DNA from: Carnobacterium funditum DSM 5970
Lineage (GTDB): Bacteria > Bacillota > Bacilli > Lactobacillales > Carnobacteriaceae
DNA length: 64,000 nucleotides
Assembly (NCBI RefSeq): GCF_000744185.1
Contig: NZ_JQLL01000001.1
Span: 1,240,001-1,304,000 of the forward strand
Direction of reading: 5' to 3'
Numbering within the stretch: position 1 is the stretch's first letter; the number at the start of each line of letters is the position of its first letter. Below the pieces are notes generated by a model. It ran no database searches. It saw only the letters and a list, made by a program, of their open reading frames with translations, and was not told the DNA's origin. This document shows, in pieces, positions 1 through 64,000 of this stretch. The position numbers and the translations under genes are program-made.

Positions 1-59
1 TTTAACACCGATTCTGGCATAGTGGCTGGCCCAGCCGAAAAATTATATATTTTTTTCAT
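1..59 (-). CDS. serC: Phosphoserine aminotransferase, N-terminal fragment (runs off window)
   Basis: Only the first 19 codons are in the window. The reverse strand from the ATG at 59 reads MKKIYNFSAGPATMPESVL, which matches the start of SerC (IYNFSAGPA..PE.VL). SerC converts 3-phosphohydroxypyruvate and glutamate to phosphoserine with PLP, in serine biosynthesis. A strong AGGAGG ribosome site lies about 7 bases upstream of the ATG. A sigma-A promoter and an unusual repeat-rich leader lie upstream (see separate entries). The identification rests on a short but distinctive stretch. Confidence 0.8.
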   Translation of the reverse strand, partial: MKKIYNFSAGPATMPESVL

Positions 60-95
60 TCAAACTCCTCCTAATTAAACAATTTTAATTCTTTT

Positions 96-126
96 AGTTT
101 TTTAGTTTTTTAGTTTTTTAGTTTTT
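96..126 (-). repeat. Four tandem copies of an 8-mer in the serC leader
   Basis: AGTTTTTT is repeated four times (the last lacks one T) on the plus strand, so the serC transcript carries AAAAAACT repeats. They lie between the promoter and the ribosome binding site, about 25 bases upstream of the latter. Such arrays can change copy number by slippage. Confidence 0.8.
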
Positions 127-148
127 ATAGTAACCACTCACTACTATT

Positions 149-177
149 ATTATGAAGGAAGATTGGTCCTACGTCAA
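149..177 (-). promoter_or_regulatory. Sigma-A promoter of serC
   Basis: On the minus strand TTGACG (177-172) and CATAAT (154-149) are separated by exactly 17 bases. Transcription would start near 142, giving a leader of roughly 80 nt before the serC ATG. Confidence 0.6.
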
Positions 178-247
178 ATAACGTTAAAATAATAATGATA
201 GAAAGTAAAAATAACGTTCGTATTTTTTACTCGCCAACGTTATTTTT
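176..247. repeat. Three copies of an AAATAACGTT element, two forming an inverted repeat
   Basis: A perfect 12-base inverted repeat has arms AAAAATAACGTT at 207-218 and AACGTTATTTTT at 236-247. A third AAATAACGTT lies at 176-185 and touches the -35 box of the serC promoter. The arrangement could be a regulator binding site or a terminator-like hairpin. No protein is proposed. Confidence 0.55.
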
Positions 248-276
248 TCCAACCGGAAAACTTTATATTCCTTTAT

Positions 277-318
277 AAAAAAAATTCCATAATCCCATAT
301 AGGGTGAGGAATTTTTTT
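277..318 (-). terminator. Terminator after the PTS EIIB gene
   Basis: The arms AAATTCC and GGAATTT flank an inner CCC/GGG pairing. A run of seven or more T follows on the minus strand (A-run at 277-284 on the plus strand). It lies about 60 bases beyond the EIIB stop codon. Confidence 0.65.
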
Positions 319-376
319 CGTATCTCAACATTTTATTTTAGTGCCTATTTTCAAAAGTTATTTAAAATCATTTTAT

Positions 377-874
377 TTATAACATATTTTCTTTTTTTAA
401 AAGCTCTATCATATGAGTTTTGCTATCTGATGCGACTTTACGAATTTCTAGTTCAATTCCCTGTTCATTTAAATAATTGAAATCCTCAACATCTTGTGCA
501 TTTACAGCAACAGCATTCGTAATCATTCTTTTTCCAGCAGAAAAACTCATTCCTCCAATGTTAACAGAATTAAATTTAACTCCACCTTCTACCACTCTTT
601 TTACATCATGTGGGTTTGTAAACAATAACATCGCTTTAAAAATATCAAATTGCGGATTTTGATAAATAGCAATCATTTTATCTATTGTAATAACGTTAGC
701 TGTTCCATCAGAAGGTGCTGCATGTTTCAACAGTGTTTTTCTTAGTGTATCTTTTGCAACCTCATCGCTTACAACTAATATACGATTTATTTTCAGTGTT
801 TTGGTCCAAACTGTTGCTACTTGACCATGAATCAAGCGGTCGTCAATTCGTACCAAACGAATATCCATTACCAT
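377..874 (-). CDS. PTS system mannose/fructose/sorbose-class EIIB component (orphan)
   Basis: A cytoplasmic phosphotransfer protein of about 165 residues. It begins MVMDIRLVRIDDRLIHGQV, and the His in RLIHGQV is the family's phosphorylated residue. EIIB takes phosphate from EIIA and gives it to the sugar bound by EIIC/EIID. The ATG at 874 is preferred over a TTG two codons earlier because AAGGA lies at good spacing. The gene follows the LevR-type activator by 143 bases and is closed by a terminator. No EIIA, EIIC or EIID gene accompanies it, so it may phosphorylate a regulator, serve a transporter encoded elsewhere, or be what is left of a larger operon. Confidence 0.85.
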   Translation of the reverse strand: MVMDIRLVRIDDRLIHGQVATVWTKTLKINRILVVSDEVAKDTLRKTLLKHAAPSDGTANVITIDKMIAIYQNPQFDIFKAMLLFTNPHDVKRVVEGGVKFNSVNIGGMSFSAGKRMITNAVAVNAQDVEDFNYLNEQGIELEIRKVASDSKTHMIELLKKENML

Positions 875-1016
875 AATCAATCATCCTTATCTTTAGCCCA
901 TTCTATTGCTAATAACAGGAACTTCTTCTTCCTTTGTCAATCGCTTCGTGGCTATGTAAAACAAACTTTTCTAAACGAATATAACCGTCGAAAGAGTTTG
1001 CTTTTTCCGAATATTT

Positions 1017-3854
1017 TTATCCTTCTGTTTGTGTATCAAAAATTTTTAAGATATAGACTATTTCCGAATCAGGAATGACCAGATTTAATTTCATTTTCAC
1101 CAAGGCATTCGCTTTAGATACTGCATCAAAATAAGGATTATTTTCTTGGTCCTCTTCTTTTTCTGAAGATAGAGCATCGTTTAAAAGTACCCGTTCAAGT
1201 ACACCAGCTATGTGCATAATTAATCCGATTTTCAAACTATTACTAAAGGTTTGCTTCATATCTGTTTCTATTATTTGACTGTATTCCCAAAGAATTGTAA
1301 TTAGTTTTTGAGGGTTCAAAAACGTAAAATACATGCCTAAATATTCTTCACATAATTCTTTTGTGTCAATCGATTCAATTAAATCGGATTCTGAATTTTG
1401 ACTATCCAGCACTACTTGCTTAATTCGCTCTTTACCAAAAGATTGAAACAATTCTTCAAGTGTCAAATGGGGTACTTGAATCGTAGGCTTACTTACACCA
1501 GCAGTAGCTAAAATTTGATAATTTTCTGCTATTTTTTTAACTGTTGAGTTCATATCTAATAAAGAAATAGACATAACTTCAATCTCTTCATCTATAAAAC
1601 TGGCTAATAATTCTTCAACACGTTGTTTGATTATAACGGCAGTTCCTTCTCCAGTTGAACAAATAGTAATAATCGCTTTTGGTTGATAAACTTTTTTATT
1701 CAATTCTTCCAGTTTAGAAGGATGTGGGTAATCTAAAAAATTACTATATCCTCTAAAATTTTTCAACGTATCATGAATTTCATCTAATGAGCTATCCATC
1801 AAAGAAATCTTTCTAGCTGCTTCTAATACAACAGGTGTCGTCACCATATCAATGGTCTTGATGGGAATATCCATTTCCCGCATTAACTTATTGCCAAAAG
1901 TAGTTAATGACCCCATATCCACTAGTAATAGAACCCCATTGCCTTCATTTACTCGTTGAACAGCATCTTGAATCACGTCATAGACGCGGTGGGGACTCAT
2001 TTCTAATGGCATATCTACTGCAATAATATTTTGGACATTTAATAACTTCGTTACCACTTGAACCATACTTGTTGCCGTACTTCTACCATGTGCAGCTACA
2101 ACTATGCCCACTTGACCGACTAGGTTTTGCTCTCTTAAAGAAACTAATAACATCGTCAAGTACCAACATTCTACTTCAGGAACAACGATTTGGTATTTCG
2201 TTTTGATGTGATCCTTAATCATCAATGCTACTGAATATTCTTTTTTATAATTAGAAATTAAATTTTCTAATTCTTTATTTGTTTTAGTTTGAACAACACC
2301 TTCTTTAGAACGTTTAATGAAGGAACTCAAATGCAAACTCATCGCATATAAAAAATTATCCTTAAAAAGATATTCTAAATGTTCTTCTGCCATTGCCCGG
2401 ATTTCTTTAGTTAAAGTAATGATTTCTTGATCGACAATATCCTTTAGGCTTTTTTCATTATCAAAGTTTAATTTATTAGTTTTATAGAATGATTTCAGAT
2501 GTAAGTTGATATCTGTTGTGATGAAGTTTTCGATATTTTCTGCATTCACACCTTCAGCTTTTAATAATGCCGCTTTATCTCCTATAATTTCATATAAATT
2601 AAAAGGTAATTCATAGGTATCTTTTTCTAAAATATAGACAGGATTATCAGGATGCAATACCAATCTCGGCTCTAAATAATTAGAAATTTCATTCAATTCT
2701 TCACGATGCTTAGCTAAATTGATTAACCCATCTTGTAATACAGGAGTTAAATCATCCATGACAATTAGCACTTCTTTATGATTATCCATACTATTTAAAA
2801 AGCCTTTAGCACAAGCTAACTGAACATTAGATTTCAATTGCCCGACGTTCCCATAAGTTACACTTCCTAGTAATGCTTTAACTACATTCTCATCTACTAC
2901 GATTCGCTTATTGATTCGTTTAGCTTCAATGGATAAAAGTAATTTTACTAATTGGACGCGTTCTTTAGGTGGACGATCATTAAAGGAAGGCAGTTGAATC
3001 GTGATGGGTATTCGTCGTACAAACGTTTTTAACAGTGCTGAATCTGGATCTTCTGTTGTGGCACAGATAATGCGGACATTGGCTGTTAAACGTTCTTCTG
3101 TGTCACCCATTCGCTGAAAGGTTCCATTATCCATGAAATAAAACAGCATTTCTTGACCTTCTGGTGGTAAACGATGAATTTCGTCTAAGAACAACATATT
3201 CTTGTCTGCTTTGAGGAGTAAACCATCCTTATCTGCCGTTGCACCTGTATAAGATCCTTTACTATGCCCAAATAGATGTGACATTAGCAACTGTGGATTT
3301 TGAGAATAATCAGCACAGTTAAAAATGACCATTGACTTATTTTTATCGATTACCCCTTTTGATTGAGAATATTCATACATGGCGTTTGCAAAAAAAGTTT
3401 TCCCAGAACCAGTAGGTCCAATAATCAGACTATTTAAACCTTTTGGAGGATAAAATATCGCTGCTTTGGCTTGTTCCATTTGATTCTTTAAACTGCCATT
3501 TGAACCAATCATATAATCAAATAAATTCTTATCTAATTTATTTTTTTCTTTCTTTCCTTGTTTTTCATTATTTTTATTTATTGCTGTATGCTCTTTATAA
3601 GAATTTACTTTAGTGGTTAATGGTTTCCAACTCAAACATGTAGTATCTACATACCTAACCGGCCGTCCATTTATTTTTACTATTTTTTCTTCACGAACTA
3701 ATTCATTCAATTCTTTACTAACATTATTGCGTATAATATCCAAATGCTCCGCAACTTCAATGGTTGTTAAACCATTGCCAAATGCAATTTCTTCTTTGGT
3801 CAACTGTTCTGTATTTCTTTTTACATATTGATAAATCAAATCTTTGCGTTTCAT
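1017..3854 (-). CDS. LevR/ManR-type sigma-54-dependent transcriptional activator with PTS regulation domains
   Basis: A 945-residue activator of sigma-54 promoters, typically of mannose-class PTS operons. In order it shows an N-terminal helix-turn-helix (about 1-80), an AAA+ sigma-54 activation domain (about 110-340), a PRD, a mannose-type EIIA domain, an EIIB-like segment and a second PRD. The AAA+ domain has Walker A GPTGSGKT, a GSYTGA version of the GAFTGA loop and Walker B LLFLDEIH. The EIIA domain has AAHGRSTA with the phosphorylatable His. These domains let PTS components tune it by phosphorylation. RpoN, its obligate sigma factor, is encoded 11 kb away in the same window. A terminator separates it from eno, and a GGCGGG ribosome site precedes the ATG. 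Confidence 0.93.
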   Translation of the reverse strand: MKRKDLIYQYVKRNTEQLTKEEIAFGNGLTTIEVAEHLDIIRNNVSKELNELVREEKIVKINGRPVRYVDTTCLSWKPLTTKVNSYKEHTAINKNNEKQGKKEKNKLDKNLFDYMIGSNGSLKNQMEQAKAAIFYPPKGLNSLIIGPTGSGKTFFANAMYEYSQSKGVIDKNKSMVIFNCADYSQNPQLLMSHLFGHSKGSYTGATADKDGLLLKADKNMLFLDEIHRLPPEGQEMLFYFMDNGTFQRMGDTEERLTANVRIICATTEDPDSALLKTFVRRIPITIQLPSFNDRPPKERVQLVKLLLSIEAKRINKRIVVDENVVKALLGSVTYGNVGQLKSNVQLACAKGFLNSMDNHKEVLIVMDDLTPVLQDGLINLAKHREELNEISNYLEPRLVLHPDNPVYILEKDTYELPFNLYEIIGDKAALLKAEGVNAENIENFITTDINLHLKSFYKTNKLNFDNEKSLKDIVDQEIITLTKEIRAMAEEHLEYLFKDNFLYAMSLHLSSFIKRSKEGVVQTKTNKELENLISNYKKEYSVALMIKDHIKTKYQIVVPEVECWYLTMLLVSLREQNLVGQVGIVVAAHGRSTATSMVQVVTKLLNVQNIIAVDMPLEMSPHRVYDVIQDAVQRVNEGNGVLLLVDMGSLTTFGNKLMREMDIPIKTIDMVTTPVVLEAARKISLMDSSLDEIHDTLKNFRGYSNFLDYPHPSKLEELNKKVYQPKAIITICSTGEGTAVIIKQRVEELLASFIDEEIEVMSISLLDMNSTVKKIAENYQILATAGVSKPTIQVPHLTLEELFQSFGKERIKQVVLDSQNSESDLIESIDTKELCEEYLGMYFTFLNPQKLITILWEYSQIIETDMKQTFSNSLKIGLIMHIAGVLERVLLNDALSSEKEEDQENNPYFDAVSKANALVKMKLNLVIPDSEIVYILKIFDTQTEG

Positions 3855-3886
3855 CTGTTTCCCGCCTTTTTTCTATTATCACTATG

Positions 3887-3929
3887 AGTATACCACATTA
3901 TAAAATGATACACTATTTTAATAGTGTAT
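3887..3929 (-). promoter_or_regulatory. Candidate levR promoter with a 22-bp palindrome over its -35 region
   Basis: On the minus strand TGGTATACT (an extended -10, TATACT at 3892-3887) precedes levR by about 33 bases. Upstream, 3908-3929 is a perfect 10-base inverted repeat (ATACACTATT and AATAGTGTAT) with a 2-base centre. It covers the position of a -35 box. This looks like an operator for a dimeric regulator; the protein is unknown. Confidence 0.5.
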
Positions 3930-3936
3930 GAAATAA

Positions 3937-3980
3937 AAAAACCTTCGTTGCTCGGAATGGGTCCGACCAACAAAGGTTTT
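3937..3980 (-). terminator. Terminator after eno
   Basis: The arms AAAACCTTcGTTG and CAACaAAGGTTTT, with TCGGA/TCCGA inside, form a long stem. A run of T follows on the minus strand (3940-3931). It lies about 65 bases past the eno stop and ends the glycolytic transcript before levR. Confidence 0.85.
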
Positions 3981-4045
3981 AGTTTTCTTGCTTTTTAGTT
4001 TTAAATAGGAGCTAAATGGGTTAACTCATACTTGTTTTAGTTTAA

Positions 4046-5341
<1,296 letters not shown>

Positions 5342-5678
5342 TTATATTTCTCTCCTTTGAGTTTCAATAATTTTTACCTAGGACATCATATCCATGGCTT
5401 CATTCTAGTTGCATTTTGCTTAAGATGCAATGTTTTTCCATCAATTCTTACTTAATTTTTTTATAAAAAATTCTGATTCAACTTTATACTTTATTCTTAT
5501 CAATGAGCTGCAGACTCATTCTAATTCTAATTGTGTACAAAGCCTACCGTAAATCATCATTAAGTTGACTTGCGCAAATCAACATTTCAAAAAATCAGCA
5601 TAAGTTTATTCGATTTCTTCATTGCATCAAATCTTTACCTGTTATCAATCTACATTCTTAAGTTAAGCTGTGCATGAT
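5342..5678 (-). other. 337-bp gpmI-eno intergenic region
   Basis: No gene is visible. It holds a sigma-A promoter for eno at 5402-5430 (separate entry). A 20-bp near-palindrome at 5564-5583 (GTTGA and TCAAC arms around TTGCGCAA, one mismatched pair) lies about 100 bases past gpmI. A smaller AATGAG/CTCATT hairpin is at 5502-5520. Neither hairpin is followed by a T-run, so I do not call a gpmI terminator. Confidence 0.6.
5402..5430 (-). promoter_or_regulatory. Sigma-A promoter of eno
   Basis: On the minus strand TTGCAT (5430-5425) and TAGAAT (5407-5402) are 17 bases apart, about 60 bases upstream of the eno ATG. The -35 TTGCAT and an ATGCAA 10 bases downstream form an inverted repeat across the spacer, a possible operator. 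Confidence 0.6.
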
Positions 5679-7207
5679 TTACTTTTGAATTAAACTTTCC
5701 CCAGTCATTTCTACGGGTTTTTCAAGATTTAAAAGATCTAGCATTGTTGGAGCAATATCTGCTAAACGTCCGCCCTCACGTAATGCAACTCCTTTTTTGG
5801 TTACAATTACAGGTACAGGAACAGTTGTATGAGCGGTATGTGGTTTTCCTTCTGGGGTAAGCATTGTGTCTGCGTTACCGTGGTCAGCAAAAATAATTGC
5901 ATAACCGTCTTTAGCAACAATTGCATCAACAATACGTCCTAGATTTTCGTCCACTGCTTCAATCGCTTTAATCGTTGGTTCTAACATACCTGAGTGACCA
6001 ACCATATCTGGATTAGCAAGGTTCAAGATGATAGCATCTGATTGATCTGATTCAATATCAGCTACTAAGGCATCCGTCACTTCGTAAGCACTCATTTCAG
6101 GTTTTAAATCATACGTTTCTACTTTTGGAGAAGGAATCAAAATACGATTTTCTCCTGGGAATTCTTCGTTACGACCACCATTCATAAAGAATGTTACATG
6201 TGGGTATTTTTCTGTCTCTGCAATACGCAATTGCTTCAAACCATTGTCAGAAAGAACTTCTCCAATCACATTTTTCATCGGGATTGGTGCAAATGCAACT
6301 TCAGCTTTAATGCTTGGGTTGTATAAAGTCATTGTAACAAATTTAACGTTTTGAGCTCTTGTGCCACGTTCAAAGTGTTCCCACTCATCGTCTGTAAAAG
6401 CATTAGACAATTGGATAGCGCGGTCTGGTCGGAAATTGAAAAAGATAATAGCATCATCACTTTTTATAGTTGCTACAGGCTTGCCATCTTTTTCAATCAC
6501 TGTCGGAAGAACAAACTCGTCAAATTTCTCTGATGCATAGCTTGTTTGAACAGCTTCCATCGCACTAGTTGCTTTAACACCTTCGCCATGAGCGATAGCA
6601 TTGTAAGCTTTTTCGACACGTTCCCAGCGCTTATCTCTATCCATTGCGTAAAAACGTCCAGAAACCGTTGCAATTTCGCCTGCTCCAATTTCTTTCATCG
6701 CTTTTTCTAATTGTTCAACATAGCCAATACCTGAATTAGGCGCTACATCGCGTCCGTCAAGAAAGGCATGAACGTAAATATTGCGAACACCTTTTTCTTT
6801 TGCTGTTTTTATTAAAGAAATCAAGTGGTTAATGTGACTATGCACACCACCGTCAGACAATAATCCAAATAAATGTAAATCTGATTGATTTTCAATCGTA
6901 TGATTCATTGCTCCACTTAAAACTGGATTTACTTGGAAATCGCCATCTTCGATTGCTTTATCAATTCGAGTTAAACTTTGATAAACAATGCGTCCAGCAC
7001 CAATATTGGTATGTCCAACTTCGGAATTCCCCATTTGGCCTGCTGGAAGGCCTACGTCTAGACCGGAAGCTTTCAACTGACTGTGAGGATAAATACCCAT
7101 GTAGCGGTCAAAATTAGGCTTTTTAGCTTGTGCTACCGCATTACCCATGACTTCATTACGCCATCCAAGTCCATCAAGAATAATGATGGCTACTGGTGAT
7201 TTTTTCA

Positions 7208-7208
<1 letters not shown>
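5679..7208 (-). CDS. gpmI: 2,3-bisphosphoglycerate-independent phosphoglycerate mutase
   Basis: Interconverts 3- and 2-phosphoglycerate using two metal ions and a phosphoserine intermediate. The 509-residue protein has the alkaline-phosphatase-superfamily start [12 protein letters not shown], the catalytic Ser in [17 protein letters not shown], and the metal motifs FADHGNAD and GKPHTAHT. Its ATG shares one base with the tpiA stop codon (TAATG), so the two are probably translationally coupled. A GGGGG ribosome site lies within the end of tpiA. Confidence 0.97.
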
Positions 7209-7987
<779 letters not shown>

Positions 7988-7999
7988 TTAAAAATTGTC

Positions 8000-9184
8000 C
8001 TATTTTTCAGAAATTGATGCTACTCCTGGTAATTCTTTGCCTTCTAGATATTCAAGAGAAGCTCCGCCACCAGTAGAAATGTGAGTGAATTGATCGGCGA
8101 AACCTAGTTCCATAGCTGCTGCTGCAGAATCTCCGCCTCCGATAATAGTCGTTGCATCTGTTAAGTTTGCAATAGCTTCACACACACCAATTGTTCCTTT
8201 AGCATAATTTGACATTTCAAATACACCCATTGGTCCGTTCCATACAACTGTTTTAGCACCTTGTAATTCGTTAGTGAATAGCTCAATTGTTTTTGGTCCA
8301 ATGTCTAGTCCCATTTGTTCATTTGGAATGGCTTCATGAACTTCATTAGGAACATCATTGCTAAACTCAGAAGCTGTGATTGAATCAACCGGCAAAATCA
8401 ATTTGTCGCCGCCTTTTTCAATCAGAGTCTTAGCTAATTCGACTTTATCTTCCTCAACCAATGACTTACCGATTTCGATTCCTTTAGCAGCATAGAATGT
8501 ATAGGTCATTCCTCCACCGATAAGAACTTTATCCGCTTTATCTAATAAGTTTTCAATAACTCCGATTTTATCACTAACTTTTGCGCCACCTAAAATAGCA
8601 ACAAAAGGACGTTGGGGTTCATCAACTGCTCCACCAATAAATTTGATTTCTTTATCCATCAAAAATCCAGCAGCTGTTTCAAGGTTAGATGCGATTCCGA
8701 CGTTTGAAGCATGTGCTCTGTGAGCTGTACCAAATGCGTCGTTTACAAATACGTCACCTAGACTAGCCCAGTATTTACCAAGATCAGCGTCATTTTTACT
8801 TTCTTTCTTGCCATCGATATCTTCAAAACGAGTGTTTTCGAATAATAGAACTTCGCCAGCTTTCAAAGAGGCAACAGCATCTTCTAATTCTTTACCACGA
8901 GTTTCAGGTACGAATGTTACTTCTTTACCTAATAATTCTCTTAAACGCTCTGCGATAGGACGCAATGTTTTATCCGCTTTGTCTTCTTCTGTTTTCACTT
9001 TGCCTAAGTGAGAGAAAAGAATCACTTTTCCGCCTTGTTCAATAATGTATTGAATGGTTGGTAAAGCTGCCTGAATACGGTTATCGTTGGTGATTTTACC
9101 ATCTTTCATTGGTACATTAAAATCTGCACGGACCAATACTTTTTTGTCTTTTAAATCTAAATCAGTTACAACTTTTTTTACCAT
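8000..9184 (-). CDS. pgk: Phosphoglycerate kinase
   Basis: Transfers phosphate from 1,3-bisphosphoglycerate to ADP, the first substrate-level phosphorylation of glycolysis. The 394-residue protein has the substrate motif VRADFNVP, the hinge region [16 protein letters not shown] and the nucleotide-binding [16 protein letters not shown] is the ribosome site. A strong terminator-like hairpin separates it from gap and no good promoter fits in the 87-base gap, so it probably depends on readthrough from the cggR-gap transcript. Confidence 0.98.
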
Positions 9185-9222
9185 TGAGAGATCCTCCTCA
9201 ATTCAAATTTTCTAATCAAAAA

Positions 9223-9255
9223 GAAAAGCAGGAAGCGCGCTGCTCCCCGCTTTTC
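9223..9255 (-). terminator. Terminator-like hairpin between gap and pgk, inside the glycolytic operon
   Basis: The minus-strand arms GAAAAGCGGGGAGC and GCTTCCTGCTTTTC pair over 14 positions, counting G-T pairs, with a 5-base loop and a following TTTTT. This is a complete intrinsic-terminator signature within a gene cluster that is normally co-transcribed. It probably attenuates transcription so that gap is made in excess of the downstream enzymes. Confidence 0.8.
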
Positions 9256-9271
9256 AAAACGTTTTTATTGA

Positions 9272-10279
9272 TTATTTGCTTAATTTAGCAAAATACTCTA
9301 ACGTACGAACTAATTGTGCAGTGTATGACATTTCATTGTCATACCAAGAAACAGTTTTAATTAATTGCTTGTCTCCAACTGTCATTACTTTAGTTTGAGT
9401 TGCATCGTATAATGAACCAAATGTCATGCCTAAAACGTCTGAAGAAACGATTGCGTCTTCAGTGTAACCGTAAGATTCGTTTGAAGCTGCTTTCATTGCT
9501 GCGTCAACTTCTTCAACTGTTACTGTTTTGTTTAAAACAGTGATTAATTCTGTTAATGAACCAGCTGGTACAGGCACACGTTGTGCTGCTCCATCTAATT
9601 TACCTTTTAATTCAGGAATAACTAAGCCAATTGCTCTAGCAGCACCAGTTGTGTTAGGAACGATGTTAGCTGCTGCAGCGCGAGCACGACGGAAGTCGCC
9701 ACCTGCGTGTGGAGCATCTAATGTATTTTGGTCACCTGTATAAGCGTGAATAGTAGTCATTAAACCTTGAACAATTCCATATTTGTCATTTAGTACTTTA
9801 GCCATAGGTGCTAAACAGTTAGTTGTACATGAAGCTCCGGAAATAACTGTTTCAGAACCATCAAGAATTTCATGGTTTACATTGTAAACGATTGTTTTCA
9901 TGTCGCCTGATGCAGGTGCAGAAATAACAACTTTTTTAGCTCCTGCTTTTAAGTGTAATTCAGCTTTTTCTTGAGAATTGAAGAAACCAGTACATTCTAA
10001 AACGATTTCTACATCTAATTCTCCCCATGGAAGTTCTTCAGGGTTACGGTTGCTTAAAACTTTTACTTCTTTACCGTTAACGTTGAAAGAGCCATCTTTA
10101 ACTTCAACTTCACCATTGAAACGTCCTTGTGTTGTATCATATTTCAACAAGTGAGCCAACATTTTTGCATCTGTTAAGTCATTGATTGCTACTACTTCCA
10201 TACCTTCTACTTCTTGAATACGGCGGAATGCAAGACGTCCAATACGTCCAAAACCATTAATACCTACTTTAACTGTCAT
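9272..10279 (-). CDS. gap: Glyceraldehyde-3-phosphate dehydrogenase, type I (glycolytic)
   Basis: Oxidatively phosphorylates glyceraldehyde 3-phosphate with NAD. The start chosen is [15 protein letters not shown] at 10279 (335 residues). The upstream in-frame extension contains the AAAGGAGG ribosome site and is not coding. The Rossmann motif INGFGRIGR and the active site [12 protein letters not shown] with the nucleophilic Cys are intact. It follows cggR by 39 bases and is followed by a terminator-like hairpin, so it sits in the strongly expressed part of the operon. Confidence 0.98.
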
Positions 10280-10318
10280 AACTAAATTTCCTCCTTTAGG
10301 AATCATAAAAAATTTATT

Positions 10319-11356
10319 TTAAAGGGTTATCCCTCTTAAAATCTGATTAGCGGCACCCTCATCTGTGATTAACCACGTCTGAGCGGGTACTTTCTTCATA
10401 TGTGCTTCAATTGCTTTTGCTTTGGATTTTCCGCCTGCAACCGCGATTACGCTTGGTATTCGCGCAAGATCTTTTGATTGCATACCAATACGTGGAATTT
10501 TATAAACGACTTCTCCAGTTTGGTTATAGAATTCTCCGAAAGCTTCTCCAACTGCTGCTTTGTCTTTAATCAGAGCTAGAACTTCTTCGTTCATACCTCT
10601 GCGCTTTGCCATGTGTGTTGCATCTCCAATACTATAGAGAACACAATTAGCTTGTTCTACCAGATTCAGCGTTTTTTTGATTTCTGGCTCTTGTAAGAGG
10701 GGCTTATACGTTTCTTCGCTGACTTGTTCTGGTACATACAGAACGCGGTTCTTCCCACCAGTTCTCTTGGCCATCTGTGCACTAACAGCGTTAGCTTGAA
10801 TATCCACTGATTCTCCAAGTCCACCTCTAGCTGGTACAAATATTAATTCTCGGTGATGAGCAAGACTTTCATCCATATGATTTGCAACTTCAGCCATTGT
10901 CGTACCACCCATAACCGCAATGATATTAGTTCCTTCGGGCAACAATACTTTCAAAGAATCCATTGTTGCTCGTCCTAATTCATCTTGAACTTTGGACTGC
11001 TCCTCAACATTCCCAGAAACAATTACGCAATGTTCTATTTTAAAATAAGCGGCTAATTGATTTTCTTTCTCTCGCATTCCTAATAATTGACCCATTATTA
11101 CATCTAAATCATGGTAAACAATTTCTCCATTTGCAGTTAATTGCATCCCTACTTTAGACGTTCTAATCAAGCGTTGTTTTCTTAATGAATCTACTTCTGT
11201 TCTTAGTACACGCTCAGTAATACCCATCTTGTCGGCGAGTACTCGACGTCCAACAGGACCCAACAAGTAAACATTACGCAAAATTTGATATCGTCTTCTC
11301 AGCGTATCCATAATGTCTGGTGTTACTTTTTCGATAATAGACAATACATCCTGCAT
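10319..11356 (-). CDS. cggR: Central glycolytic genes regulator CggR (SorC family)
   Basis: Represses the gap operon; in Bacillus subtilis fructose-1,6-bisphosphate lowers its DNA binding. The 345-residue protein has an N-terminal winged helix (about 20-90, with VLADKMGITERVLRTEVDSLRKQ as the recognition region) and a C-terminal SorC-type sugar-phosphate-binding domain. It is the first gene of the glycolytic operon, so it is probably autoregulated through its own leader. Confidence 0.96.
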   Translation of the reverse strand: MQDVLSIIEKVTPDIMDTLRRRYQILRNVYLLGPVGRRVLADKMGITERVLRTEVDSLRKQRLIRTSKVGMQLTANGEIVYHDLDVIMGQLLGMREKENQLAAYFKIEHCVIVSGNVEEQSKVQDELGRATMDSLKVLLPEGTNIIAVMGGTTMAEVANHMDESLAHHRELIFVPARGGLGESVDIQANAVSAQMAKRTGGKNRVLYVPEQVSEETYKPLLQEPEIKKTLNLVEQANCVLYSIGDATHMAKRRGMNEEVLALIKDKAAVGEAFGEFYNQTGEVVYKIPRIGMQSKDLARIPSVIAVAGGKSKAKAIEAHMKKVPAQTWLITDEGAANQILRGITL

Positions 11357-11375
11357 GAGTTCCCTCTTCCTCAGT

Positions 11376-11420
11376 GGGTCAACTAGCGGCCATGTGAGTC
11401 GTTAGGCGACCCTTGTTGAC
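11376..11420 (-). promoter_or_regulatory. Candidate CggR operator
   Basis: Between the cggR promoter and its ATG, the GTCAAC (11378-11383) and GTTGAC (11415-11420) arms enclose a second inverted repeat, GTCG and CGAC (11398-11410). GGGTC and GACCC half-site-like words flank the structure. In B. subtilis the CggR site also lies downstream of the promoter. The sequence does not match that site exactly, so the call is tentative. Confidence 0.4.
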
Positions 11421-11421
11421 T

Positions 11422-11484
11422 AAAAAAACAAGAGATCTAAGTGAAACAAGACATTCAGTTAACTGCATGCTTTATTCTTGTTTT
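11422..11484 (-). promoter_or_regulatory. cggR leader with one AAACAAGA arm and two competing partners
   Basis: On the minus strand AAAACAAGA (11484-11476) can pair with TCTTGTTT at 11451-11444 or with TCTTGTTT at 11433-11426. The second partner continues into TTTT (11425-11422), which looks like the end of a terminator. The two pairings are mutually exclusive, a layout seen in attenuators. Confidence 0.4.
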
Positions 11485-11529
11485 CCTCCGCAGTCTAAAA
11501 TAGCACTGCTTTTGTCTCTTACAAGTTTT

Positions 11530-11558
11530 ATTATATCATTTAGTCTTTTTACTTTCAA
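11530..11558 (-). promoter_or_regulatory. Sigma-A promoter of the cggR-gap operon
   Basis: On the minus strand TTGAAA (11558-11553) and TATAAT (11535-11530) are 17 bases apart. The -10 is extended (TGATATAAT). The predicted start near 11523 gives a leader of about 165 nt, long enough for the structures noted there. Confidence 0.8.
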
Positions 11559-11620
11559 GCTTAAAGGGGTAAACCAACAAATATTATCCGCATTTTTTTA
11601 GCTTCCTTAAAGAATAAAAA

Positions 11621-11650
11621 ATAAAACCACTCAGTGTGAGTGGTTTTATT
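11621..11650 (-). terminator. Terminator after the heliorhodopsin gene
   Basis: ATAAAACCACTCA and TGAGTGGTTTTAT form a 13-bp stem with a 4-base loop. T-rich sequence flanks it on both strands. It lies 17 bases past the heliorhodopsin stop codon. Confidence 0.85.
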
Positions 11651-11666
11651 TTTTATTTTCGTTCCC

Positions 11667-12452
11667 TTATCCAGGCTGCATAACTCCTGCAAAAGCTAAC
11701 CAAGCTAACGCAGACTTAGCAACTAGACTTAAAATAATATAAGCACGTTCTCCATAAAGATAATTTTTCCATGGCCCAACCTTTTTATATTGTAAAATCA
11801 TGTTTACTGGAAACAGATTGAAGAAAACAAAATAGGTGCCTGCTAAAGCATATACAAACCAAGGAACTTCAGCTGGATCAGCATTTCCAAATGCGTATAA
11901 TAAAATAACTACCCATGGAACGAAACCAGCGATTGTTCCAAAAACAAACGACTTCCAATCTGTTGACTTTCTATAATAAGTCATTTCTTCCATCACTAAA
12001 CCGAATAGATTCATCATAGCATTAAGAACAAATATCAAAATAAGTGAACCGATATCGTATACACCAAACAACATCGCTATTAACATGATCATTAATGATG
12101 AACTAATCGCATATTCATACCATCTAAAGCGATTCATATTTCTTTCTAAATCTTTATTATATATTTTATTTCCCCACGGTGTCACAATAATAAAATGTGC
12201 TAATGCAGAAATAAATAAAAATAAAGAAACCATGATTCCAAATGGCGCATTAAAAATTTCTTTTTCTTCGGTTAACAACCGCATTTGAGTTGTATCAAAT
12301 GTTAGGAAATAAGATCGAATAGGAATTTCAAACTCAGCAATTCGATCAATAAAAATAGCAAATCCAAGCATTAAGCTTCCTTGAACTAAATGCAATAACC
12401 CCATGATGATATTAAATCTTTTTAACGATTTAAAATCTATTGCTTTGGCCAT
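11667..12452 (-). CDS. Heliorhodopsin (retinal-binding seven-helix membrane protein)
   Basis: A 261-residue protein with seven predicted membrane helices, recognised as a heliorhodopsin. Helix 3 reads RWYEYAISSSLMIMLIAM, with E113 at the position of the Schiff-base counterion (E107 in HeR 48C12). Helix 7 reads AYIILSLVAKSALAW, with K246 at the retinal lysine (K241). H21 in helix 1 and H86 in helix 2 match the conserved H23 and H80, and S242 matches S237. The family binds retinal, has an inverted topology (N-terminus inside) and a slow photocycle; most members do not pump ions, and the function is unsettled. The ATG at 12452 is chosen because GAGGAG lies 8 bases upstream, rather than a GTG three codons earlier. 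Terminators on both sides make it monocistronic. No carotenoid or retinal genes are in the window. Confidence 0.93.
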   Translation of the reverse strand: MAKAIDFKSLKRFNIIMGLLHLVQGSLMLGFAIFIDRIAEFEIPIRSYFLTFDTTQMRLLTEEKEIFNAPFGIMVSLFLFISALAHFIIVTPWGNKIYNKDLERNMNRFRWYEYAISSSLMIMLIAMLFGVYDIGSLILIFVLNAMMNLFGLVMEEMTYYRKSTDWKSFVFGTIAGFVPWVVILLYAFGNADPAEVPWFVYALAGTYFVFFNLFPVNMILQYKKVGPWKNYLYGERAYIILSLVAKSALAWLAFAGVMQPG

Positions 12453-12485
12453 TAAAATCACTCCTCATTTTTTTAGTTACACCAG

Positions 12486-12503
12486 AATAGTCATTAGACT
12501 ATC
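12486..12503 (-). other. Small hairpin in the heliorhodopsin leader
   Basis: GATAGTC and GACTATT (one G-T pair) form a 7-bp stem around a TAAT loop, about 20 bases upstream of the GAGGAG ribosome site. There is no T-run, so it is not a terminator. It could affect translation, but nothing shows that it does. Confidence 0.4.
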
Positions 12504-12551
12504 CCAACCTGCTACTCATGTTGCTAGTGTATTATTATTGTACTCTTTTTT

Positions 12552-12600
12552 TATAAATAGTACTATTTATATCCTTCGATATTTAACTGTTTATATCCTT
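12552..12600 (-). promoter_or_regulatory. Heliorhodopsin upstream region: 20-bp palindrome and paired direct repeats
   Basis: TATAAATAGT and ACTATTTATA form a perfect 20-bp palindrome at 12552-12571. An 11-base word (AAGGATATAAA on the minus strand) occurs at 12566-12576 and again at 12590-12600, exactly 24 bases apart. Just downstream lies a possible -10 (TACAAT) with no good -35, as at activator-dependent promoters. The regulator is unknown. Confidence 0.5.
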
Positions 12601-12638
12601 TAATGTTTAATACTATTATCTTTTTCATTATCAAAAAA

Positions 12639-12669
12639 AGACAGCAAAAGTCTTTAGCTCTTACTGTCT
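12639..12669 (-). terminator. Terminator after the DsbA-like gene
   Basis: The minus-strand AGACAGTAAGAG pairs with CTTTTGCTGTCT (two G-T pairs) and is followed by seven T. It lies just after the stop at 12683 and separates this gene from the heliorhodopsin gene. Confidence 0.8.
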
Positions 12670-12682
12670 GATCATTGTATAT

Positions 12683-13222
12683 TTATTCAACTGATTTTAA
12701 TTTATCCTCAATTAATGTTTGCAGTTCATCTACTGTAATGTGTTCATCAAAAATTTCTTCGCCAATGAAAACAGTCGGAACAAGCTCCACAATAGATCGG
12801 TTCGCTTCTTCAATGATTCCATTTATTTCTTTTTCATTGGTTTGTAACGCTATGTCTCGCTTATCTTCAGCATAAGCTGCAATTTCACCCAAGCTTTTTA
12901 AGCTACCCCATTCATCTTGATTTTCATAAAAATACTCAATTTCTGCTAAAGCTGCTTTAGGATTCGAATAATCTAAATAACGATGAATCACATTACCTTT
13001 CTCCAAATGTGGCGTTTCTTTATTGAAGTGTTTGATAACGCGTTGAACTTTTCCTTCTTCAACATATTTAGCTAAAAGTTCTTTTGAATCATCATGCCAT
13101 TTCTTACAGAAAGGACAACTCAAGTTAATAAATTCTATGACTTTTACAGGTGCTTTGGGATCCCCAATTTTTAATCCGTAAACGGTATCTACTTCACTTG
13201 CTTTTATTTTACTAATATCCAT
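12683..13222 (-). CDS. DsbA-like thioredoxin-fold thiol oxidoreductase, cytoplasmic
   Basis: A 179-residue DsbA/Thioredoxin_4-type protein. It has a CPFC active site (C36-C39) after the first strand, the usual alpha-helical insertion, and the cis-proline segment VPTVFIG near the C-terminus. There is no signal peptide or membrane anchor, so it should act in the cytoplasm on thiols or disulfides; the substrate is unknown. It has its own TATACT-type -10 upstream and its own terminator. It lies next to the heliorhodopsin gene in the same orientation but is not co-transcribed with it by this reading. Confidence 0.85.
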   Translation of the reverse strand: MDISKIKASEVDTVYGLKIGDPKAPVKVIEFINLSCPFCKKWHDDSKELLAKYVEEGKVQRVIKHFNKETPHLEKGNVIHRYLDYSNPKAALAEIEYFYENQDEWGSLKSLGEIAAYAEDKRDIALQTNEKEINGIIEEANRSIVELVPTVFIGEEIFDEHITVDELQTLIEDKLKSVE

Positions 13223-13441
13223 TATAAAATCCCCTTTGCTCTTCAGTACTTAATAGTATAAAGAAAATTCGAAAAAATTGTTGCTTTTTTGATTGCACTT
13301 TTAAAATTAATCCTTCTTATCCTCAATTATTCATAGCTTTTTTACAGGGCTGCTTTTATCATTATTGAAGAAATAAATTTTTAGTGGTTTTCTATAAAAA
13401 CATGACCTATTCAGGCTTTCAGGCTTATAGTAGCAGTAAAT

Positions 13442-13478
13442 AAAAAAGATGAGGATTGTACTAACCTCATCTTTTTTA
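13442..13478 (-). terminator. Terminator after clpP
   Basis: AAAAAAGATGAGG and CCTCATCTTTTTT form a 13-bp stem with a 10-base loop, immediately after the clpP stop. The A- and T-tails make it potentially bidirectional. Confidence 0.85.
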
Positions 13479-13484
13479 TTATTT

Positions 13485-14081
13485 TCACTCTTTTAATTCT
13501 GAACTACTTTCCATAATTTCATCAATTAGTCCGTAGGCTTTAGAATCTTCAGCAGTCATGTAGTTATCACGATCCGTATCGCGTTCAATCACTTCAATTG
13601 GTTGTCCAGTGCGTTCAGACAAAATTTTATTTAAACGGGCACGTGTTTTCAAGATATGGCGTGCAGCAATTTCAATTTCAGTTGCTTGTCCCTGTGCTCC
13701 ACCAAGTGGTTGGTGAATCATTACTTCTGCATTTGGTAAAGCATAACGTTTGCCTTTAGTTCCAGCTGTTAATAAGAAGCTTCCCATTGAAGCTGCCATT
13801 CCCATTGCGATTGTTTGAACATCTGCTTTGATAAAGTTCATTGTATCATAAATAGCAAATCCAGCTGTTACACTTCCTCCTGGGGAATTAATATAGATGT
13901 AAATATCTTTTTCAGGATCTTGCGCATCCAAGAATAGCAATTGAGCTATAACGGAGTTGGCTACATCATCATTTATTTCTCCACTTAACATAATGATACG
14001 GTCTTTTAATAGGCGAGAGTAGATATCGTATGCACGCTCACCTCTTGATGATTGTTCTATTACTGTAGGCACTAAATTCAT
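13485..14081 (-). CDS. clpP: ATP-dependent Clp protease proteolytic subunit
   Basis: The serine protease core that works with ClpX, ClpC or ClpE ATPases to degrade damaged and regulatory proteins. At 198 residues it is full length. The triad S98 (in [10 protein letters not shown]), H123 (in MIHQPLGG) and D172 sits at the canonical positions. AGGAGG precedes the ATG. A CtsR operator 85 bases upstream indicates heat and stress induction. Confidence 0.98.
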
Positions 14082-14115
14082 AACTTGTTTCCTCCTTAAA
14101 ATGGTATCCTTTTAT

Positions 14116-14182
14116 ATTGTAACATAAACTTCTTTCAGTCTTGCTATTTTGTATCTTACTCTATTGGTCAATAAAGGTCAAA
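14116..14182 (-). promoter_or_regulatory. clpP control region with CtsR box
   Basis: GGTCAAT-AAA-GGTCAAA at 14166-14182 matches the CtsR tandem heptad (RGTCAAA-N3-RGTCAAA) with one deviation. A minus-strand extended -10 (TGTTACAAT, TACAAT at 14121-14116) lies between the box and the gene. CtsR is a class III heat-shock repressor of clp genes in Firmicutes. Confidence 0.8.
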
Positions 14183-14349
14183 TAATAGAATTGTATTGCC
14201 TAAGATTTTTTGTGCAAAAAATCATTTCTCTTTTTATTTTCATTACGTTTTCATTTTTTTATCTATTCCTATCGTTATTTCAATACCTATTATGTCATAT
14301 CAATCATATGATTGCAGTATTTAATATAGCTACTAGACAAAATAAAATT

Positions 14350-14702
14350 GTAGGTTTAATTTTAAAAAACGCCAATCCTTTTTTGGTGGAGGACTGTTTA
14401 ATTTTCTCAGATGGACCCTTCTAAGACCCGCTGTCACTGTGCTAACTTTAGGAATTTGTTATCCTTGGACATTGTGTCTGGTATCTAGTTGAAAAATTAA
14501 TCATACCGTTATAGCGGAAAAAAGACTGACATTTGTCGGTTCAACAGTTGGGTTATTGGGTCATTGGATTAAACGGTTCTTCTTATGTATTATCACTTTA
14601 GGTATTTATAGTTTTTAGGCTTCTGTTAAACTAGAAAACTGGAAAGAAGAAATCCACTTTCTGCAGAATAAACAAAACCACCAATTGTCTTGGAAGATAT
14701 GA
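14350..14702 (+). pseudogene. Decayed DUF898-like membrane protein gene
   Basis: One continuous plus-strand frame encodes recognisable pieces of this small membrane family: FFGGGLF, LTLGICYPW, KINHTVIAEKRLTF, GLLGHWIK, IITLGIYSF and SVKLENWKEE. It is interrupted by two in-frame stops, TGA after LVSS and TAG after GIYSF. Both stand where the family normally has tryptophan, so each can arise from TGG by one G-to-A change. No start codon or ribosome site is evident and the N-terminal end has faded. It lies between clpP and tRNA-Arg with no coding role visible. The family assignment is from memory of the motif pattern. Confidence 0.7.
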
Positions 14703-14798
14703 AACCCTCGACAATCGGTGTTCTTTTTATTTTTTGCGATAATTGTGCGATACATTTTTAAAAATACTGTAAACTCAACATTTAAAGGTCTTACTAGA

Positions 14799-14870
14799 TG
14801 TCTCCTGAGGGAATCGAACCCCCATCTCAAGAACCGGAATCTTACGTGATATCCATTACACCAAGGAGAC
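14799..14870 (-). tRNA. tRNA-Arg (anticodon CCG)
   Basis: A complete cloverleaf is visible. The acceptor arms GTCTCCT and AGGAGAC pair over 7 bp, and the T-loop contains GGTTCGATTCC. The anticodon stem TAAGA/TCTTG encloses the 7-base loop TTCCGGT, placing CCG at positions 34-36. The 3' CCA is not encoded. Its promoter is immediately upstream. Confidence 0.92.
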
Positions 14871-14894
14871 TACTTTAAAATTATCAACTACTTT

Positions 14895-14923
14895 ATCTTA
14901 GCTGATATCTCGTTAAAAAACAA
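14895..14923 (-). promoter_or_regulatory. Promoter of tRNA-Arg
   Basis: On the minus strand TTGTTT (14923-14918) and TAAGAT (14900-14895) are 17 bases apart, about 25 bases before the mature tRNA 5' end. Confidence 0.55.
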
Positions 14924-15035
14924 GGTTTTTAATTATGCATTCCCTTTTTTAAGACTCGCCATTATATATAAAACACGCTAGTCCTTTATGTTACAATAAT
15001 GGGGTATCTATCATTTTAAAAAAGGAGGCTGCTAT

Positions 15036-16385
15036 ATGAATTTTGAACAATCATTTACTCAAAAACAAAATCAAGTTCAAAAAATGGCAATGACACAACA
15101 ACTCCAACAATCTATTCAAATGCTGCAATACAATCAAGAAGATTTGCTAGCTTTCTTAAATCAAAAAGCATTAGGAAACCCCTTAATAGAAGTTAGTGTG
15201 CCTCAAGAGAGGCTAATCGAGAATTTTCCGACTACGACTTATAATAAGGATGACGATGAAACCAATTATATGAATCAGATTCCCGATACGTATGTGTCTT
15301 TGTTTGAATACATTTCTGAGCAAATCCACTTAACTATGCGTGAAACTCGTTTAAGAGATTTGGTGATATGGCTTAGTGAATATTTGGATACCAATGGTTA
15401 CCTAACCATTGCATTAAAGGATGCTGAAAAGTTAACGCAGGCTCAGCCTCTTGAAATCATTGATGCGTTAGTTTTACTTCAACAGTTAGAACCAGCAGGT
15501 GTTGGTGCTAGAAATCTGCAAGAATGTTTGATGCTTCAAACAGAGCGTAATGAAAATGCTCCAAATATGGCTTATATAATTTTAGAAGAAGAGTTCGATT
15601 TTTTCACAAATCGTAAATGGAAAGACATCACCAGAAAGCTGGATATCTCATTAAATGACATTCAGCTAATTTCAGATTTCATTCAAACTCTAACCCCCTA
15701 TCCAGGTGCATTGTTTAACGGAGAGAAGGACCAATTTCTTAAACCTGATTTATTTGTAGAAATAGCGTCAAAAGAGTTAAAAGTCATTTCTGTAAAATCT
15801 GGGTTGCCTGTTATTTCATTTCAATCCTCTTATTATGAAGATATGATGCAAGTGAAAGATAAAGATGTTACTCATTTCATCAAAGAGAAACAAGCTGAAT
15901 ATGAATGGCTCCAACGCAGTCTTACACAAAGAGGTGATACTATCTTGCGTGTAGGAACAGCTATTGTAAAAAAACAAAAAGGCTTTTTCATTCTCCCAGA
16001 GCGTCCCATCCAACCGTTAACCTTAAAAGATATTGCGACAGAACTTGAGATACACGAGTCAACCGTTAGTCGCTCTATTAATGACAAGTATTTAGAAACG
16101 GCTTTTGGTATTTTTGAATTAAAACACTTTTTTACTAATGCTTTGAATACTAGGCCTACGGACAAGTCTGATTCAGAACAGCCTGATTTGGTCTCTACAA
16201 ATGAAGTTAAAAAGAAATTAGCTCAATTTATTGATTCTGAAAACAAACAAAAACCATTATCAGATCAAAAATTGGCTTCGTTGCTGACAGAAGATGGTAT
16301 TGAAATATCTCGTAGAACCGTTGCTAAATACCGTGAATCTCTTTCAATCCCGACTTCTCTCAAACGAAAGCGTTTTGAAGCTTAA
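15036..16385 (+). CDS. rpoN: RNA polymerase sigma-54 factor
   Basis: The alternative sigma factor that recognises -24/-12 promoters and needs an AAA+ activator such as the LevR-type protein in this window. The 449-residue protein has the Gln-rich activator-interacting region at the N-terminus (QKMAMTQQLQQSIQMLQ), a core-binding middle domain, and a C-terminal DNA-binding domain ending in the RpoN box SRRTVAKYRESLSIPTS. AAAGGAGG precedes the ATG. It is monocistronic, on the plus strand, and closed by a strong terminator. In Lactobacillales it mostly serves mannose-class PTS operons. Confidence 0.97.
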   Translation: MNFEQSFTQKQNQVQKMAMTQQLQQSIQMLQYNQEDLLAFLNQKALGNPLIEVSVPQERLIENFPTTTYNKDDDETNYMNQIPDTYVSLFEYISEQIHLTMRETRLRDLVIWLSEYLDTNGYLTIALKDAEKLTQAQPLEIIDALVLLQQLEPAGVGARNLQECLMLQTERNENAPNMAYIILEEEFDFFTNRKWKDITRKLDISLNDIQLISDFIQTLTPYPGALFNGEKDQFLKPDLFVEIASKELKVISVKSGLPVISFQSSYYEDMMQVKDKDVTHFIKEKQAEYEWLQRSLTQRGDTILRVGTAIVKKQKGFFILPERPIQPLTLKDIATELEIHESTVSRSINDKYLETAFGIFELKHFFTNALNTRPTDKSDSEQPDLVSTNEVKKKLAQFIDSENKQKPLSDQKLASLLTEDGIEISRRTVAKYRESLSIPTSLKRKRFEA

Positions 16386-16410
16386 TATTGTCTTCCTTAT
16401 ACTAATAAGA

Positions 16411-16453
16411 AATCCTCGAAGAACTGTATCACTACACAGTTTCTCGAGGATTT
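16411..16453 (+). terminator. Terminator after rpoN
   Basis: AATCCTCGA and TCGAGGATT, with AACTGT/ACAGTT inside, form a long stem followed by TTTTT on the plus strand. It lies between the convergent rpoN and whiA genes. Confidence 0.85.
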
Positions 16454-16465
16454 TTTCGTGACTTT

Positions 16466-17422
16466 TTAAAATCTGACATTACTATTAACCGTGTGTTGCG
16501 TTCTTAATTTTTCTGCAATTTCATTTAATTTACGTAGACGGTGGTTAATGCCTGATTTACTAATTTGACCACTAGGAATCATTTCTCCTAGTTCCTTTAA
16601 AGAGACTTCAGGAGATTGAAGCCTTGCCATAGCAATTTCCTGCAACTTATTCGGTAATTTATCTAACCCCATTACATCATCAATGTATTTAATACTTTCT
16701 ATCTGCTTACTAGCTGCATCAATTGTTTTATTCAAATTAGCATTTTCACAATTTACTAATCGATTAACGGAGTTTCGCATATCTCGAACAATACGCACAT
16801 CTTCAAACTTCAACATCCCACTTGTAGCACCTATAAGTGCTAAGAAATCAGCAATTTTTTCACCTTCTTTTAAATAAGTAATAAATCCATTGCGTCTTTC
16901 CAATGTTCGAGCATTCATATTAAAATAATTCATCATCTGACAAATATCATCATTGTGCTCTGCATAATTAGAATAAATTTCTAAGTGGTAACGACTTGTC
17001 TCTGGATTATTGACTGATCCGCCTGCTAAAAATGATCCTCTTAAATAAGAACGCATTTTTTGAGAATTTGTCATGATTTCTTCTGGAACATGACTGTGTA
17101 TAATCATCCCATCCATAATAGAAAGATCAGACAATACTTTTTGTGTCCCTCTTTTTAATCGTACAATATAAACATTATTTTTCTTTAATTTCATTTTTCG
17201 TCGAACCAACAATTCACTTTCAACTGCAAAATGATCTTTTAATAAGACATAAATTCTTCTTGCAATTGCTGCATTTTCTGTTTGAATATTCAGTACGAAT
17301 TTCTTGTTCACTAAACTAACTGCTCCATTCATTCGAATTAATGCTGCTAATTCTGCTCTAGCATGCTCGCGATGAACCTCTAGTTGAGTCAGCTCCTTTT
17401 TGACCTCTGAAGCATAAGACAT
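16466..17422 (-). CDS. whiA: WhiA homolog (LAGLIDADG-derived fold plus HTH)
   Basis: A DNA-binding protein conserved in Gram-positives, linked to sporulation in Streptomyces and to cell division and chromosome segregation in B. subtilis. The start [15 protein letters not shown] at 17422 follows GGAGGTGGATATA; the in-frame extension is just the ribosome site. The homing-endonuclease-like part includes [25 protein letters not shown]. The C-terminal helix-turn-helix has [30 protein letters not shown]. It is the third gene of the rapZ-yvcK-whiA set, 36 bases after yvcK. Confidence 0.97.
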
Positions 17423-17458
17423 TATATCCACCTCCTTCACTTTTTCTCAGCAAATCTA

Positions 17459-18472
17459 TTATGCTTTGGCATAGCGAATGCGATTTCTCTCATAAGCCAA
17501 CTTAAACAATTCTTCTACAACTTTATCCCCATCGTGAAAGACCCCTTCGTCTCTAAATAAAAGGAAATTATCTGAAATAACACGCGGAACTTCTTGGGAT
17601 AGACCCCTAAAGTTATGTGCTACCTGTAGTAAATATTCTTCGTATCTCTCATGATCCACATAATTCTCAGGTACATTTTCTGTATTAACTAATACTGTGT
17701 CAATAAATTTTCTTCCTAAATGTTTATGCAGGACCGTTACATGATCTGAGTCAGTAAAACTTTCTGTCTCGCCCAATTGGGTCATAATATTGCAGATATA
17801 AACAACTTCAGCTTTTGTATTCAATACTGCTTGACCTAAATCACCAATCATTAGGTTAGGTAAGATACTCGTAAACAGACTTCCGGGTCCTAAAACAACC
17901 ATATCTGCTCCATGGATAGCATTTAAAACCTCGCGAGATGCTTTTACTTCATGGTTATCTTCATTAGCTGTTACATAAACTTTTTCAATTTTTTTACTTT
18001 CTTTAGCAATTTTTGATTCTCCTTCAATTTTTGAACCATCTTCAAAAATGGCATGCAAAATTAGAGGCTCTTCAGCTGCAGGATAAACATGTCCGTCAAC
18101 GCCCATCATTTCCGCTAAGGATTGAATGGCTTCGAAAATGCTGCCTTGCATTTCTGCCATCGCAGCAATAATTAAATTGCCAATAGAATGCCCAGCTAAA
18201 AAACTATCCGCGGTATCAAAACGATACTGAAAAATGTTTTTTTGACATTCAGGGATATTTGATAATGAAACTAAAACATTTCTGATATCTCCAGGAGGAA
18301 CGACATTAGCGTAATTACGCAAAGAGCCACTGCTGCCTCCATCATCTGCAACAGTGACGATAGCCGTTACATCCGCTTGTTTTTCCTTTAATCCTTTTAA
18401 AATAACAGGTAAGCCGGTTCCACCACCTATTACTACAATTTTAGGTTTCCTCACTTTTTTTTCATCTATCAT
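17459..18472 (-). CDS. yvcK: YvcK/GlmR gluconeogenesis and cell-wall factor
   Basis: The 337-residue protein belongs to the CofD-like family. It has the nucleotide-binding start [18 protein letters not shown], then [12 protein letters not shown] and the downstream [16 protein letters not shown]. In B. subtilis the homolog binds UDP-GlcNAc and stimulates GlmS, linking carbon supply to peptidoglycan precursors. Its start overlaps the rapZ stop by four bases (ATGA), showing translational coupling. Confidence 0.95.
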
Positions 18473-19359
18473 GACCGGTTAACCGTTTCTTTGACCTTGT
18501 CTTTGTCCCGATGGGTAATATGAACCGGATACCCATCAGTTGTAATTTTTTGTCCAATACGTTCTGAAAGGGCGACTGAACGGTGTTTGCCACCTGTACA
18601 TCCTATTGCGATGGTAACATTATTTTTCCCTTCTTTTTTATAACCTGGTAAAACAATGTCTAACAATTCAGTGAATTTGCGATAGAAAATTTCAGTTTCA
18701 GGTTGTTTCATTACGTAATCATACACAGGCTTATCTACACCTGTTAAAGGTCTTAGACTATCAATATAATGAGGGTTTGGTAAAAAACGAACATCCATTA
18801 CTAGATCTGCATCAATCGGTAAACCATATTTAAAGCCAAATGAAACCAACTCAATACGGAACAAATCTGCTCCAGCTCGTTTATTAAATGTTGTTTGAAT
18901 TTCTTCTCTCAATTGACGAGGAGTTAAATTACTTGTATTAATAACTTTTTGAGCACGGCCTTTGATATCATTCAGTAATTCACGCTCTTTTTTAATTCCT
19001 TCAATTAAACGATCGTTCATTGCTAAAGGATGAGTCCGTCTTGTTTCTTTGTAACGAGAAACCAATTCTTCGTCGTCTGCCTCTAAAAACAATATTTTCG
19101 TGGTGATGAACGTTGTATTGTCCATACCTTCTAACGCCGTCACAATTTCATCAAAAAATTCACGCGCACGTAAATCAATGACCAAGGCAATTTTGGTTAA
19201 CTTGCCAGATTCTCTGACTAATTCCCAAAATTTCGGCAATAAACTAGGAGGCATATTATCTACACAGAAATAGCCCATATCTTCAAAACTTTGCATAGCT
19301 ACTGTTTTACCTGCGCCACTCATACCTGTAATAATGACTAATTGTAAATTTTCTACCAT
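18469..19359 (-). CDS. rapZ: RapZ/YvcJ nucleotide-binding protein
   Basis: A P-loop protein of 296 residues. The start [19 protein letters not shown] at 19359 is chosen because AAGGAGAG lies 8 bases upstream. Walker A is GMSGAGKT. The C-terminal domain has [15 protein letters not shown], the signature of this family. In E. coli RapZ guides decay of the GlmZ small RNA; in B. subtilis YvcJ binds and hydrolyses nucleotides and affects competence. It is the first gene of the rapZ-yvcK-whiA operon. Confidence 0.95.
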
Positions 19360-19471
19360 CCTTGGCACTCTCCTTCGAGTTCTCATTTTACAAGCCTTCG
19401 TTTAATTATAACATTCCGGGTGTGTCGTGTATAGTTAAGTTTAAAATTTGCTTAATTACTAACAGACAAAA

Positions 19472-19502
19472 GCCATGAGGAGCAAAAATGCTCACCATGG
19501 CT
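19472..19502 (-). terminator. Terminator after pgcA
   Basis: GCCATG and CATGGC, with GAGC/GCTC inside, form a stem just past the pgcA stop. The minus-strand tail is TTTTGTCTGTT, a moderate T-tract. Confidence 0.65.
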
Positions 19503-19514
19503 GCTGCAAAAAAA

Positions 19515-21242
19515 TTAGGCATTTACTACGATTTCAATTGTTGCTTCGAAATCTCCTAGCTTTCTATTTACTTCACTAGCAGAAGTTGCGAAAGATCCAA
19601 TATAGAATTTTATTTTTGGCTCTGTACCTGAAGGTCGAATAGCTAACCAACTGCCATCTACCATTTTATATTTCAATACATTAGATGAAGGCATATCAAT
19701 TGTCTCTTTTGTACCATCTCTATAAGTACGTTCTCTGGTTTTAAAGTCCTCCACACATTCCACACCAATTCCGGCAAATTCTCTTGGTGATTCTTTGCGG
19801 AATTTAGCAATTAACTCTTTTATTTTCCTAGCGCCTTCAATACCATCCATCGTCATAGAAATCGTTTTTTCTTTATAATGACCAAATTCATGGAAAATAT
19901 CTTGCAGACCATCATAAAGTGTTTTATCTTGCTCTTTATAAAAAGCTGCAACTTCAGCGATTAAAACAAGTGCTTGAATCGCGTCTTTATCACGAACAAA
20001 TGGTTTCACTAAGTAACCATAACTTTCTTCAAAACCGAATAGGAAGGTTTGACTTTTATCAGCTTCATATTGCTTGATTTTTTCTGCAATAAATTTAAAT
20101 CCGGTCAAGACGTCAACTATCTTCATTCCAAAGTGTTCTGTGATAGCTGTTGGCAACTCACTCGAAACAATTGATTTTAAGACGACGCCATTCTCTATTA
20201 ATTTTCCTGTTTCTTTCTGAACAGTTAACAAGTAATAAAGCATTAAGCTCGCAATTTGGTTGCCTGTTAAAACTTCATAATTGCCAACAGCTGTTTTAAC
20301 AGCTATTCCTAAGCGATCTGCATCAGGATCGGTTGCGACTAGAATATCTGCATCAATTTTTTTCCCTAATCGAAGAGCGTATTCAAATGCCGCTGGATCT
20401 TCAGGATTTGGCGATTTTACTGTAGAAAAATCAGGATCGGCCACAGCTTGTTCTGGAACAACTGTAATTCCTTTAAACCCTGCATTAGCCAATGCACGTT
20501 CTCCTAACATCTGACCTGCACCATGTAAAGGCGTGAAAACAAGTTTCATCTTATCACTCATTCGTTTAATCAATTCAGGATCGACACTCACTGCCTTCAC
20601 TTGCTCAAGATACAATTGATCCATGTCTTCGCCTAAAATAGTCAATAGTCCCTTAGATTGGAGTTCATCTTCTGACAATACAGCAACGGTTAAGCTATTC
20701 TCAACATTTCTCACGTATGAAGTCAACGCATCCGCTTCTTTTGGTGGCATTTGTCCTCCATCTTCGCCATATACCTTATAGCCATTATATGATGCTGGAT
20801 TGTGACTAGCTGTAATCATGATTCCAGCATAGGCATTTAACTGACGAACAGCAAAAGATAATTCTGGTGTAGGACGTAAACTTTCAAAAACAAACGCAGG
20901 AATATTATGAGCACCTAATGTTTTTGCAGCTTCCATGGCAAACTCTGGAGATTGATGTCTTGAATCATAAGCAATTGCGACACCACGTTTTTTTGTTTCT
21001 TCTCCTAAACTATCCATAAATAAGGCTAACCCCTCTGTAGCTTGACGAATCGTATATTGATTCATCCGGTTAATTCCAACGCCAATTATTCCGCGCATCC
21101 CAGCAGTACCAAATTCCAAGGGAGCATAGAACGCATCTTCTAACTTATGATTATCTCCTTTCAAAGTAAGTAATTCAGCCTTTAATGTTTCTTCTAACGG
21201 TTCATAATTGTCCCAAATTTCATATGTTTGTTCCCAAGTCAT
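19515..21242 (-). CDS. pgcA: Alpha-phosphoglucomutase (PgcA type)
   Basis: Interconverts glucose 6-phosphate and glucose 1-phosphate, feeding GalU and hence UDP-glucose for glycolipid and teichoic-acid synthesis. The 575-residue protein has the catalytic phosphoserine motif TASHNPASYNGYKVY, the metal loop DPDADR, the sugar-binding GFEESYGY and the phosphate-binding RPSGTEPKIKFY. It is monocistronic, with a terminator downstream and a promoter region containing a CcpA-like site. Confidence 0.97.
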   Translation of the reverse strand: MTWEQTYEIWDNYEPLEETLKAELLTLKGDNHKLEDAFYAPLEFGTAGMRGIIGVGINRMNQYTIRQATEGLALFMDSLGEETKKRGVAIAYDSRHQSPEFAMEAAKTLGAHNIPAFVFESLRPTPELSFAVRQLNAYAGIMITASHNPASYNGYKVYGEDGGQMPPKEADALTSYVRNVENSLTVAVLSEDELQSKGLLTILGEDMDQLYLEQVKAVSVDPELIKRMSDKMKLVFTPLHGAGQMLGERALANAGFKGITVVPEQAVADPDFSTVKSPNPEDPAAFEYALRLGKKIDADILVATDPDADRLGIAVKTAVGNYEVLTGNQIASLMLYYLLTVQKETGKLIENGVVLKSIVSSELPTAITEHFGMKIVDVLTGFKFIAEKIKQYEADKSQTFLFGFEESYGYLVKPFVRDKDAIQALVLIAEVAAFYKEQDKTLYDGLQDIFHEFGHYKEKTISMTMDGIEGARKIKELIAKFRKESPREFAGIGVECVEDFKTRERTYRDGTKETIDMPSSNVLKYKMVDGSWLAIRPSGTEPKIKFYIGSFATSASEVNRKLGDFEATIEIVVNA

Positions 21243-21267
21243 ATTTAATCATCCTTTGCTATTTGAT

Positions 21268-21299
21268 AAAAAACGTTTACATCACTCTTTTTGCAAGTA
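21268..21299 (-). promoter_or_regulatory. pgcA promoter region with cre-like site
   Basis: On the minus strand TGGTATACT forms an extended -10. About 12 bases downstream, ATGTAAACGTTTTTT (21282-21268) matches the CcpA cre consensus WTGNAANCGNWNNCW with one mismatch. That position suits roadblock repression by CcpA and HPr-Ser-P. Confidence 0.45.
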
Positions 21300-21347
21300 T
21301 ACCATTTTTCTCAGTTTCTTTCATTAAAAGTACATCGCAAAAAAAAA

Positions 21348-21376
21348 CAAGAGTCCAGGATTAACCCAGTCTCTTG
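21348..21376 (-). terminator. Terminator after trxB
   Basis: CAAGAG and CTCTTG arms with an inner CTGGG/CCTGG pairing are followed by nine T on the minus strand. Confidence 0.85.
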
Positions 21377-21392
21377 CTTTATTATCATTAAA

Positions 21393-22364
<972 letters not shown>

Positions 22365-22417
22365 TTAACTTCATTCAGTTTATCATTTATTTCTCTATTC
22401 TACACTGTATCATTAAA

Positions 22418-22450
22418 AACTTCCATTTATTTGCTTACTAAATGGAAGTT
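22418..22450 (-). terminator. Terminator after the TPR gene
   Basis: CTTCCATTTA and TAAATGGAAG form a 10-bp stem followed by TTTTT on the minus strand, starting 6 bases past the stop codon. Confidence 0.85.
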
Positions 22451-22455
22451 AATTT

Positions 22456-22887
22456 TTAAAATTCTTTTATTTCTATTTCGATGACTTGCTTCAAAGATTC
22501 TGCTTCATCAGAAAAATCACCATCTGGTTCAAGTTGCAAGTATTGGATTACTAATTCTAATGCTTTTTCTAACTCATCTAAAAATGCATAATTATTGGCT
22601 TGAAAATAGTAAGCTTCAGGAAAAATATCTCCATCACTACGAATTAAATCCTCTAATATTTCCATTGATTCTGCAAATTCACCTGTCTGTTGGTAGCAAA
22701 TAGCTAACTGGCAAAGAGCGAAAACTCTTTCTTCTTCAGTTTTACTCAACGTGCTTGCACGTAGGAGGTACTCTTTAGCCTTTGCCATATCATTTTTTTG
22801 AAAAGCTTTAATTCCTCTTTGAAAATAAAAGTCGCTAGTTGGAATAAATGGTATGATTGTAGCTGTTTCATTTTCCCCATCTGACAT
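22456..22887 (-). CDS. Tetratricopeptide-repeat protein
   Basis: A 143-residue soluble protein made mainly of TPR helix pairs. Examples are DFYFQRGIKAFQKNDMAKAKEYLLRA, RVFALCQLAICYQQTGEFAESMEIL and PEAYYFQANNYAFLDELEKALELV. TPR arrays mediate protein contacts; the partner is unknown. It ends in an acidic EIEIKEF. An AGGGGG ribosome site precedes the ATG. Small TPR proteins are common beside trxB in Lactobacillales. No specific function is claimed. Confidence 0.8.
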   Translation of the reverse strand: MSDGENETATIIPFIPTSDFYFQRGIKAFQKNDMAKAKEYLLRASTLSKTEEERVFALCQLAICYQQTGEFAESMEILEDLIRSDGDIFPEAYYFQANNYAFLDELEKALELVIQYLQLEPDGDFSDEAESLKQVIEIEIKEF

Positions 22888-22999
22888 GTGGCTTCCCCCT
22901 TTTTATTGCACTTTATTTTGATAAACAAGTATAGCACAGACGCTCTTGATTTGATATACCTCCCTATGTTCTTCAATAGGATTATTTTCAATAAAAAAA

Positions 23000-23041
23000 G
23001 CGTTCCATCGCACCACCTAAAATGGTGAGCGGCTTCTCGCT
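23000..23041 (-). terminator. Terminator after galU
   Basis: AGCG and CGCT outer arms with an inner CACC/GGTG hairpin are followed by seven T on the minus strand (22999-22993). Confidence 0.75.
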
Positions 23042-23066
23042 AATTTATTTTTGTTCAGATAAATGA

Positions 23067-23957
23067 TTATTTTTTTTCGTTTTCTTCAAGTTTTTGTCCT
23101 AATTTAATGATGTATTCACGTAAAGCATCTTTTACTTCGTTGTGTTTTAAACCATACTGAATACTAGTTTTCAGGAATCCAAACTTATCCCCCACATCAA
23201 AACGTTGTCCTTTAAATTCATGTGCAAAAACACGTTGCGTTTTATTTAAAGTATCAATAGCATCAGTTAATTGAATCTCTCCACCAGCACCAGGTTCTTG
23301 TTTTTCTAAAATATCGAAAATTTCAGGAGTCAACAAGTAACGTCCAATAATAGCTAAATCACTGGGTGCATCTTCTGGCTTAGGCTTTTCCACAAAACTA
23401 CGTACATTATAAGTTGTTTCATCTACTTGTCCTTCAGGATCAATAATGCCGTATTTATAAGTATCTTCATGTGGGACTTTCATTACTGCTATATTAGAAG
23501 CATGAGTTTTATCGTAACCATTGATCAATTGTTTTGTCAAAGGAACTTCGTCTTCCATCAAATCATCCCCGAGCATAACCACAAATGGTTCATTCCCAAT
23601 AAATGCTTTAGCTTGTAAAACAGCATGACCTAGTCCTTTGGGATAAGATTGACGAACGAAAAACAAATTCAAACCTGTCGTTTCTTCAACCAACTCTAAA
23701 AGAGCGAGCTTATCTTTGGCTCTCAAATTTTCTTCTAATTCTGGATTTGAATCAAAGTGATCCTCAATTGGACGCTTACTTTTCCCAGTTACAATTAAAA
23801 TATCTTCAATCCCCGAATTAATTGCTTCTTCTACGATAAACTGAATGGTTGGTTTATCAACGATTGGCAGCATCTCTTTTGCCATCGCTTTTGTAGCAGG
23901 TAAAAAACGTGTGCCCAAGCCTGCAGCTGGAATGACCGCTTTACGAACTTTTTGCAT
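23067..23957 (-). CDS. galU: UTP-glucose-1-phosphate uridylyltransferase
   Basis: Makes UDP-glucose from glucose 1-phosphate and UTP. At 296 residues it is full length, with the nucleotidyltransferase start [22 protein letters not shown], the metal-binding MLGDDLM, and [22 protein letters not shown]-glucose is used for glycolipid anchors and teichoic-acid glycosylation. It follows gpsA by 45 bases, probably in one operon with hprK-lgt-gpsA. Confidence 0.96.
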
Positions 23958-24002
23958 TTTTATTTTCCTCCAATACTTTGTTTTCTGTAATCCATGTACT
24001 TA

Positions 24003-25010
24003 CTAGTAACTTTCTGATTTCCCATCGCGTTTCATTAAGGAATCGACAGCCTCTTTAACGTTTGCTTCATTATACAACACCTCATAAATTACTGCAGTAA
24101 TTGGCATTTCAATTTCTTTTTCTTTTGCTAATTCATATACCGCTTTAGTCGTCGTAATCCCCTCAGCAACCATCTCCATGTGGTCTAAGACTTCCGTTAC
24201 CGTCATGCCTTTTCCTAAGAAATTACCTGCTTGCCAATTACGCGAATGCACACTAGTACACGTCACAATCAAATCGCCAACCCCACTTAGACCAATAAAC
24301 GTTAATGGATCCGCTCCAAAAGCTACACCTAAACGACTGATTTCTGCCAATCCTCTAGTCATTAAGGCTGCTTTAGCATTATCTCCATAGCCTAAACCGT
24401 GGAGAGCGCCCGCTCCAAGAGCGATAATATTTTTCAAGGCCGCTCCAAGTTCTACTCCAATAATATCTTTATTGGTATACACTCTAAAATAATCATTCAT
24501 AAATAATTGTTGAACAAAAGTAGCCGTTTCTATATCGGATGATGCTGCAGTAATAGTGGTTAAATCCTTTACGGCTACTTCTTCTGCATGACTAGGTCCA
24601 GACAAGGCAACCACGGCTTTACGTTTATTCTTAGAAATTTCTTCTTCTAGAATAATTGAAATACGCTTATGCGTTTCTTGTTCTAGACCTTTACTAGCAT
24701 GAATGATAACTACAGGATTTTTCAAGGTAGCTTCTACCTTTCTAGCTACTTCGCGAATAGCTTTCGTTGGAACAACAAATAAAACAGCATCGACTGAATC
24801 TAAGACTTCTGCTAAATCAGTAGAGGCTTTTATTTTTTTTGAAAGCATCACTTTTGGCAAATAATGCTTATTTGTATGGTATTGATTGATTTCGTCCACT
24901 TGCTCCTGGCTATGACTCCACAAATGAACCTCGTGTCCATTTTCTTCAAGAACCATTGACAAAGCTGTTCCCCATGAGCCAGCACCCAATAGCGCAATTT
25001 TATTCAACAT
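24003..25010 (-). CDS. gpsA: Glycerol-3-phosphate dehydrogenase [NAD(P)+]
   Basis: Reduces dihydroxyacetone phosphate to sn-glycerol 3-phosphate for phospholipid and lipoteichoic-acid synthesis. The 335-residue protein has the Rossmann start [15 protein letters not shown], the catalytic Lys in [27 protein letters not shown], and [16 protein letters not shown]. It lies between lgt and galU, all in one orientation, a set devoted to envelope precursors. Confidence 0.97.
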
Positions 25011-25095
25011 GTTATTTCGTCACTCCTTGTCATGATTTCAATGTCTTTATTCTCTATTCGTTAGTTTTAAGATATCTTGGTTGTGATGATCAAAT

Positions 25096-25953
25096 TCAGT
25101 TGATTTGAGTGATTTTTTTCTCTTCGTCTGCAGTTAACCCCTCTAGATAATAAGGAACTGGAGGATAGTCTCTTCTTCTCGTTGCCCAGATAATCAGTGC
25201 AGCTATGAATAAAACAACTGATAATGCTTGGGATACACGCAACCAATCCACTAACCATAAACTATCTGTTCTTAGTCCTTCAATAAAGAAACGTCCAAAT
25301 GAATACCACAAAACATAAGTTAAGGCTACTTCGCCACGACGCAATAAGGATTTACGATTTCGCAATAAGACAATCAATACAAATCCAGTTAAACTCCAAA
25401 GAGATTCATAAAGAAAAGTCGGGTGATAATAAACACCATTGATATTCATTTGATTAATAATGAATTCGGGCAAATAAAGATTTTCTAAAAAGTTTCTTGT
25501 AACTTCTCCACCATGTGCTTCTTGGTTAATAAAGTTTCCCCAACGTCCCATCGCTTGTGCTAACAAGACATTAGGTGCAAGAACATCTAGCATCAACCAA
25601 ATAGGGATACCATGCTTTTTAGTGTACCAATAAACCGTTAGACCTCCAGCAATCAATCCACCATATATAGCAATTCCACCATTCCAGATGGCCATTATTT
25701 CGCCTGGATTTTGCAAGTAATACTCTAATTCAAAGATAACGTAGTATAAACGTGCCCCGATAAAAGCGATGGGTAGCGACCAAAGAGCCATATCAATGAC
25801 ATGATCTCCTTCAATCCCGCGTTTTTTTGCTTCGCGCATGCTTAAAAATATGGCTACAAAAATAGCAGAAGCAATAATAACTCCATACCAATAAACTTCA
25901 AGAGGCCCCAATGAAAATGCAATAGGGTTGATTGCACTGAATAAAAAGTTCAT
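25096..25953 (-). CDS. lgt: Prolipoprotein diacylglyceryl transferase
   Basis: An integral membrane enzyme that moves diacylglycerol from phosphatidylglycerol to the lipobox cysteine of prolipoproteins such as the PstS protein in this window. The 285-residue protein has seven or so hydrophobic segments and the Lgt signature MGRWGNFINQEAHGG with its essential Arg. It lies 16 bases after hprK, the order usual in Firmicutes (hprK-lgt). Confidence 0.97.
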   Translation of the reverse strand: MNFLFSAINPIAFSLGPLEVYWYGVIIASAIFVAIFLSMREAKKRGIEGDHVIDMALWSLPIAFIGARLYYVIFELEYYLQNPGEIMAIWNGGIAIYGGLIAGGLTVYWYTKKHGIPIWLMLDVLAPNVLLAQAMGRWGNFINQEAHGGEVTRNFLENLYLPEFIINQMNINGVYYHPTFLYESLWSLTGFVLIVLLRNRKSLLRRGEVALTYVLWYSFGRFFIEGLRTDSLWLVDWLRVSQALSVVLFIAALIIWATRRRDYPPVPYYLEGLTADEEKKITQIN

Positions 25954-25969
25954 CTTCTAATCTCCTTTT

Positions 25970-26905
25970 TTAAGCTTCTCCAGAATTGCTTTTGATTAAT
26001 TTTTCAAGATTTCTTTCAAATGTTTCAGTTGCATTATATCCCATTTGTTTGGCTCTATAATTCATAGCAGCTGATTCAATAATGACCGCTAAATTACGTC
26101 CAGTTTTAACCGGTATAGAAATCAAAGGAACATCAACATTAGAAATTCTTCTTTTCCCATCAGAGGATCCCAGACGGTCAAATTTAGTATGTTTATCCCA
26201 TAATTCCAAGTTAACAATTAGATTAACCGCTTTACTTAGTCGGATGGCTCCTACTCCAAATAAATTAGCCACATCGATAATGCCAATTCCACGAATCTCA
26301 ATTAGATTACGTAAAATTTCAGGCGGCTCACCAATTAAACGGTTTTCTCCAACCACGTGAAGTTCAACTCGATCATCTGCTACTAAACGATGACCTCTTT
26401 GAATGAGTTCTAAAGCTGTTTCACTTTTCCCTACACCACTGTCCCCAGTAATCATGACACCCATTCCGTAGATATCGATTAACACACCATGAACGGATTC
26501 TCTTTCAGCTAACCGTTCTTCTAAAAAATTCGTGACATTACTAGCTAGACGAGTAGTAGCATACGTTGATGACAATAATGGGATTTCTTTTTCAGTTGTC
26601 GCTTGAATCAATTCTTTAGGTAATGTCAAATTACGTGAAACTAAAAAAGCAGGTGTATCTGGCTGACACATCCGTCGAAAAACCATTAACCGCTCATCAC
26701 TAGACATGCGTTCTGAAAATGAAATTTCTGTTCTGCCGAATAGTTGCAGGCGCTCTTGCGGGTAATAGTTAAAATAGCCTGTCAATTCCAAACCTGGTCT
26801 TGAAAGGTCAGTTGTCTGGATTGTTCTGTTTAAAAATTCCTCTCCATTATGTACAACTAACTTAAGAGAGTCCACTAATTCTTTTACTGTTACACTATTA
26901 GTCAT
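25970..26905 (-). CDS. hprK: HPr kinase/phosphorylase
   Basis: Phosphorylates HPr at Ser46 when glycolytic intermediates are high and dephosphorylates it otherwise. HPr-Ser-P with CcpA drives carbon catabolite repression, and HPr-Ser-P slows PTS uptake. The 311-residue protein has the P-loop GDSGVGKSE and the family motif EIRGIGIIDVANLFG. A TGGTAAAAT extended -10 lies about 85 bases upstream. It heads hprK-lgt-gpsA-galU. Confidence 0.97.
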   Translation of the reverse strand: MTNSVTVKELVDSLKLVVHNGEEFLNRTIQTTDLSRPGLELTGYFNYYPQERLQLFGRTEISFSERMSSDERLMVFRRMCQPDTPAFLVSRNLTLPKELIQATTEKEIPLLSSTYATTRLASNVTNFLEERLAERESVHGVLIDIYGMGVMITGDSGVGKSETALELIQRGHRLVADDRVELHVVGENRLIGEPPEILRNLIEIRGIGIIDVANLFGVGAIRLSKAVNLIVNLELWDKHTKFDRLGSSDGKRRISNVDVPLISIPVKTGRNLAVIIESAAMNYRAKQMGYNATETFERNLEKLIKSNSGEA

Positions 26906-27094
26906 ACTTTATTCTCCTTTGAGCTCCATTTAGCTGGTTGCTATTATTTATAAGTTGATTGATTTAAAAAAAGTTGCTTACATTTCCTATTTTACCATTT
27001 TAAACTAGGCTATTAAAGAGAATCACACTTTTTTTGTATGAATACTGTTACTATTGCTTAAATTTAGTTTCTTTTTGTGTGTTTTACAAAAAAA

Positions 27095-27128
27095 CAGTAT
27101 GCATAGACTAATTCGTCATACACATACC
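27095..27128 (-). terminator. Terminator after the yvlD-like gene
   Basis: Arms GTATG and CATAC with an inner GAC/GTC pairing are followed by seven T on the minus strand, 22 bases beyond the stop. Confidence 0.7.
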
Positions 27129-27150
27129 GCAAAACACATTGTTCTATTTA

Positions 27151-27501
27151 CTATCTATTTACAACTATTCTGCTACTAATAAATGTATTTACAAATGACA
27201 GAATAATTGCAATTAAAATAGTTGTTCCAAATGTCCTGAATTGAAACCCTGGACCCACAATTAGAGAGGTTAAACTTAGCATGCTCGCATTTATAACAAT
27301 ACTGAACAGACCTAAAGTGAGTATTGTTATTGGTAAAGACAAGAGAAATAAAATTGGTTTAACTGCCATATTTAATACAGAAAGGACTAAACTTGCTACT
27401 AACGCAATCCAGATATTCGCTACGTAAAAAGAATTTTGGAAAAGCCCTGATAAAGCTAAGAAAATCAGTGCATTAACGACAATTACTTGCCAATATTTCA
27501 C
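27151..27501 (-). CDS. YvlD-like phage-holin-4 family membrane protein
   Basis: A 116-residue protein with four hydrophobic helices, of the YvlD/phage_holin_4_2 family; despite the name these are housekeeping membrane proteins, not phage genes. It starts with GTG, which shares a base with the upstream TAG stop (TAGTG), so the two are coupled. Its place as third gene of a DUF4097-PspC-YvlD operon points to envelope-stress adaptation. The molecular role is unknown. Confidence 0.85.
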   Translation of the reverse strand: MKYWQVIVVNALIFLALSGLFQNSFYVANIWIALVASLVLSVLNMAVKPILFLLSLPITILTLGLFSIVINASMLSLTSLIVGPGFQFRTFGTTILIAIILSFVNTFISSRIVVNR

Positions 27502-27809
27502 TAGAAGTCACTCCAGTCATTATGGGTTCCTTTCTTCTCTTCGTTTACCTTTTCAGCTTCTTTACGGGATTTATTCTCACTTTCCGTTCCATTAAATCCT
27601 CTATGCCAATCAGATTTTTCTGACCCTGGAGCCTCCGGCATAATTAATGCCAAGATAATATATAAAATAATAGGCGAGCCTACCCCAAAAACAATAGCAA
27701 TGGAGTATAGGATACGCAAGATACTAGGATCAAAATCGAAATATTCTGCAATTCCACCTAAAACGCCACTGACTACCTTATTATTTTTTGATTTTGTTAA
27801 TTTTTTCAT
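27501..27809 (-). CDS. PspC-domain protein (YvlC-like)
   Basis: A 102-residue protein. It begins MKKLTKSKNNKVVSGVLGGIAEYFDFDPSILRI, the PspC domain with its conserved GVLGGIAEYF, then one transmembrane helix (about 35-58) and a charged tail. PspC proteins take part in phage-shock or Lia-type envelope stress responses. It sits between the DUF4097 and YvlD-like genes, overlapping the latter by one base. Confidence 0.88.
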   Translation of the reverse strand: MKKLTKSKNNKVVSGVLGGIAEYFDFDPSILRILYSIAIVFGVGSPIILYIILALIMPEAPGSEKSDWHRGFNGTESENKSRKEAEKVNEEKKGTHNDWSDF

Positions 27810-27860
27810 TTTCTAATCACCCTTTCAAAATATTTCAATGAGCCTATCCATAAATAACCG

Positions 27861-29441
27861 TTATTCTGTTTTACTTTTTTCATTATCTTTTAAGAATATA
27901 TTTCCAGTCGTTGTGCTAACTGTTAATATTACAGGATTACCATCATTTTGTCTTCTAAATTCAAGTAATTGATTGGTGCGATCTTTTTTCTCTTTGATTA
28001 TTTCTGTTTTTTCCATTCGATTTTGAATGGTGCCTAAGTTACTTTTTGCATTTCCTTCTATACTTAATTCTTTTGGAACAGAAACTTTAACTGCACCATT
28101 GACGGATGAAGCTTCTAAATGCTGCAAGTCTGTATTCAAGACAGTAACCTTAACCGTGCCATTAACTGTTGATAAATCAACACCGTTAAAACCTCCTTGA
28201 GCCACAATACCACCATTAATACTGTTAACAATTAGATCTCTTGTAGTGCTATCTACAAGAGATACTTTTCCATTTACGCCTTCTGTTTCAATCATCGTAG
28301 CTTTTACTTTTTCAAAACACATGTCACCATTTGTGCATTTAACGTAAATATCTTCACCTTCAAACTCTTCTATTCTCACGTTTCCATTTAATAGCTTGAT
28401 AGCTGTGTGATCATATACTCTTTCAGGTAAATAAAAAGTCATATCGCAACGAATACGTTTGTTTGGAATATGAAACAAGATTTTTTCTTCTGTTACATCA
28501 ATTGTACTACGCTTTGAGAATGCTTCAAAAGGACTATCAGAATCAAGTTTTCCATAAATTTTAATCTCTGTTTCAACTTTGATATCTTCACCTTTCCAAG
28601 TTTTAAAAAGAACATCACCATTGGCTACTTTCACATCAATAATAGACGCCATCGAATTAGGATAACTAAATTCGTGTGTGAATTTCGTAGAAGCTAATCC
28701 TGGAACACGCACATTAACATCTTTCCAATCCATATTTTCCATTACTGAAGAAAAAGTATTCTTCATTAACTTACCAAATTGATTTCCTGCTTCTGTCATT
28801 TTTCCGCCAACTTGATTGATTGTGTCATTGGCTACATCTTTCCAATCATCTGGAATTTCAAATTTTTCAATGAGTTGTTTTTTTTGAGATCCCCATTGTT
28901 TTTGTTTAACGATACGTAACTGTTCCATTAATGTTACTCTATCTTCTTCGAGATCAGTTAATTGAGCCTCATACTCTTCTATCTCATGACTTAACTGCTT
29001 TAACTCAGGTTCTTTTTCAGCGTCTAGTTCGTCTAAATCTTCCAATGTTTCTAATACATTTAGCTTTTCATTTGCTTTATTTAGTTGATTTCTAATTGCT
29101 CTAATTTCACTATCTTTTTCATCTAATTGAACAGAATAGCTTGACGCTTCGTTAGCAAGTTTTTCTAATATTGCTTCTAATTGTTCTTGGTCTTTCTTTT
29201 GTTCTTCTTTGTATTCATCGTATTCTTCTTGTTCTTGCTCAGTCTCTTGTTCACTTATTTTTTCTACGTGTGGAGACTCGATAGGTTCTTGAGTAAACGA
29301 CTGGTCTTGAACTGTTGTTTGATCTCTTTTAACTGCTTCTTTACTATCTTTTTTAGCACTGTTTTCAAGCAAAACCAGAGCTTCTTCTGTTGAAATGATG
29401 TCTTGTTTTACTAATTCTAGGATTCTTTCTCTTTCTTTCAT
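27861..29441 (-). CDS. DUF4097-family protein with coiled coil (YvlB-like)
   Basis: A 526-residue protein starting MKERERILELVKQDIISTEEALVLLE at 29441, after AAGGAGGG. The N-terminus is a short SHOCT-like helix pair. Next come a very acidic stretch rich in E and Q (about 45-90), a long coiled coil (about 80-190), and a C-terminal DUF4097 beta-helix-like domain with repeating NGxVxV strands (about 260-520). No membrane segment or signal is visible. Its operon partners are a PspC and a YvlD-like protein, as in B. subtilis yvlBCD, so a part in envelope stress is likely. Confidence 0.85.
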   Translation of the reverse strand: MKERERILELVKQDIISTEEALVLLENSAKKDSKEAVKRDQTTVQDQSFTQEPIESPHVEKISEQETEQEQEEYDEYKEEQKKDQEQLEAILEKLANEASSYSVQLDEKDSEIRAIRNQLNKANEKLNVLETLEDLDELDAEKEPELKQLSHEIEEYEAQLTDLEEDRVTLMEQLRIVKQKQWGSQKKQLIEKFEIPDDWKDVANDTINQVGGKMTEAGNQFGKLMKNTFSSVMENMDWKDVNVRVPGLASTKFTHEFSYPNSMASIIDVKVANGDVLFKTWKGEDIKVETEIKIYGKLDSDSPFEAFSKRSTIDVTEEKILFHIPNKRIRCDMTFYLPERVYDHTAIKLLNGNVRIEEFEGEDIYVKCTNGDMCFEKVKATMIETEGVNGKVSLVDSTTRDLIVNSINGGIVAQGGFNGVDLSTVNGTVKVTVLNTDLQHLEASSVNGAVKVSVPKELSIEGNAKSNLGTIQNRMEKTEIIKEKKDRTNQLLEFRRQNDGNPVILTVSTTTGNIFLKDNEKSKTE

Positions 29442-29523
29442 GATACTATCCCTCCTTGGAATATTCCATCTATCTAGTAATTGTTCAAGCAATAGGTTGT
29501 TAGCTATTCTTTCTTATATTTCT

Positions 29524-29591
29524 ATTATGCTTTACTAAACGGGTTTTGTCATAGGACTTTAGAACGATTTCCATATGGTTACTTAGACTGA
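29524..29591 (-). promoter_or_regulatory. Promoter of the yvlBCD-like operon with a possible LiaR/CesR-type box
   Basis: On the minus strand ATGACA (29552-29547) and CATAAT (29529-29524) are 17 bases apart. Upstream at 29591-29577 is TCAGTCTAAGTAACC, which resembles boxes bound by LiaR/CesR response regulators in Lactobacillales; the likeness is from memory and unverified. Confidence 0.45.
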
Positions 29592-29668
29592 ATCTTTTCT
29601 TATTACACTCATCTTTATTTTAACACGAACACAAAAACAGCGTTAGTGAAACACTATGAAATAAAAAA

Positions 29669-29699
29669 ACAACAGACCCCTTTAGAAAAGGGCCTGTTA
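29669..29699 (-). terminator. Terminator after uvrA
   Basis: AACAG and CTGTT arms with an inner CCCTTT/AAAGGG stem are followed by seven T on the minus strand. Confidence 0.85.
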
Positions 29700-29722
29700 C
29701 TTTTGATCACTTATCCACTATA

Positions 29723-32575
29723 TTATTTAGATTGTTCTATAGTGCGGTTTTTATCTCTTTTCAGTATTTTTTTCAAATAATATCCAGTATAACTATTTTT
29801 TGCTTTTGCAATTTTTTCTGGAGTCCCAGTTGCTAAAATTGTTCCACCTCCAGCACCACCTTCAGGACCAAGATCAATAATGTAGTCAGCTGTTTTAATC
29901 ACATCTAGATTGTGTTCAATCACTAAAACGGTGTTTCCAGCCTCAACTAAGCGGTTTAAGACTTCCAATAACCGAGCGATGTCTTCTGTATGAAGTCCAG
30001 TTGTCGGCTCATCTAGAATATAAAAATTCTTTCCATCAGACCGCTTATGAAGTTCGCTAGCTAGCTTCATGCGTTGAGCTTCTCCTCCGGATAATGTTGT
30101 TGCTGGTTGACCTAATGTCACATATCCTAATCCAACATCAATAATTGTTTGTACTTTACGATGAATTTTTGGAATGTGCTCAAAAAAGACAACGGCTTCT
30201 TCAATTGTCATACCTAGTACATCAGAAATATTCTTGCCTTTGTAACGAACTTCTAACGTTTCTGAATTGTATCTTGTGCCATGACAAATTTCACAAGGGA
30301 CATAAACATCAGGTAGAAAATGCATTTCGATTTTTAGAATACCATCCCCTCTACAAGCCTCACAACGACCACCTTTCACATTGAAACTAAAACGTCCTTT
30401 TTTATAGCCTCTAATTTTAGCTTCATTTGTAGAAGCAAATAGGTCACGAATATCATCAAAAACACTGGTATACGTTGCTGGATTGCTTCGCGGTGTTCTT
30501 CCAATTGGACTTTGGTCAATATTTATTATTTTTTCTAATTTTTCATACCCAGTCATTTTTTTAAATTTCCCTGGTTTTTGTTTGGAACGATTCAGTTCAC
30601 GAGACAAAGCTTTTTTTAAAATCGTATTAATTAGAGTACTTTTCCCAGAACCAGAAACACCTGTTACTGCAATAAAGCGTCCCAATGGGAAATCGACAGT
30701 TAAATTTTTCAAGTTATTTTCAGCTGCACCCGTAATACGGATGGCACCTTTGTTTTCAATGCGACGAGTTTTCGGTACCGGGATAAACTTTCTACCAGAT
30801 AAATAAGCCCCTGTTAACGATTTTTCATTTTTCGCAACTTCTTCTGGTGTACCAAAAGCTACTATTTCTCCACCTTTTTCGCCAGCACCTGGTCCAATAT
30901 CAATCAAATAATCTGCTGCAAACATTGTGTCTTCATCGTGTTCTACTACAATTAATGTATTGCCAAGATCGCGCATTTTTTTTAACGAGTCAATTAAGCG
31001 GTTGTTGTCTCTTTGATGCAACCCGATTGAAGGTTCATCTAAGATATACAACACTCCCGATAAGTTTGAACCGATTTGAGTAGCTAATCGAATTCGCTGT
31101 GCTTCTCCACCGGATAACGTACCTGACATACGGCTCAAGGTTAGGTAATTCAATCCTACGTTACTCAAAAAATTTAATCTATCATGAACTTCTTTCAGAA
31201 TCGGTTTGGCAATCATACTTTCTTGCTCCGAAAGAACAAGGCCCCCAAAGAAATCTATCGCTCCCTCAATTGGATAATTGCTAACTTCACCAATATCTTT
31301 ATCGCCTACTTTTACAGATAGTGCTTGTCGATTTAATCGTTTGCCTTTACAAGTCTGACAAGTTAATTCAGTCATATAAAGGCGCATTTGATCTCTTGTA
31401 AAATCACTATTGGTTTCTTTGTAACGTCTATCAATATTACGAATAATTCCTTCAAAAGGGATATCAACATCTCTAATGCCACCAAAATCATTTTTATAAT
31501 GAAAATGAAATAGCTCTTCATTTGAACCTTCCAAAACAAAACGTTGTTCTTTTTCAGTCAATTTTTCAAAAGGAGTATCTAAATCAATATTGAACGTCTG
31601 ACAAGCTTGTTCTAGTAATTGTGGATAATAATTTGAACTAATCGGTTTCCAAGGTGCAACCGCACCTTCTCTGAGAGTTAAAGATTTTTCCGGAATGATT
31701 AAATCTGTATCCACTTCTAATTTTATACCTAAGCCATCACAATCTCCGCATGCCCCGAATGGAGCATTAAAAGAGAATAAGCGTGGCTCTAATTCCCCAA
31801 CAGTAAACCCACAGTAAGGGCAAGCATAGTGCTCACTAAACAACACTTCCTCTTGACCTAATATATCAGCAACAGCGTAGCCTTCTGCCAGTCGAAGCGC
31901 TGCTTCTAACGAATCAAATAATCGTGAACGGATACCTTCTTTGACTACAATTCGGTCAATGACGATATCAATATCATGTTTTTTGTTTTTTTCTAATTCA
32001 ATTTCATCTGAAATATCATAGATTTCTTTATCCACACGTAAACGAACATAACCTTCACTTTTTATTCTTTCAAATATTTTTTTGTGCTGCCCTTTTTTTC
32101 CAACTACAATAGGTGCTAAGATTTGAATTCTAGTTTTTTCAGGATATTCAAGTACACGATCTACCATCTGCTCAACAGTTTGACTTGTAATCTCGGTTCC
32201 ATCATTGGGACAAATTGGGTGACCTACTCTAGCATAGAGAAGACGTAAATAATCATTAATTTCCGTTACAGTACCAACAGTTGAACGCGGATTTTTACTC
32301 GTTGTTTTTTGATCAATTGAGATAGCCGGACTTAAGCCATCAATACTATCAACATCGGGTTTATCCATTTGACCTAAAAATTGACGAGCGTAAGCAGATA
32401 AACTTTCCACATACCGTCTTTGCCCTTCTGCGTACAATGTGTCAAAAGCTAGCGAACTTTTTCCTGAACCAGACAACCCGGTTAATACAACTAATTTATC
32501 TCTAGGAATAGTGACATCAATATTTTTCAAGTTATGTGATCGTGCGCCATGGATTTCAATTTTATCATTTCGCAT
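29723..32575 (-). CDS. uvrA: UvrABC excinuclease subunit A
   Basis: The damage-recognition ATPase of nucleotide excision repair. The 950-residue protein has two ABC halves: [12 protein letters not shown] with [12 protein letters not shown], and [12 protein letters not shown] with [12 protein letters not shown]. Zinc-binding cysteine sets (CPYCGF...CGDCDG and CEACRGDG...CEICHG) are present. In many Firmicutes uvrB lies directly upstream; here the upstream neighbour is a YfbR-like gene, so uvrB must be elsewhere. Confidence 0.98.
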
Positions 32576-32741
32576 ATAGATTCTTCCTTTACGATGAATT
32601 TTAATAGTTTTACTGCCTTTTATTTAACTCTTTTAATGTACCGCAATTCACAAAAAATAGGATAGCGAAATGCCTCCTACCTTCCATTTCTATATTCTAT
32701 TATAACACAAGATTCAACTCAAAAGAACATTTGTTCTTATT

Positions 32742-33374
32742 TTATTTATTTAAAATACGTTGTGATATATTTTGAAGTTGTGTTTGATTAGTGAAATCTC
32801 CGCTTAGTAAATCAGGCAATATATCTGTCAAAAAATATTGAACACTATTTAAGTGACTGAATCGTAAAATCGTTTTTAAAGATTCTTCATAAATTTCAGC
32901 GAAAATATTTTCTGTATTGCCTTTTTGTATTTCTCCAAATGATTCATACAATAGGTCAACTTTATCAGCAACTGATAAAATTTGGCCTTCAAGGGTCTCA
33001 TCTTTGCCTTCTTTTAACCGTTTCGCATAGGCTGCTTGGAATTCTATTGGGATCTCATTTCTAATAAAGTTTTCAGTCATAGATTCTTCTACATCTGCAA
33101 GCATTTCCCTTAACTGAGGTGTAGCATATTTAACTGGTGTCTTAATATCTCCAATAAAAAGCTCTGAATAATCATGATTTAAAGCTTTTTCATAGAGTGA
33201 ACGCCAGTCGACTGTCTTCCCTTGCTGCTCTTCTACTGTTCCTAGAAACTGTGCAATTTTGGTTACTTTAAAAGAATGGGCAGCAACTGAGTGCTCTTCA
33301 TATTTAAATTTTCCTGGACAACGAATAATACTTTCTAAATCACTTAGACTTTTAATATATTGGTGCATTCCCAT
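32742..33374 (-). CDS. YfbR-like HD-domain 5'-deoxynucleotidase
   Basis: A 210-residue HD-superfamily phosphohydrolase. The motifs EEHSVAAHSF, LNHDYSELFIGDIKTPVKY and a later ILSVADKVDLLYES correspond to the metal-binding His, His-Asp and Asp sites. HD-SE-x4-GD-x2-TPVKY is typical of YfbR, which removes phosphate from deoxynucleoside 5'-monophosphates. The substrate is inferred from the family. A weak AAGGATGAG precedes the ATG. Confidence 0.8.
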   Translation of the reverse strand: MGMHQYIKSLSDLESIIRCPGKFKYEEHSVAAHSFKVTKIAQFLGTVEEQQGKTVDWRSLYEKALNHDYSELFIGDIKTPVKYATPQLREMLADVEESMTENFIRNEIPIEFQAAYAKRLKEGKDETLEGQILSVADKVDLLYESFGEIQKGNTENIFAEIYEESLKTILRFSHLNSVQYFLTDILPDLLSGDFTNQTQLQNISQRILNK

Positions 33375-33481
33375 TAGCGCTCATCCTTTTTGTGGTTAAA
33401 TTTTTATAACCCTAACATAGATAATAAATTAAAGCAAAAAGATTGTCGTCATGATTTAAAAATAGATAAAAATAGAGCTAC

Positions 33482-33790
33482 TCATTCTTCTTTAATGTGA
33501 ATGATTCCTTGACCTAAAATACTATAGACATGTTTATCCATCTGGCTGTATAACATGCTTTTCCCTTTGCGTTGAGATTTCACTAAACGGGCCGTCTTCA
33601 AAACTTTTAGTTGATGTGAGACAGCAGATTGTTCCATATTCATAACTTTTGCAATTGTACTTACATTCAATTCTTGATTTTCTAAGAGATATAAAATAGC
33701 AATCCGTGTTGGATCACTGATAATTTTAAATAATTTACTGACTCGTCGGATTGTATCCTCATCTAATAATGGTGCTTCTTTATTATTCAT
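33482..33790 (-). CDS. ArsR/SmtB-family transcriptional regulator (CzrA-like)
   Basis: A 102-residue winged-helix repressor. The start MNNKEAPLLDEDTIRR at 33790 follows GGGAG. The recognition helix region is MEQSAVSHQLKVLKTARLV. The C-terminal helix DKHVYSILGQGIIHIKEE aligns with the CzrA zinc site: D84, H86 and H97 are kept but the fourth ligand, H100, is Glu here. It may sense a metal with altered affinity. No efflux pump or other target is adjacent. Confidence 0.85.
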   Translation of the reverse strand: MNNKEAPLLDEDTIRRVSKLFKIISDPTRIAILYLLENQELNVSTIAKVMNMEQSAVSHQLKVLKTARLVKSQRKGKSMLYSQMDKHVYSILGQGIIHIKEE

Positions 33791-33883
33791 CGTTATTCTC
33801 CCACCCTTTATCAAATATTCTCTTATTTTATTTTACCATAACTTTCCTCCCCCATGTCTTTCTGTCTGGTTATACAATCAAAA

Positions 33884-33933
33884 AAACTGCCGCTTAAATT
33901 ATTCTAAAAAGAACAAATTTAAGCAACAGTTTC
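33884..33933 (-). terminator. Terminator after phoU
   Basis: AAACTGTTGCTTAAATT and AATTTAAGCGGCAGTTT form a long stem followed by seven T on the minus strand, ending the pst-phoU operon. Confidence 0.88.
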
Positions 33934-33943
33934 TATTTAATTA

Positions 33944-34630
33944 TTAAGCTTTAGGAGACCGATCATTTTTATTATGATTGTTTAACTCAGTCATTTTGCC
34001 TGTATCTAAATAGATAATCCATTCAGAGATATTGGTGACATAGTCTCCAATCCGTTCAATAAATCCAGCAACTAACATGTAATCTGTTGCACCTAAAACA
34101 ATTTCTGAATCATTTTTCATTTGTCTAATACAAGCTTTATAGATTTTCTTGAAATCATCATCTACTTCGACATCCTTTAAAGCCACTTCTTTAGCTTTGG
34201 CAGCATCTGAAACCACATAAGCTTGTAAGACATCTTGAACCATCACTTTAACTTTTTCAGACATTTCTGCAATTTGAGCTTCTATTTCAAAGTCTCGCTT
34301 ATTGCCTTTTACTCGGATAGTTGATTTTGCGATACTAACTGCATGATCTCCCATTCTTTCTAAATCAGCGCTTGCTTTCATAATGGTTACTATTTTGCGT
34401 AAATCAGTTGTCACCGGTTGTTGCAAAGCAATCAATTCAAAACATCTATTTTCTAAATCTGCTTCATCTTTATTGATAACTACATCCCCAGCGATAACTT
34501 CCTTAGCTAGTCCTTTATCATGATTAACAAAAGCTTTTACAGACTTATATATTGCCTCATTTACAGCTTTTCCCATTTGGAAAAAATGGATGTGCAAGTC
34601 ATTAAGTTCTTCTTCAAATACACGTCTCAC
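33944..34630 (-). CDS. phoU: Phosphate transport system accessory protein PhoU
   Basis: A metal-binding helical protein that links the Pst transporter to PhoR signalling and keeps phosphate uptake in check. The 228-residue protein has two three-helix repeats with E-x3-D metal motifs (MKASADLERMGDHAVS and FIERIGDYVTNISEW). The start is GTG, after AGGAGTGATAGTTA. It is the last gene of pstSCAB1B2-phoU. A decayed second copy lies at 39.3-39.8 kb. Confidence 0.96.
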   Translation of the reverse strand: MRRVFEEELNDLHIHFFQMGKAVNEAIYKSVKAFVNHDKGLAKEVIAGDVVINKDEADLENRCFELIALQQPVTTDLRKIVTIMKASADLERMGDHAVSIAKSTIRVKGNKRDFEIEAQIAEMSEKVKVMVQDVLQAYVVSDAAKAKEVALKDVEVDDDFKKIYKACIRQMKNDSEIVLGATDYMLVAGFIERIGDYVTNISEWIIYLDTGKMTELNNHNKNDRSPKA

Positions 34631-34678
34631 TAACTATCACTCCTATTGGCCTATTTTATTTTTTATTATACCTAACTT

Positions 34679-35443
34679 TTACCCGAAACGTCCAGAGATA
34701 TAATCTTCTGTCTCTTTTTGATGAGGATTTGTAAAGATTTGTCTTGTTTCGCCGTGCTCAATCAAGTGACCATTTAAGAAAAAAGCCGTTTTATCTGAAA
34801 TACGTGAAGCTTGTTGCATATTATGAGTTACAATTATCATAGTATAGTCTTTTTTCAACTCCAACAACATCCGTTCAATTTTACCACTAGAAACTGGATC
34901 TAACGCACTCGTAGGTTCATCTAATAAAATAATAGCTGGTTCAACTGCTAAAACTCTAGCAATGCAAACCCGTTGTTGCTGACCGCCAGACAGTGCTAAA
35001 GCACTCTTTGACAACTTGTCTTTAACATCTTCCCAAACAGCAGCTTTTCTTAAGCTAGTTTCTACTATTTCTGCTATTTTCTTTTTATCTTTCATTCCTG
35101 CAACTCGAAGTCCGTAAGCCACATTTTCAAAAATAGAAAACGGAAAAGGGTTGGGTTGTTGAAAGACCATTCCAATTTTTTTTCTTAACTCCACCGTATC
35201 CATCTTGGGACTGTAGATATCTTGATTTTCAAAAGTCACATTCCCTGTTAGGGTTACATCCGGAATTAATTCATTCATTCGGTTTAAGGTTCTTAAATAA
35301 GTTGATTTGCCACATCCGCTGGGGCCAATTAATGCAGTAATTTCATTGGGAAAAAAATCTAGCGAAACTCCTTTTAAAGCTTCTTTCTTCCCATAATATA
35401 AGTGAACATCTTTAGATTCAATAATATGGTTTTCTTTTTTCAT
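34679..35443 (-). CDS. pstB: Phosphate ABC transporter ATP-binding protein, second copy
   Basis: One of two adjacent PstB ATPases in the operon. The 254-residue protein has Walker A GPSGCGKS, the Q-loop [20 protein letters not shown], signature [16 protein letters not shown] and Walker [14 protein letters not shown]. Tandem pstB genes are common in Lactobacillales and Bacillus. It lies 11 bases after the first pstB and 48 bases before phoU. Confidence 0.96.
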
Positions 35444-35454
35444 CCGATTCTCTC

Positions 35455-36261
35455 CTAACCAAAGTTACCTGACACATAGTCCTCTGTCGATTGTATTTTG
35501 GGACGCGTAAATACTTTTCTTGTTTCATCATATTCAATGACATTCCCTAAATAAAAAAATGCTGTGTAGTCACTAATCCGAGATGCTTGCTGCATATTGT
35601 GTGTCACTATGATAATCGAATATTTTTCTCGTAGTTGCAGCAACGTCTCTTCCACTTGACTTGTAGAAATTGGATCTAAAGCACTAGCTGGTTCATCCAA
35701 CAATAAAACATCTGGTTTTAAAGCAATAGCACGAGCAATACATAGCCGTTGCTGTTGTCCACCTGATAAAGTTAAGGCATTTTTATGAAGATCATCTTTT
35801 ACTTGTTCCCATAAAGCCGCTTGTTTCAGGCTTGTTTCAACAGCTTCGTCTAGTGCATTCTTATCTTTAACTCCATGCCGTTTCAAAGCAAAACTAACAT
35901 TATCATAAATTGATTTACTGAAAGGATTAGGTTGTTGAAAAACCATTCCAATATTTTTACGTATCTCATATACATCTGTTTCAGGTGTATTGATATCCCT
36001 ACCATGATACAGTATTTCTCCCGTTACTCTAGCGCTTTGAATTTCATCATTCATCCGATTTAATGAGCGTAAATAAGTGGATTTCCCACAACCACTGGGA
36101 CCAATCAATGACGTTATTTTATTTTCTTCAAATTCTAATGATACCCCTTTAATCGCTTCATTTTGTCCATACCAAACATGTAAATCTTTGGTAGATAAAT
36201 CAACAGGTACGTCAGGTTTCATTTTAATTATGTTTGTTTCAAGGTTTATTTGTTCCGACAT
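35455..36261 (-). CDS. pstB: Phosphate ABC transporter ATP-binding protein, first copy
   Basis: The 268-residue ATPase has Walker [10 protein letters not shown]-loop [19 protein letters not shown], signature [16 protein letters not shown] and Walker [14 protein letters not shown]. It has a longer N-terminal extension than the second copy. The two proteins differ at many positions, so the duplication is old. A GGAGGGG ribosome site precedes the ATG. It energises uptake through PstC and PstA. Confidence 0.96.
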
Positions 36262-36301
36262 TTTTTCCCCTCCTTGAATATTCTTAATAATTGGTTGTCA
36301 C

Positions 36302-37186
36302 TTATCCTGCTGTAATTTTTTTCTGCAGTTTCTTTCCTAAGTAACGAGCTCCTAAATTAAAAAGCAACACAGCAATGATTAGTACAGCTGAAGCACCCGC
36401 TGAGACTTGCGCCCCATCTGGCATGACACCTTCACTATTTATTTTCCAAATGTGCACAGCTAATGTTTCGGCTGGACGCATTACATTTAAAGGGCTCGAG
36501 ATAGACATTGGATTCCAATTTGTAAAATCCAATGCAGGTGCACTTTGACCTGCTGTATAAATTAAAGCAGCTGCTTCCCCAAAAATTCTTCCAGCAGCTA
36601 AAATCATTCCTGTCAATATACCTGGGAGTGCAGCAGGAAGGATAACTAGATTCACTGTTTCCCAACGTGATAACCCTAATGCCAGGCCTGCTTCACGTTG
36701 TATTGATGGTATTGCTCTAAGTGAATCTTCAATTGTTCTTGTCAATAGAGGCAAATTAAATAAAGTCAATGCCATCGCACCAGAAAGAATAGAAAAACCT
36801 AATCCCCATTGTAAAACAAATATTAAGAAACCGAATAGCCCAACAACAATTGACGGTAACGAACTCAAAACTTCAATAATCGTTCGCACAAAATCAGTCA
36901 CTATATTTTTTTTTGCATATTCTGATAAGTAAATAGCCGCTCCTAAAGAAATAGGCGTACTAATCAACATAGTTAAGATAAGTAAATAAAATGAATTATA
37001 TAACTGAATGCCGATTCCGCCGCCTGACTGAAAAGATTTAGATGGTGTTGTTAAAAATTCCCAAGAAATTTGCGGAACACCACGCCAAAGAATGAAAGCT
37101 AATAAACTAAACAAAATCAATACAATAATCGAAGCTATTCCGTACAAAAAACCGACGGCAATTTTATCTGCTTTTTTGGCATTCAT
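36302..37186 (-). CDS. pstA: Phosphate ABC transporter permease PstA
   Basis: A 294-residue membrane permease with about six helices and the cytoplasmic EAA loop EAGLALGLSRWETVNLVILPAALPGIL that contacts PstB. The ATG lies one base past the pstC stop codon, so translation is coupled. It forms the phosphate channel with PstC. Confidence 0.95.
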   Translation of the reverse strand: MNAKKADKIAVGFLYGIASIIVLILFSLLAFILWRGVPQISWEFLTTPSKSFQSGGGIGIQLYNSFYLLILTMLISTPISLGAAIYLSEYAKKNIVTDFVRTIIEVLSSLPSIVVGLFGFLIFVLQWGLGFSILSGAMALTLFNLPLLTRTIEDSLRAIPSIQREAGLALGLSRWETVNLVILPAALPGILTGMILAAGRIFGEAAALIYTAGQSAPALDFTNWNPMSISSPLNVMRPAETLAVHIWKINSEGVMPDGAQVSAGASAVLIIAVLLFNLGARYLGKKLQKKITAG

Positions 37187-37187
37187 T

Positions 37188-38108
37188 TTAATTCATAGCC
37201 CCTTTCTTTCCAATCCAACGTGTTAAAATATTAAAGAATAAAGCCATCACCAATAAAATTAGAGCCAATGACCAAAGAACATTATTTTCAAGAGTTCCCA
37301 TGACTGTATTCCCCATGTTCATGGTTAAAATACTTGTCAAAGTTGAAGCTGGTGTAATTAAACTTGTCGGCATTAATGCCGCATTTCCGATAACCATTTG
37401 AACGGCTAAAGCTTCTCCAAAAGCACGGGCCATTCCAAAAACGACAGCAGTCAGCAATCCTGGAGTTGCGCTTCTTAAAACAACTTTATAAATCGTTTGC
37501 CATCTGGTTGCTCCCAAAGCTAATGATGCTTCCCGATAATAACGGGGAACTGCTTTTAATGTATCAACTGACATACTCGTAACTGTTGGTAAAATCATGA
37601 CAAACAACACTATTGCTGCAGAAATCACTCCAAATCCACTTCCACCAAACGTATTACGCATAAATGGAACAACCACTGATAATCCAATAAATCCATAAAC
37701 AACAGAAGGTATTCCAACTAATAATTCAATAACTGGCTGCAAGATTTTTTTCCCAACAGTGGGTGAAATCTCAGTCATAAAAATAGCCGCTCCAACCGCA
37801 AAAGGAGTAGCAACTGCCGCGGATAATAAAGTAACAATAAAAGAACCCGTAATCATAGGTAATGCCCCTATCAATGGTTCCCCATCTTCTCCAAGGCTCC
37901 CAGGATTCCAAACCCTTCCGGTTAGAAAATCTCCCAATGAGACCCCGTCTTTAGTAAAGGTAGAAATCCCTTTACTTGCTACAAAATATAAAATAGACAG
38001 GACTACAAAAACAATAAATGCAATACACAAAAAACTAATTATTTTCCCTATCTTCTCAAGTCTGCCTTTACCAGAATGCTCTGCTAGTTTTTTTTGAATG
38101 TCTTCCAA
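37188..38108 (-). CDS. pstC: Phosphate ABC transporter permease PstC
   Basis: A 306-residue permease with about six helices, a cytoplasmic N-terminal tail and the EAA loop EASLALGATRWQTIYKVVLRSATPGLL. The start codon is TTG, preceded by GAGGAGG; no ATG fits better. It lies 85 bases after pstS and partners with PstA. Confidence 0.95.
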   Translation of the reverse strand: MEDIQKKLAEHSGKGRLEKIGKIISFLCIAFIVFVVLSILYFVASKGISTFTKDGVSLGDFLTGRVWNPGSLGEDGEPLIGALPMITGSFIVTLLSAAVATPFAVGAAIFMTEISPTVGKKILQPVIELLVGIPSVVYGFIGLSVVVPFMRNTFGGSGFGVISAAIVLFVMILPTVTSMSVDTLKAVPRYYREASLALGATRWQTIYKVVLRSATPGLLTAVVFGMARAFGEALAVQMVIGNAALMPTSLITPASTLTSILTMNMGNTVMGTLENNVLWSLALILLVMALFFNILTRWIGKKGAMN

Positions 38109-38193
38109 AAGAAGTCCTCCTCGTATTCTTTCTTTAATCGCTTATGAAGAGAACATTTTCGTAAAAAAATTGCTCTCTCCTCAACTAATGGTA

Positions 38194-39084
38194 TTATTCA
38201 GATTCTTTTTTATCCTCTTTAAGAACTTCCGTTGTATTTCCTTTTGCATCTCGTTCGAATTGCATTTTATTAGTTGGAATGTATCCAAGGGCTCCAACTA
38301 AAGAGTCTTGCACCTCATCGGATAGCATGTAATCTAAAAAATCTTTTGTTAATCCTGTTGGTTCTCCATGTGTATACATGTGCTCATAAGACCAAATAAT
38401 CCATTTATTTTTTTTAACATTCTCATCTGTTGGTTTTACTCCATCTATCGATAATGCTTTAACTGTCTCATCTACATATGAAAAGGCTACATAACTGATT
38501 GCACCTGGAGTACTTCCAACAATCTGTCTCACTGTACCGCTAGATTCTTGTTCTTGGGTAACGATACTTTTCTTTCCACCTGTAAGAACCCAGCGGTCAA
38601 AAGTTGCACGTGTTCCACTTCCTGAAGAGCGATTCACTACTGTGATAGCTAAATCCTTGCCACCTAATTCTTGCCAATTTGTGATTTCTCCAGTAAATAT
38701 TTTCTCTAGGTTTTCTAAACTAATATCTGTTATTCCTACCCCCGGCGTTACAATTGGGGTAATACCGACTACTGCTACCCTATGATCGACTAAATTAGAG
38801 GCATCTATCCCACTTTTTTCTTCTGCAAAAATATCTGAATTCCCTATGTCTACAGCATCAGCAGCAATTTGTCCTAGCCCTGTTCCACTTCCTCCGCCTT
38901 GAACGTTAATAAATTTCCCGAAATTTTCAGATCCATATTGTTCACCAGCTACTTCAACCAGTGGTTGCAATGCAGAAGACCCTACTGCTGTGATTGACTC
39001 TTCTTCTTCTACTGGTCCACAAGCTGTTAAAAAAAAGGCAAAAGCTAACATTAACATCATTTTATTGTTTGTTTTTAATTTCAT
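38194..39084 (-). CDS. pstS: Phosphate-binding lipoprotein PstS
   Basis: Captures inorganic phosphate outside the membrane and delivers it to PstCA. The 296-residue precursor has a Lys-rich start, a hydrophobic segment and the lipobox LTAC (Cys about 22), so it is a substrate for the Lgt in this window. The phosphate-binding loops include TAVGSSALQPLVE and VNRSSGSGTRATF. AGGAGGTAAATC precedes the ATG. It is the first gene of the operon, behind PhoP boxes. Confidence 0.96.
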   Translation of the reverse strand: MKLKTNNKMMLMLAFAFFLTACGPVEEEESITAVGSSALQPLVEVAGEQYGSENFGKFINVQGGGSGTGLGQIAADAVDIGNSDIFAEEKSGIDASNLVDHRVAVVGITPIVTPGVGITDISLENLEKIFTGEITNWQELGGKDLAITVVNRSSGSGTRATFDRWVLTGGKKSIVTQEQESSGTVRQIVGSTPGAISYVAFSYVDETVKALSIDGVKPTDENVKKNKWIIWSYEHMYTHGEPTGLTKDFLDYMLSDEVQDSLVGALGYIPTNKMQFERDAKGNTTEVLKEDKKESE

Positions 39085-39125
39085 GATTTACCTCCTAGGT
39101 GTTTGTATCAACCACATACTTCTTA

Positions 39126-39179
39126 ATCATAACTTACTTTTGTAAAATTTCACCACTTTAATTGTAAATTTTATGTAAA
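39126..39179 (-). promoter_or_regulatory. pst operon promoter with PhoP boxes
   Basis: Three TTTACA hexamers read on the minus strand at 39179-39174, 39168-39163 and 39146-39141. Their starts are 11 and 22 bases apart, so they fall on one face of the helix with one degenerate slot. A -10 TATGAT (39131-39126) follows. This is the usual PhoP-activated layout and links the operon to the adjacent phoPR. Confidence 0.75.
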
Positions 39180-39308
39180 TAAAGGTTCGTTTTTATTTTC
39201 ATTTTAGCGCTTTTACCTTTAAAGAGCAAAGGTAAGCCTATTTTTAAAAAATAGTCCCTTTGATAGAGTTTCTACTTTCTTATGATTTTCTCATAATAAA
39301 AAACCGGT

Positions 39309-39796
39309 TTAATTATATGATTTGAATTCAATTTTGCTGTTTTCAAGATAGCGAATCCATTCACGACTATTAATCACATAATTTCGGATTCGTTCTAAAC
39401 ACCTAGAGGCTAAAAAATAACCTATTAAATCTATCCCTCTGTCTAGGTCTACTTTCGTTTCAATTTGAGGGATGCATTGTGTGCCTTTTACGTGAATAGT
39501 AGACTTCGCAATGCTACCAGCATAATTCCCCATCTATTCCAAGTCAACACATACTTTCATAACCGTTACAATCCTTCGTAAATGACTGGTTAAAGGTTAT
39601 TGTAAAGAGATTGATTCAAAGTCTTTCTTTTTAAATGCTAATTCTACTTCATTAATTTGATAATCATAATTGATAAGTTCTTATGCTAGCACTTTATCAT
39701 GGGTGATAAAAGATTTAACCGATTTGTACCTCGCTTCATTGACCATCATTCCCATTTTGAAAAATGATGATATCTTCAGCTTGATTCTTCTTCAAA
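39309..39796 (-). pseudogene. Decayed second phoU
   Basis: The minus strand holds phoU in pieces. One frame reads YKSVKSFITHDKVLA-stop-ELI, then ISLQ-stop-PLTSHLRRIVTVMK and VDLE-stop-MGNYAGSIAKSTIHVKG, each matching the intact phoU. At least three stops replace sense codons and there is a frameshift near the N-terminus. About 70 internal residues are missing before the C-terminal piece CLERIRNYVINSREWIRYLE. It is fused by deletion to the end of a decayed pstB. Confidence 0.88.
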
Positions 39797-40390
39797 CTTA
39801 TCTGATACACGTGAGGCTTGCTACATGTTATGCGTTACCCTAATATGGGTATAATCTTTTTTTAGTCCTATTACCAGTTCTTCAATCTTTGCTGTGAATA
39901 TTGGATTTAATGCACTCATCAGTTCATCCATCAATAACCATTCAGAATCTACAGCGAAAGCACGAGCGATACAAGTACGTTGTTTTTGCACTCCAGACAA
40001 AGAGGATGTCTTTTTTAAAATTATCTTTGACTCCTTCCCAGATAGCCACTACCGTGAGTTTTTTCCAACAATTCCATTTAACTATTGTTTGTTTTTGACA
40101 CCTTGAGTTCTCGGTCCCTATGCTATATTATCGGAAATACCCATAGGAAAAGGGTTAAGCTTTTGAAAAACCATCCCTAATCGTTTGCGTAAAAAAATGA
40201 CATCAGATTCTTTGGCATAAATACCCTCATCATCCTTTTTTATTTCTCCACTTATTGCAAAACCTTCAGTCACATCATTCATTTTAATTAGACTATTAAG
40301 CAATGTTGATTTTTCACATTTCCATTCGAGTATGGTTCTTTTATTCCACTATTTTATGTTCTTTAACATTAAGAATAAATTAGTTCGCTC
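39797..40390 (-). pseudogene. Decayed third pstB
   Basis: The minus strand keeps CEKSTLLNSLIKMND (Walker A region, Gly and Pro lost), LRKRLGMVFQKLNPFPMGISDNIA (Q-loop), [10 protein letters not shown] (signature) and QASRVSDK near the end, separated by stops and frameshifts. The normal C-terminal tail after SDK is missing and the sequence runs directly into the phoU remnant. It cannot make a working ATPase. Confidence 0.88.
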
Positions 40391-40397
40391 ATTTTTT

Positions 40398-40460
40398 TCA
40401 AATGGTCGCTTCGCCTGTAAAAATATTTTTAACTTGCTCCATTGTTAACTCGTCAATAGT
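40398..40460 (-). pseudogene. Short pstS remnant
   Basis: The minus-strand reading TIDELTMEQVKNIFTGEAT resembles the PstS segment TDISLENLEKIFTGEIT, and then stops. It lies just upstream of the pstB remnant. An AAGGATGG-type ribosome site and an ATG lie about 20-30 bases further upstream but in a different frame. It suggests the relic was once a whole pst operon whose pstC and pstA have been deleted. Confidence 0.6.
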
Positions 40461-40619
40461 ATTTTTTTAGACATATTATTCCATCCTTTTTTTATAGTGT
40501 TGGACTTCCTCACCTTGCTTAAATTTCTTATGATAAAGCATATCTATTAATTCTATTCTATCTTTGTGTAATGTTCATGCAACCCTTTGCAGTGCAATTG
40601 AAAAGGTGCAAACACAAAA

Positions 40620-40665
40620 AGAGAGCCTAGGGAAAAGTGAGGGTTCACTTTTCCCTAGGCTCTCT
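40620..40665 (-). terminator. Terminator after phoPR
   Basis: A perfect 21-bp stem (arms 40620-40640 and 40645-40665, containing GCCTAGGGAAAAGTGA) has a GGGT loop. TTTTTGTG follows on the minus strand. It is one of the two longest perfect stems in the window and lies just past the phoR stop. Confidence 0.88.
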
Positions 40666-40672
40666 ACTACTG

Positions 40673-42451
40673 TTATAGATGACGCAGCGGAAACGTTACT
40701 GTAAAGGTTGTTCCTAAACCAACTTTACTCCTTACCGTAATTGTACCATTAAAGTTTTCAACCAAGTATTTTACAATGGATAAGCCTAATCCAGTCCCAC
40801 CTGAATTACGACTTCTGCCTTTATCTACTCGGTAAAAACGTTCAAAAATACGATTTATTTCGTCATCAGGGATACCCATCCCATTATCACTAATCATAAC
40901 AATCGCCTGATCTTTTGTTTTTTTGAGTGTGACATTTATCGTTCCACCAGATTTTGTATAAATAACAGCATTATCAATTAAGTTTGCTAGAATCTGTTTC
41001 AAGCGATCTTTATCACCCTCAATTTCAACATCCTCTTCTTCGATTAAATTCATTGTAATTTTTTTTTGCTCAGCTTTTTGTTTTACTAATTTAAATGTGG
41101 ATAAGACTGCATCTTTAACAACTACTTTTTCAGAGGCAAGTGGAACTTGCCTCTGCTCTAGTTTAGATAATTCCAAGATATCATTTACCAGTAGATCTAA
41201 TCGTGTACTTTCTTCTAACATAATTTCTAAAAATTGTTTCAATATTACCTTATCTTCCATAGCTCCATCTAGCAAGGTTTCTGAAAAACCCTTTAAGGCT
41301 GTTACTGGAGTTCTTAACTCATGGGAAGCATTGGTAACAAAATCCGTTCGGACTTTTTCTAAACGCCGGATTTCTGTAATATCATATAATAAAACAATTA
41401 AATTCATATCATCTTTAGTCTTTCCAGCTATGGGGACAATGTTGGCATCGACTATTCGCTCAGCAGGAAAATAAAAATAAATTTCTTTATTTTGAATTTC
41501 TTTTTTACGATAAGTTTTTTCAATTAAATGACTTAAACCATAACTCTTTGTAGCCTCAACATACGATTTACCCAGTAATTTGCTACTGTCCATATCAAAA
41601 ATTTGGCACATTGCAGGATTAACTATTTGAATGTTGCCCTCTTCATCCAACTGCATAACACCAATCACTAGATGATTAATCAACTCATTGATCCGCTCTT
41701 TGTTTTGAGTGATTTCTTGCATTTGATTTTCTAAACTCTCAGCTAACTCATTGATAGTTTGACCAAGTTTATTTACTTCGCCGTAGCCATTCCCTCTAAA
41801 ACGTGCTTCATACTGATTACTAGATAATTTCCTTGCTACGTTCATAACTTCTTCGATGGGTTTAGCAATATATTTTGCAGTTAAAAAAGTAATGCCTGCT
41901 GTCAATAACAATGCTAAAATGCTAAATGTCAAAATAGACTGCAGAATTTGCCCATTTAATTGGTTCATTTCTGCTAATGGCTTAGCTAAACGAAGGACAC
42001 CTATCAACTGCCCGGACTGATCTATTATTGGCTGCGCAACATAATAAAGTGTTTTTTTGGTCGTTTCACTTATTCTAGTAGCTGTTCCTTGGGGTTCTCC
42101 CTTTATTATTGCTTGTATCTCTTCACGGTTACGATGATTTTCTAACGATGTATCATCATCTATTGCAGAATCATAAATAACTACACCTTTTAAATCAATC
42201 AACGTAATTCGTTGATTGGTATATTCTTTTACTTTCAATGCTTGTTTTTTCAAATCAGGAAAAGCAAGTCTATCTTCTACTACACCATTAAAGTTACTTA
42301 AAACTAGTTTAGACTGTCCTATTAAATCTTCTTGTTGACTCTCAGTTGCATAGTTTTGCATTAATCGAGTTGAAAAAAAAACCACACATCCTCCAAAAAT
42401 AATGAACAATGCCATAAAAATAGTCAAAACTTGAGTTTGCATCTTTTTCAT
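40673..42451 (-). CDS. phoR: Phosphate sensor histidine kinase PhoR
   Basis: A membrane kinase that controls PhoP according to phosphate supply. The 592-residue protein has a first helix (about 10-30), an extracytoplasmic sensor domain (about 31-170), a second helix (about 171-192), HAMP (about 195-245), PAS (about 255-360), a HisKA motif FVTNASHELRTPVTAL with H377, and HATPase boxes (NLIDNAV, DNGMGIP, GTGLGLSIVK). It overlaps phoP by 4 bases. The pst operon it regulates lies immediately downstream, beyond the relic. Confidence 0.94.
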   Translation of the reverse strand: MKKMQTQVLTIFMALFIIFGGCVVFFSTRLMQNYATESQQEDLIGQSKLVLSNFNGVVEDRLAFPDLKKQALKVKEYTNQRITLIDLKGVVIYDSAIDDDTSLENHRNREEIQAIIKGEPQGTATRISETTKKTLYYVAQPIIDQSGQLIGVLRLAKPLAEMNQLNGQILQSILTFSILALLLTAGITFLTAKYIAKPIEEVMNVARKLSSNQYEARFRGNGYGEVNKLGQTINELAESLENQMQEITQNKERINELINHLVIGVMQLDEEGNIQIVNPAMCQIFDMDSSKLLGKSYVEATKSYGLSHLIEKTYRKKEIQNKEIYFYFPAERIVDANIVPIAGKTKDDMNLIVLLYDITEIRRLEKVRTDFVTNASHELRTPVTALKGFSETLLDGAMEDKVILKQFLEIMLEESTRLDLLVNDILELSKLEQRQVPLASEKVVVKDAVLSTFKLVKQKAEQKKITMNLIEEEDVEIEGDKDRLKQILANLIDNAVIYTKSGGTINVTLKKTKDQAIVMISDNGMGIPDDEINRIFERFYRVDKGRSRNSGGTGLGLSIVKYLVENFNGTITVRSKVGLGTTFTVTFPLRHL

Positions 42452-43167
42452 AGTTTCGGAGCCTCAAACTTGTATCCAAAACCTCTTACTGTACGAATAT
42501 AAACTGGATTTTTAGTATCGGTTTCAATTTTTTCTCTGATATGACTGATATGAGCATCTACAATTCTAGTTTCTCCTATATAATCGAAATTCCATATCGC
42601 GTTTAATAATTGTTCACGACTTAAAACACGATTTATTCGTTTCGACATATACAATAAAAGTTCGAACTCTTTTGGAGTCAACTCAATAGGTTCTTTGCGA
42701 ACCGTCACTTTATATTGACTAGGGAATATGCAAATCTCTCCAATTGTTAGTTTCTCACTATTGTCTTCTTTTTTTTCTATCTTTTCTTTAGCCGCCAACT
42801 GAGGTTGAATGCGCCTCATGATAGCTTTCATTCTAGCTAAAACTTCTCGTGGACTAAACGGTTTAGTCATATAATCATCTGCACCTAGTTCTAGCCCTAT
42901 AATCTTGTCTAATTCATCATCTTTAGCCGTTAAAATCATAATGGGTGTATCAATCTTCTCTTGGCGCAACTTTTTGCAAACTTCCATACCGTTCATTAAA
43001 GGCATCATCAAATCCAAAATAATAAAATCATACTTGTTAGCTAGAGCTAATGAATAGCCTGCTAGTCCGTCTAATGCTGTCTGTACTTGATACCCTTCTT
43101 TTTCTAAATTAAAAGTTAGTAGAGTCAATATCGATTGTTCATCATCAACAATTAAAACTTTTTTCAT
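42448..43167 (-). CDS. phoP: Response regulator PhoP (OmpR/PhoB family)
   Basis: The 239-residue protein has a receiver domain (IVDDEQS, phospho-acceptor D52 in IILDLMMP, Lys in MTKPFSPREV). A C-terminal winged helix carries ELTPKEFELLLYMSKRINRVLSREQLL and VRGFGYKFE. With PhoR it should activate pstS through the TTTACA boxes found upstream of that gene. It lies 42 bases after the PDZ protein gene. Confidence 0.93.
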   Translation of the reverse strand: MKKVLIVDDEQSILTLLTFNLEKEGYQVQTALDGLAGYSLALANKYDFIILDLMMPLMNGMEVCKKLRQEKIDTPIMILTAKDDELDKIIGLELGADDYMTKPFSPREVLARMKAIMRRIQPQLAAKEKIEKKEDNSEKLTIGEICIFPSQYKVTVRKEPIELTPKEFELLLYMSKRINRVLSREQLLNAIWNFDYIGETRIVDAHISHIREKIETDTKNPVYIRTVRGFGYKFEAPKL

Positions 43168-43209
43168 AGCTTTCCTCCATCTGATAATTTCAACTTCTTA
43201 TATTCTTTT

Positions 43210-44409
43210 TTATTTATTTGAAAGTAGCACTATCCCGATTTCATGTGGTGAATCTGCATAAAGCGCAGTCTCAGTTAATCTCAACTCTCCATCTGGACCT
43301 TTTATTTTCAAATGACAATAAACACTGTTCTTCGATAAGGCTTGGTAAAAGTCATCTTCCGTTTCTAATTCTTGATTATTACATGAAATTAAGGTATCTC
43401 CTACAATCACACCCATTTTTTCAGCTGGTGTATCCGGGCGAACTGCAATAACTTTCATTCCTTCATTTGCTGCTCCAAATAAAAACGTCCAATTATTTTC
43501 ACGACGACGATGACGGTACAAAATAATCATTCCACCTACAGGTAATAGGATTAATCCTGCAAGCCCTGCATAAATACTCCATATAGAGCCAACGGCAGCT
43601 AGACTTGTTAAGATTGTTAATACAACAAAATCTTTAACTAACACACGCACGGCTTCCTTAGGCAGCTGTGTATGAACTGTTATGCGCATCCCTACTAGTA
43701 CTGGCAATAAGAAAAAAGAATAGTTCTGATTTCCAAGTGCAAATACAGGCCACCAATCAAAAAATGCTCCAAAACTTTCACCGGGAATAACGACTAATAA
43801 CGGAATAACCCAAAAAGGTTTAATTTGATAACGCGCTATCTTTTTGCCACGTTTCGTTTTTAAGAACCAAGGTGTTAACTTTTTGGGTGATTCTTTTTTA
43901 ATAACGAGTAGTGACATACCTAATAAGAATACTGTTATCAAAAGTATATTTGTTACTAAATTAGAATTAACCCATTGTAGTTGTTCTAAAGGTTGATACC
44001 ATCCTTTAGGCAAAAAACTGAAAGAAAATTCAATTCCAAGGGCTTTTACACCAAGTAAAACAAGTGTGGTTAAAGAAAAAGTGAAAAGTGGGCTAATAAA
44101 ACGATAACCAATAAGTAACAATAAAATAGCTACTATTTCATAAACAATAATCCAATCCATTGTGATAGGAATCCCTATTGCAATGCTCAATACGGACCCA
44201 ATTAATCCCGCAATCAAACCAAATAACAAAAACTGTTTTAATTCAAACAGTTCTTTATAGATTGCTACCCGGTGATTTGACCTTTCATTCTTTATTCTTT
44301 TATAACTTGTACTAATTGCTAAAATCAATCCTATTAAAAATACCGGTTGAATAAAGAATACTAGTACCGCTATCAAAAAGTTTAGTATCAGTTGCATATA
44401 CATTTTCAT
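43210..44409 (-). CDS. MinJ-like multi-pass membrane protein with C-terminal PDZ domain
   Basis: The 399-residue protein has about eight hydrophobic helices in residues 1-300 and a PDZ domain at the C-terminus (VIAVRPDTPAEKMGVIVGDTLISCNNQELETEDDF, split here by description only: binding groove about 310-390). No protease motif is present. The layout is that of MinJ, which bridges DivIVA and MinD in B. subtilis division. The neighbours ftsEX and a PcsB-like hydrolase support a division role. The start could be the first, third or fifth codon, all ATG. Confidence 0.78.
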   Translation of the reverse strand: MKMYMQLILNFLIAVLVFFIQPVFLIGLILAISTSYKRIKNERSNHRVAIYKELFELKQFLLFGLIAGLIGSVLSIAIGIPITMDWIIVYEIVAILLLLIGYRFISPLFTFSLTTLVLLGVKALGIEFSFSFLPKGWYQPLEQLQWVNSNLVTNILLITVFLLGMSLLVIKKESPKKLTPWFLKTKRGKKIARYQIKPFWVIPLLVVIPGESFGAFFDWWPVFALGNQNYSFFLLPVLVGMRITVHTQLPKEAVRVLVKDFVVLTILTSLAAVGSIWSIYAGLAGLILLPVGGMIILYRHRRRENNWTFLFGAANEGMKVIAVRPDTPAEKMGVIVGDTLISCNNQELETEDDFYQALSKNSVYCHLKIKGPDGELRLTETALYADSPHEIGIVLLSNK

Positions 44410-44700
44410 CCTCTCAGCTTCAGTTAGTTCATTTTTATTTAATTAATTATTTCTAATTTGAAGAATTAAATTCTGCTATTTCAAAAAATGAACTAGATAA
44501 GGTTTGCTTTCTTATAGCGTACCTATTTTAGGGGTAAATGTAAAATAGAAATGTGCTTTATTTTCAAGTTATTAAAAAATAATGTTAATAAAAATAAAAA
44601 AACTGAGATAAAAACACTTATTAGTGGTTTTCCTCAGCTTTTTAAATCGCATTTAGGTACGAAGATTTTTTATTTGTTTCGTTAGAAAGGAAGAAAACAA
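44410..44700 (-). other. Leader and promoter of the PDZ gene; 12-bp inverted repeat
   Basis: No gene is visible. A minus-strand promoter has TTTACC (44539-44534) and TATAAG (44517-44512) 16 bases apart. Its transcript would include a perfect 12-base inverted repeat, TAGTTCATTTTT at 44425-44436 and AAAAATGAACTA at 44485-44496. These arms enclose 48 bases with an inner GAATTTAATTC palindrome and lie just before the ribosome site. Confidence 0.5.
44603..44636 (-). terminator. Terminator after the PcsB-like gene
   Basis: CTGAG and CTCAG outer arms with an inner CACT/AGTG loop stem are followed by seven T on the minus strand. Confidence 0.75.
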
Positions 44701-45885
44701 CTATTCATTTACTCGTCCATATCCAACTACGTATTGTCCCCAATAATATTGGTTAATTTGTGCTACTGCTACACCTGAAGAAGTTTGTGCTCCAATAAAA
44801 CTACCATTTCCTAAGTAAATACCAACATGATCAATACTTCCTGTTTGGTTAAAGAATACTAAGTCACCAGGTTTTGCTTCAGATTGAGAAACTTTTGTTG
44901 ATGCAGAGTATTGTGCACTTGCAGTACGTGGCAAGCTAACTCCAGCTGCACTAAATGCATATTGAGTGAAACCTGAGCAATCGAAACCTGCAGTGGTTAC
45001 TCCACCATACAAATAGGGTGTCCCTTGAACTCCAAAGGCTGCTCCTTGAACACTTCCCCAAGAACCTCCTGAAATTGGAAGAGATACGGCTGTTGCTACT
45101 TTAGGTTTCTTTTGAGTGGTTGCTACTATTTTTTCTGCTGTAGCTTTTTCTGATGTAGTGCTCGTATTTACAACTCTAGCATTTTTAGCTTCCGCAAGCT
45201 CTCTTGCTGCTTTTTCAGCATTTTCTTTCGTTGCTAGTAGCTGTGTTTTTTCCTTTTCAACTGACGATTTTTCAGCTGCAATAGTTGCTACAACAGCCTC
45301 TTTTTCTAATTGTTGTTGCATTAAATCTGTTTTAGCAGCCTCCAATTTAGCAGCTAAGACCGTTTGGCTTTTTAGATTTTCTTCATTTTCAGTTTTTTTC
45401 TCTGTAACTAAAGCTTTATCTTCAGCTTGTTGTTTAACTAAGTCTTGATTAGCGGAAACTAATTTAGATACAACATCTGCGCGACCTAGAACATCTGAAA
45501 AAGATTCAGATTCTAATAAAAAATCAACATAATTTTGAGTGTAACCATTTACTTGAACTGTACGAGCTTGTTCGGCTAACTTTTCTTCTCGTTCAGTAAT
45601 AGCTGCATTTAAACCCTCTATTTGTTGGCTTAACTCTTTTAATGTTTTTTGAGTAGTGCTCATCTCAGCCATCAACAAAGCAGCATTTGCTTCATTTTTA
45701 GAGATATGATTTGTGATATCTGCTAATTCATTTGTTACAGCTTTTTTTTCACTCTCAAATTTTGTGATATTTTCATTTGTCGCGTTAATGTTATTCCCAA
45801 CCTCTGCTTTGGCTGATAATGGTGCTAGATAAGTTGTGGCACCTATTGTCGCCGTTAAGAAAAGAGTTATTAGCTTCTTATTCAA
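44701..45885 (-). CDS. Secreted PcsB-like NlpC/P60 peptidoglycan hydrolase
   Basis: A 394-residue exported protein. It has a signal peptide (about 1-27, cleavage after SAKA), a long coiled-coil region (about 35-235) like that of PcsB/CwlO, a short linker, and an NlpC/P60 domain (about 275-394). The catalytic Cys303 lies in FDCSGF and His353 in DHVGIYL. Such proteins are activated at the septum by FtsEX through their coiled coil. The gene lies 38 bases after ftsX, which supports that partnership. Confidence 0.88.
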   Translation of the reverse strand: MNKKLITLFLTATIGATTYLAPLSAKAEVGNNINATNENITKFESEKKAVTNELADITNHISKNEANAALLMAEMSTTQKTLKELSQQIEGLNAAITEREEKLAEQARTVQVNGYTQNYVDFLLESESFSDVLGRADVVSKLVSANQDLVKQQAEDKALVTEKKTENEENLKSQTVLAAKLEAAKTDLMQQQLEKEAVVATIAAEKSSVEKEKTQLLATKENAEKAARELAEAKNARVVNTSTTSEKATAEKIVATTQKKPKVATAVSLPISGGSWGSVQGAAFGVQGTPYLYGGVTTAGFDCSGFTQYAFSAAGVSLPRTASAQYSASTKVSQSEAKPGDLVFFNQTGSIDHVGIYLGNGSFIGAQTSSGVAVAQINQYYWGQYVVGYGRVNE

Positions 45886-45923
45886 TTTTTTTGTCCTCCG
45901 TTTTTCCTAAATGCTATTTTTGA

Positions 45924-46811
45924 TTACACTTTTAAAAATCTTCTGATTGAAATGGATGACCCTATAGCTCCAATTACTATTCCTACAGCCAACATTGCGC
46001 CGCCGATTTGATATAAGAACGGGATAGGTGTCAGTAATGCAAAGTACGTTCCTGATAAATAAGTTGTTCCAATATCATAAATGGTTACATAAAGGAAAGT
46101 GATAAAGGCTACTGGAATAACTGATCCAATAAAACCAATTAATGCTCCTTCAATTAAAAATGGCCATCTGATAAACCAGTTTGTTGCTCCAACTAACTTC
46201 ATAATTTCAATCTCTGTTTTACGAGACATAATCGTAATTCGAATGGTATTAGAAATTAAGAAAACTGCCGTCAAAACTAAAGCACCAATGATGACTACTC
46301 CTACATTCCTAACCGTATTCATAGTCTTGAACAAGTTATCTGCTGTTGCCCCACCGTAATTCACTTTAGCTACATGCTCTAGTGTTTCAGATTTTTCTGC
46401 AACTGCCGCAGTATTTTCAGGCGAAGCGGTATTTACAATAAATACGTCATATAGTGGATTGTCATCGCCTTGGAAGAGGTTAAATTCGTTACCATAACTT
46501 CCAACCACTTGTTTCAGTTCACTTTCTCTACTAGAAAACTCAACTGTATCTACATTATCTAAAGCTGTTAGTTCAGTTTCTAATTTTTTTTGCTCTTTTT
46601 CATCAGCAGCTAAATCAATATAAACTCGAACGCTCACATCATTCTCGATATCAGTTGCTAATTTATTCACATTCATCAGCATAGCCACAAATGATCCAAC
46701 CAATAGCAAGGTTACTGCTACTGCACTGACCGCTGCAAGAGACATCCAGCCGTTTCTTTTCAGACTTTTCAAACTTTCAACGATGTGTCTTTTTATTGTT
46801 CTAAATTTCAT
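45924..46811 (-). CDS. ftsX: Cell division ABC transporter permease-like protein FtsX
   Basis: The 295-residue membrane protein starts MKFRTIKRHIVESLKSLKRNGWMSL at 46811; the longer upstream frame is inside ftsE. It has four helices, an extracellular domain between the first two (about 60-160), and the C-terminal FtsX segment SNTIRITIMSRKTEIEIMKLVGAT. With FtsE it drives peptidoglycan hydrolases rather than transport. It overlaps the ftsE stop by 11 bases, and its GGAAGGAG ribosome site lies in ftsE. Confidence 0.96.
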   Translation of the reverse strand: MKFRTIKRHIVESLKSLKRNGWMSLAAVSAVAVTLLLVGSFVAMLMNVNKLATDIENDVSVRVYIDLAADEKEQKKLETELTALDNVDTVEFSSRESELKQVVGSYGNEFNLFQGDDNPLYDVFIVNTASPENTAAVAEKSETLEHVAKVNYGGATADNLFKTMNTVRNVGVVIIGALVLTAVFLISNTIRITIMSRKTEIEIMKLVGATNWFIRWPFLIEGALIGFIGSVIPVAFITFLYVTIYDIGTTYLSGTYFALLTPIPFLYQIGGAMLAVGIVIGAIGSSISIRRFLKV

Positions 46812-47490
46812 ATCCGTAGTCTCCTTCCAATTGGTCTCGGACAATGCGTCCATTCTCAACCGCAAGTACACGGTGTTTAACGACATTTACGATTTGGCTA
46901 TTATGAGTTGCCATAATAACGGTTGTTCCTTGATTATTGATTTCTTCTAGAATTGCCATGATTTCCATTGAGGTATCAGGATCCAAGTTTCCAGTCGGTT
47001 CGTCGGCAATCAATACACGCGGCATATTAGCGATTGCTCTAGCAATTGCTATCCGTTGTTGTTCTCCACCAGATAATTCAGTTGGGAACATTTTAATTTT
47101 ATGTTTCAAGCCAACTAACTCCAACACTTCTAAAACACGTTTTTTGATTACTTTAGGACTTTTCTCAACTACTTCCATTGCGTACGCAATGTTTTCATAG
47201 ACAGTCATTCTTGGTAATAATTTAAAGTCTTGGAAAACTACACCAACATGTCGTCTCAAATAGGGAATATCTTTATCCTTCATAGTTACTAAATCAAATT
47301 CTCCAACTTTGATTGTACCTTTCGTTGCTCTTTCTTCACGGTACATCATTTTTATAAACGTTGACTTACCAGCTCCACTCGGGCCAACAACATAAACAAA
47401 TTCACCTTGTTCAATGCGAACGGTTAATCCATTAACTGCAGTAATACCATTGGGATACTTTTTGTAGACATTTAGCATTTCAATCATCAT
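46801..47490 (-). CDS. ftsE: Cell division ATP-binding protein FtsE
   Basis: The 229-residue ABC ATPase has Walker A GPSGAGKS, Q-loop VVFQDFKLLPRMTVYENIAYAM, signature LSGGEQQRIAIARAIA and Walker B VLIADEPTGNLDP. It forms a complex with FtsX and transmits ATP hydrolysis to the PcsB-like hydrolase encoded next. The start is MM; either Met could be used. Confidence 0.97.
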   Translation of the reverse strand: MMIEMLNVYKKYPNGITAVNGLTVRIEQGEFVYVVGPSGAGKSTFIKMMYREERATKGTIKVGEFDLVTMKDKDIPYLRRHVGVVFQDFKLLPRMTVYENIAYAMEVVEKSPKVIKKRVLEVLELVGLKHKIKMFPTELSGGEQQRIAIARAIANMPRVLIADEPTGNLDPDTSMEIMAILEEINNQGTTVIMATHNSQIVNVVKHRVLAVENGRIVRDQLEGDYGYEI

Positions 47491-47902
47491 ATCACCTAAC
47501 TTTTTTTAATTTTCTTATTTGAGTTTGTTTTTTGTTTTCAATTACTGTTTTTGGATAAGGGACTATTTATATACGGTATAGAGATTATGAACGACTTTCC
47601 GTCATTTAATGCTTACTCATTATAGCACTCAAAAAAACAATGTCTGTTGTAGTTTGTTTACAAATACATTTCATTGCGTCACATTACTGTAATGAAGTGT
47701 ATTATTTAGATGCAAATTGTATTAATCATTCTCATTTACCACTTAATTATCATTTATAACAATAAATAGGGATAGAAACATCTATATTTTTTATTTATTC
47801 AGTTATATTTGGGTTTAGATATCATTCATTTTTTTTATTTACAAAAAAAAAAATCTGTCAATGGATAATAATTGACAGAAATTTGACAGAGCTCATCTAA
47901 TC
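47491..47902 (-). other. 412-bp prfB-ftsE intergenic region
   Basis: No gene is visible. It holds the prfB terminator (separate entry) and, near 47619-47627, an extended -10 TGCTATAAT on the minus strand that would start the ftsEX transcript with a leader of about 120 nt. The rest is AT-rich with no strong structure. Confidence 0.5.
47854..47879 (-). terminator. Terminator after prfB
   Basis: TCTGTCAAT and ATTGACAGA form a perfect 9-bp stem with an 8-base loop, followed by eleven T on the minus strand. Confidence 0.88.
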
Positions 47903-49013
47903 TTAATTATCTGGTGCTAACGTACTTCTTAAATAGGCTTGAATGAAAGAATCAATGTCTCCATCCATTACATTCGTAATGTTACCTGTTTCGTGGTTTG
48001 TCCGATGATCTTTGACCATCGTATATGGATGGAAAACATAAGATCTAATTTGAGATCCCCAACCTATTTCCTTTTGTTCTCCCCTGATTTCAGCCATTTC
48101 CTTTTCTTTCTTTTCAATATCTAGTTGATGCAATTTAGCTTTTAACATCCCCATAGCTTGATCTCGGTTTTTCATTTGTGAGCGTTGAGCTTGGCTTGCT
48201 ACAACAATTCCAGTTGGAATATGTGTAATCCGAATGGCAGAATCTGTTTTATTAATGTGCTGTCCGCCAGCTCCACTCGCGCGATAAGTATCTACTCTCA
48301 AATCATCTGAGTTGATTTCAATATCTATATCTCCTTCTAATTCCGGGATAACATCAATAGAGACAAAAGAAGTATGTCTTCTTCCGGCTGAATCGAATGG
48401 TGAGATACGAACTAGACGATGAACACCTTTTTCAGCTTTCAGGTAACCATAGGCATTGTGTCCTTTAATCAATAAAGTCACACTTTTTATTCCTGCTTCA
48501 TCTCCAGCTTGATAATCAAGAGTGTCAACTTTAAACCCTCTTTTATCAGCCCACCGGGTATACATACGTAGCAACATGCTACCCCAGTCTTGTGATTCTG
48601 TTCCCCCAGCTCCAGGATGTAATTCAAGTATCGCATTATTTTTATCGTACGGTTCGCTTAAAAGCATATCTAATTCATATTGCTCAAGCGTCTTAAAGAA
48701 ATCTGTACTTTCTTTTTCTAATTCTTCTTCTAAATCTGGGTCTTTTTCTTCTTTGACCATTTCAAGCATGAGCTCTAATTCTTCTTGCTTTTCTTCTAAT
48801 TGCTTAAAACTTGTATAGGTTTCTTTCATAACGTTCGCTTCATTAATTAAAGCTTGCGCTTTTTGCGCATTATCCCAAAAAGTAGGTTCTGTCATTTTGT
48901 GATCAAATCCAGCAATATTTTGTTCCATATTTTCTAAGTCAAAGAGACCTCCTGAAGCCTGCAATTTTTTCCTTTGCTGCTTCTACTTTATTTCTAATTT
49001 CGCTTATTTCCAT
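47903..49013 (-). CDS. prfB: Peptide chain release factor 2, with programmed +1 frameshift
   Basis: Releases chains at UGA and UAA codons. Translation starts at the ATG at 49013 ([20 protein letters not shown]) and reaches an in-frame TGA at codon 25 (48941-48939). The shift site reads AGGAGG-TCT-CTT-TGA-C: an internal Shine-Dalgarno, a slippery CTT and the stop. Skipping one T continues as LDLENMEQ and gives a 369-residue protein. The GGQ loop ([16 protein letters not shown]) and the SPF tripeptide are intact. This is the classic autoregulation in which scarce RF2 favours the shift. Confidence 0.97.
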
Positions 49014-49047
49014 TTTTATTACCCCTTATTAAAAATTATTTAGTGAG

Positions 49048-49080
49048 AAAAACACGATTTGCTAATCAAATCGTGTTTTT
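49048..49080 (-). terminator. Terminator between secA and prfB
   Basis: AAAAACACGATTTG and CAAATCGTGTTTTT form a perfect 14-bp stem with a 5-base loop. Both ends are A/T tracts, so the minus strand has a TTTTT tail. It lies between the secA stop and the prfB ATG. Confidence 0.82.
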
Positions 49081-49097
49081 CTTTTTTAACTTTTAGT

Positions 49098-51623
49098 TTA
49101 AACTTTTCCGTGACAGTTTTTGTATTTTTTACCACTGCCACATGGACAGGGGTCGTTGCGTCCTACTTTTGTTCCATCAACGGTTACTGGCTTTTTTTTT
49201 GCTTCTTTCACAACTTCACCATCACCAGCTGAACGAGCTGTCGTGCCTTTGGCTACTTGTTCTCTTTGTAAATTTTGCCGAATTTGAGACTTCATTAATA
49301 ATCTAGTGACATCATAGTCGATAGCAGCTATCATTTCTTCAAACAATCTGAATCCTTCTGTTTGGTACTCAACTAACGGATTCGATTGACCATACGCTAC
49401 TAAACCAATACCTTGACGCAATTGATCCATTGTATCAATGTGGTCTGTCCATTTGCTATCTACTACGCGTAAGATAACGACTTTTTCAAATTCTAATACT
49501 TGCTCTGTTCCGTTCAATTGTTGTTCTTTTTCAGCATAAATTTCTTTCGCTGCATCTAATAAGGTTGTCTGAATTTCAACTGTAGATTTGTTCTCTAAAT
49601 CAGCTAAACTCAAATCATCTGGATGAACAACTGTAGCATGTGCAAAATCTAAAATACTTTGGAGACTCCATTCTTCTTTAAGTCCTTGTGTGTGCAATTG
49701 AACCATACGATTAATGGCACGTTCCATCATGGGAATCGTTACTTTTTTCAAAGATTCTTGTTCCATAATAACTTCTAATCTTTGTTTGTACATAATTTCG
49801 CGTTGTTCACGCATGACGTCATCATATTGCAAGACATTTTTACGCGTGTCATAGTTATTTCCTTCAACACGTTTTTGGGCTGATTCAACTTGACGTGAGA
49901 TCATTTTGCTTTGGATTACTGCATCTTCATCTTGTACTTTCAAACGTTCAAGAACGGCTTGGATTCTTTCTGAGCCAAATCGTCTCATCAGGTCATCTTC
50001 TAGAGAAAGATAAAATTGTGTTACACCTGGATCTCCTTGACGTCCTGCACGTCCACGCAACTGGTTGTCAATACGTCTTGACTCATGACGTTCTGTCCCA
50101 ATGACACAAAGACCGCCAACCTCAATAACTCCTGCGCCTAATTTAATATCTGTTCCACGTCCTGCCATGTTGGTTGCAATTGTGATGGAACCTTTTTGTC
50201 CGGCATTTGTTATGATTTCAGCTTCTTTAAAATGATTTTTAGCGTTTAATACTTCATGTTTAATCTTCGCTTGTTTCAACAAACCCGATAATAATTCTGA
50301 TGTTTCAACAGCAACTGTCCCGACTAAAATAGGTTGCCCAGTAGCATGTCGCTCCTTGATTTCTTCAACAACTGCTTCAAACTTACTAATCAAAGAAGGA
50401 TACAACAAGTCCGGACGATCATCACGGATCAAAGGTTTATTCGTTGGAATAGCTACCACACTAATATTGTAAATCTCACGGAACTCTTCTTCTTCTGTTT
50501 TAGCTGTTCCGGTCATTCCAGCCAATTTTTTGTACATTCTAAAAAAGTTCTGAAACGTGATGTTTGCCATTGTTTTTGATTCATTTTGAATCGTTACGCC
50601 TTCTTTTGCTTCAATAGCTTGGTGCAACCCATCTGAGTAGCGGCGTCCTTCCATAATACGTCCAGTAAATTGATCAACAATCATGACTTTGTCATCTTGC
50701 ACAACATAATCGATATCAAATAACATGATGAAATTAGCACGCAAAGCTTGATCCAAATGATGCGTTAACGCTTGGTTTTCCACATCGTATAAGTTCTCTA
50801 CACGGAAAGTTTTTTCAGCTTTCTCCATTCCTACTTCAGTAAGAACAACCGTTTTTGATTGGACATCGATTGTGTAGTCTTCTTCTTCTTTCAATCCTTT
50901 TACAAAAAAATCTGAACGTGTATAAAGAGTAGTAGATTTTTCAGCTTGTCCTGAGATAATTAAAGGTGTTCTCGCTTCATCAATTAAAATAGAATCCACT
51001 TCATCGACAATGGCATAGTTTAATGGTCTTTGTACCATCTGTTCTTTGTAAACAACCATGTTATCTCTTAAATAGTCAAAACCCATTTCATTATTGGTGC
51101 TATACATAACATCAGCCAGATAAGCTTCACGTTTTTCTTCAGCTGATTTTGAATTTAAATTTAATCCCACAGTTAAGCCTAACCATTGGTATAATTCTCC
51201 CATTTCAACAGCATCCCGGCTAGCCAGATACTCATTGACGGTTACAACATGTGCACCTTCGCCTGTTAAAGCGTTTAGATAAACCGGCATTGTAGCGGTT
51301 AAGGTTTTACCTTCCCCTGTTTTCATTTCAGGAATATTTCCACGGTGCAACGTAACCCCCCCCATCAATTGAACATGGTAAGGATACAACCCAAGCACAC
51401 GCTTTGCGGCTTCACGGACAACTGCAAAAGCCTCAGGTAATAAGTCATCTAATGTTTTACCATTCTGATAACTTTGTTGAAATTCTGGTGTTTTAGCTTT
51501 TAACTCTTCGTCAGACAATGCGGAAATCTGATCAGCAAAGGTTTCAATCTGATCTGCCACTTTACTTAAACTCTTAAGTTCTTTTTTATCGTTTTCAACT
51601 AAATTACGCAAAAAATTTGCCAT
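49098..51623 (-). CDS. secA: Preprotein translocase ATPase SecA
   Basis: The motor that pushes unfolded preproteins through SecYEG. The 841-residue protein has Walker [15 protein letters not shown], the DEAD-like [20 protein letters not shown], the motif [16 protein letters not shown] and a C-terminal zinc-binding SEC-C tail ([17 protein letters not shown]) that binds SecB-like partners or lipids. It is single-gene here, between hpf and prfB, the usual Firmicutes order. Confidence 0.98.
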
Positions 51624-51960
51624 TTACTTTTCTCCTCTTTTACTACTTTTTTCTAATTTATTTTTATTTTTGTTTTTTGATCTCATCTTTTTTCTATTCT
51701 ATTTAATAGGTTTAAACTTTGATTTTAGCTTTTGTCAACATTCTTATTAATTCTATCATTACTTATTCACAAATGAAACCTTTTTATATTCAAAACGCAT
51801 CTCTCATCGGGACTTATCTGATAAATAAAAAGCCAATTACTATCTATTAAACTTTCTTTATGTAACTTATATTATTTAGCATAAGTAAAAATAAATCTTG
51901 CAAGAAACTTAAAAAAGTTTCTTGCAAGATTTATTGGATTATTACAAATTGATTCCACTG
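51624..51960 (-). other. 337-bp hpf-secA intergenic region
   Basis: No gene is visible. It contains the hpf hairpin at 51890-51935 and a possible secA promoter with TTGACA at 51738-51733. The -10 17-18 bases downstream is poor, so the promoter is uncertain. Confidence 0.45.
51890..51935 (-). terminator. Long hairpin after hpf
   Basis: A perfect 21-bp stem (51890-51910 and 51915-51935, containing CTTGCAAGAAACTT) has an AAAA loop. The minus-strand tail is TTTTACTTATG, so termination is likely though the T-tract is short. The stem would also protect the mRNA 3' end. Confidence 0.7.
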
Positions 51961-52515
51961 TTAGTCTGTTTCGATTAAACCATATTTTCCATCTTTACGA
52001 GTATAAACAATGCTGGATCCGTTGGTTTCAGCATCTTCAAAGATAAAGAAGTTGTGACCTAACATATTCATTTGTAAAACAGCTTCTTCACTATCCATTG
52101 GTTTAAGTGATAAACGTTTTGTTCTAACGATTTCAATATCATTTTCAAGCTCATCTTCAAGATTTTCGTCTAGTAACTCTCCAGCTGGGACTCGCATATC
52201 AAAACCTTTTTCACGTGACTTACGGTTAATCTTGGTTTTGTATTTACGCATTTGTCTTTCTAGTTTATCAACGACTAGATCTACACTTCCATATAAATCA
52301 GGTGAGGTTTCTTCCGCACGTAAAACAAGATAAGGAAGCGGGATTGTTACCTCCACTTTCGCAGTTTTATCTGAATACGTTTTTAGGTTAACATGTGCTG
52401 TAGATTCAGGCACATCTGTAAAGTAACGTTCAATTTTGCCTACTTTTTTCTCGACATAACTACGAATTGCTGCGGTTACCTCGATATTTTCACCACGGAC
52501 ATTATATTTAAACAT
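51961..52515 (-). CDS. hpf: Long-form ribosome hibernation promoting factor
   Basis: Binds 30S subunits and pairs ribosomes into inactive 100S dimers in stationary phase. The 184-residue protein has the N-terminal HPF/YfiA domain (about 1-105, [20 protein letters not shown]) and the C-terminal dimerisation domain (about 125-184, [34 protein letters not shown]), which marks the long form. The ATG at 52515 follows AAAGGGGAGA; a GTG two codons earlier is less likely. Confidence 0.96.
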
Positions 52516-52524
52516 AAACACTCT

Positions 52525-52626
52525 CCCCTTTCATCTGATTGTGTATCAGAATCAGCAACACCAGTCGGACCACTCAACTGGTGGTTTGCTTAATTCAATT
52601 ATATAGGATAGCGCTTTAATTAACAA
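52525..52626 (-). promoter_or_regulatory. hpf promoter and structured leader
   Basis: On the minus strand TTGTTA (52626-52621) and TATAAT (52603-52598) are 17 bases apart. The leader then contains two hairpins, CACCAGT/ACTGGTG and CTGATT/AATCAG, before the ribosome site. Confidence 0.6.
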
Positions 52627-52649
52627 ACAAAATAATTTATATTTTTCTT

Positions 52650-53351
52650 TTATCTAGCGATTGAGAACGTTTCAATTGTTGCAACATTTGCTTGTTGTAG
52701 TAATTCAGCTGCATGAAACATTGTTCTTCCAGTAGTATAGACGTCATCCATTAAAATAATTTGTTGATTTTTTAGTTGACTACAGAAGTTCTTATCTAGA
52801 ATAAACGGCTGTTTTGACTCTATCCGTCCTTTTCGATTTTTACTTGATTGTTTTTCTCCTGCTCCTATATGAACCAGAGCTGGCTGAAACTGAACTCCAG
52901 CAGATTTCATTAGTTCTTCTACTTGATTAAATCCTCGTAACTTCATACTCGTTTGGCTAATGGGTATTGGGATACACTGTTTATTTTTTTGATTTTTAGT
53001 ATTAAAATAGTTAGCAATATCTTGATCAAATAATTGTGCTAAACGATAATCGCCTTTGTATTTAAAATTTTCTAGCCATTCTCTTAAAAATAAATTGTAT
53101 TGAAAAAGAGCGGTATGCTTAAAAATATAATCAGGATATTCTTGTTTCCACTTTATACAATCTGAACACCATTCATTTTGCTTAGACATTATCCGACAAC
53201 AACCAAGACAAGTAAATTCATCAGCTAATTTCATCAATTTCAAATTACAAGACTGACAACGGTTACCAGACGTTAGCTTTTTGAAAAGCAATACATCTCT
53301 TAAAAGTAGTTTTTCCGTTTCTTGTTTACCACAACATAAGCAAGTCAGCAT
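52650..53351 (-). CDS. comFC: ComFC competence protein (phosphoribosyltransferase fold)
   Basis: The 233-residue protein has N-terminal paired cysteines for zinc (CLCC, CQSC, CLGC, CSDC) and a C-terminal phosphoribosyltransferase-type motif QIILMDDVYTTGRTMFHAAELL. It helps late steps of DNA uptake in natural transformation, probably with ComFA and DprA. It overlaps the comFA end by 7 bases. Intact comF genes show the pathway may be functional, but other com genes are outside the window. Confidence 0.92.
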   Translation of the reverse strand: MLTCLCCGKQETEKLLLRDVLLFKKLTSGNRCQSCNLKLMKLADEFTCLGCCRIMSKQNEWCSDCIKWKQEYPDYIFKHTALFQYNLFLREWLENFKYKGDYRLAQLFDQDIANYFNTKNQKNKQCIPIPISQTSMKLRGFNQVEELMKSAGVQFQPALVHIGAGEKQSSKNRKGRIESKQPFILDKNFCSQLKNQQIILMDDVYTTGRTMFHAAELLQQANVATIETFSIAR

Positions 53352-54691
53352 TTCTTAACTAATCCCCTTTCCGTTGCTAAGCGATTCATTTTTTTTATTT
53401 GACGCACGGCTCCTTTTAGTGCTCGTGTCTGGCCATAATAGAAAAATAAAACTGCTCCATTTGGAAAATCTTTATGCCTTCCTGCCCGTCCAGCAATTTG
53501 GACTAAAACAGATTCAGTAAACGTTCTATCTTCTGCTCCTAAAACGAACACATCAATATTCTTAAATGTCACGCCTCTTTCTAAAATAGTAGTTGTGAGA
53601 AGAAAGTCATATTTTTCTTGGCGCATCTGTATAATTTTTTCTTTTCTTTGAGGATCTTCTGCATAAACAGTCGTAAAAAGAGTTTCAGGAAATCGTATTT
53701 TTATTTGTACTGCTAGCTTTTGCATTAAGACAATATTTGGCAAAAAAACAAGAAATCTTCTTTTTTGCTTTAACATCTTTTTTAGGTAAGCGAAAAAAAC
53801 TCCAGTTGCTTTTTGTCGATTGATTTTTTTTTGCCAATCTCCACTCCATATTAATTGCGGTTCAGGCAGGGGATACCCATGATATCTTGCAGGAAGCATG
53901 GTTACAGCTAATTTTTTTTGCTGGATAGCACGTTGCATATCTTTACTGGGTGTAGCAGATAGAAAAATAAGCGAACCCTTTTCTTTTTTAGCTTTTTTAG
54001 CAGCATACTGCAAAGAACGATCTATATCAAAAGGAAAGGCATCTATCTCATCAATAATCAGTACATCAAAAGCTTGCTTGAATCTCAATAATTGATGAGT
54101 TGTAGCAATAACTAATTGAGTATATCGATAAGGTTCATCCGATCCGCCATATAAAATAGCTAGCGGAACACTCTGAAAAGCACTCTTCAAACGCGGGGCT
54201 AGTTCTAAACAAACATCTACTCGCGGAGAAGCAATGCACACTCTTTTTTTAGCTTGCAAGGCTAGCTCTATTCCCTTAAAAATCATTTCTGTTTTACCTG
54301 CACCAGCTACAGCCCAAATTAACCGTTCTCCACCTAAATGAATAGTCTCTATGATAGCCATTGATGCTTCTTTTTGCTGCTTTGATAGCTCACCCTTCCA
54401 AGTTAGTATAGGCGCTGTTAAAGAAGTAAATTGGTTTTGTTCTTTGGCCGTATATAATGTACTGCATCTCTTAATTTTACCCATCTGCAAACAATTAATG
54501 CAGTAGTAACAATCTTGTCCACAGGTACAAGGGGCAACCTGTCTTTTCTTACGATCACTTGTCCCGCATCGGCTACATTGAAGTTGACCATTCACTTCTT
54601 TAAATCCTTCTACTTGAGTGAGGCCCTCATTTTTCACTAAAGGCTCCGTTAGTTCTTGTATCAAAACTTCCCGTCCGCTTATTTCCAGCAT
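53345..54691 (-). CDS. comFA: ComFA, DNA-uptake ATPase/helicase
   Basis: The 448-residue superfamily 2 ATPase thought to power import of transforming single-stranded DNA. It has a four-cysteine-type zinc finger (about 38-75, CSRCG, CTCG, CYYC), Walker A WAVAGAGKTEM, Walker B VLIIDEIDAFPF, motif III FLSATPS, and the late helicase motif VLVQIAGRAGRH. It is intact and heads the comFA-comFC operon. Confidence 0.95.
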   Translation of the reverse strand: MLEISGREVLIQELTEPLVKNEGLTQVEGFKEVNGQLQCSRCGTSDRKKRQVAPCTCGQDCYYCINCLQMGKIKRCSTLYTAKEQNQFTSLTAPILTWKGELSKQQKEASMAIIETIHLGGERLIWAVAGAGKTEMIFKGIELALQAKKRVCIASPRVDVCLELAPRLKSAFQSVPLAILYGGSDEPYRYTQLVIATTHQLLRFKQAFDVLIIDEIDAFPFDIDRSLQYAAKKAKKEKGSLIFLSATPSKDMQRAIQQKKLAVTMLPARYHGYPLPEPQLIWSGDWQKKINRQKATGVFFAYLKKMLKQKRRFLVFLPNIVLMQKLAVQIKIRFPETLFTTVYAEDPQRKEKIIQMRQEKYDFLLTTTILERGVTFKNIDVFVLGAEDRTFTESVLVQIAGRAGRHKDFPNGAVLFFYYGQTRALKGAVRQIKKMNRLATERGLVKKC

Positions 54692-54740
54692 AAATGCTAT
54701 GCCCCTTTCTACCTACAAAATAAACGTACGCAAAAAAAAA

Positions 54741-54763
54741 ACAAAGCCGCCTTATCTGCTTTG
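54741..54763 (-). terminator. Terminator after the DegV gene
   Basis: ACAAAGC and GCTTTGT arms are followed by a run of T on the minus strand (54740-54732). It overlaps the last codons of the DegV gene and precedes comFA in neither direction, so it serves DegV. Confidence 0.6.
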
Positions 54764-55642
54764 TTTTTTTATCAAAACTGTTTCTATTTTAGTTTGGTCT
54801 TCTACCCAAGTCATCCCTAATGCTCCCTCACCTAAATGTGTTCCGATGACAGGACCAAAATAACTCGTTTCAAATCTCACTGTTGGATAATTCTCTTTCA
54901 ACTGTTTTCCCCAGATTGCTGCTTGTTCTTCTGCATTGCATTGAATGATCGTTGCCACAATTGGATAGCCGACTGATAAATCTTCTGTCAAAAGTTGTTC
55001 AATTCGCTTCAACGCTTTTTTTGTTGTTCTAATTTTTTCAAATACGACAATTTGCTTATTCTCAAAAAACAAGATCGGTTTAATTTTTAGCAATGAACCA
55101 ATTAGTGCTGAACCATTAGAAAGTCTTCCACCTCGTACTAAATGGTTTAAATCATCTACTAAAAAATAAGCTTTCATTGTTTTACGCATATTAGAAAACA
55201 CTTGGAAAATTTCTTCTACAGTACAGCCGTTTTCAGCTAATCGTGCAGCTTCTAAAGCGTAATAGCCTTGCGCAGCACAACTTAGTTCGGAATCAAAAGG
55301 ATAGATTGCGATATTCCCCATCATGGTAGCTACACTAACGACATTATCATAGGTCCCGCTAATTCCGCTTGACAAGTGAATACTTATAATGGCATCGTAG
55401 TCTTTTGCGAGCTCATCAAACAACGTAATGATTTGCCCAGTTGTCGGTTGGGAACTGGTTGGCAAAGCCTCCATGCTATTTATTTTTTTAAAAAATTCTT
55501 CATTCCCAATATCTACTTCTTCTACGTATGCAGTATTGTCTACTACGACTGAAAGTGGTAATTTATAAATTGAATGTTGTTCATACTGTTTTTCAGTCAG
55601 ATAAGACGTACTATCTGTAACTATTGCAATTTTCAATTTCAC
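54752..55642 (-). CDS. DegV-family fatty-acid-binding protein
   Basis: A DegV protein of about 296 residues. It begins KIAIVTDSTSYLTEKQ, with the conserved TSQPT (lipid carboxylate binding) and SIHLSSGISGTYDN. DegV (FakB-type) proteins carry fatty acids for phosphorylation by FakA and entry into phospholipid synthesis. The start is uncertain: a GTG at 55642 has AAGGCGAG upstream, an ATG at 55660 has a weaker site. The partner FakA is not in the window. Confidence 0.9.
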   Translation of the reverse strand: MKLKIAIVTDSTSYLTEKQYEQHSIYKLPLSVVVDNTAYVEEVDIGNEEFFKKINSMEALPTSSQPTTGQIITLFDELAKDYDAIISIHLSSGISGTYDNVVSVATMMGNIAIYPFDSELSCAAQGYYALEAARLAENGCTVEEIFQVFSNMRKTMKAYFLVDDLNHLVRGGRLSNGSALIGSLLKIKPILFFENKQIVVFEKIRTTKKALKRIEQLLTEDLSVGYPIVATIIQCNAEEQAAIWGKQLKENYPTVRFETSYFGPVIGTHLGEGALGMTWVEDQTKIETVLIKKQSR

Positions 55643-55929
55643 ACCACTCGCCTTTTTCATTTTTATCTCTTTTGATTTATCTCTTCTATACAATTACAGA
55701 GTATAACACAATCTAAGTGGTCTGAAGAATAAAAAGTAAAATTTAAGTGATCGTTCACAATGACTAGTTTTCATAACCATTCGTTGTCTTATACTGAATC
55801 ATACACAACTGTTAACTCTTGTTGATTCCTATTACTCACGGTAAACTAAAATGGAATAAGGGATAAATCTAATTCGCTAGTCGTTATAAAAAGTAGTAAA
55901 ATGAATTATTTAAAAAAGGAGACACTACC

Positions 55930-56580
55930 ATGATTAAACACTATTACACTATCGCAAGAGACGGCGTCGTTGAAACTGAAGTAAAAAAATCTCGCTTTAT
56001 CTGCCACCTGAAAAGAGTGTCTAGCGAAGCTGAAGCACAAGAATACATACAAATGATAAAAAAAGAACACTGGAAAGCCACCCATAACTGTGTAGCCTAT
56101 TTAATTGGAGACTATAATGACGTTCAACGTGCTTATGATGATGGAGAGCCTAGTGGAACAGCTGGGGTACCCATGCTTGAAGTCTTAAAAAAACAAGAGG
56201 TTAAATATATTCTCGCCGTGGTTACACGTTATTTTGGCGGAACTAAATTAGGAGCTGGTGGACTTATTCGTGCTTACGGAAAGTCAGTCAGCCTGGCTTT
56301 AGAAGAAATTGGTATTGTTTCAAGAAATCTACAAGTTCAAATTTCTGTGACAGTTAGTTACTCTGCTTCTGGAAAATTAGAAAACAACCTTAAAGAATCA
56401 CCCTATACCCTTGTAGATATTCTCTATACACATCAAGTTACATTTATTTGTTCAGTCGATGAAGAAAAAGTAGATGACTTTAAAAAAGAATTGACCAATT
56501 GGTTGAACGGACAAGTCGAATTTGAAGAAGGAAAGATGAGTTACCAAGAATCAAAACGGTTAAACCGAAGCAATCCTTAA
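55930..56580 (+). CDS. YigZ/IMPACT family protein
   Basis: The 216-residue protein has the N-terminal UPF0029 domain, with KKSRFICHLKRV, THNCVAYLIGD, DDGEPSGTAGVPMLE and RYFGGTKLGAGGLIRAYG, and the shorter C-terminal DUF1949 domain. Homologs include yeast YIH1, a regulator of Gcn2; the bacterial function is not settled. AAAAGGAG precedes the ATG. It is the first gene of a short plus-strand stretch, with the LCP gene 105 bases on. Confidence 0.9.
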   Translation: MIKHYYTIARDGVVETEVKKSRFICHLKRVSSEAEAQEYIQMIKKEHWKATHNCVAYLIGDYNDVQRAYDDGEPSGTAGVPMLEVLKKQEVKYILAVVTRYFGGTKLGAGGLIRAYGKSVSLALEEIGIVSRNLQVQISVTVSYSASGKLENNLKESPYTLVDILYTHQVTFICSVDEEKVDDFKKELTNWLNGQVEFEEGKMSYQESKRLNRSNP

Positions 56581-56685
56581 GAAAATCATATATTTTTAAA
56601 GAAACTGTTAGAATTCTTTTTGTTGTGATAAAATGAATAAGAACTTTTTTTAACAACTTACTCTAGAGATTATAGGAGAATTATT

Positions 56686-57735
56686 TTGAAAAATAAAAAA
56701 AACACACACTTGAGTACAAGTCGTTCTAATAGAAAAAAAAAATCTAAGCTTGTTTTTTGGCTTTTGTTGCCGCTTATGTTGCTCATCTTAGCAGCTGCTG
56801 TCTATTCTGCTAAATTATATGCAACGGCTCAAAAAGCTGTTGATTCATCTTATCATACTCTGCAACGGGAAAATGACATAAAAGTTAATCCGTTAGACGA
56901 GACCACTTCTATTCTATTGATGGGCATTGATGATACTGAGAGCCGAAATTTAGGTAGTGCTAGAACCGATTCTTTAATCTATATGACCATTGACCCAAAT
57001 AAACACGTCGTCAATATGGTCAGTATCCCTCGCGATACTTACACAGATATTATCTACCAAGAACAAACCTACGAAAAAGATAAAATTAATGCTGCATATT
57101 CTAAAGGGGAAGAACAAGCTACCATAGAATCAGTAGAAAATCTTCTAGACGTTCCGATTCATTATTATATGACATTTAACTTTGATGCTTTCCTAGAAAT
57201 CATTGATGCCTTAGATGGGATTGAAGTAGATGTTCCGATTACTTTCTCTGAACAAAATGCTGAAGGAACACTAGATAAAATCCATCTTGAAAAAGGATTG
57301 CAAACACTTAATGGTGAAGAAGCTCTAGCGTTGGCAAGAACCAGAAAGATCGACAACGATGTTAAACGTGGTGAAAGACAGCAATTACTCATCCAAGCTA
57401 TTACTGATAAAGCTTTAAAAGTTGGTTCCATCACAAAATATTCTGATGCTATTACGTCTGTAGGTAAAAACATGCGTACTGATATTCGTTTTAATGATAT
57501 GCTTGGTATTGCTCAGACAGGACTTGATGGAAAATATAAATTTGAGAACTATGTCTTCGATTGGACCGATTTCACTTCGAACGGTGCAAGTATGGTAGAA
57601 CTTTATCCTGATAGTTTAGATTTTATTAGCCATCGCTTACGAGTATCCTTAGGTTTAGATTCTGTTGATAACCGGGACGAACTAGACTACACTTTCCAAA
57701 CAAATGGCTTATCAAATTATTCCGGCAGCAACTAA
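56686..57735 (+). CDS. LytR-CpsA-Psr (LCP) family wall-polymer transferase 1
   Basis: The 349-residue enzyme attaches teichoic acids or other polymers to peptidoglycan from an undecaprenyl-phosphate carrier. It has a basic cytoplasmic tail, one transmembrane helix (about 24-46), and an extracellular LCP domain with SILLMGIDDTE, RTDSLIYMTI, SIPRDTYTDI and ALARTRKIDNDVKRGERQQ, whose Asp and Arg residues bind the pyrophosphate. The start codon is TTG with AGGAG 7 bases upstream; no ATG fits. Confidence 0.93.
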   Translation: MKNKKNTHLSTSRSNRKKKSKLVFWLLLPLMLLILAAAVYSAKLYATAQKAVDSSYHTLQRENDIKVNPLDETTSILLMGIDDTESRNLGSARTDSLIYMTIDPNKHVVNMVSIPRDTYTDIIYQEQTYEKDKINAAYSKGEEQATIESVENLLDVPIHYYMTFNFDAFLEIIDALDGIEVDVPITFSEQNAEGTLDKIHLEKGLQTLNGEEALALARTRKIDNDVKRGERQQLLIQAITDKALKVGSITKYSDAITSVGKNMRTDIRFNDMLGIAQTGLDGKYKFENYVFDWTDFTSNGASMVELYPDSLDFISHRLRVSLGLDSVDNRDELDYTFQTNGLSNYSGSN

Positions 57736-57743
57736 TCCTGCAA

Positions 57744-57787
57744 AAAACACCAAACTCTCTTTTTATAGGAGAATTCGGTGTTTTTTT
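57744..57787. terminator. Bidirectional terminator between LCP 1 and tagO
   Basis: AAAACACC and GGTGTTTT arms with an inner CTC/GAG pairing have T-runs on both strands, between convergent genes. Confidence 0.75.
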
Positions 57788-58874
57788 ATTCTTTTTTATT
57801 GAGATTCTTTGCAAATTTCCTCATTCTATTTAGGAATGGTTTACTGTCTTTTCCAACCAATCCAATAGACTCCACAAACAACTCCAAACCAAATAGTGAA
57901 CCGATTGTTAAGAAAACAGATCCCCATAGAGTTGATACTGGATATATCAGGGCGATGACCGAAAAGATAGCTGCTAAGCAGTAGATGGCCAAAACGGTTT
58001 GACGATGTGTTAAGCCTAATCCCATCAATTGGTGATGCAGATGCATCTTATCTGCACTCGAAATAGGTTTCTTGTTTAGATATCGCCTGATTATAGCATA
58101 GACAGTATCTGTGATAGGAATTCCTAAAATAACAATAGGAATAATCAACGTAATCAGCGTTGCATTTTTCAATCCTTGTAAAGACATTACGGCAATCATA
58201 AATCCTATAAATAATGCACCTGTATCTCCAAGAAAGATTCGTGCGGGATAAAAATTATAGGGTAAAAATCCAGCTAAAGCGCCTACTAAGACGAAAATCA
58301 TAATAGATACGACGGCATTTTCGACCGTTAAGAAAAAATAACCAATAATCCCCATTGTTGTTAAAGCAATCATAGACACACCCGTTGCAAGACCATCTAA
58401 TCCATCAATCAAATTAACCGCATTTGTAATCGCTAGAATCCAGAGAATCGTAACCGGTAAACTAAAAATCCCCATCGACCATGATCCAATAAAAGGTAAC
58501 GTTATGATATCTATTTTGATATCAGCAACAAAATAAATAATCAATGCGGCCAAAGTAATGCCGATTATTTTCATTTTTGGAGTTATTTCTATCAAATCAT
58601 CCATTATACCTGTCGCTAATACCACTGTGGCCCCTAAAAAAGTTGGCATAACTTGCCAAAAGGGTATCGGTAGTATAAAGAACAGAGCAAAGAAGAAAGA
58701 TAGATAAACAGCTAGTCCGCCTAAAGTTGGGACTTCTTTTAGATTTATTCTTCTTTCACCTGGTTCATCAACTGCTCTGATTTTTAATGCGAACTTCCTG
58801 ACAAAAGGTGTTAATATCAAAGAAAAAATGGCAGTCGCTACACAAGTAACGATAACGATAAACATATCATACAT
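57786..58874 (-). CDS. tagO: UDP-GlcNAc:undecaprenyl-phosphate GlcNAc-1-phosphate transferase (TagO/WecA)
   Basis: Starts wall teichoic acid and related polymers on the lipid carrier. The 362-residue protein has about eleven helices and the family motifs GIMDDLIE (catalytic Asp pair), NAVNLIDGLDGLATG, FLGDTGALFIGF and the C-terminal KMHLHHQLMGLGLTHRQ (HxHH carbohydrate motif). It lies between two LCP genes whose products attach the finished polymers. Confidence 0.95.
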   Translation of the reverse strand: MYDMFIVIVTCVATAIFSLILTPFVRKFALKIRAVDEPGERRINLKEVPTLGGLAVYLSFFFALFFILPIPFWQVMPTFLGATVVLATGIMDDLIEITPKMKIIGITLAALIIYFVADIKIDIITLPFIGSWSMGIFSLPVTILWILAITNAVNLIDGLDGLATGVSMIALTTMGIIGYFFLTVENAVVSIMIFVLVGALAGFLPYNFYPARIFLGDTGALFIGFMIAVMSLQGLKNATLITLIIPIVILGIPITDTVYAIIRRYLNKKPISSADKMHLHHQLMGLGLTHRQTVLAIYCLAAIFSVIALIYPVSTLWGSVFLTIGSLFGLELFVESIGLVGKDSKPFLNRMRKFAKNLNKKE

Positions 58875-59001
58875 ACAAAAAAACCTACCTTTAATTCCTA
58901 TTTAGATTTAATTATACAAAGTTAATCTAGATAATACAATTGCATTATAACAGTTAATCCACTACACTAATAGAAAACATTATAGATATAGGAGAAAAAT
59001 C

Positions 59002-60048
59002 ATGCGCTCAGAGCAATCAAAAGAACAAAAGAAAAAGAAAAAAATTTATACTATCTTAATTATCTTAGCCATTCTTATTTTAGCCGGTTCCGTTTATGTA
59101 ACGTATCTTTTTCTTTCAGCCAATGACTTTTTAAATTCCATCCAAGGAAATGATTTACCTGAAACGTCTATGAATGCCGATGAAAATATTGTTTTAACCA
59201 ACAAAGATCCCTTCTCTGTTTTACTTCTTGGTGTTGATAAACGTCCAGGCGACACAGGCCGTGCTGATTCTATCATGGTTGCTACCATTAACCCAGAAAC
59301 TGAAGATGTTCGTTTGCTTTCTATCCCACGCGATACACGTGTCACTTTACCAAGTGGTAAAATTGACAAAATCAATGCTAGTTATGCTTATGGCGGGATT
59401 CCATTGACTGTTGAAACAGTTGAGAACCTCTTACAAATCCCTATCCATTATTATGCTCAAATTAATATGCAAGGACTTGTTGTTTTAGTTAATGCTTTAG
59501 GAGGTATCACAATTGATTCACCTCTAGAGTTTGATGTTCAAGATATCAACGATACTGAAGGAGAAATTCATATCGATAAAGGCATCCAGAAACTAGACGG
59601 TGATCAAGCTTTAGGCTATGCAAGAATGCGCTACGATGATCCAGCAGGCGATTGGGGAAGACAAGAACGCCAACGTGAAGTTGTGACCGAGATTATTGAC
59701 GAAACGATTTCGATTAAAAGTCTGACAAACTTTAGTAAAATTTTTAAAGCTGTTGGACCGAATGTGAAGACAAACTTTAATAGTCGTGATTTATGGGCTA
59801 TTGCAACGAATTACACCAATGCTGCAAGTAACATCGAAACCTTGCAACTGGAAGGTGAGGAAGCCTATGAATACTTTCCTTCCTACGGACAAGATGTATT
59901 TGTTTGGAAGCCAGATGAAACTAAACTCTTTCAGTTAAAACAAGAACTTAGAGAACACTTAAATTTAAATCAGAACAATCAAAATGATTCGTCTGATTTA
60001 GATTCTAGTTCAGATAACTTGATTTCTAGTTCAGATTATCTTCCTTAA
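59002..60048 (+). CDS. LytR-CpsA-Psr (LCP) family wall-polymer transferase 2
   Basis: The 348-residue second LCP protein of the window has a Lys-rich start (QSKEQKKKKKIYT), one transmembrane helix (about 14-36), and an LCP domain with VLLLGVDKRPGDTGRADSIM, SIPRDTRVTLP and LGYARMRYDDPAGDWGRQERQ. It ends in a low-complexity Asn/Asp/Ser tail (QNNQNDSSDLDSSSDN). AGGAGAAAAATC precedes the ATG. It is clearly diverged from LCP 1 rather than a recent copy. Confidence 0.93.
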   Translation: MRSEQSKEQKKKKKIYTILIILAILILAGSVYVTYLFLSANDFLNSIQGNDLPETSMNADENIVLTNKDPFSVLLLGVDKRPGDTGRADSIMVATINPETEDVRLLSIPRDTRVTLPSGKIDKINASYAYGGIPLTVETVENLLQIPIHYYAQINMQGLVVLVNALGGITIDSPLEFDVQDINDTEGEIHIDKGIQKLDGDQALGYARMRYDDPAGDWGRQERQREVVTEIIDETISIKSLTNFSKIFKAVGPNVKTNFNSRDLWAIATNYTNAASNIETLQLEGEEAYEYFPSYGQDVFVWKPDETKLFQLKQELREHLNLNQNNQNDSSDLDSSSDNLISSSDYLP

Positions 60049-60069
60049 TTATCTCGTTTAATAATAAGA

Positions 60070-60101
60070 AAGCCGATCAACAATTTCTGTTGACCGGCTT
60101 T
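60070..60101. terminator. Bidirectional terminator between LCP 2 and nagR
   Basis: AAAGCCGATCAAC and GTTGACCGGCTTT (one mismatch) form a stem with a 7-base loop and T-rich sequence following on the plus strand. Confidence 0.82.
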
Positions 60102-60118
60102 TTTTACTTTTAAATGGA

Positions 60119-60832
60119 TTATTGGTTTTTTTCAAGGTAAAATTCAAACCGTTCGCCAGAATATTGTGTTCTAACATACTCAAATGGCGTACCTTCTGTT
60201 GAATAACTAATTTGTTTTAACCTTAAAATAGCATCTCCACGTTTGATATCTAAATAATCGGCAATTTTCTCTGAAGCTTGCATAGCTGAAATAGTTTGTT
60301 CAGCATGTCCTACATGCACTCCCTTTTCACTCTCTAGTGCTTTATAAAGTGAGCGAGTAATCTCTATCTTGCTTAGATTACCAATCAAATCATATGGAAT
60401 GGTTGCTACTTCAAAACAAATAGGAACCTCATCCGCATAGCGAATCCTCTCCATACGTAAAACGGGTGTTTCTTCAGGTAGCGTTAGTTTCTCGGCTTCA
60501 CTTAAGCTAGCTGGCTTAACATGGTATGAAATGGTTTTACTCGTTGGCGTTTTGCCTTGCGATAACATAATATCTGTGAAACTAGCGACTCCAACCATCA
60601 ATTCTTGAACTTTTTTACTAGATACATACGTTCCAGAACCTACTTTTCGTTCTAAAATCCCTTCATCCACCAATGTTTGAACTGCCTGTCTTAATGTCAT
60701 CCGACTAACGTTAAATTGAAGAGCAAGATCTCTTTCAGAAGGAATCCGTTCGCCAATTTTCCAGACACCTTCTTCAATATCCTTGCGCAATTGATTGTGA
60801 ATTTGAATGTAGATTGGTGTTTCCTTCCCCAT
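60119..60832 (-). CDS. nagR: GntR/HutC-family repressor of amino-sugar genes (NagR)
   Basis: The 237-residue regulator has an N-terminal GntR winged helix (PIYIQIHNQLRKDIEEG, ERIPSERDLALQFNVSRMTLRQAVQTLVDEGIL) and a C-terminal UTRA ligand domain. The B. subtilis homolog (YvoA) is released from DNA by glucosamine or N-acetylglucosamine 6-phosphate. It lies 18 bases after nagB in a nagA-nagB-nagR operon whose promoter carries a matching operator, so it should be autoregulated. Confidence 0.93.
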   Translation of the reverse strand: MGKETPIYIQIHNQLRKDIEEGVWKIGERIPSERDLALQFNVSRMTLRQAVQTLVDEGILERKVGSGTYVSSKKVQELMVGVASFTDIMLSQGKTPTSKTISYHVKPASLSEAEKLTLPEETPVLRMERIRYADEVPICFEVATIPYDLIGNLSKIEITRSLYKALESEKGVHVGHAEQTISAMQASEKIADYLDIKRGDAILRLKQISYSTEGTPFEYVRTQYSGERFEFYLEKNQ

Positions 60833-60849
60833 CCTCTTCCCCCTATTTG

Positions 60850-61548
60850 TTAAATTAATTTTGCTGCTGCTTCATCCATGATGACTACTACGTTTGGATG
60901 TTGTTGCAAAACGCTTCCCGGCACATCAGTCGTAATAGGTCCTTCAAGTGTTTTTTTAATGGCTTCTGCTTTTTCTTCACCAAATACCATCAAAATAATT
61001 TCCTTAGCAGATAGAATACTTTTAATTCCCATTGAGTAAGCATAACGCGGTACTTCTTCTGCTTTTTCAAAATTACGTTTGTTAGATGCAATTGTTGATT
61101 CAGTTAAAGATACTTTACGAGTTGTTGAATCAAATGACGTTCCCGGTTCATTAAACCCAATATGACCATTTGTTCCGATTCCTAAAATTTGAATATCAAT
61201 AGGGTGCTCATCAATAATTTTGTCGTAACGAGCTGGTTCAGTTTCTTCGTCTGCTAAGCCATCAGGAATAAAGGTCTCTTTAAATGGTTTTTTTGAAAAA
61301 AGTTGTTCTTGCATGAAATAATGGTAGCTTTGATCGTTATCTGCAGATAAACCGAAGTATTCATCTAAATTAATGGCTGTCATATGACCGAAATCTAGGT
61401 CGCTTTCAGTCATTTCTTTGTATAATGCTATTGGTGTACTGCCCGTCGCTAAACCTAAAACTTTCGTTTCTTGTCGCATGCCTTCTTTAATTAATTCAAA
61501 TGCTTTCTTTCCACCTTCAATATTATCTTTCACAATGATTTTTTCCAT
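60850..61548 (-). CDS. nagB: Glucosamine-6-phosphate deaminase
   Basis: Converts glucosamine 6-phosphate to fructose 6-phosphate and ammonia, passing amino sugars to glycolysis. The 232-residue protein, the shorter Gram-positive form, has LGLATGSTPIALYKEM, INLDEYFGL with the catalytic Asp, and LGIGTNGHIGFNEPG. It lies 26 bases after nagA. Confidence 0.97.
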   Translation of the reverse strand: MEKIIVKDNIEGGKKAFELIKEGMRQETKVLGLATGSTPIALYKEMTESDLDFGHMTAINLDEYFGLSADNDQSYHYFMQEQLFSKKPFKETFIPDGLADEETEPARYDKIIDEHPIDIQILGIGTNGHIGFNEPGTSFDSTTRKVSLTESTIASNKRNFEKAEEVPRYAYSMGIKSILSAKEIILMVFGEEKAEAIKKTLEGPITTDVPGSVLQQHPNVVVIMDEAAAKLI

Positions 61549-61573
61549 GTATCTAACCGCCTTATTTTAATTA

Positions 61574-62701
61574 TTAAACCCATTCACCGAAACTAATGGT
61601 TTCTTCAAGATCTAAATCTTGATTGAAAAGAACCATATCAGCATCTTTACCTATCTCAAGCGTACCTTTTTTAGTTAATCCAAATTCTTTTGCTTGGTTA
61701 ACAGAACTCATTTTAACCGCATCTGCAATACCACAACCAGTGAAGGCCATCATGTTCTTAAATGCATCTTGGAATTCCAAAACACTACCAGCTAGCGTTC
61801 CGTCTGCTAGACGAGCCTGTTTGTCTTCAACAAAAACTTTTTGACCACCTAATTCGCTTTCACCATCAGGCATGCCTTTAGCGCGCATAGAATCAGTAAT
61901 CAACTCAATATGATCTGGTCCGAGAATTTGGTAAGCTACATTAACCATGTCAGGTACAATATGGTATCCATCAACAATCATTTCAGAATACAATTTTGCT
62001 AAAAAGGCATGACCCGTAACTCCTGGTTCGCGGTGATGCAGTCCTCTTTGAGCGTTATATAAATGAGTGACATGCGAAGCTTTAGAATCCATTAACTGTG
62101 CGCGAGTAGCATTGCTGTGGCCCACTGATAACACGATATTGTTAGCCACACAATATTTTTCAAATGCTGTTGCATCACTTGTTTCTGGTGCATACGTAAC
62201 TAAACGAATCATACCGCCGCTCAAGTCATTCCATTTGCGCATCACTTTTGCATCTGGCGTTTCAATATATTTTTCTGGTTGTGCACCTTTAAATACCACT
62301 GATACAAACGGTCCTTCAAGATGGATACCTTGAATAACAGGATTTTTTTTAGCAGCATTTCTAATGGCTACAATAGCATTTTCAATGTTCTCATATGATT
62401 GAGTCATCGTTGTAGCAAAATAAGAGGTAACCCCTTCTTTTTGCATTTTATGAACCATTTGATTGATTTCTTCTGAGTTCCCATCCATACTATCCCAGCT
62501 ATAACCACCATGGCTATGCACATCAATGAAACCAGGAACAATTATTTTACCTGCTGCGTCGATGATGGTATCTTCTTCTTTTTCTTTAAAGTTTGTCATT
62601 TCACCAATGGATAAGATTGCTTTATCAAAGCGTATGAACCCAGATTCAATTTTTTCTTTACCAGTATAAATAGTTGCATTTATCAATACAGATGTTTTCA
62701 T
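61574..62701 (-). CDS. nagA: N-acetylglucosamine-6-phosphate deacetylase
   Basis: Removes acetate from GlcNAc-6-phosphate, making the NagB substrate. The 375-residue amidohydrolase has the metal motif VPGFIDVHSHGGYSWDSMD, IQGIHLEGPFVS with the metal-binding Glu, SVGHSNATRAQ, THLYNAQRGLHHREPG, and ELITDSMRAKG with the catalytic Asp. AAAGGAGAGG precedes the ATG. It is the first gene of the operon, directly behind a NagR-controlled promoter. Confidence 0.97.
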   Translation of the reverse strand: MKTSVLINATIYTGKEKIESGFIRFDKAILSIGEMTNFKEKEEDTIIDAAGKIIVPGFIDVHSHGGYSWDSMDGNSEEINQMVHKMQKEGVTSYFATTMTQSYENIENAIVAIRNAAKKNPVIQGIHLEGPFVSVVFKGAQPEKYIETPDAKVMRKWNDLSGGMIRLVTYAPETSDATAFEKYCVANNIVLSVGHSNATRAQLMDSKASHVTHLYNAQRGLHHREPGVTGHAFLAKLYSEMIVDGYHIVPDMVNVAYQILGPDHIELITDSMRAKGMPDGESELGGQKVFVEDKQARLADGTLAGSVLEFQDAFKNMMAFTGCGIADAVKMSSVNQAKEFGLTKKGTLEIGKDADMVLFNQDLDLEETISFGEWV

Positions 62702-62730
62702 TAAATCCTCTCCTTTGTCATTCCCTTATC

Positions 62731-62758
62731 ATTATAAATGGTATAGACCATATGTCAA
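62731..62758 (-). promoter_or_regulatory. nag operon promoter with NagR operator in the spacer
   Basis: On the minus strand TTGACA (62758-62753) and TATAAT (62736-62731), both perfect consensus, are 16 bases apart. The spacer contains ATGGTCTATACCAT (62751-62738), a near-perfect palindrome of the TGGTNTANACCA type bound by NagR/YvoA. Repressor here would block RNA polymerase directly. Confidence 0.85.
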
Positions 62759-62764
62759 TACTCT

Positions 62765-64000
62765 TTATTTACTCGAAAAAAAATTAGCTGTCTCAGCATG
62801 TCTATTGCCTATGGTTATATCGTATTGCAACAAATCGTACTCTTCAAGAAGCTGCTGGGTTTCTGAAGATAATTCTTCACGCTCCAATTTAGATTCTTGT
62901 TCTCCTGTTTCAATATACATTCCTTTTTCAAAAGCAGGTAAATTGGCTTCGAGTGTCATTAGAAAAGCATAATAAGGCGAAACTGGACTATTCGCTAACT
63001 CTAATACATGATTCATAAAGTAGATAGGACTGATCGTTCCTAAAGACTCTTGTTTTTCTTTTTCAGATGAAAATATCAGCAACGGTGTTTGGTGCATCGC
63101 TACTTTTCCATTAACTGTTACAACTTCTTCACCATAAAAGCTTGGAAGATGGTCTCCCCAAAAGACAACGATGCTTTTCTCTTCTTGTGTTGTTAGTTCT
63201 TCTAAAAATTGATTTAATGCTTTATCACTATAAGATAAGCCTTGGAAATAATTGGCTGCTTCAAGATCATCTGCTGTCCCCTCAGCAGTAAATGTTGTTT
63301 CCGGATAGAAATCCGTGTAGGGCATATGATTTTGCATCGTAACTAAATGAACAAAGTCGGTTTCATCAGTTTCTTCCAGTTTTAAAAGCACTTCTTGATA
63401 GGCGGAATGATCAGAAATATAAGGACTCTCTTCAAGTGTATCGGCGTATGTCATTGTCTTCTCATCTAGAAAAGTGTCAAATCCTAACTCCTGATAGACT
63501 TGTTTACGCTTATACATCGACGTATTGTAAGGATGAATCGCTGTAGCAGAGTATCCTGCATCTTTAAAGTAAGAAACAGCCGATGGGAAATGATTCATCA
63601 GAGAAGGTATTTGTGTGTAAGGAGTGCTCAAATTAGATGCAAAAGGCTCCATAGATAAACCAGTCAAAGCCTCAAATTCAATATTAGCTGTACCACCACC
63701 ATATCCTTCAGATAATATTTCCCCACTTTTATTTTTTTCCATTCGTTGTCTAAGAATCGGCATAGGATCTTTAGACACTTTTACGTCTATTAACTTTGTT
63801 GGATCTGAAAAACTTTCACTCATCACATAGATAACATTCGTATCTTTTAATGATTTTGACCGTGTTTCATTAATTTTTTTTGCCTTCTCTTCATACTTCA
63901 ATAGCAATTGATTCATTTTTTCTGTTGAATATTTCTCCGGCTTTTCCATTGGAGTAACGTTTAAATTGTATAAAAACCCCCCTACAAAGCCATTATTGTA
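62765..64000 (-). CDS. LTA-synthase-family sulfatase, C-terminal part (runs off window)
   Basis: The frame stays open to the window edge (YNNGFVGGFLYNLNVTPMEKPE), so the Met at 63949 is internal and the membrane part lies beyond. The visible 411 residues are the extracellular alkaline-phosphatase-like domain: NVIYVMSESFSDP with a metal Glu, GYGGGTANIEFEAL with the catalytic Thr, and VVFWGDHLPSFYG with Asp and His. Family members polymerise glycerol phosphate from phosphatidylglycerol (LtaS) or move phospholipid head groups. It need not be the main LtaS. The stop lies just upstream of the nag promoter. Confidence 0.88.
   Translation of the reverse strand, partial: YNNGFVGGFLYNLNVTPMEKPEKYSTEKMNQLLLKYEEKAKKINETRSKSLKDTNVIYVMSESFSDPTKLIDVKVSKDPMPILRQRMEKNKSGEILSEGYGGGTANIEFEALTGLSMEPFASNLSTPYTQIPSLMNHFPSAVSYFKDAGYSATAIHPYNTSMYKRKQVYQELGFDTFLDEKTMTYADTLEESPYISDHSAYQEVLLKLEETDETDFVHLVTMQNHMPYTDFYPETTFTAEGTADDLEAANYFQGLSYSDKALNQFLEELTTQEEKSIVVFWGDHLPSFYGEEVVTVNGKVAMHQTPLLIFSSEKEKQESLGTISPIYFMNHVLELANSPVSPYYAFLMTLEANLPAFEKGMYIETGEQESKLEREELSSETQQLLEEYDLLQYDITIGNRHAETANFFSSK

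Follow-up and report, generated by a model that had tools for sequence, protein, structure and literature searches.

The function of heliorhodopsins (HeRs) is still largely open. The member of the family from Trichococcus flocculiformis (TfHeR) has been purified and given a role in helping photolyase: TfHeR absorbs at 542 nm and binds photolyase weakly (Kd 22 ± 15 μM), the gain in repair is about 3-fold, as found with purified proteins and in E. coli, and the protein does not pump (PMC9769723). HeR groups with photolyase, DUF2238 and DUF2177 have already been described (PMC11109279), and elsewhere HeRs occur near two-component, redox and metabolic genes (PMC8612252).

The gene analysed here lies in a window of 64,000 nucleotides from a Carnobacterium genome (2.35 Mb in two contigs, rated 100% complete), in agreement with the fermentative Gram-positive host deduced in the initial annotation. 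Its product resembles TfHeR (locus L065) in family, in bacterial order and in sequence (57–58% identity), and both genomes encode a photolyase. TfHeR, however, is encoded near a class II photolyase gene and a DUF2238 gene, whereas the window HeR gene stands alone: the single photolyase match of its genome, of class I type, lies about 61 kb away (HeR at G000:C1:1251670-1252452, photolyase at 1190437), so that the two genes are not adjacent in the manner of TfHeR. The class labels refer to the nearest profiles (class I type for our photolyase, class II for that of Trichococcus), and both proteins score below the curated cut-offs of those models. The two HeRs also fall in different clades.

The gene and its main landmarks are, in window coordinates:

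11667-12452, minus strand: heliorhodopsin coding sequence, 261 amino acids (open reading frame, profiles, alignment and model)
12450-12465, minus strand: ATG start (12452-12450) with AGGAG Shine-Dalgarno sequence (12465-12461), read from the sequence
12114-12116, minus strand: codon of Glu113, counterion (by arithmetic and alignment to E107 of 48C12)
11774-11776, minus strand: neighbourhood of the helix F-G loop, placed by position (by arithmetic; the Lys224 codon is 11781-11783)
11715-11717, minus strand: codon of Lys246, Schiff-base lysine (by arithmetic and alignment to K241 of 48C12)

On the minus strand the reading frame runs from ATG at 12452 to a stop codon that ends at 11667; the ORF list opens it 9 nt further upstream, at GTG 12461. 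The ATG is the likelier start, because the GTG overlaps the AGGAG, and the AGG(A/G)GTG..ATGGC stretch is also present in two relatives. The heliorhodopsin identity proposed from the letters alone was confirmed by family HMM searches: the Pfam profile PF18761 matched residues 10-258 of 261 with 337 bits (E 7e-101; cut-off 26.7), and the NCBI equivalog model NF038020 gave 313.9 bits (cut-off 100). The Pfam search found no second family over its cut-off in the protein, which differs from the HeRs fused to MORN or zinc-finger modules in having no such extra N-terminal domain. Among PDB sequences, six heliorhodopsins matched with E 3e-49 or better (best 4e-61); the remaining matches, two beta-lactamases, reached only E 0.35.

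The residues singled out in the initial annotation also proved to be where it had put them. E113, K246, H21 and H86 align with E107, K241, H23 and H80 of 48C12, and are invariant in all 54 rows of an alignment of the window protein with 53 of the best 80 loci, which are 54–95% identical to it (L006, which contains a stop, was taken out, and the other broken copies were not chosen). E113 is the helix 3 glutamate, and the SxxxK of helix 7 corresponds to S242-K246. An AlphaFold2 model built on this alignment (mean pLDDT 93.2, pTM 0.89) supports the predicted seven-helix heliorhodopsin fold, with paired strands (42-53 and 58-70) in the AB loop. The ten best Foldseek matches of the model are heliorhodopsin chains (TM 0.82-0.89 on the query; best solved match TaHeR), and type-1 rhodopsins follow with E 0.013 or worse. 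TaHeR (PDB 6is6, 7u55) and 48C12 (PDB 6su3, 6uh3) thus share fold and key residues with the window HeR; they differ in host and are about 43% identical to it. Judged by profiles, alignment and predicted structure, the window gene is an intact, true heliorhodopsin. Compared with one relative (locus L002; one pair), dN is 0.029 and dS 1.00, and the gene is under purifying selection (dN/dS about 0.03).

The loops on the N-terminal side carry 14 K+R and 6 D+E, those on the opposite side 4 K+R and 10 D+E. We favour, on these charges, the inverted topology with a cytoplasmic N terminus. Proton transport is known from some heliorhodopsins (PMC9448325), which raises the question of whether the window HeR might be a proton transporter or channel like viral V2HeR3. 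According to that paper, the TaHeR counterparts of V2HeR3 E191 and of the V2HeR3 tryptophan in TM6 are I199 and F203, respectively. These helix 6 positions (E191/W195) are Tyr207 and Phe211 in the window HeR, so that the V2HeR3 residues are absent; TfHeR, in turn, does not pump (PMC9769723). We prefer a sensor over a transporter because of these two substitutions at the V2HeR3 gate positions and the non-pumping TfHeR: a transporter or channel is very improbable, and it is highly probable that the window HeR moves no ions.

The initial annotation had also set the gene between glycolysis and clpP. The neighbourhood matches this description but for a DsbA-like gene, which separates HeR from clpP. 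The flanking features are:

10319-11356, minus strand: cggR-type regulator gene, downstream neighbour (ORF list and gene order)
11614-11656, strand not assigned: terminator-like hairpin of 20 pairs after HeR (hairpin scan)
12537-12542, minus strand: TACAAT, candidate -10 box (reading by eye; absent from the promoter-scan list)
12557-12598, minus strand: two GGATATAAAYAGT copies upstream of HeR, possible operator (motif search)
12639-12669, minus strand: terminator-like hairpin of 12 pairs between the DsbA-like gene and HeR (hairpin scan)
12683-13222, minus strand: DsbA-like gene (Thioredoxin_4), upstream neighbour, found in genomes both with and without HeR (profile and gene order)

The name cggR is a tentative assignment, made from the sequence. 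With hairpins on both sides (the scan found 5 terminator-like sites against 1.3 expected), the HeR gene looks monocistronic. The two GGATATAAAYAGT copies, 24 bp apart, lie in an AT-rich block upstream of HeR, and the second enters an AT-rich dyad; block and copies are partly conserved in two relatives. The pair, whose pattern was derived from one of its two copies, is a possible binding site for a regulator. A promoter element common to HeR and photolyase was rejected: the 11-base ATATAAAYAGT is absent from L159-L163, where a search for a 9-base core gave one copy in L160 and one in L162. Elsewhere in the window, short ORFs at 39309-40303 adjoin phosphate-transport-like genes and are possibly a degenerate gene; one of them (40118-40303) looks by eye like part of an ABC ATPase.

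Gene order might suggest that HeR functions together with the glycolysis regulator or with the product of the DsbA-like gene. All three HeR-positive species of the genus have these genes side by side on one strand, and redox genes lie near other HeRs (PMC8612252). Terminator-like hairpins, however, lie between them, the DsbA-like gene is present in 18 of 18 genomes of the family regardless of HeR, and none of the nine window neighbours searched adjoins HeR in two genomes of genus g3, of the same family. Two HeR-negative congeners (G004 and G006) keep the order clpP, dsbA-like, cggR, gapA without HeR. Because the hairpins flank HeR and these congeners share the flanking genes, the glycolysis and clpP neighbours seem irrelevant to HeR, and we consider a partnership with glycolysis, clpP or the DsbA-like gene extremely unlikely.

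Other genomes place HeR among different genes. One genome of genus g3 (L114, G008) has a UvsE gene about 650 bp upstream of HeR and in the same orientation; in the other HeR-positive genome of g3 (L115, G011), an ORF of that UvsE cluster adjoins HeR. Trichococcus loci have photolyase and DUF2238 ORFs near HeR (one of each profiled), and five loci (L003, L035, L043, L078 and L118; L003 profiled) have a DUF2177 cluster close to HeR.

A rhodopsin in a lactic acid bacterium had been called unexpected, a judgement that does not hold: 33 of 395 sampled Lactobacillales, in 10 genera, pass the PF18761 cut-off, an NCBI equivalog model names the family, and a role for TfHeR has been published (PMC9769723). 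HeR is now known to be fairly common in Lactobacillales, and the window gene is an ordinary member of its family. That such proteins have no settled function, as was also said, is still fair for the window HeR. PF18761 passed its cut-off in 5 of 18 genomes of the Carnobacterium family and in 2 of 398 genomes of a class-wide sample (the window genome and G628), and matched none of 14 control genomes. A search of the openly licensed literature for heliorhodopsin together with Carnobacterium, or with 'lactic acid bacteria', returned no report.

The closest named relative is a Carnobacterium metagenome-assembled genome (MAG; L002), whose HeR is 95% identical and in which nine neighbouring genes including HeR keep their order at 77–98% identity. 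It is apparently the same genome as G007, and the HeR-positive species of the genus are the window genome, G005 and G007. A gain of HeR by one branch of Carnobacterium is the best explanation, and species with and without the gene at one site, between dsbA-like and cggR, make the genus a natural test system. In trees of HeR, a 14-row clade (support 100/99) unites the window gene with the HeRs of Alkalibacterium, two Clostridia-type MAGs, G063 and two f4 genera. An 18-row clade (100/100) includes those of genus g3 (G008 and G011), which sit there beside Trichococcus and Enterococcus aquimarinus. The first tree included a very long branch, the second HeR of G233; with that row omitted, the 14-row clade persisted (100/99) and the deeper forks were open. 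Since the HeRs of Carnobacterium and g3 sit in different clades, HeR would most simply have entered the family twice. The Alkalibacterium HeRs (L004, L008, L010 and L012) are 73–77% identical to the window HeR, and the Alkalibacterium genomes searched (g20) also have a photolyase; they differ in gene neighbours, in genus and in family (f6 in the tool's grouping).

A 10.5-kb Lactococcus petauri plasmid typed as mobilizable (L254, NZ_CP141705.1) carries HeR at 5592-6368, beside an IS6 transposase, together with MobC and a relaxase. This HeR, from a lactic acid bacterium like the window HeR, is 63% identical to it over 97% and has a tree position without support; its location on the plasmid speaks for a transfer of HeR genes among lactic acid bacteria. 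A Chloroflexota plasmid also carries HeR (54% identical to the window HeR), and a phage collection gave no match. The gene also seems to be lost occasionally, unless the following are sequencing errors: in-frame stops interrupt HeR in the Alkalibacterium genomes G049 and G111 (loci L006, L014, L094 and L110, two per genome), and G202 has only a 36-residue fragment (G202:C48:6913-7020). G233 has, besides a Trichococcus-type HeR, a second, divergent one that is 36% identical to the window protein (L121, G233:C16).

Photolyase (PF00875) passed its cut-off in 103 of the 395 Lactobacillales, comprising 32 of the 33 HeR-positive and 71 of the 362 HeR-negative genomes (Fisher p 9e-20, uncorrected for relatedness; the HeR and PF00875 samples were taken as identical, as their sizes and handles agree). 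By genus, in a hand tally, photolyase occurs in 9 of 10 HeR-positive and 21 of 70 HeR-negative genera (p 5e-4). Within Carnobacterium the counts are 3/3 against 0/2, within g3 2/2 against 0/4, and in the family 5/5 against 4/13 (the four being G001-G003 and G016). G138 is the sole HeR-positive genome of the 33 without photolyase. HeR changes nine times along a SecA tree with 79 genomes, and in nine independent pairs photolyase moves with HeR in a mean of 5.1, against it in 0, and shows no difference in 3.9. This test, corrected for relatedness, gave a median p of 0.0625 (range 0.031-0.25), which does not reach 0.05. HeR is thus rarely found without photolyase in Lactobacillales, and the link after correction is only suggestive. 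Shared habitat, which is uncontrolled in these counts, could be the cause. The class-wide sample had no power for a replication, with 2 of 398 genomes HeR-positive, both of which have photolyase.

The co-occurrence spans both photolyase classes and needs no gene linkage. As an order-wide observation it is new and a modest correlation; the literature on both proteins, which we covered in part, yielded no prior report at the genome level, and one may have been published. Were it to survive a full sample and a control for habitat, the published operon-based link would extend to unlinked genes and to both photolyase classes. The photolyases of Carnobacterium group with that of G372 (81% identity across 298 residues), the g3 photolyases group with that of G228, and the Carnobacterium (window genome) and g3 enzymes are 62–63% identical. 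This suggests that each genus gained photolyase separately, with forks of 84/98 and 98/52, neither fully supported, in a tree of 18 rows that includes long branches. The surroundings of photolyase differ between the window genome (L159) and G005 (L160), whose alignment is limited to the gene itself and about 55 bp upstream of it; G005 and G007 (L160 and L161) have their photolyase flank in common.

The window genome gave no match to PF15461 (Blh-type), PF03055 (RPE65-type) or PF00494 (squalene/phytoene synthase). As positive controls, PF03055 matched 2 and PF00494 matched 7 of 14 control genomes; PF15461 matched none, which leaves its sensitivity unproven. A cell that lacks phytoene synthase cannot follow the known route to beta-carotene. 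A near full-length HeR match is present in 32 of the 45 genomes searched; PF15461 and PF03055 each pass their cut-offs in 0 of these 32, and PF00494 in 13. A divergent Blh in relatives was considered for the sub-cut-off PF15461 matches in nine of the 45 genomes and set aside: the three that we read (L145, L146 and L148) look by eye like what we take to be YidC-type insertases.

Since none of the retinal-synthesis families searched matched its genome, the cell probably obtains the retinal for HeR from outside. Retinal uptake by rhodopsin hosts that lack blh has been published, as has fast retinal binding by HeR (PMC9296517; see also PMC11561045). The same absence of a known retinal route would fit a retinal-free or relict opsin, with another job or decaying where the habitat lacks retinal, as would the broken copies in the two Alkalibacterium genomes and G202. 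The strong constraint on the window gene (dN/dS about 0.03), a retinal pocket intact including Lys246, and the published HeR hosts without a retinal pathway and fast uptake by HeR (PMC9296517) argue against a relict, which we regard as improbable. We regard retinal binding by the window HeR, in contrast, as very highly probable.

We tentatively propose, at somewhat less than even likelihood, that HeR is a retinal-scavenging light sensor functionally tied to the repair of light damage. As a sensor, HeR would be slow and non-pumping, with a cytoplasmic N terminus, and would bind retinal scavenged from the surroundings because the cell has no known route to make it. In light, its cytoplasmic face would help photoreactivation by the cell's own DNA photolyase, either by contacting the enzyme directly or via a short signalling step, in line with the report on the Trichococcus HeR. 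We draw the link to repair because of the co-occurrence in genomes and the published TfHeR work (PMC9769723). The UvsE gene upstream of HeR in L114 also speaks in its favour. Against it stand the unlinked genes, a corrected test that falls short of 0.05, the exception of G138 and the four HeR-negative genomes of the family with photolyase.

An equally likely reading is that retinal-bound HeR is a general photosensory switch, signalling to unlinked targets (oxidative stress, metabolism) with no special tie to photolyase, both being kept in sun-exposed species. Elsewhere, HeRs have two-component, redox and metabolic genes nearby (PMC8612252), the window HeR is unlinked to photolyase, and co-occurrence with both photolyase classes is what shared habitat predicts. 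The ORFs read in the window, however, include no signalling gene beside HeR, and in two genera the HeR-negative congeners also lack photolyase, though habitat could cause that too.

If the sensor is tied to repair, direct contact between HeR and photolyase is still unlikely. The published TfHeR-photolyase interface need not apply, because our photolyase is of class I type and that of Trichococcus class II. The TfHeR contact residue K227 corresponds to K224 in the window HeR and is kept in 50 of 54 HeRs, so that it is hardly informative; the counterpart of R162 is R161, in a loop with alignment gaps (R in 13 of 54 rows, and H even in Trichococcus ilyis), and the contact residue E97 is K96 in the window HeR.

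A broader version of the repair-tied reading, which we consider rather unlikely, is that in lactic acid bacteria HeR is a mobile, retinal-scavenging photorepair accessory, acquired repeatedly alongside a photolyase, whichever its class, and cooperating with that photolyase even where the genes are unlinked. If true, cells would gate or boost DNA repair by visible light via a chromophore that they never make themselves. With no known retinal pathway and a single photolyase match, the window genome makes both the photolyase-helper idea and retinal scavenging directly testable.

Genus g3 shows a further pattern. Its HeR-negative genomes G009, G010, G012 and G013 have a strong PF00494 match (E 1e-70 or better) and no photolyase, and its HeR-positive genomes G008 and G011 have a weak PF00494 match only (about 1e-24) and a photolyase. 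This raises the question of whether a carotenoid, on the one hand, and HeR with photolyase, on the other, are alternative means of light protection.
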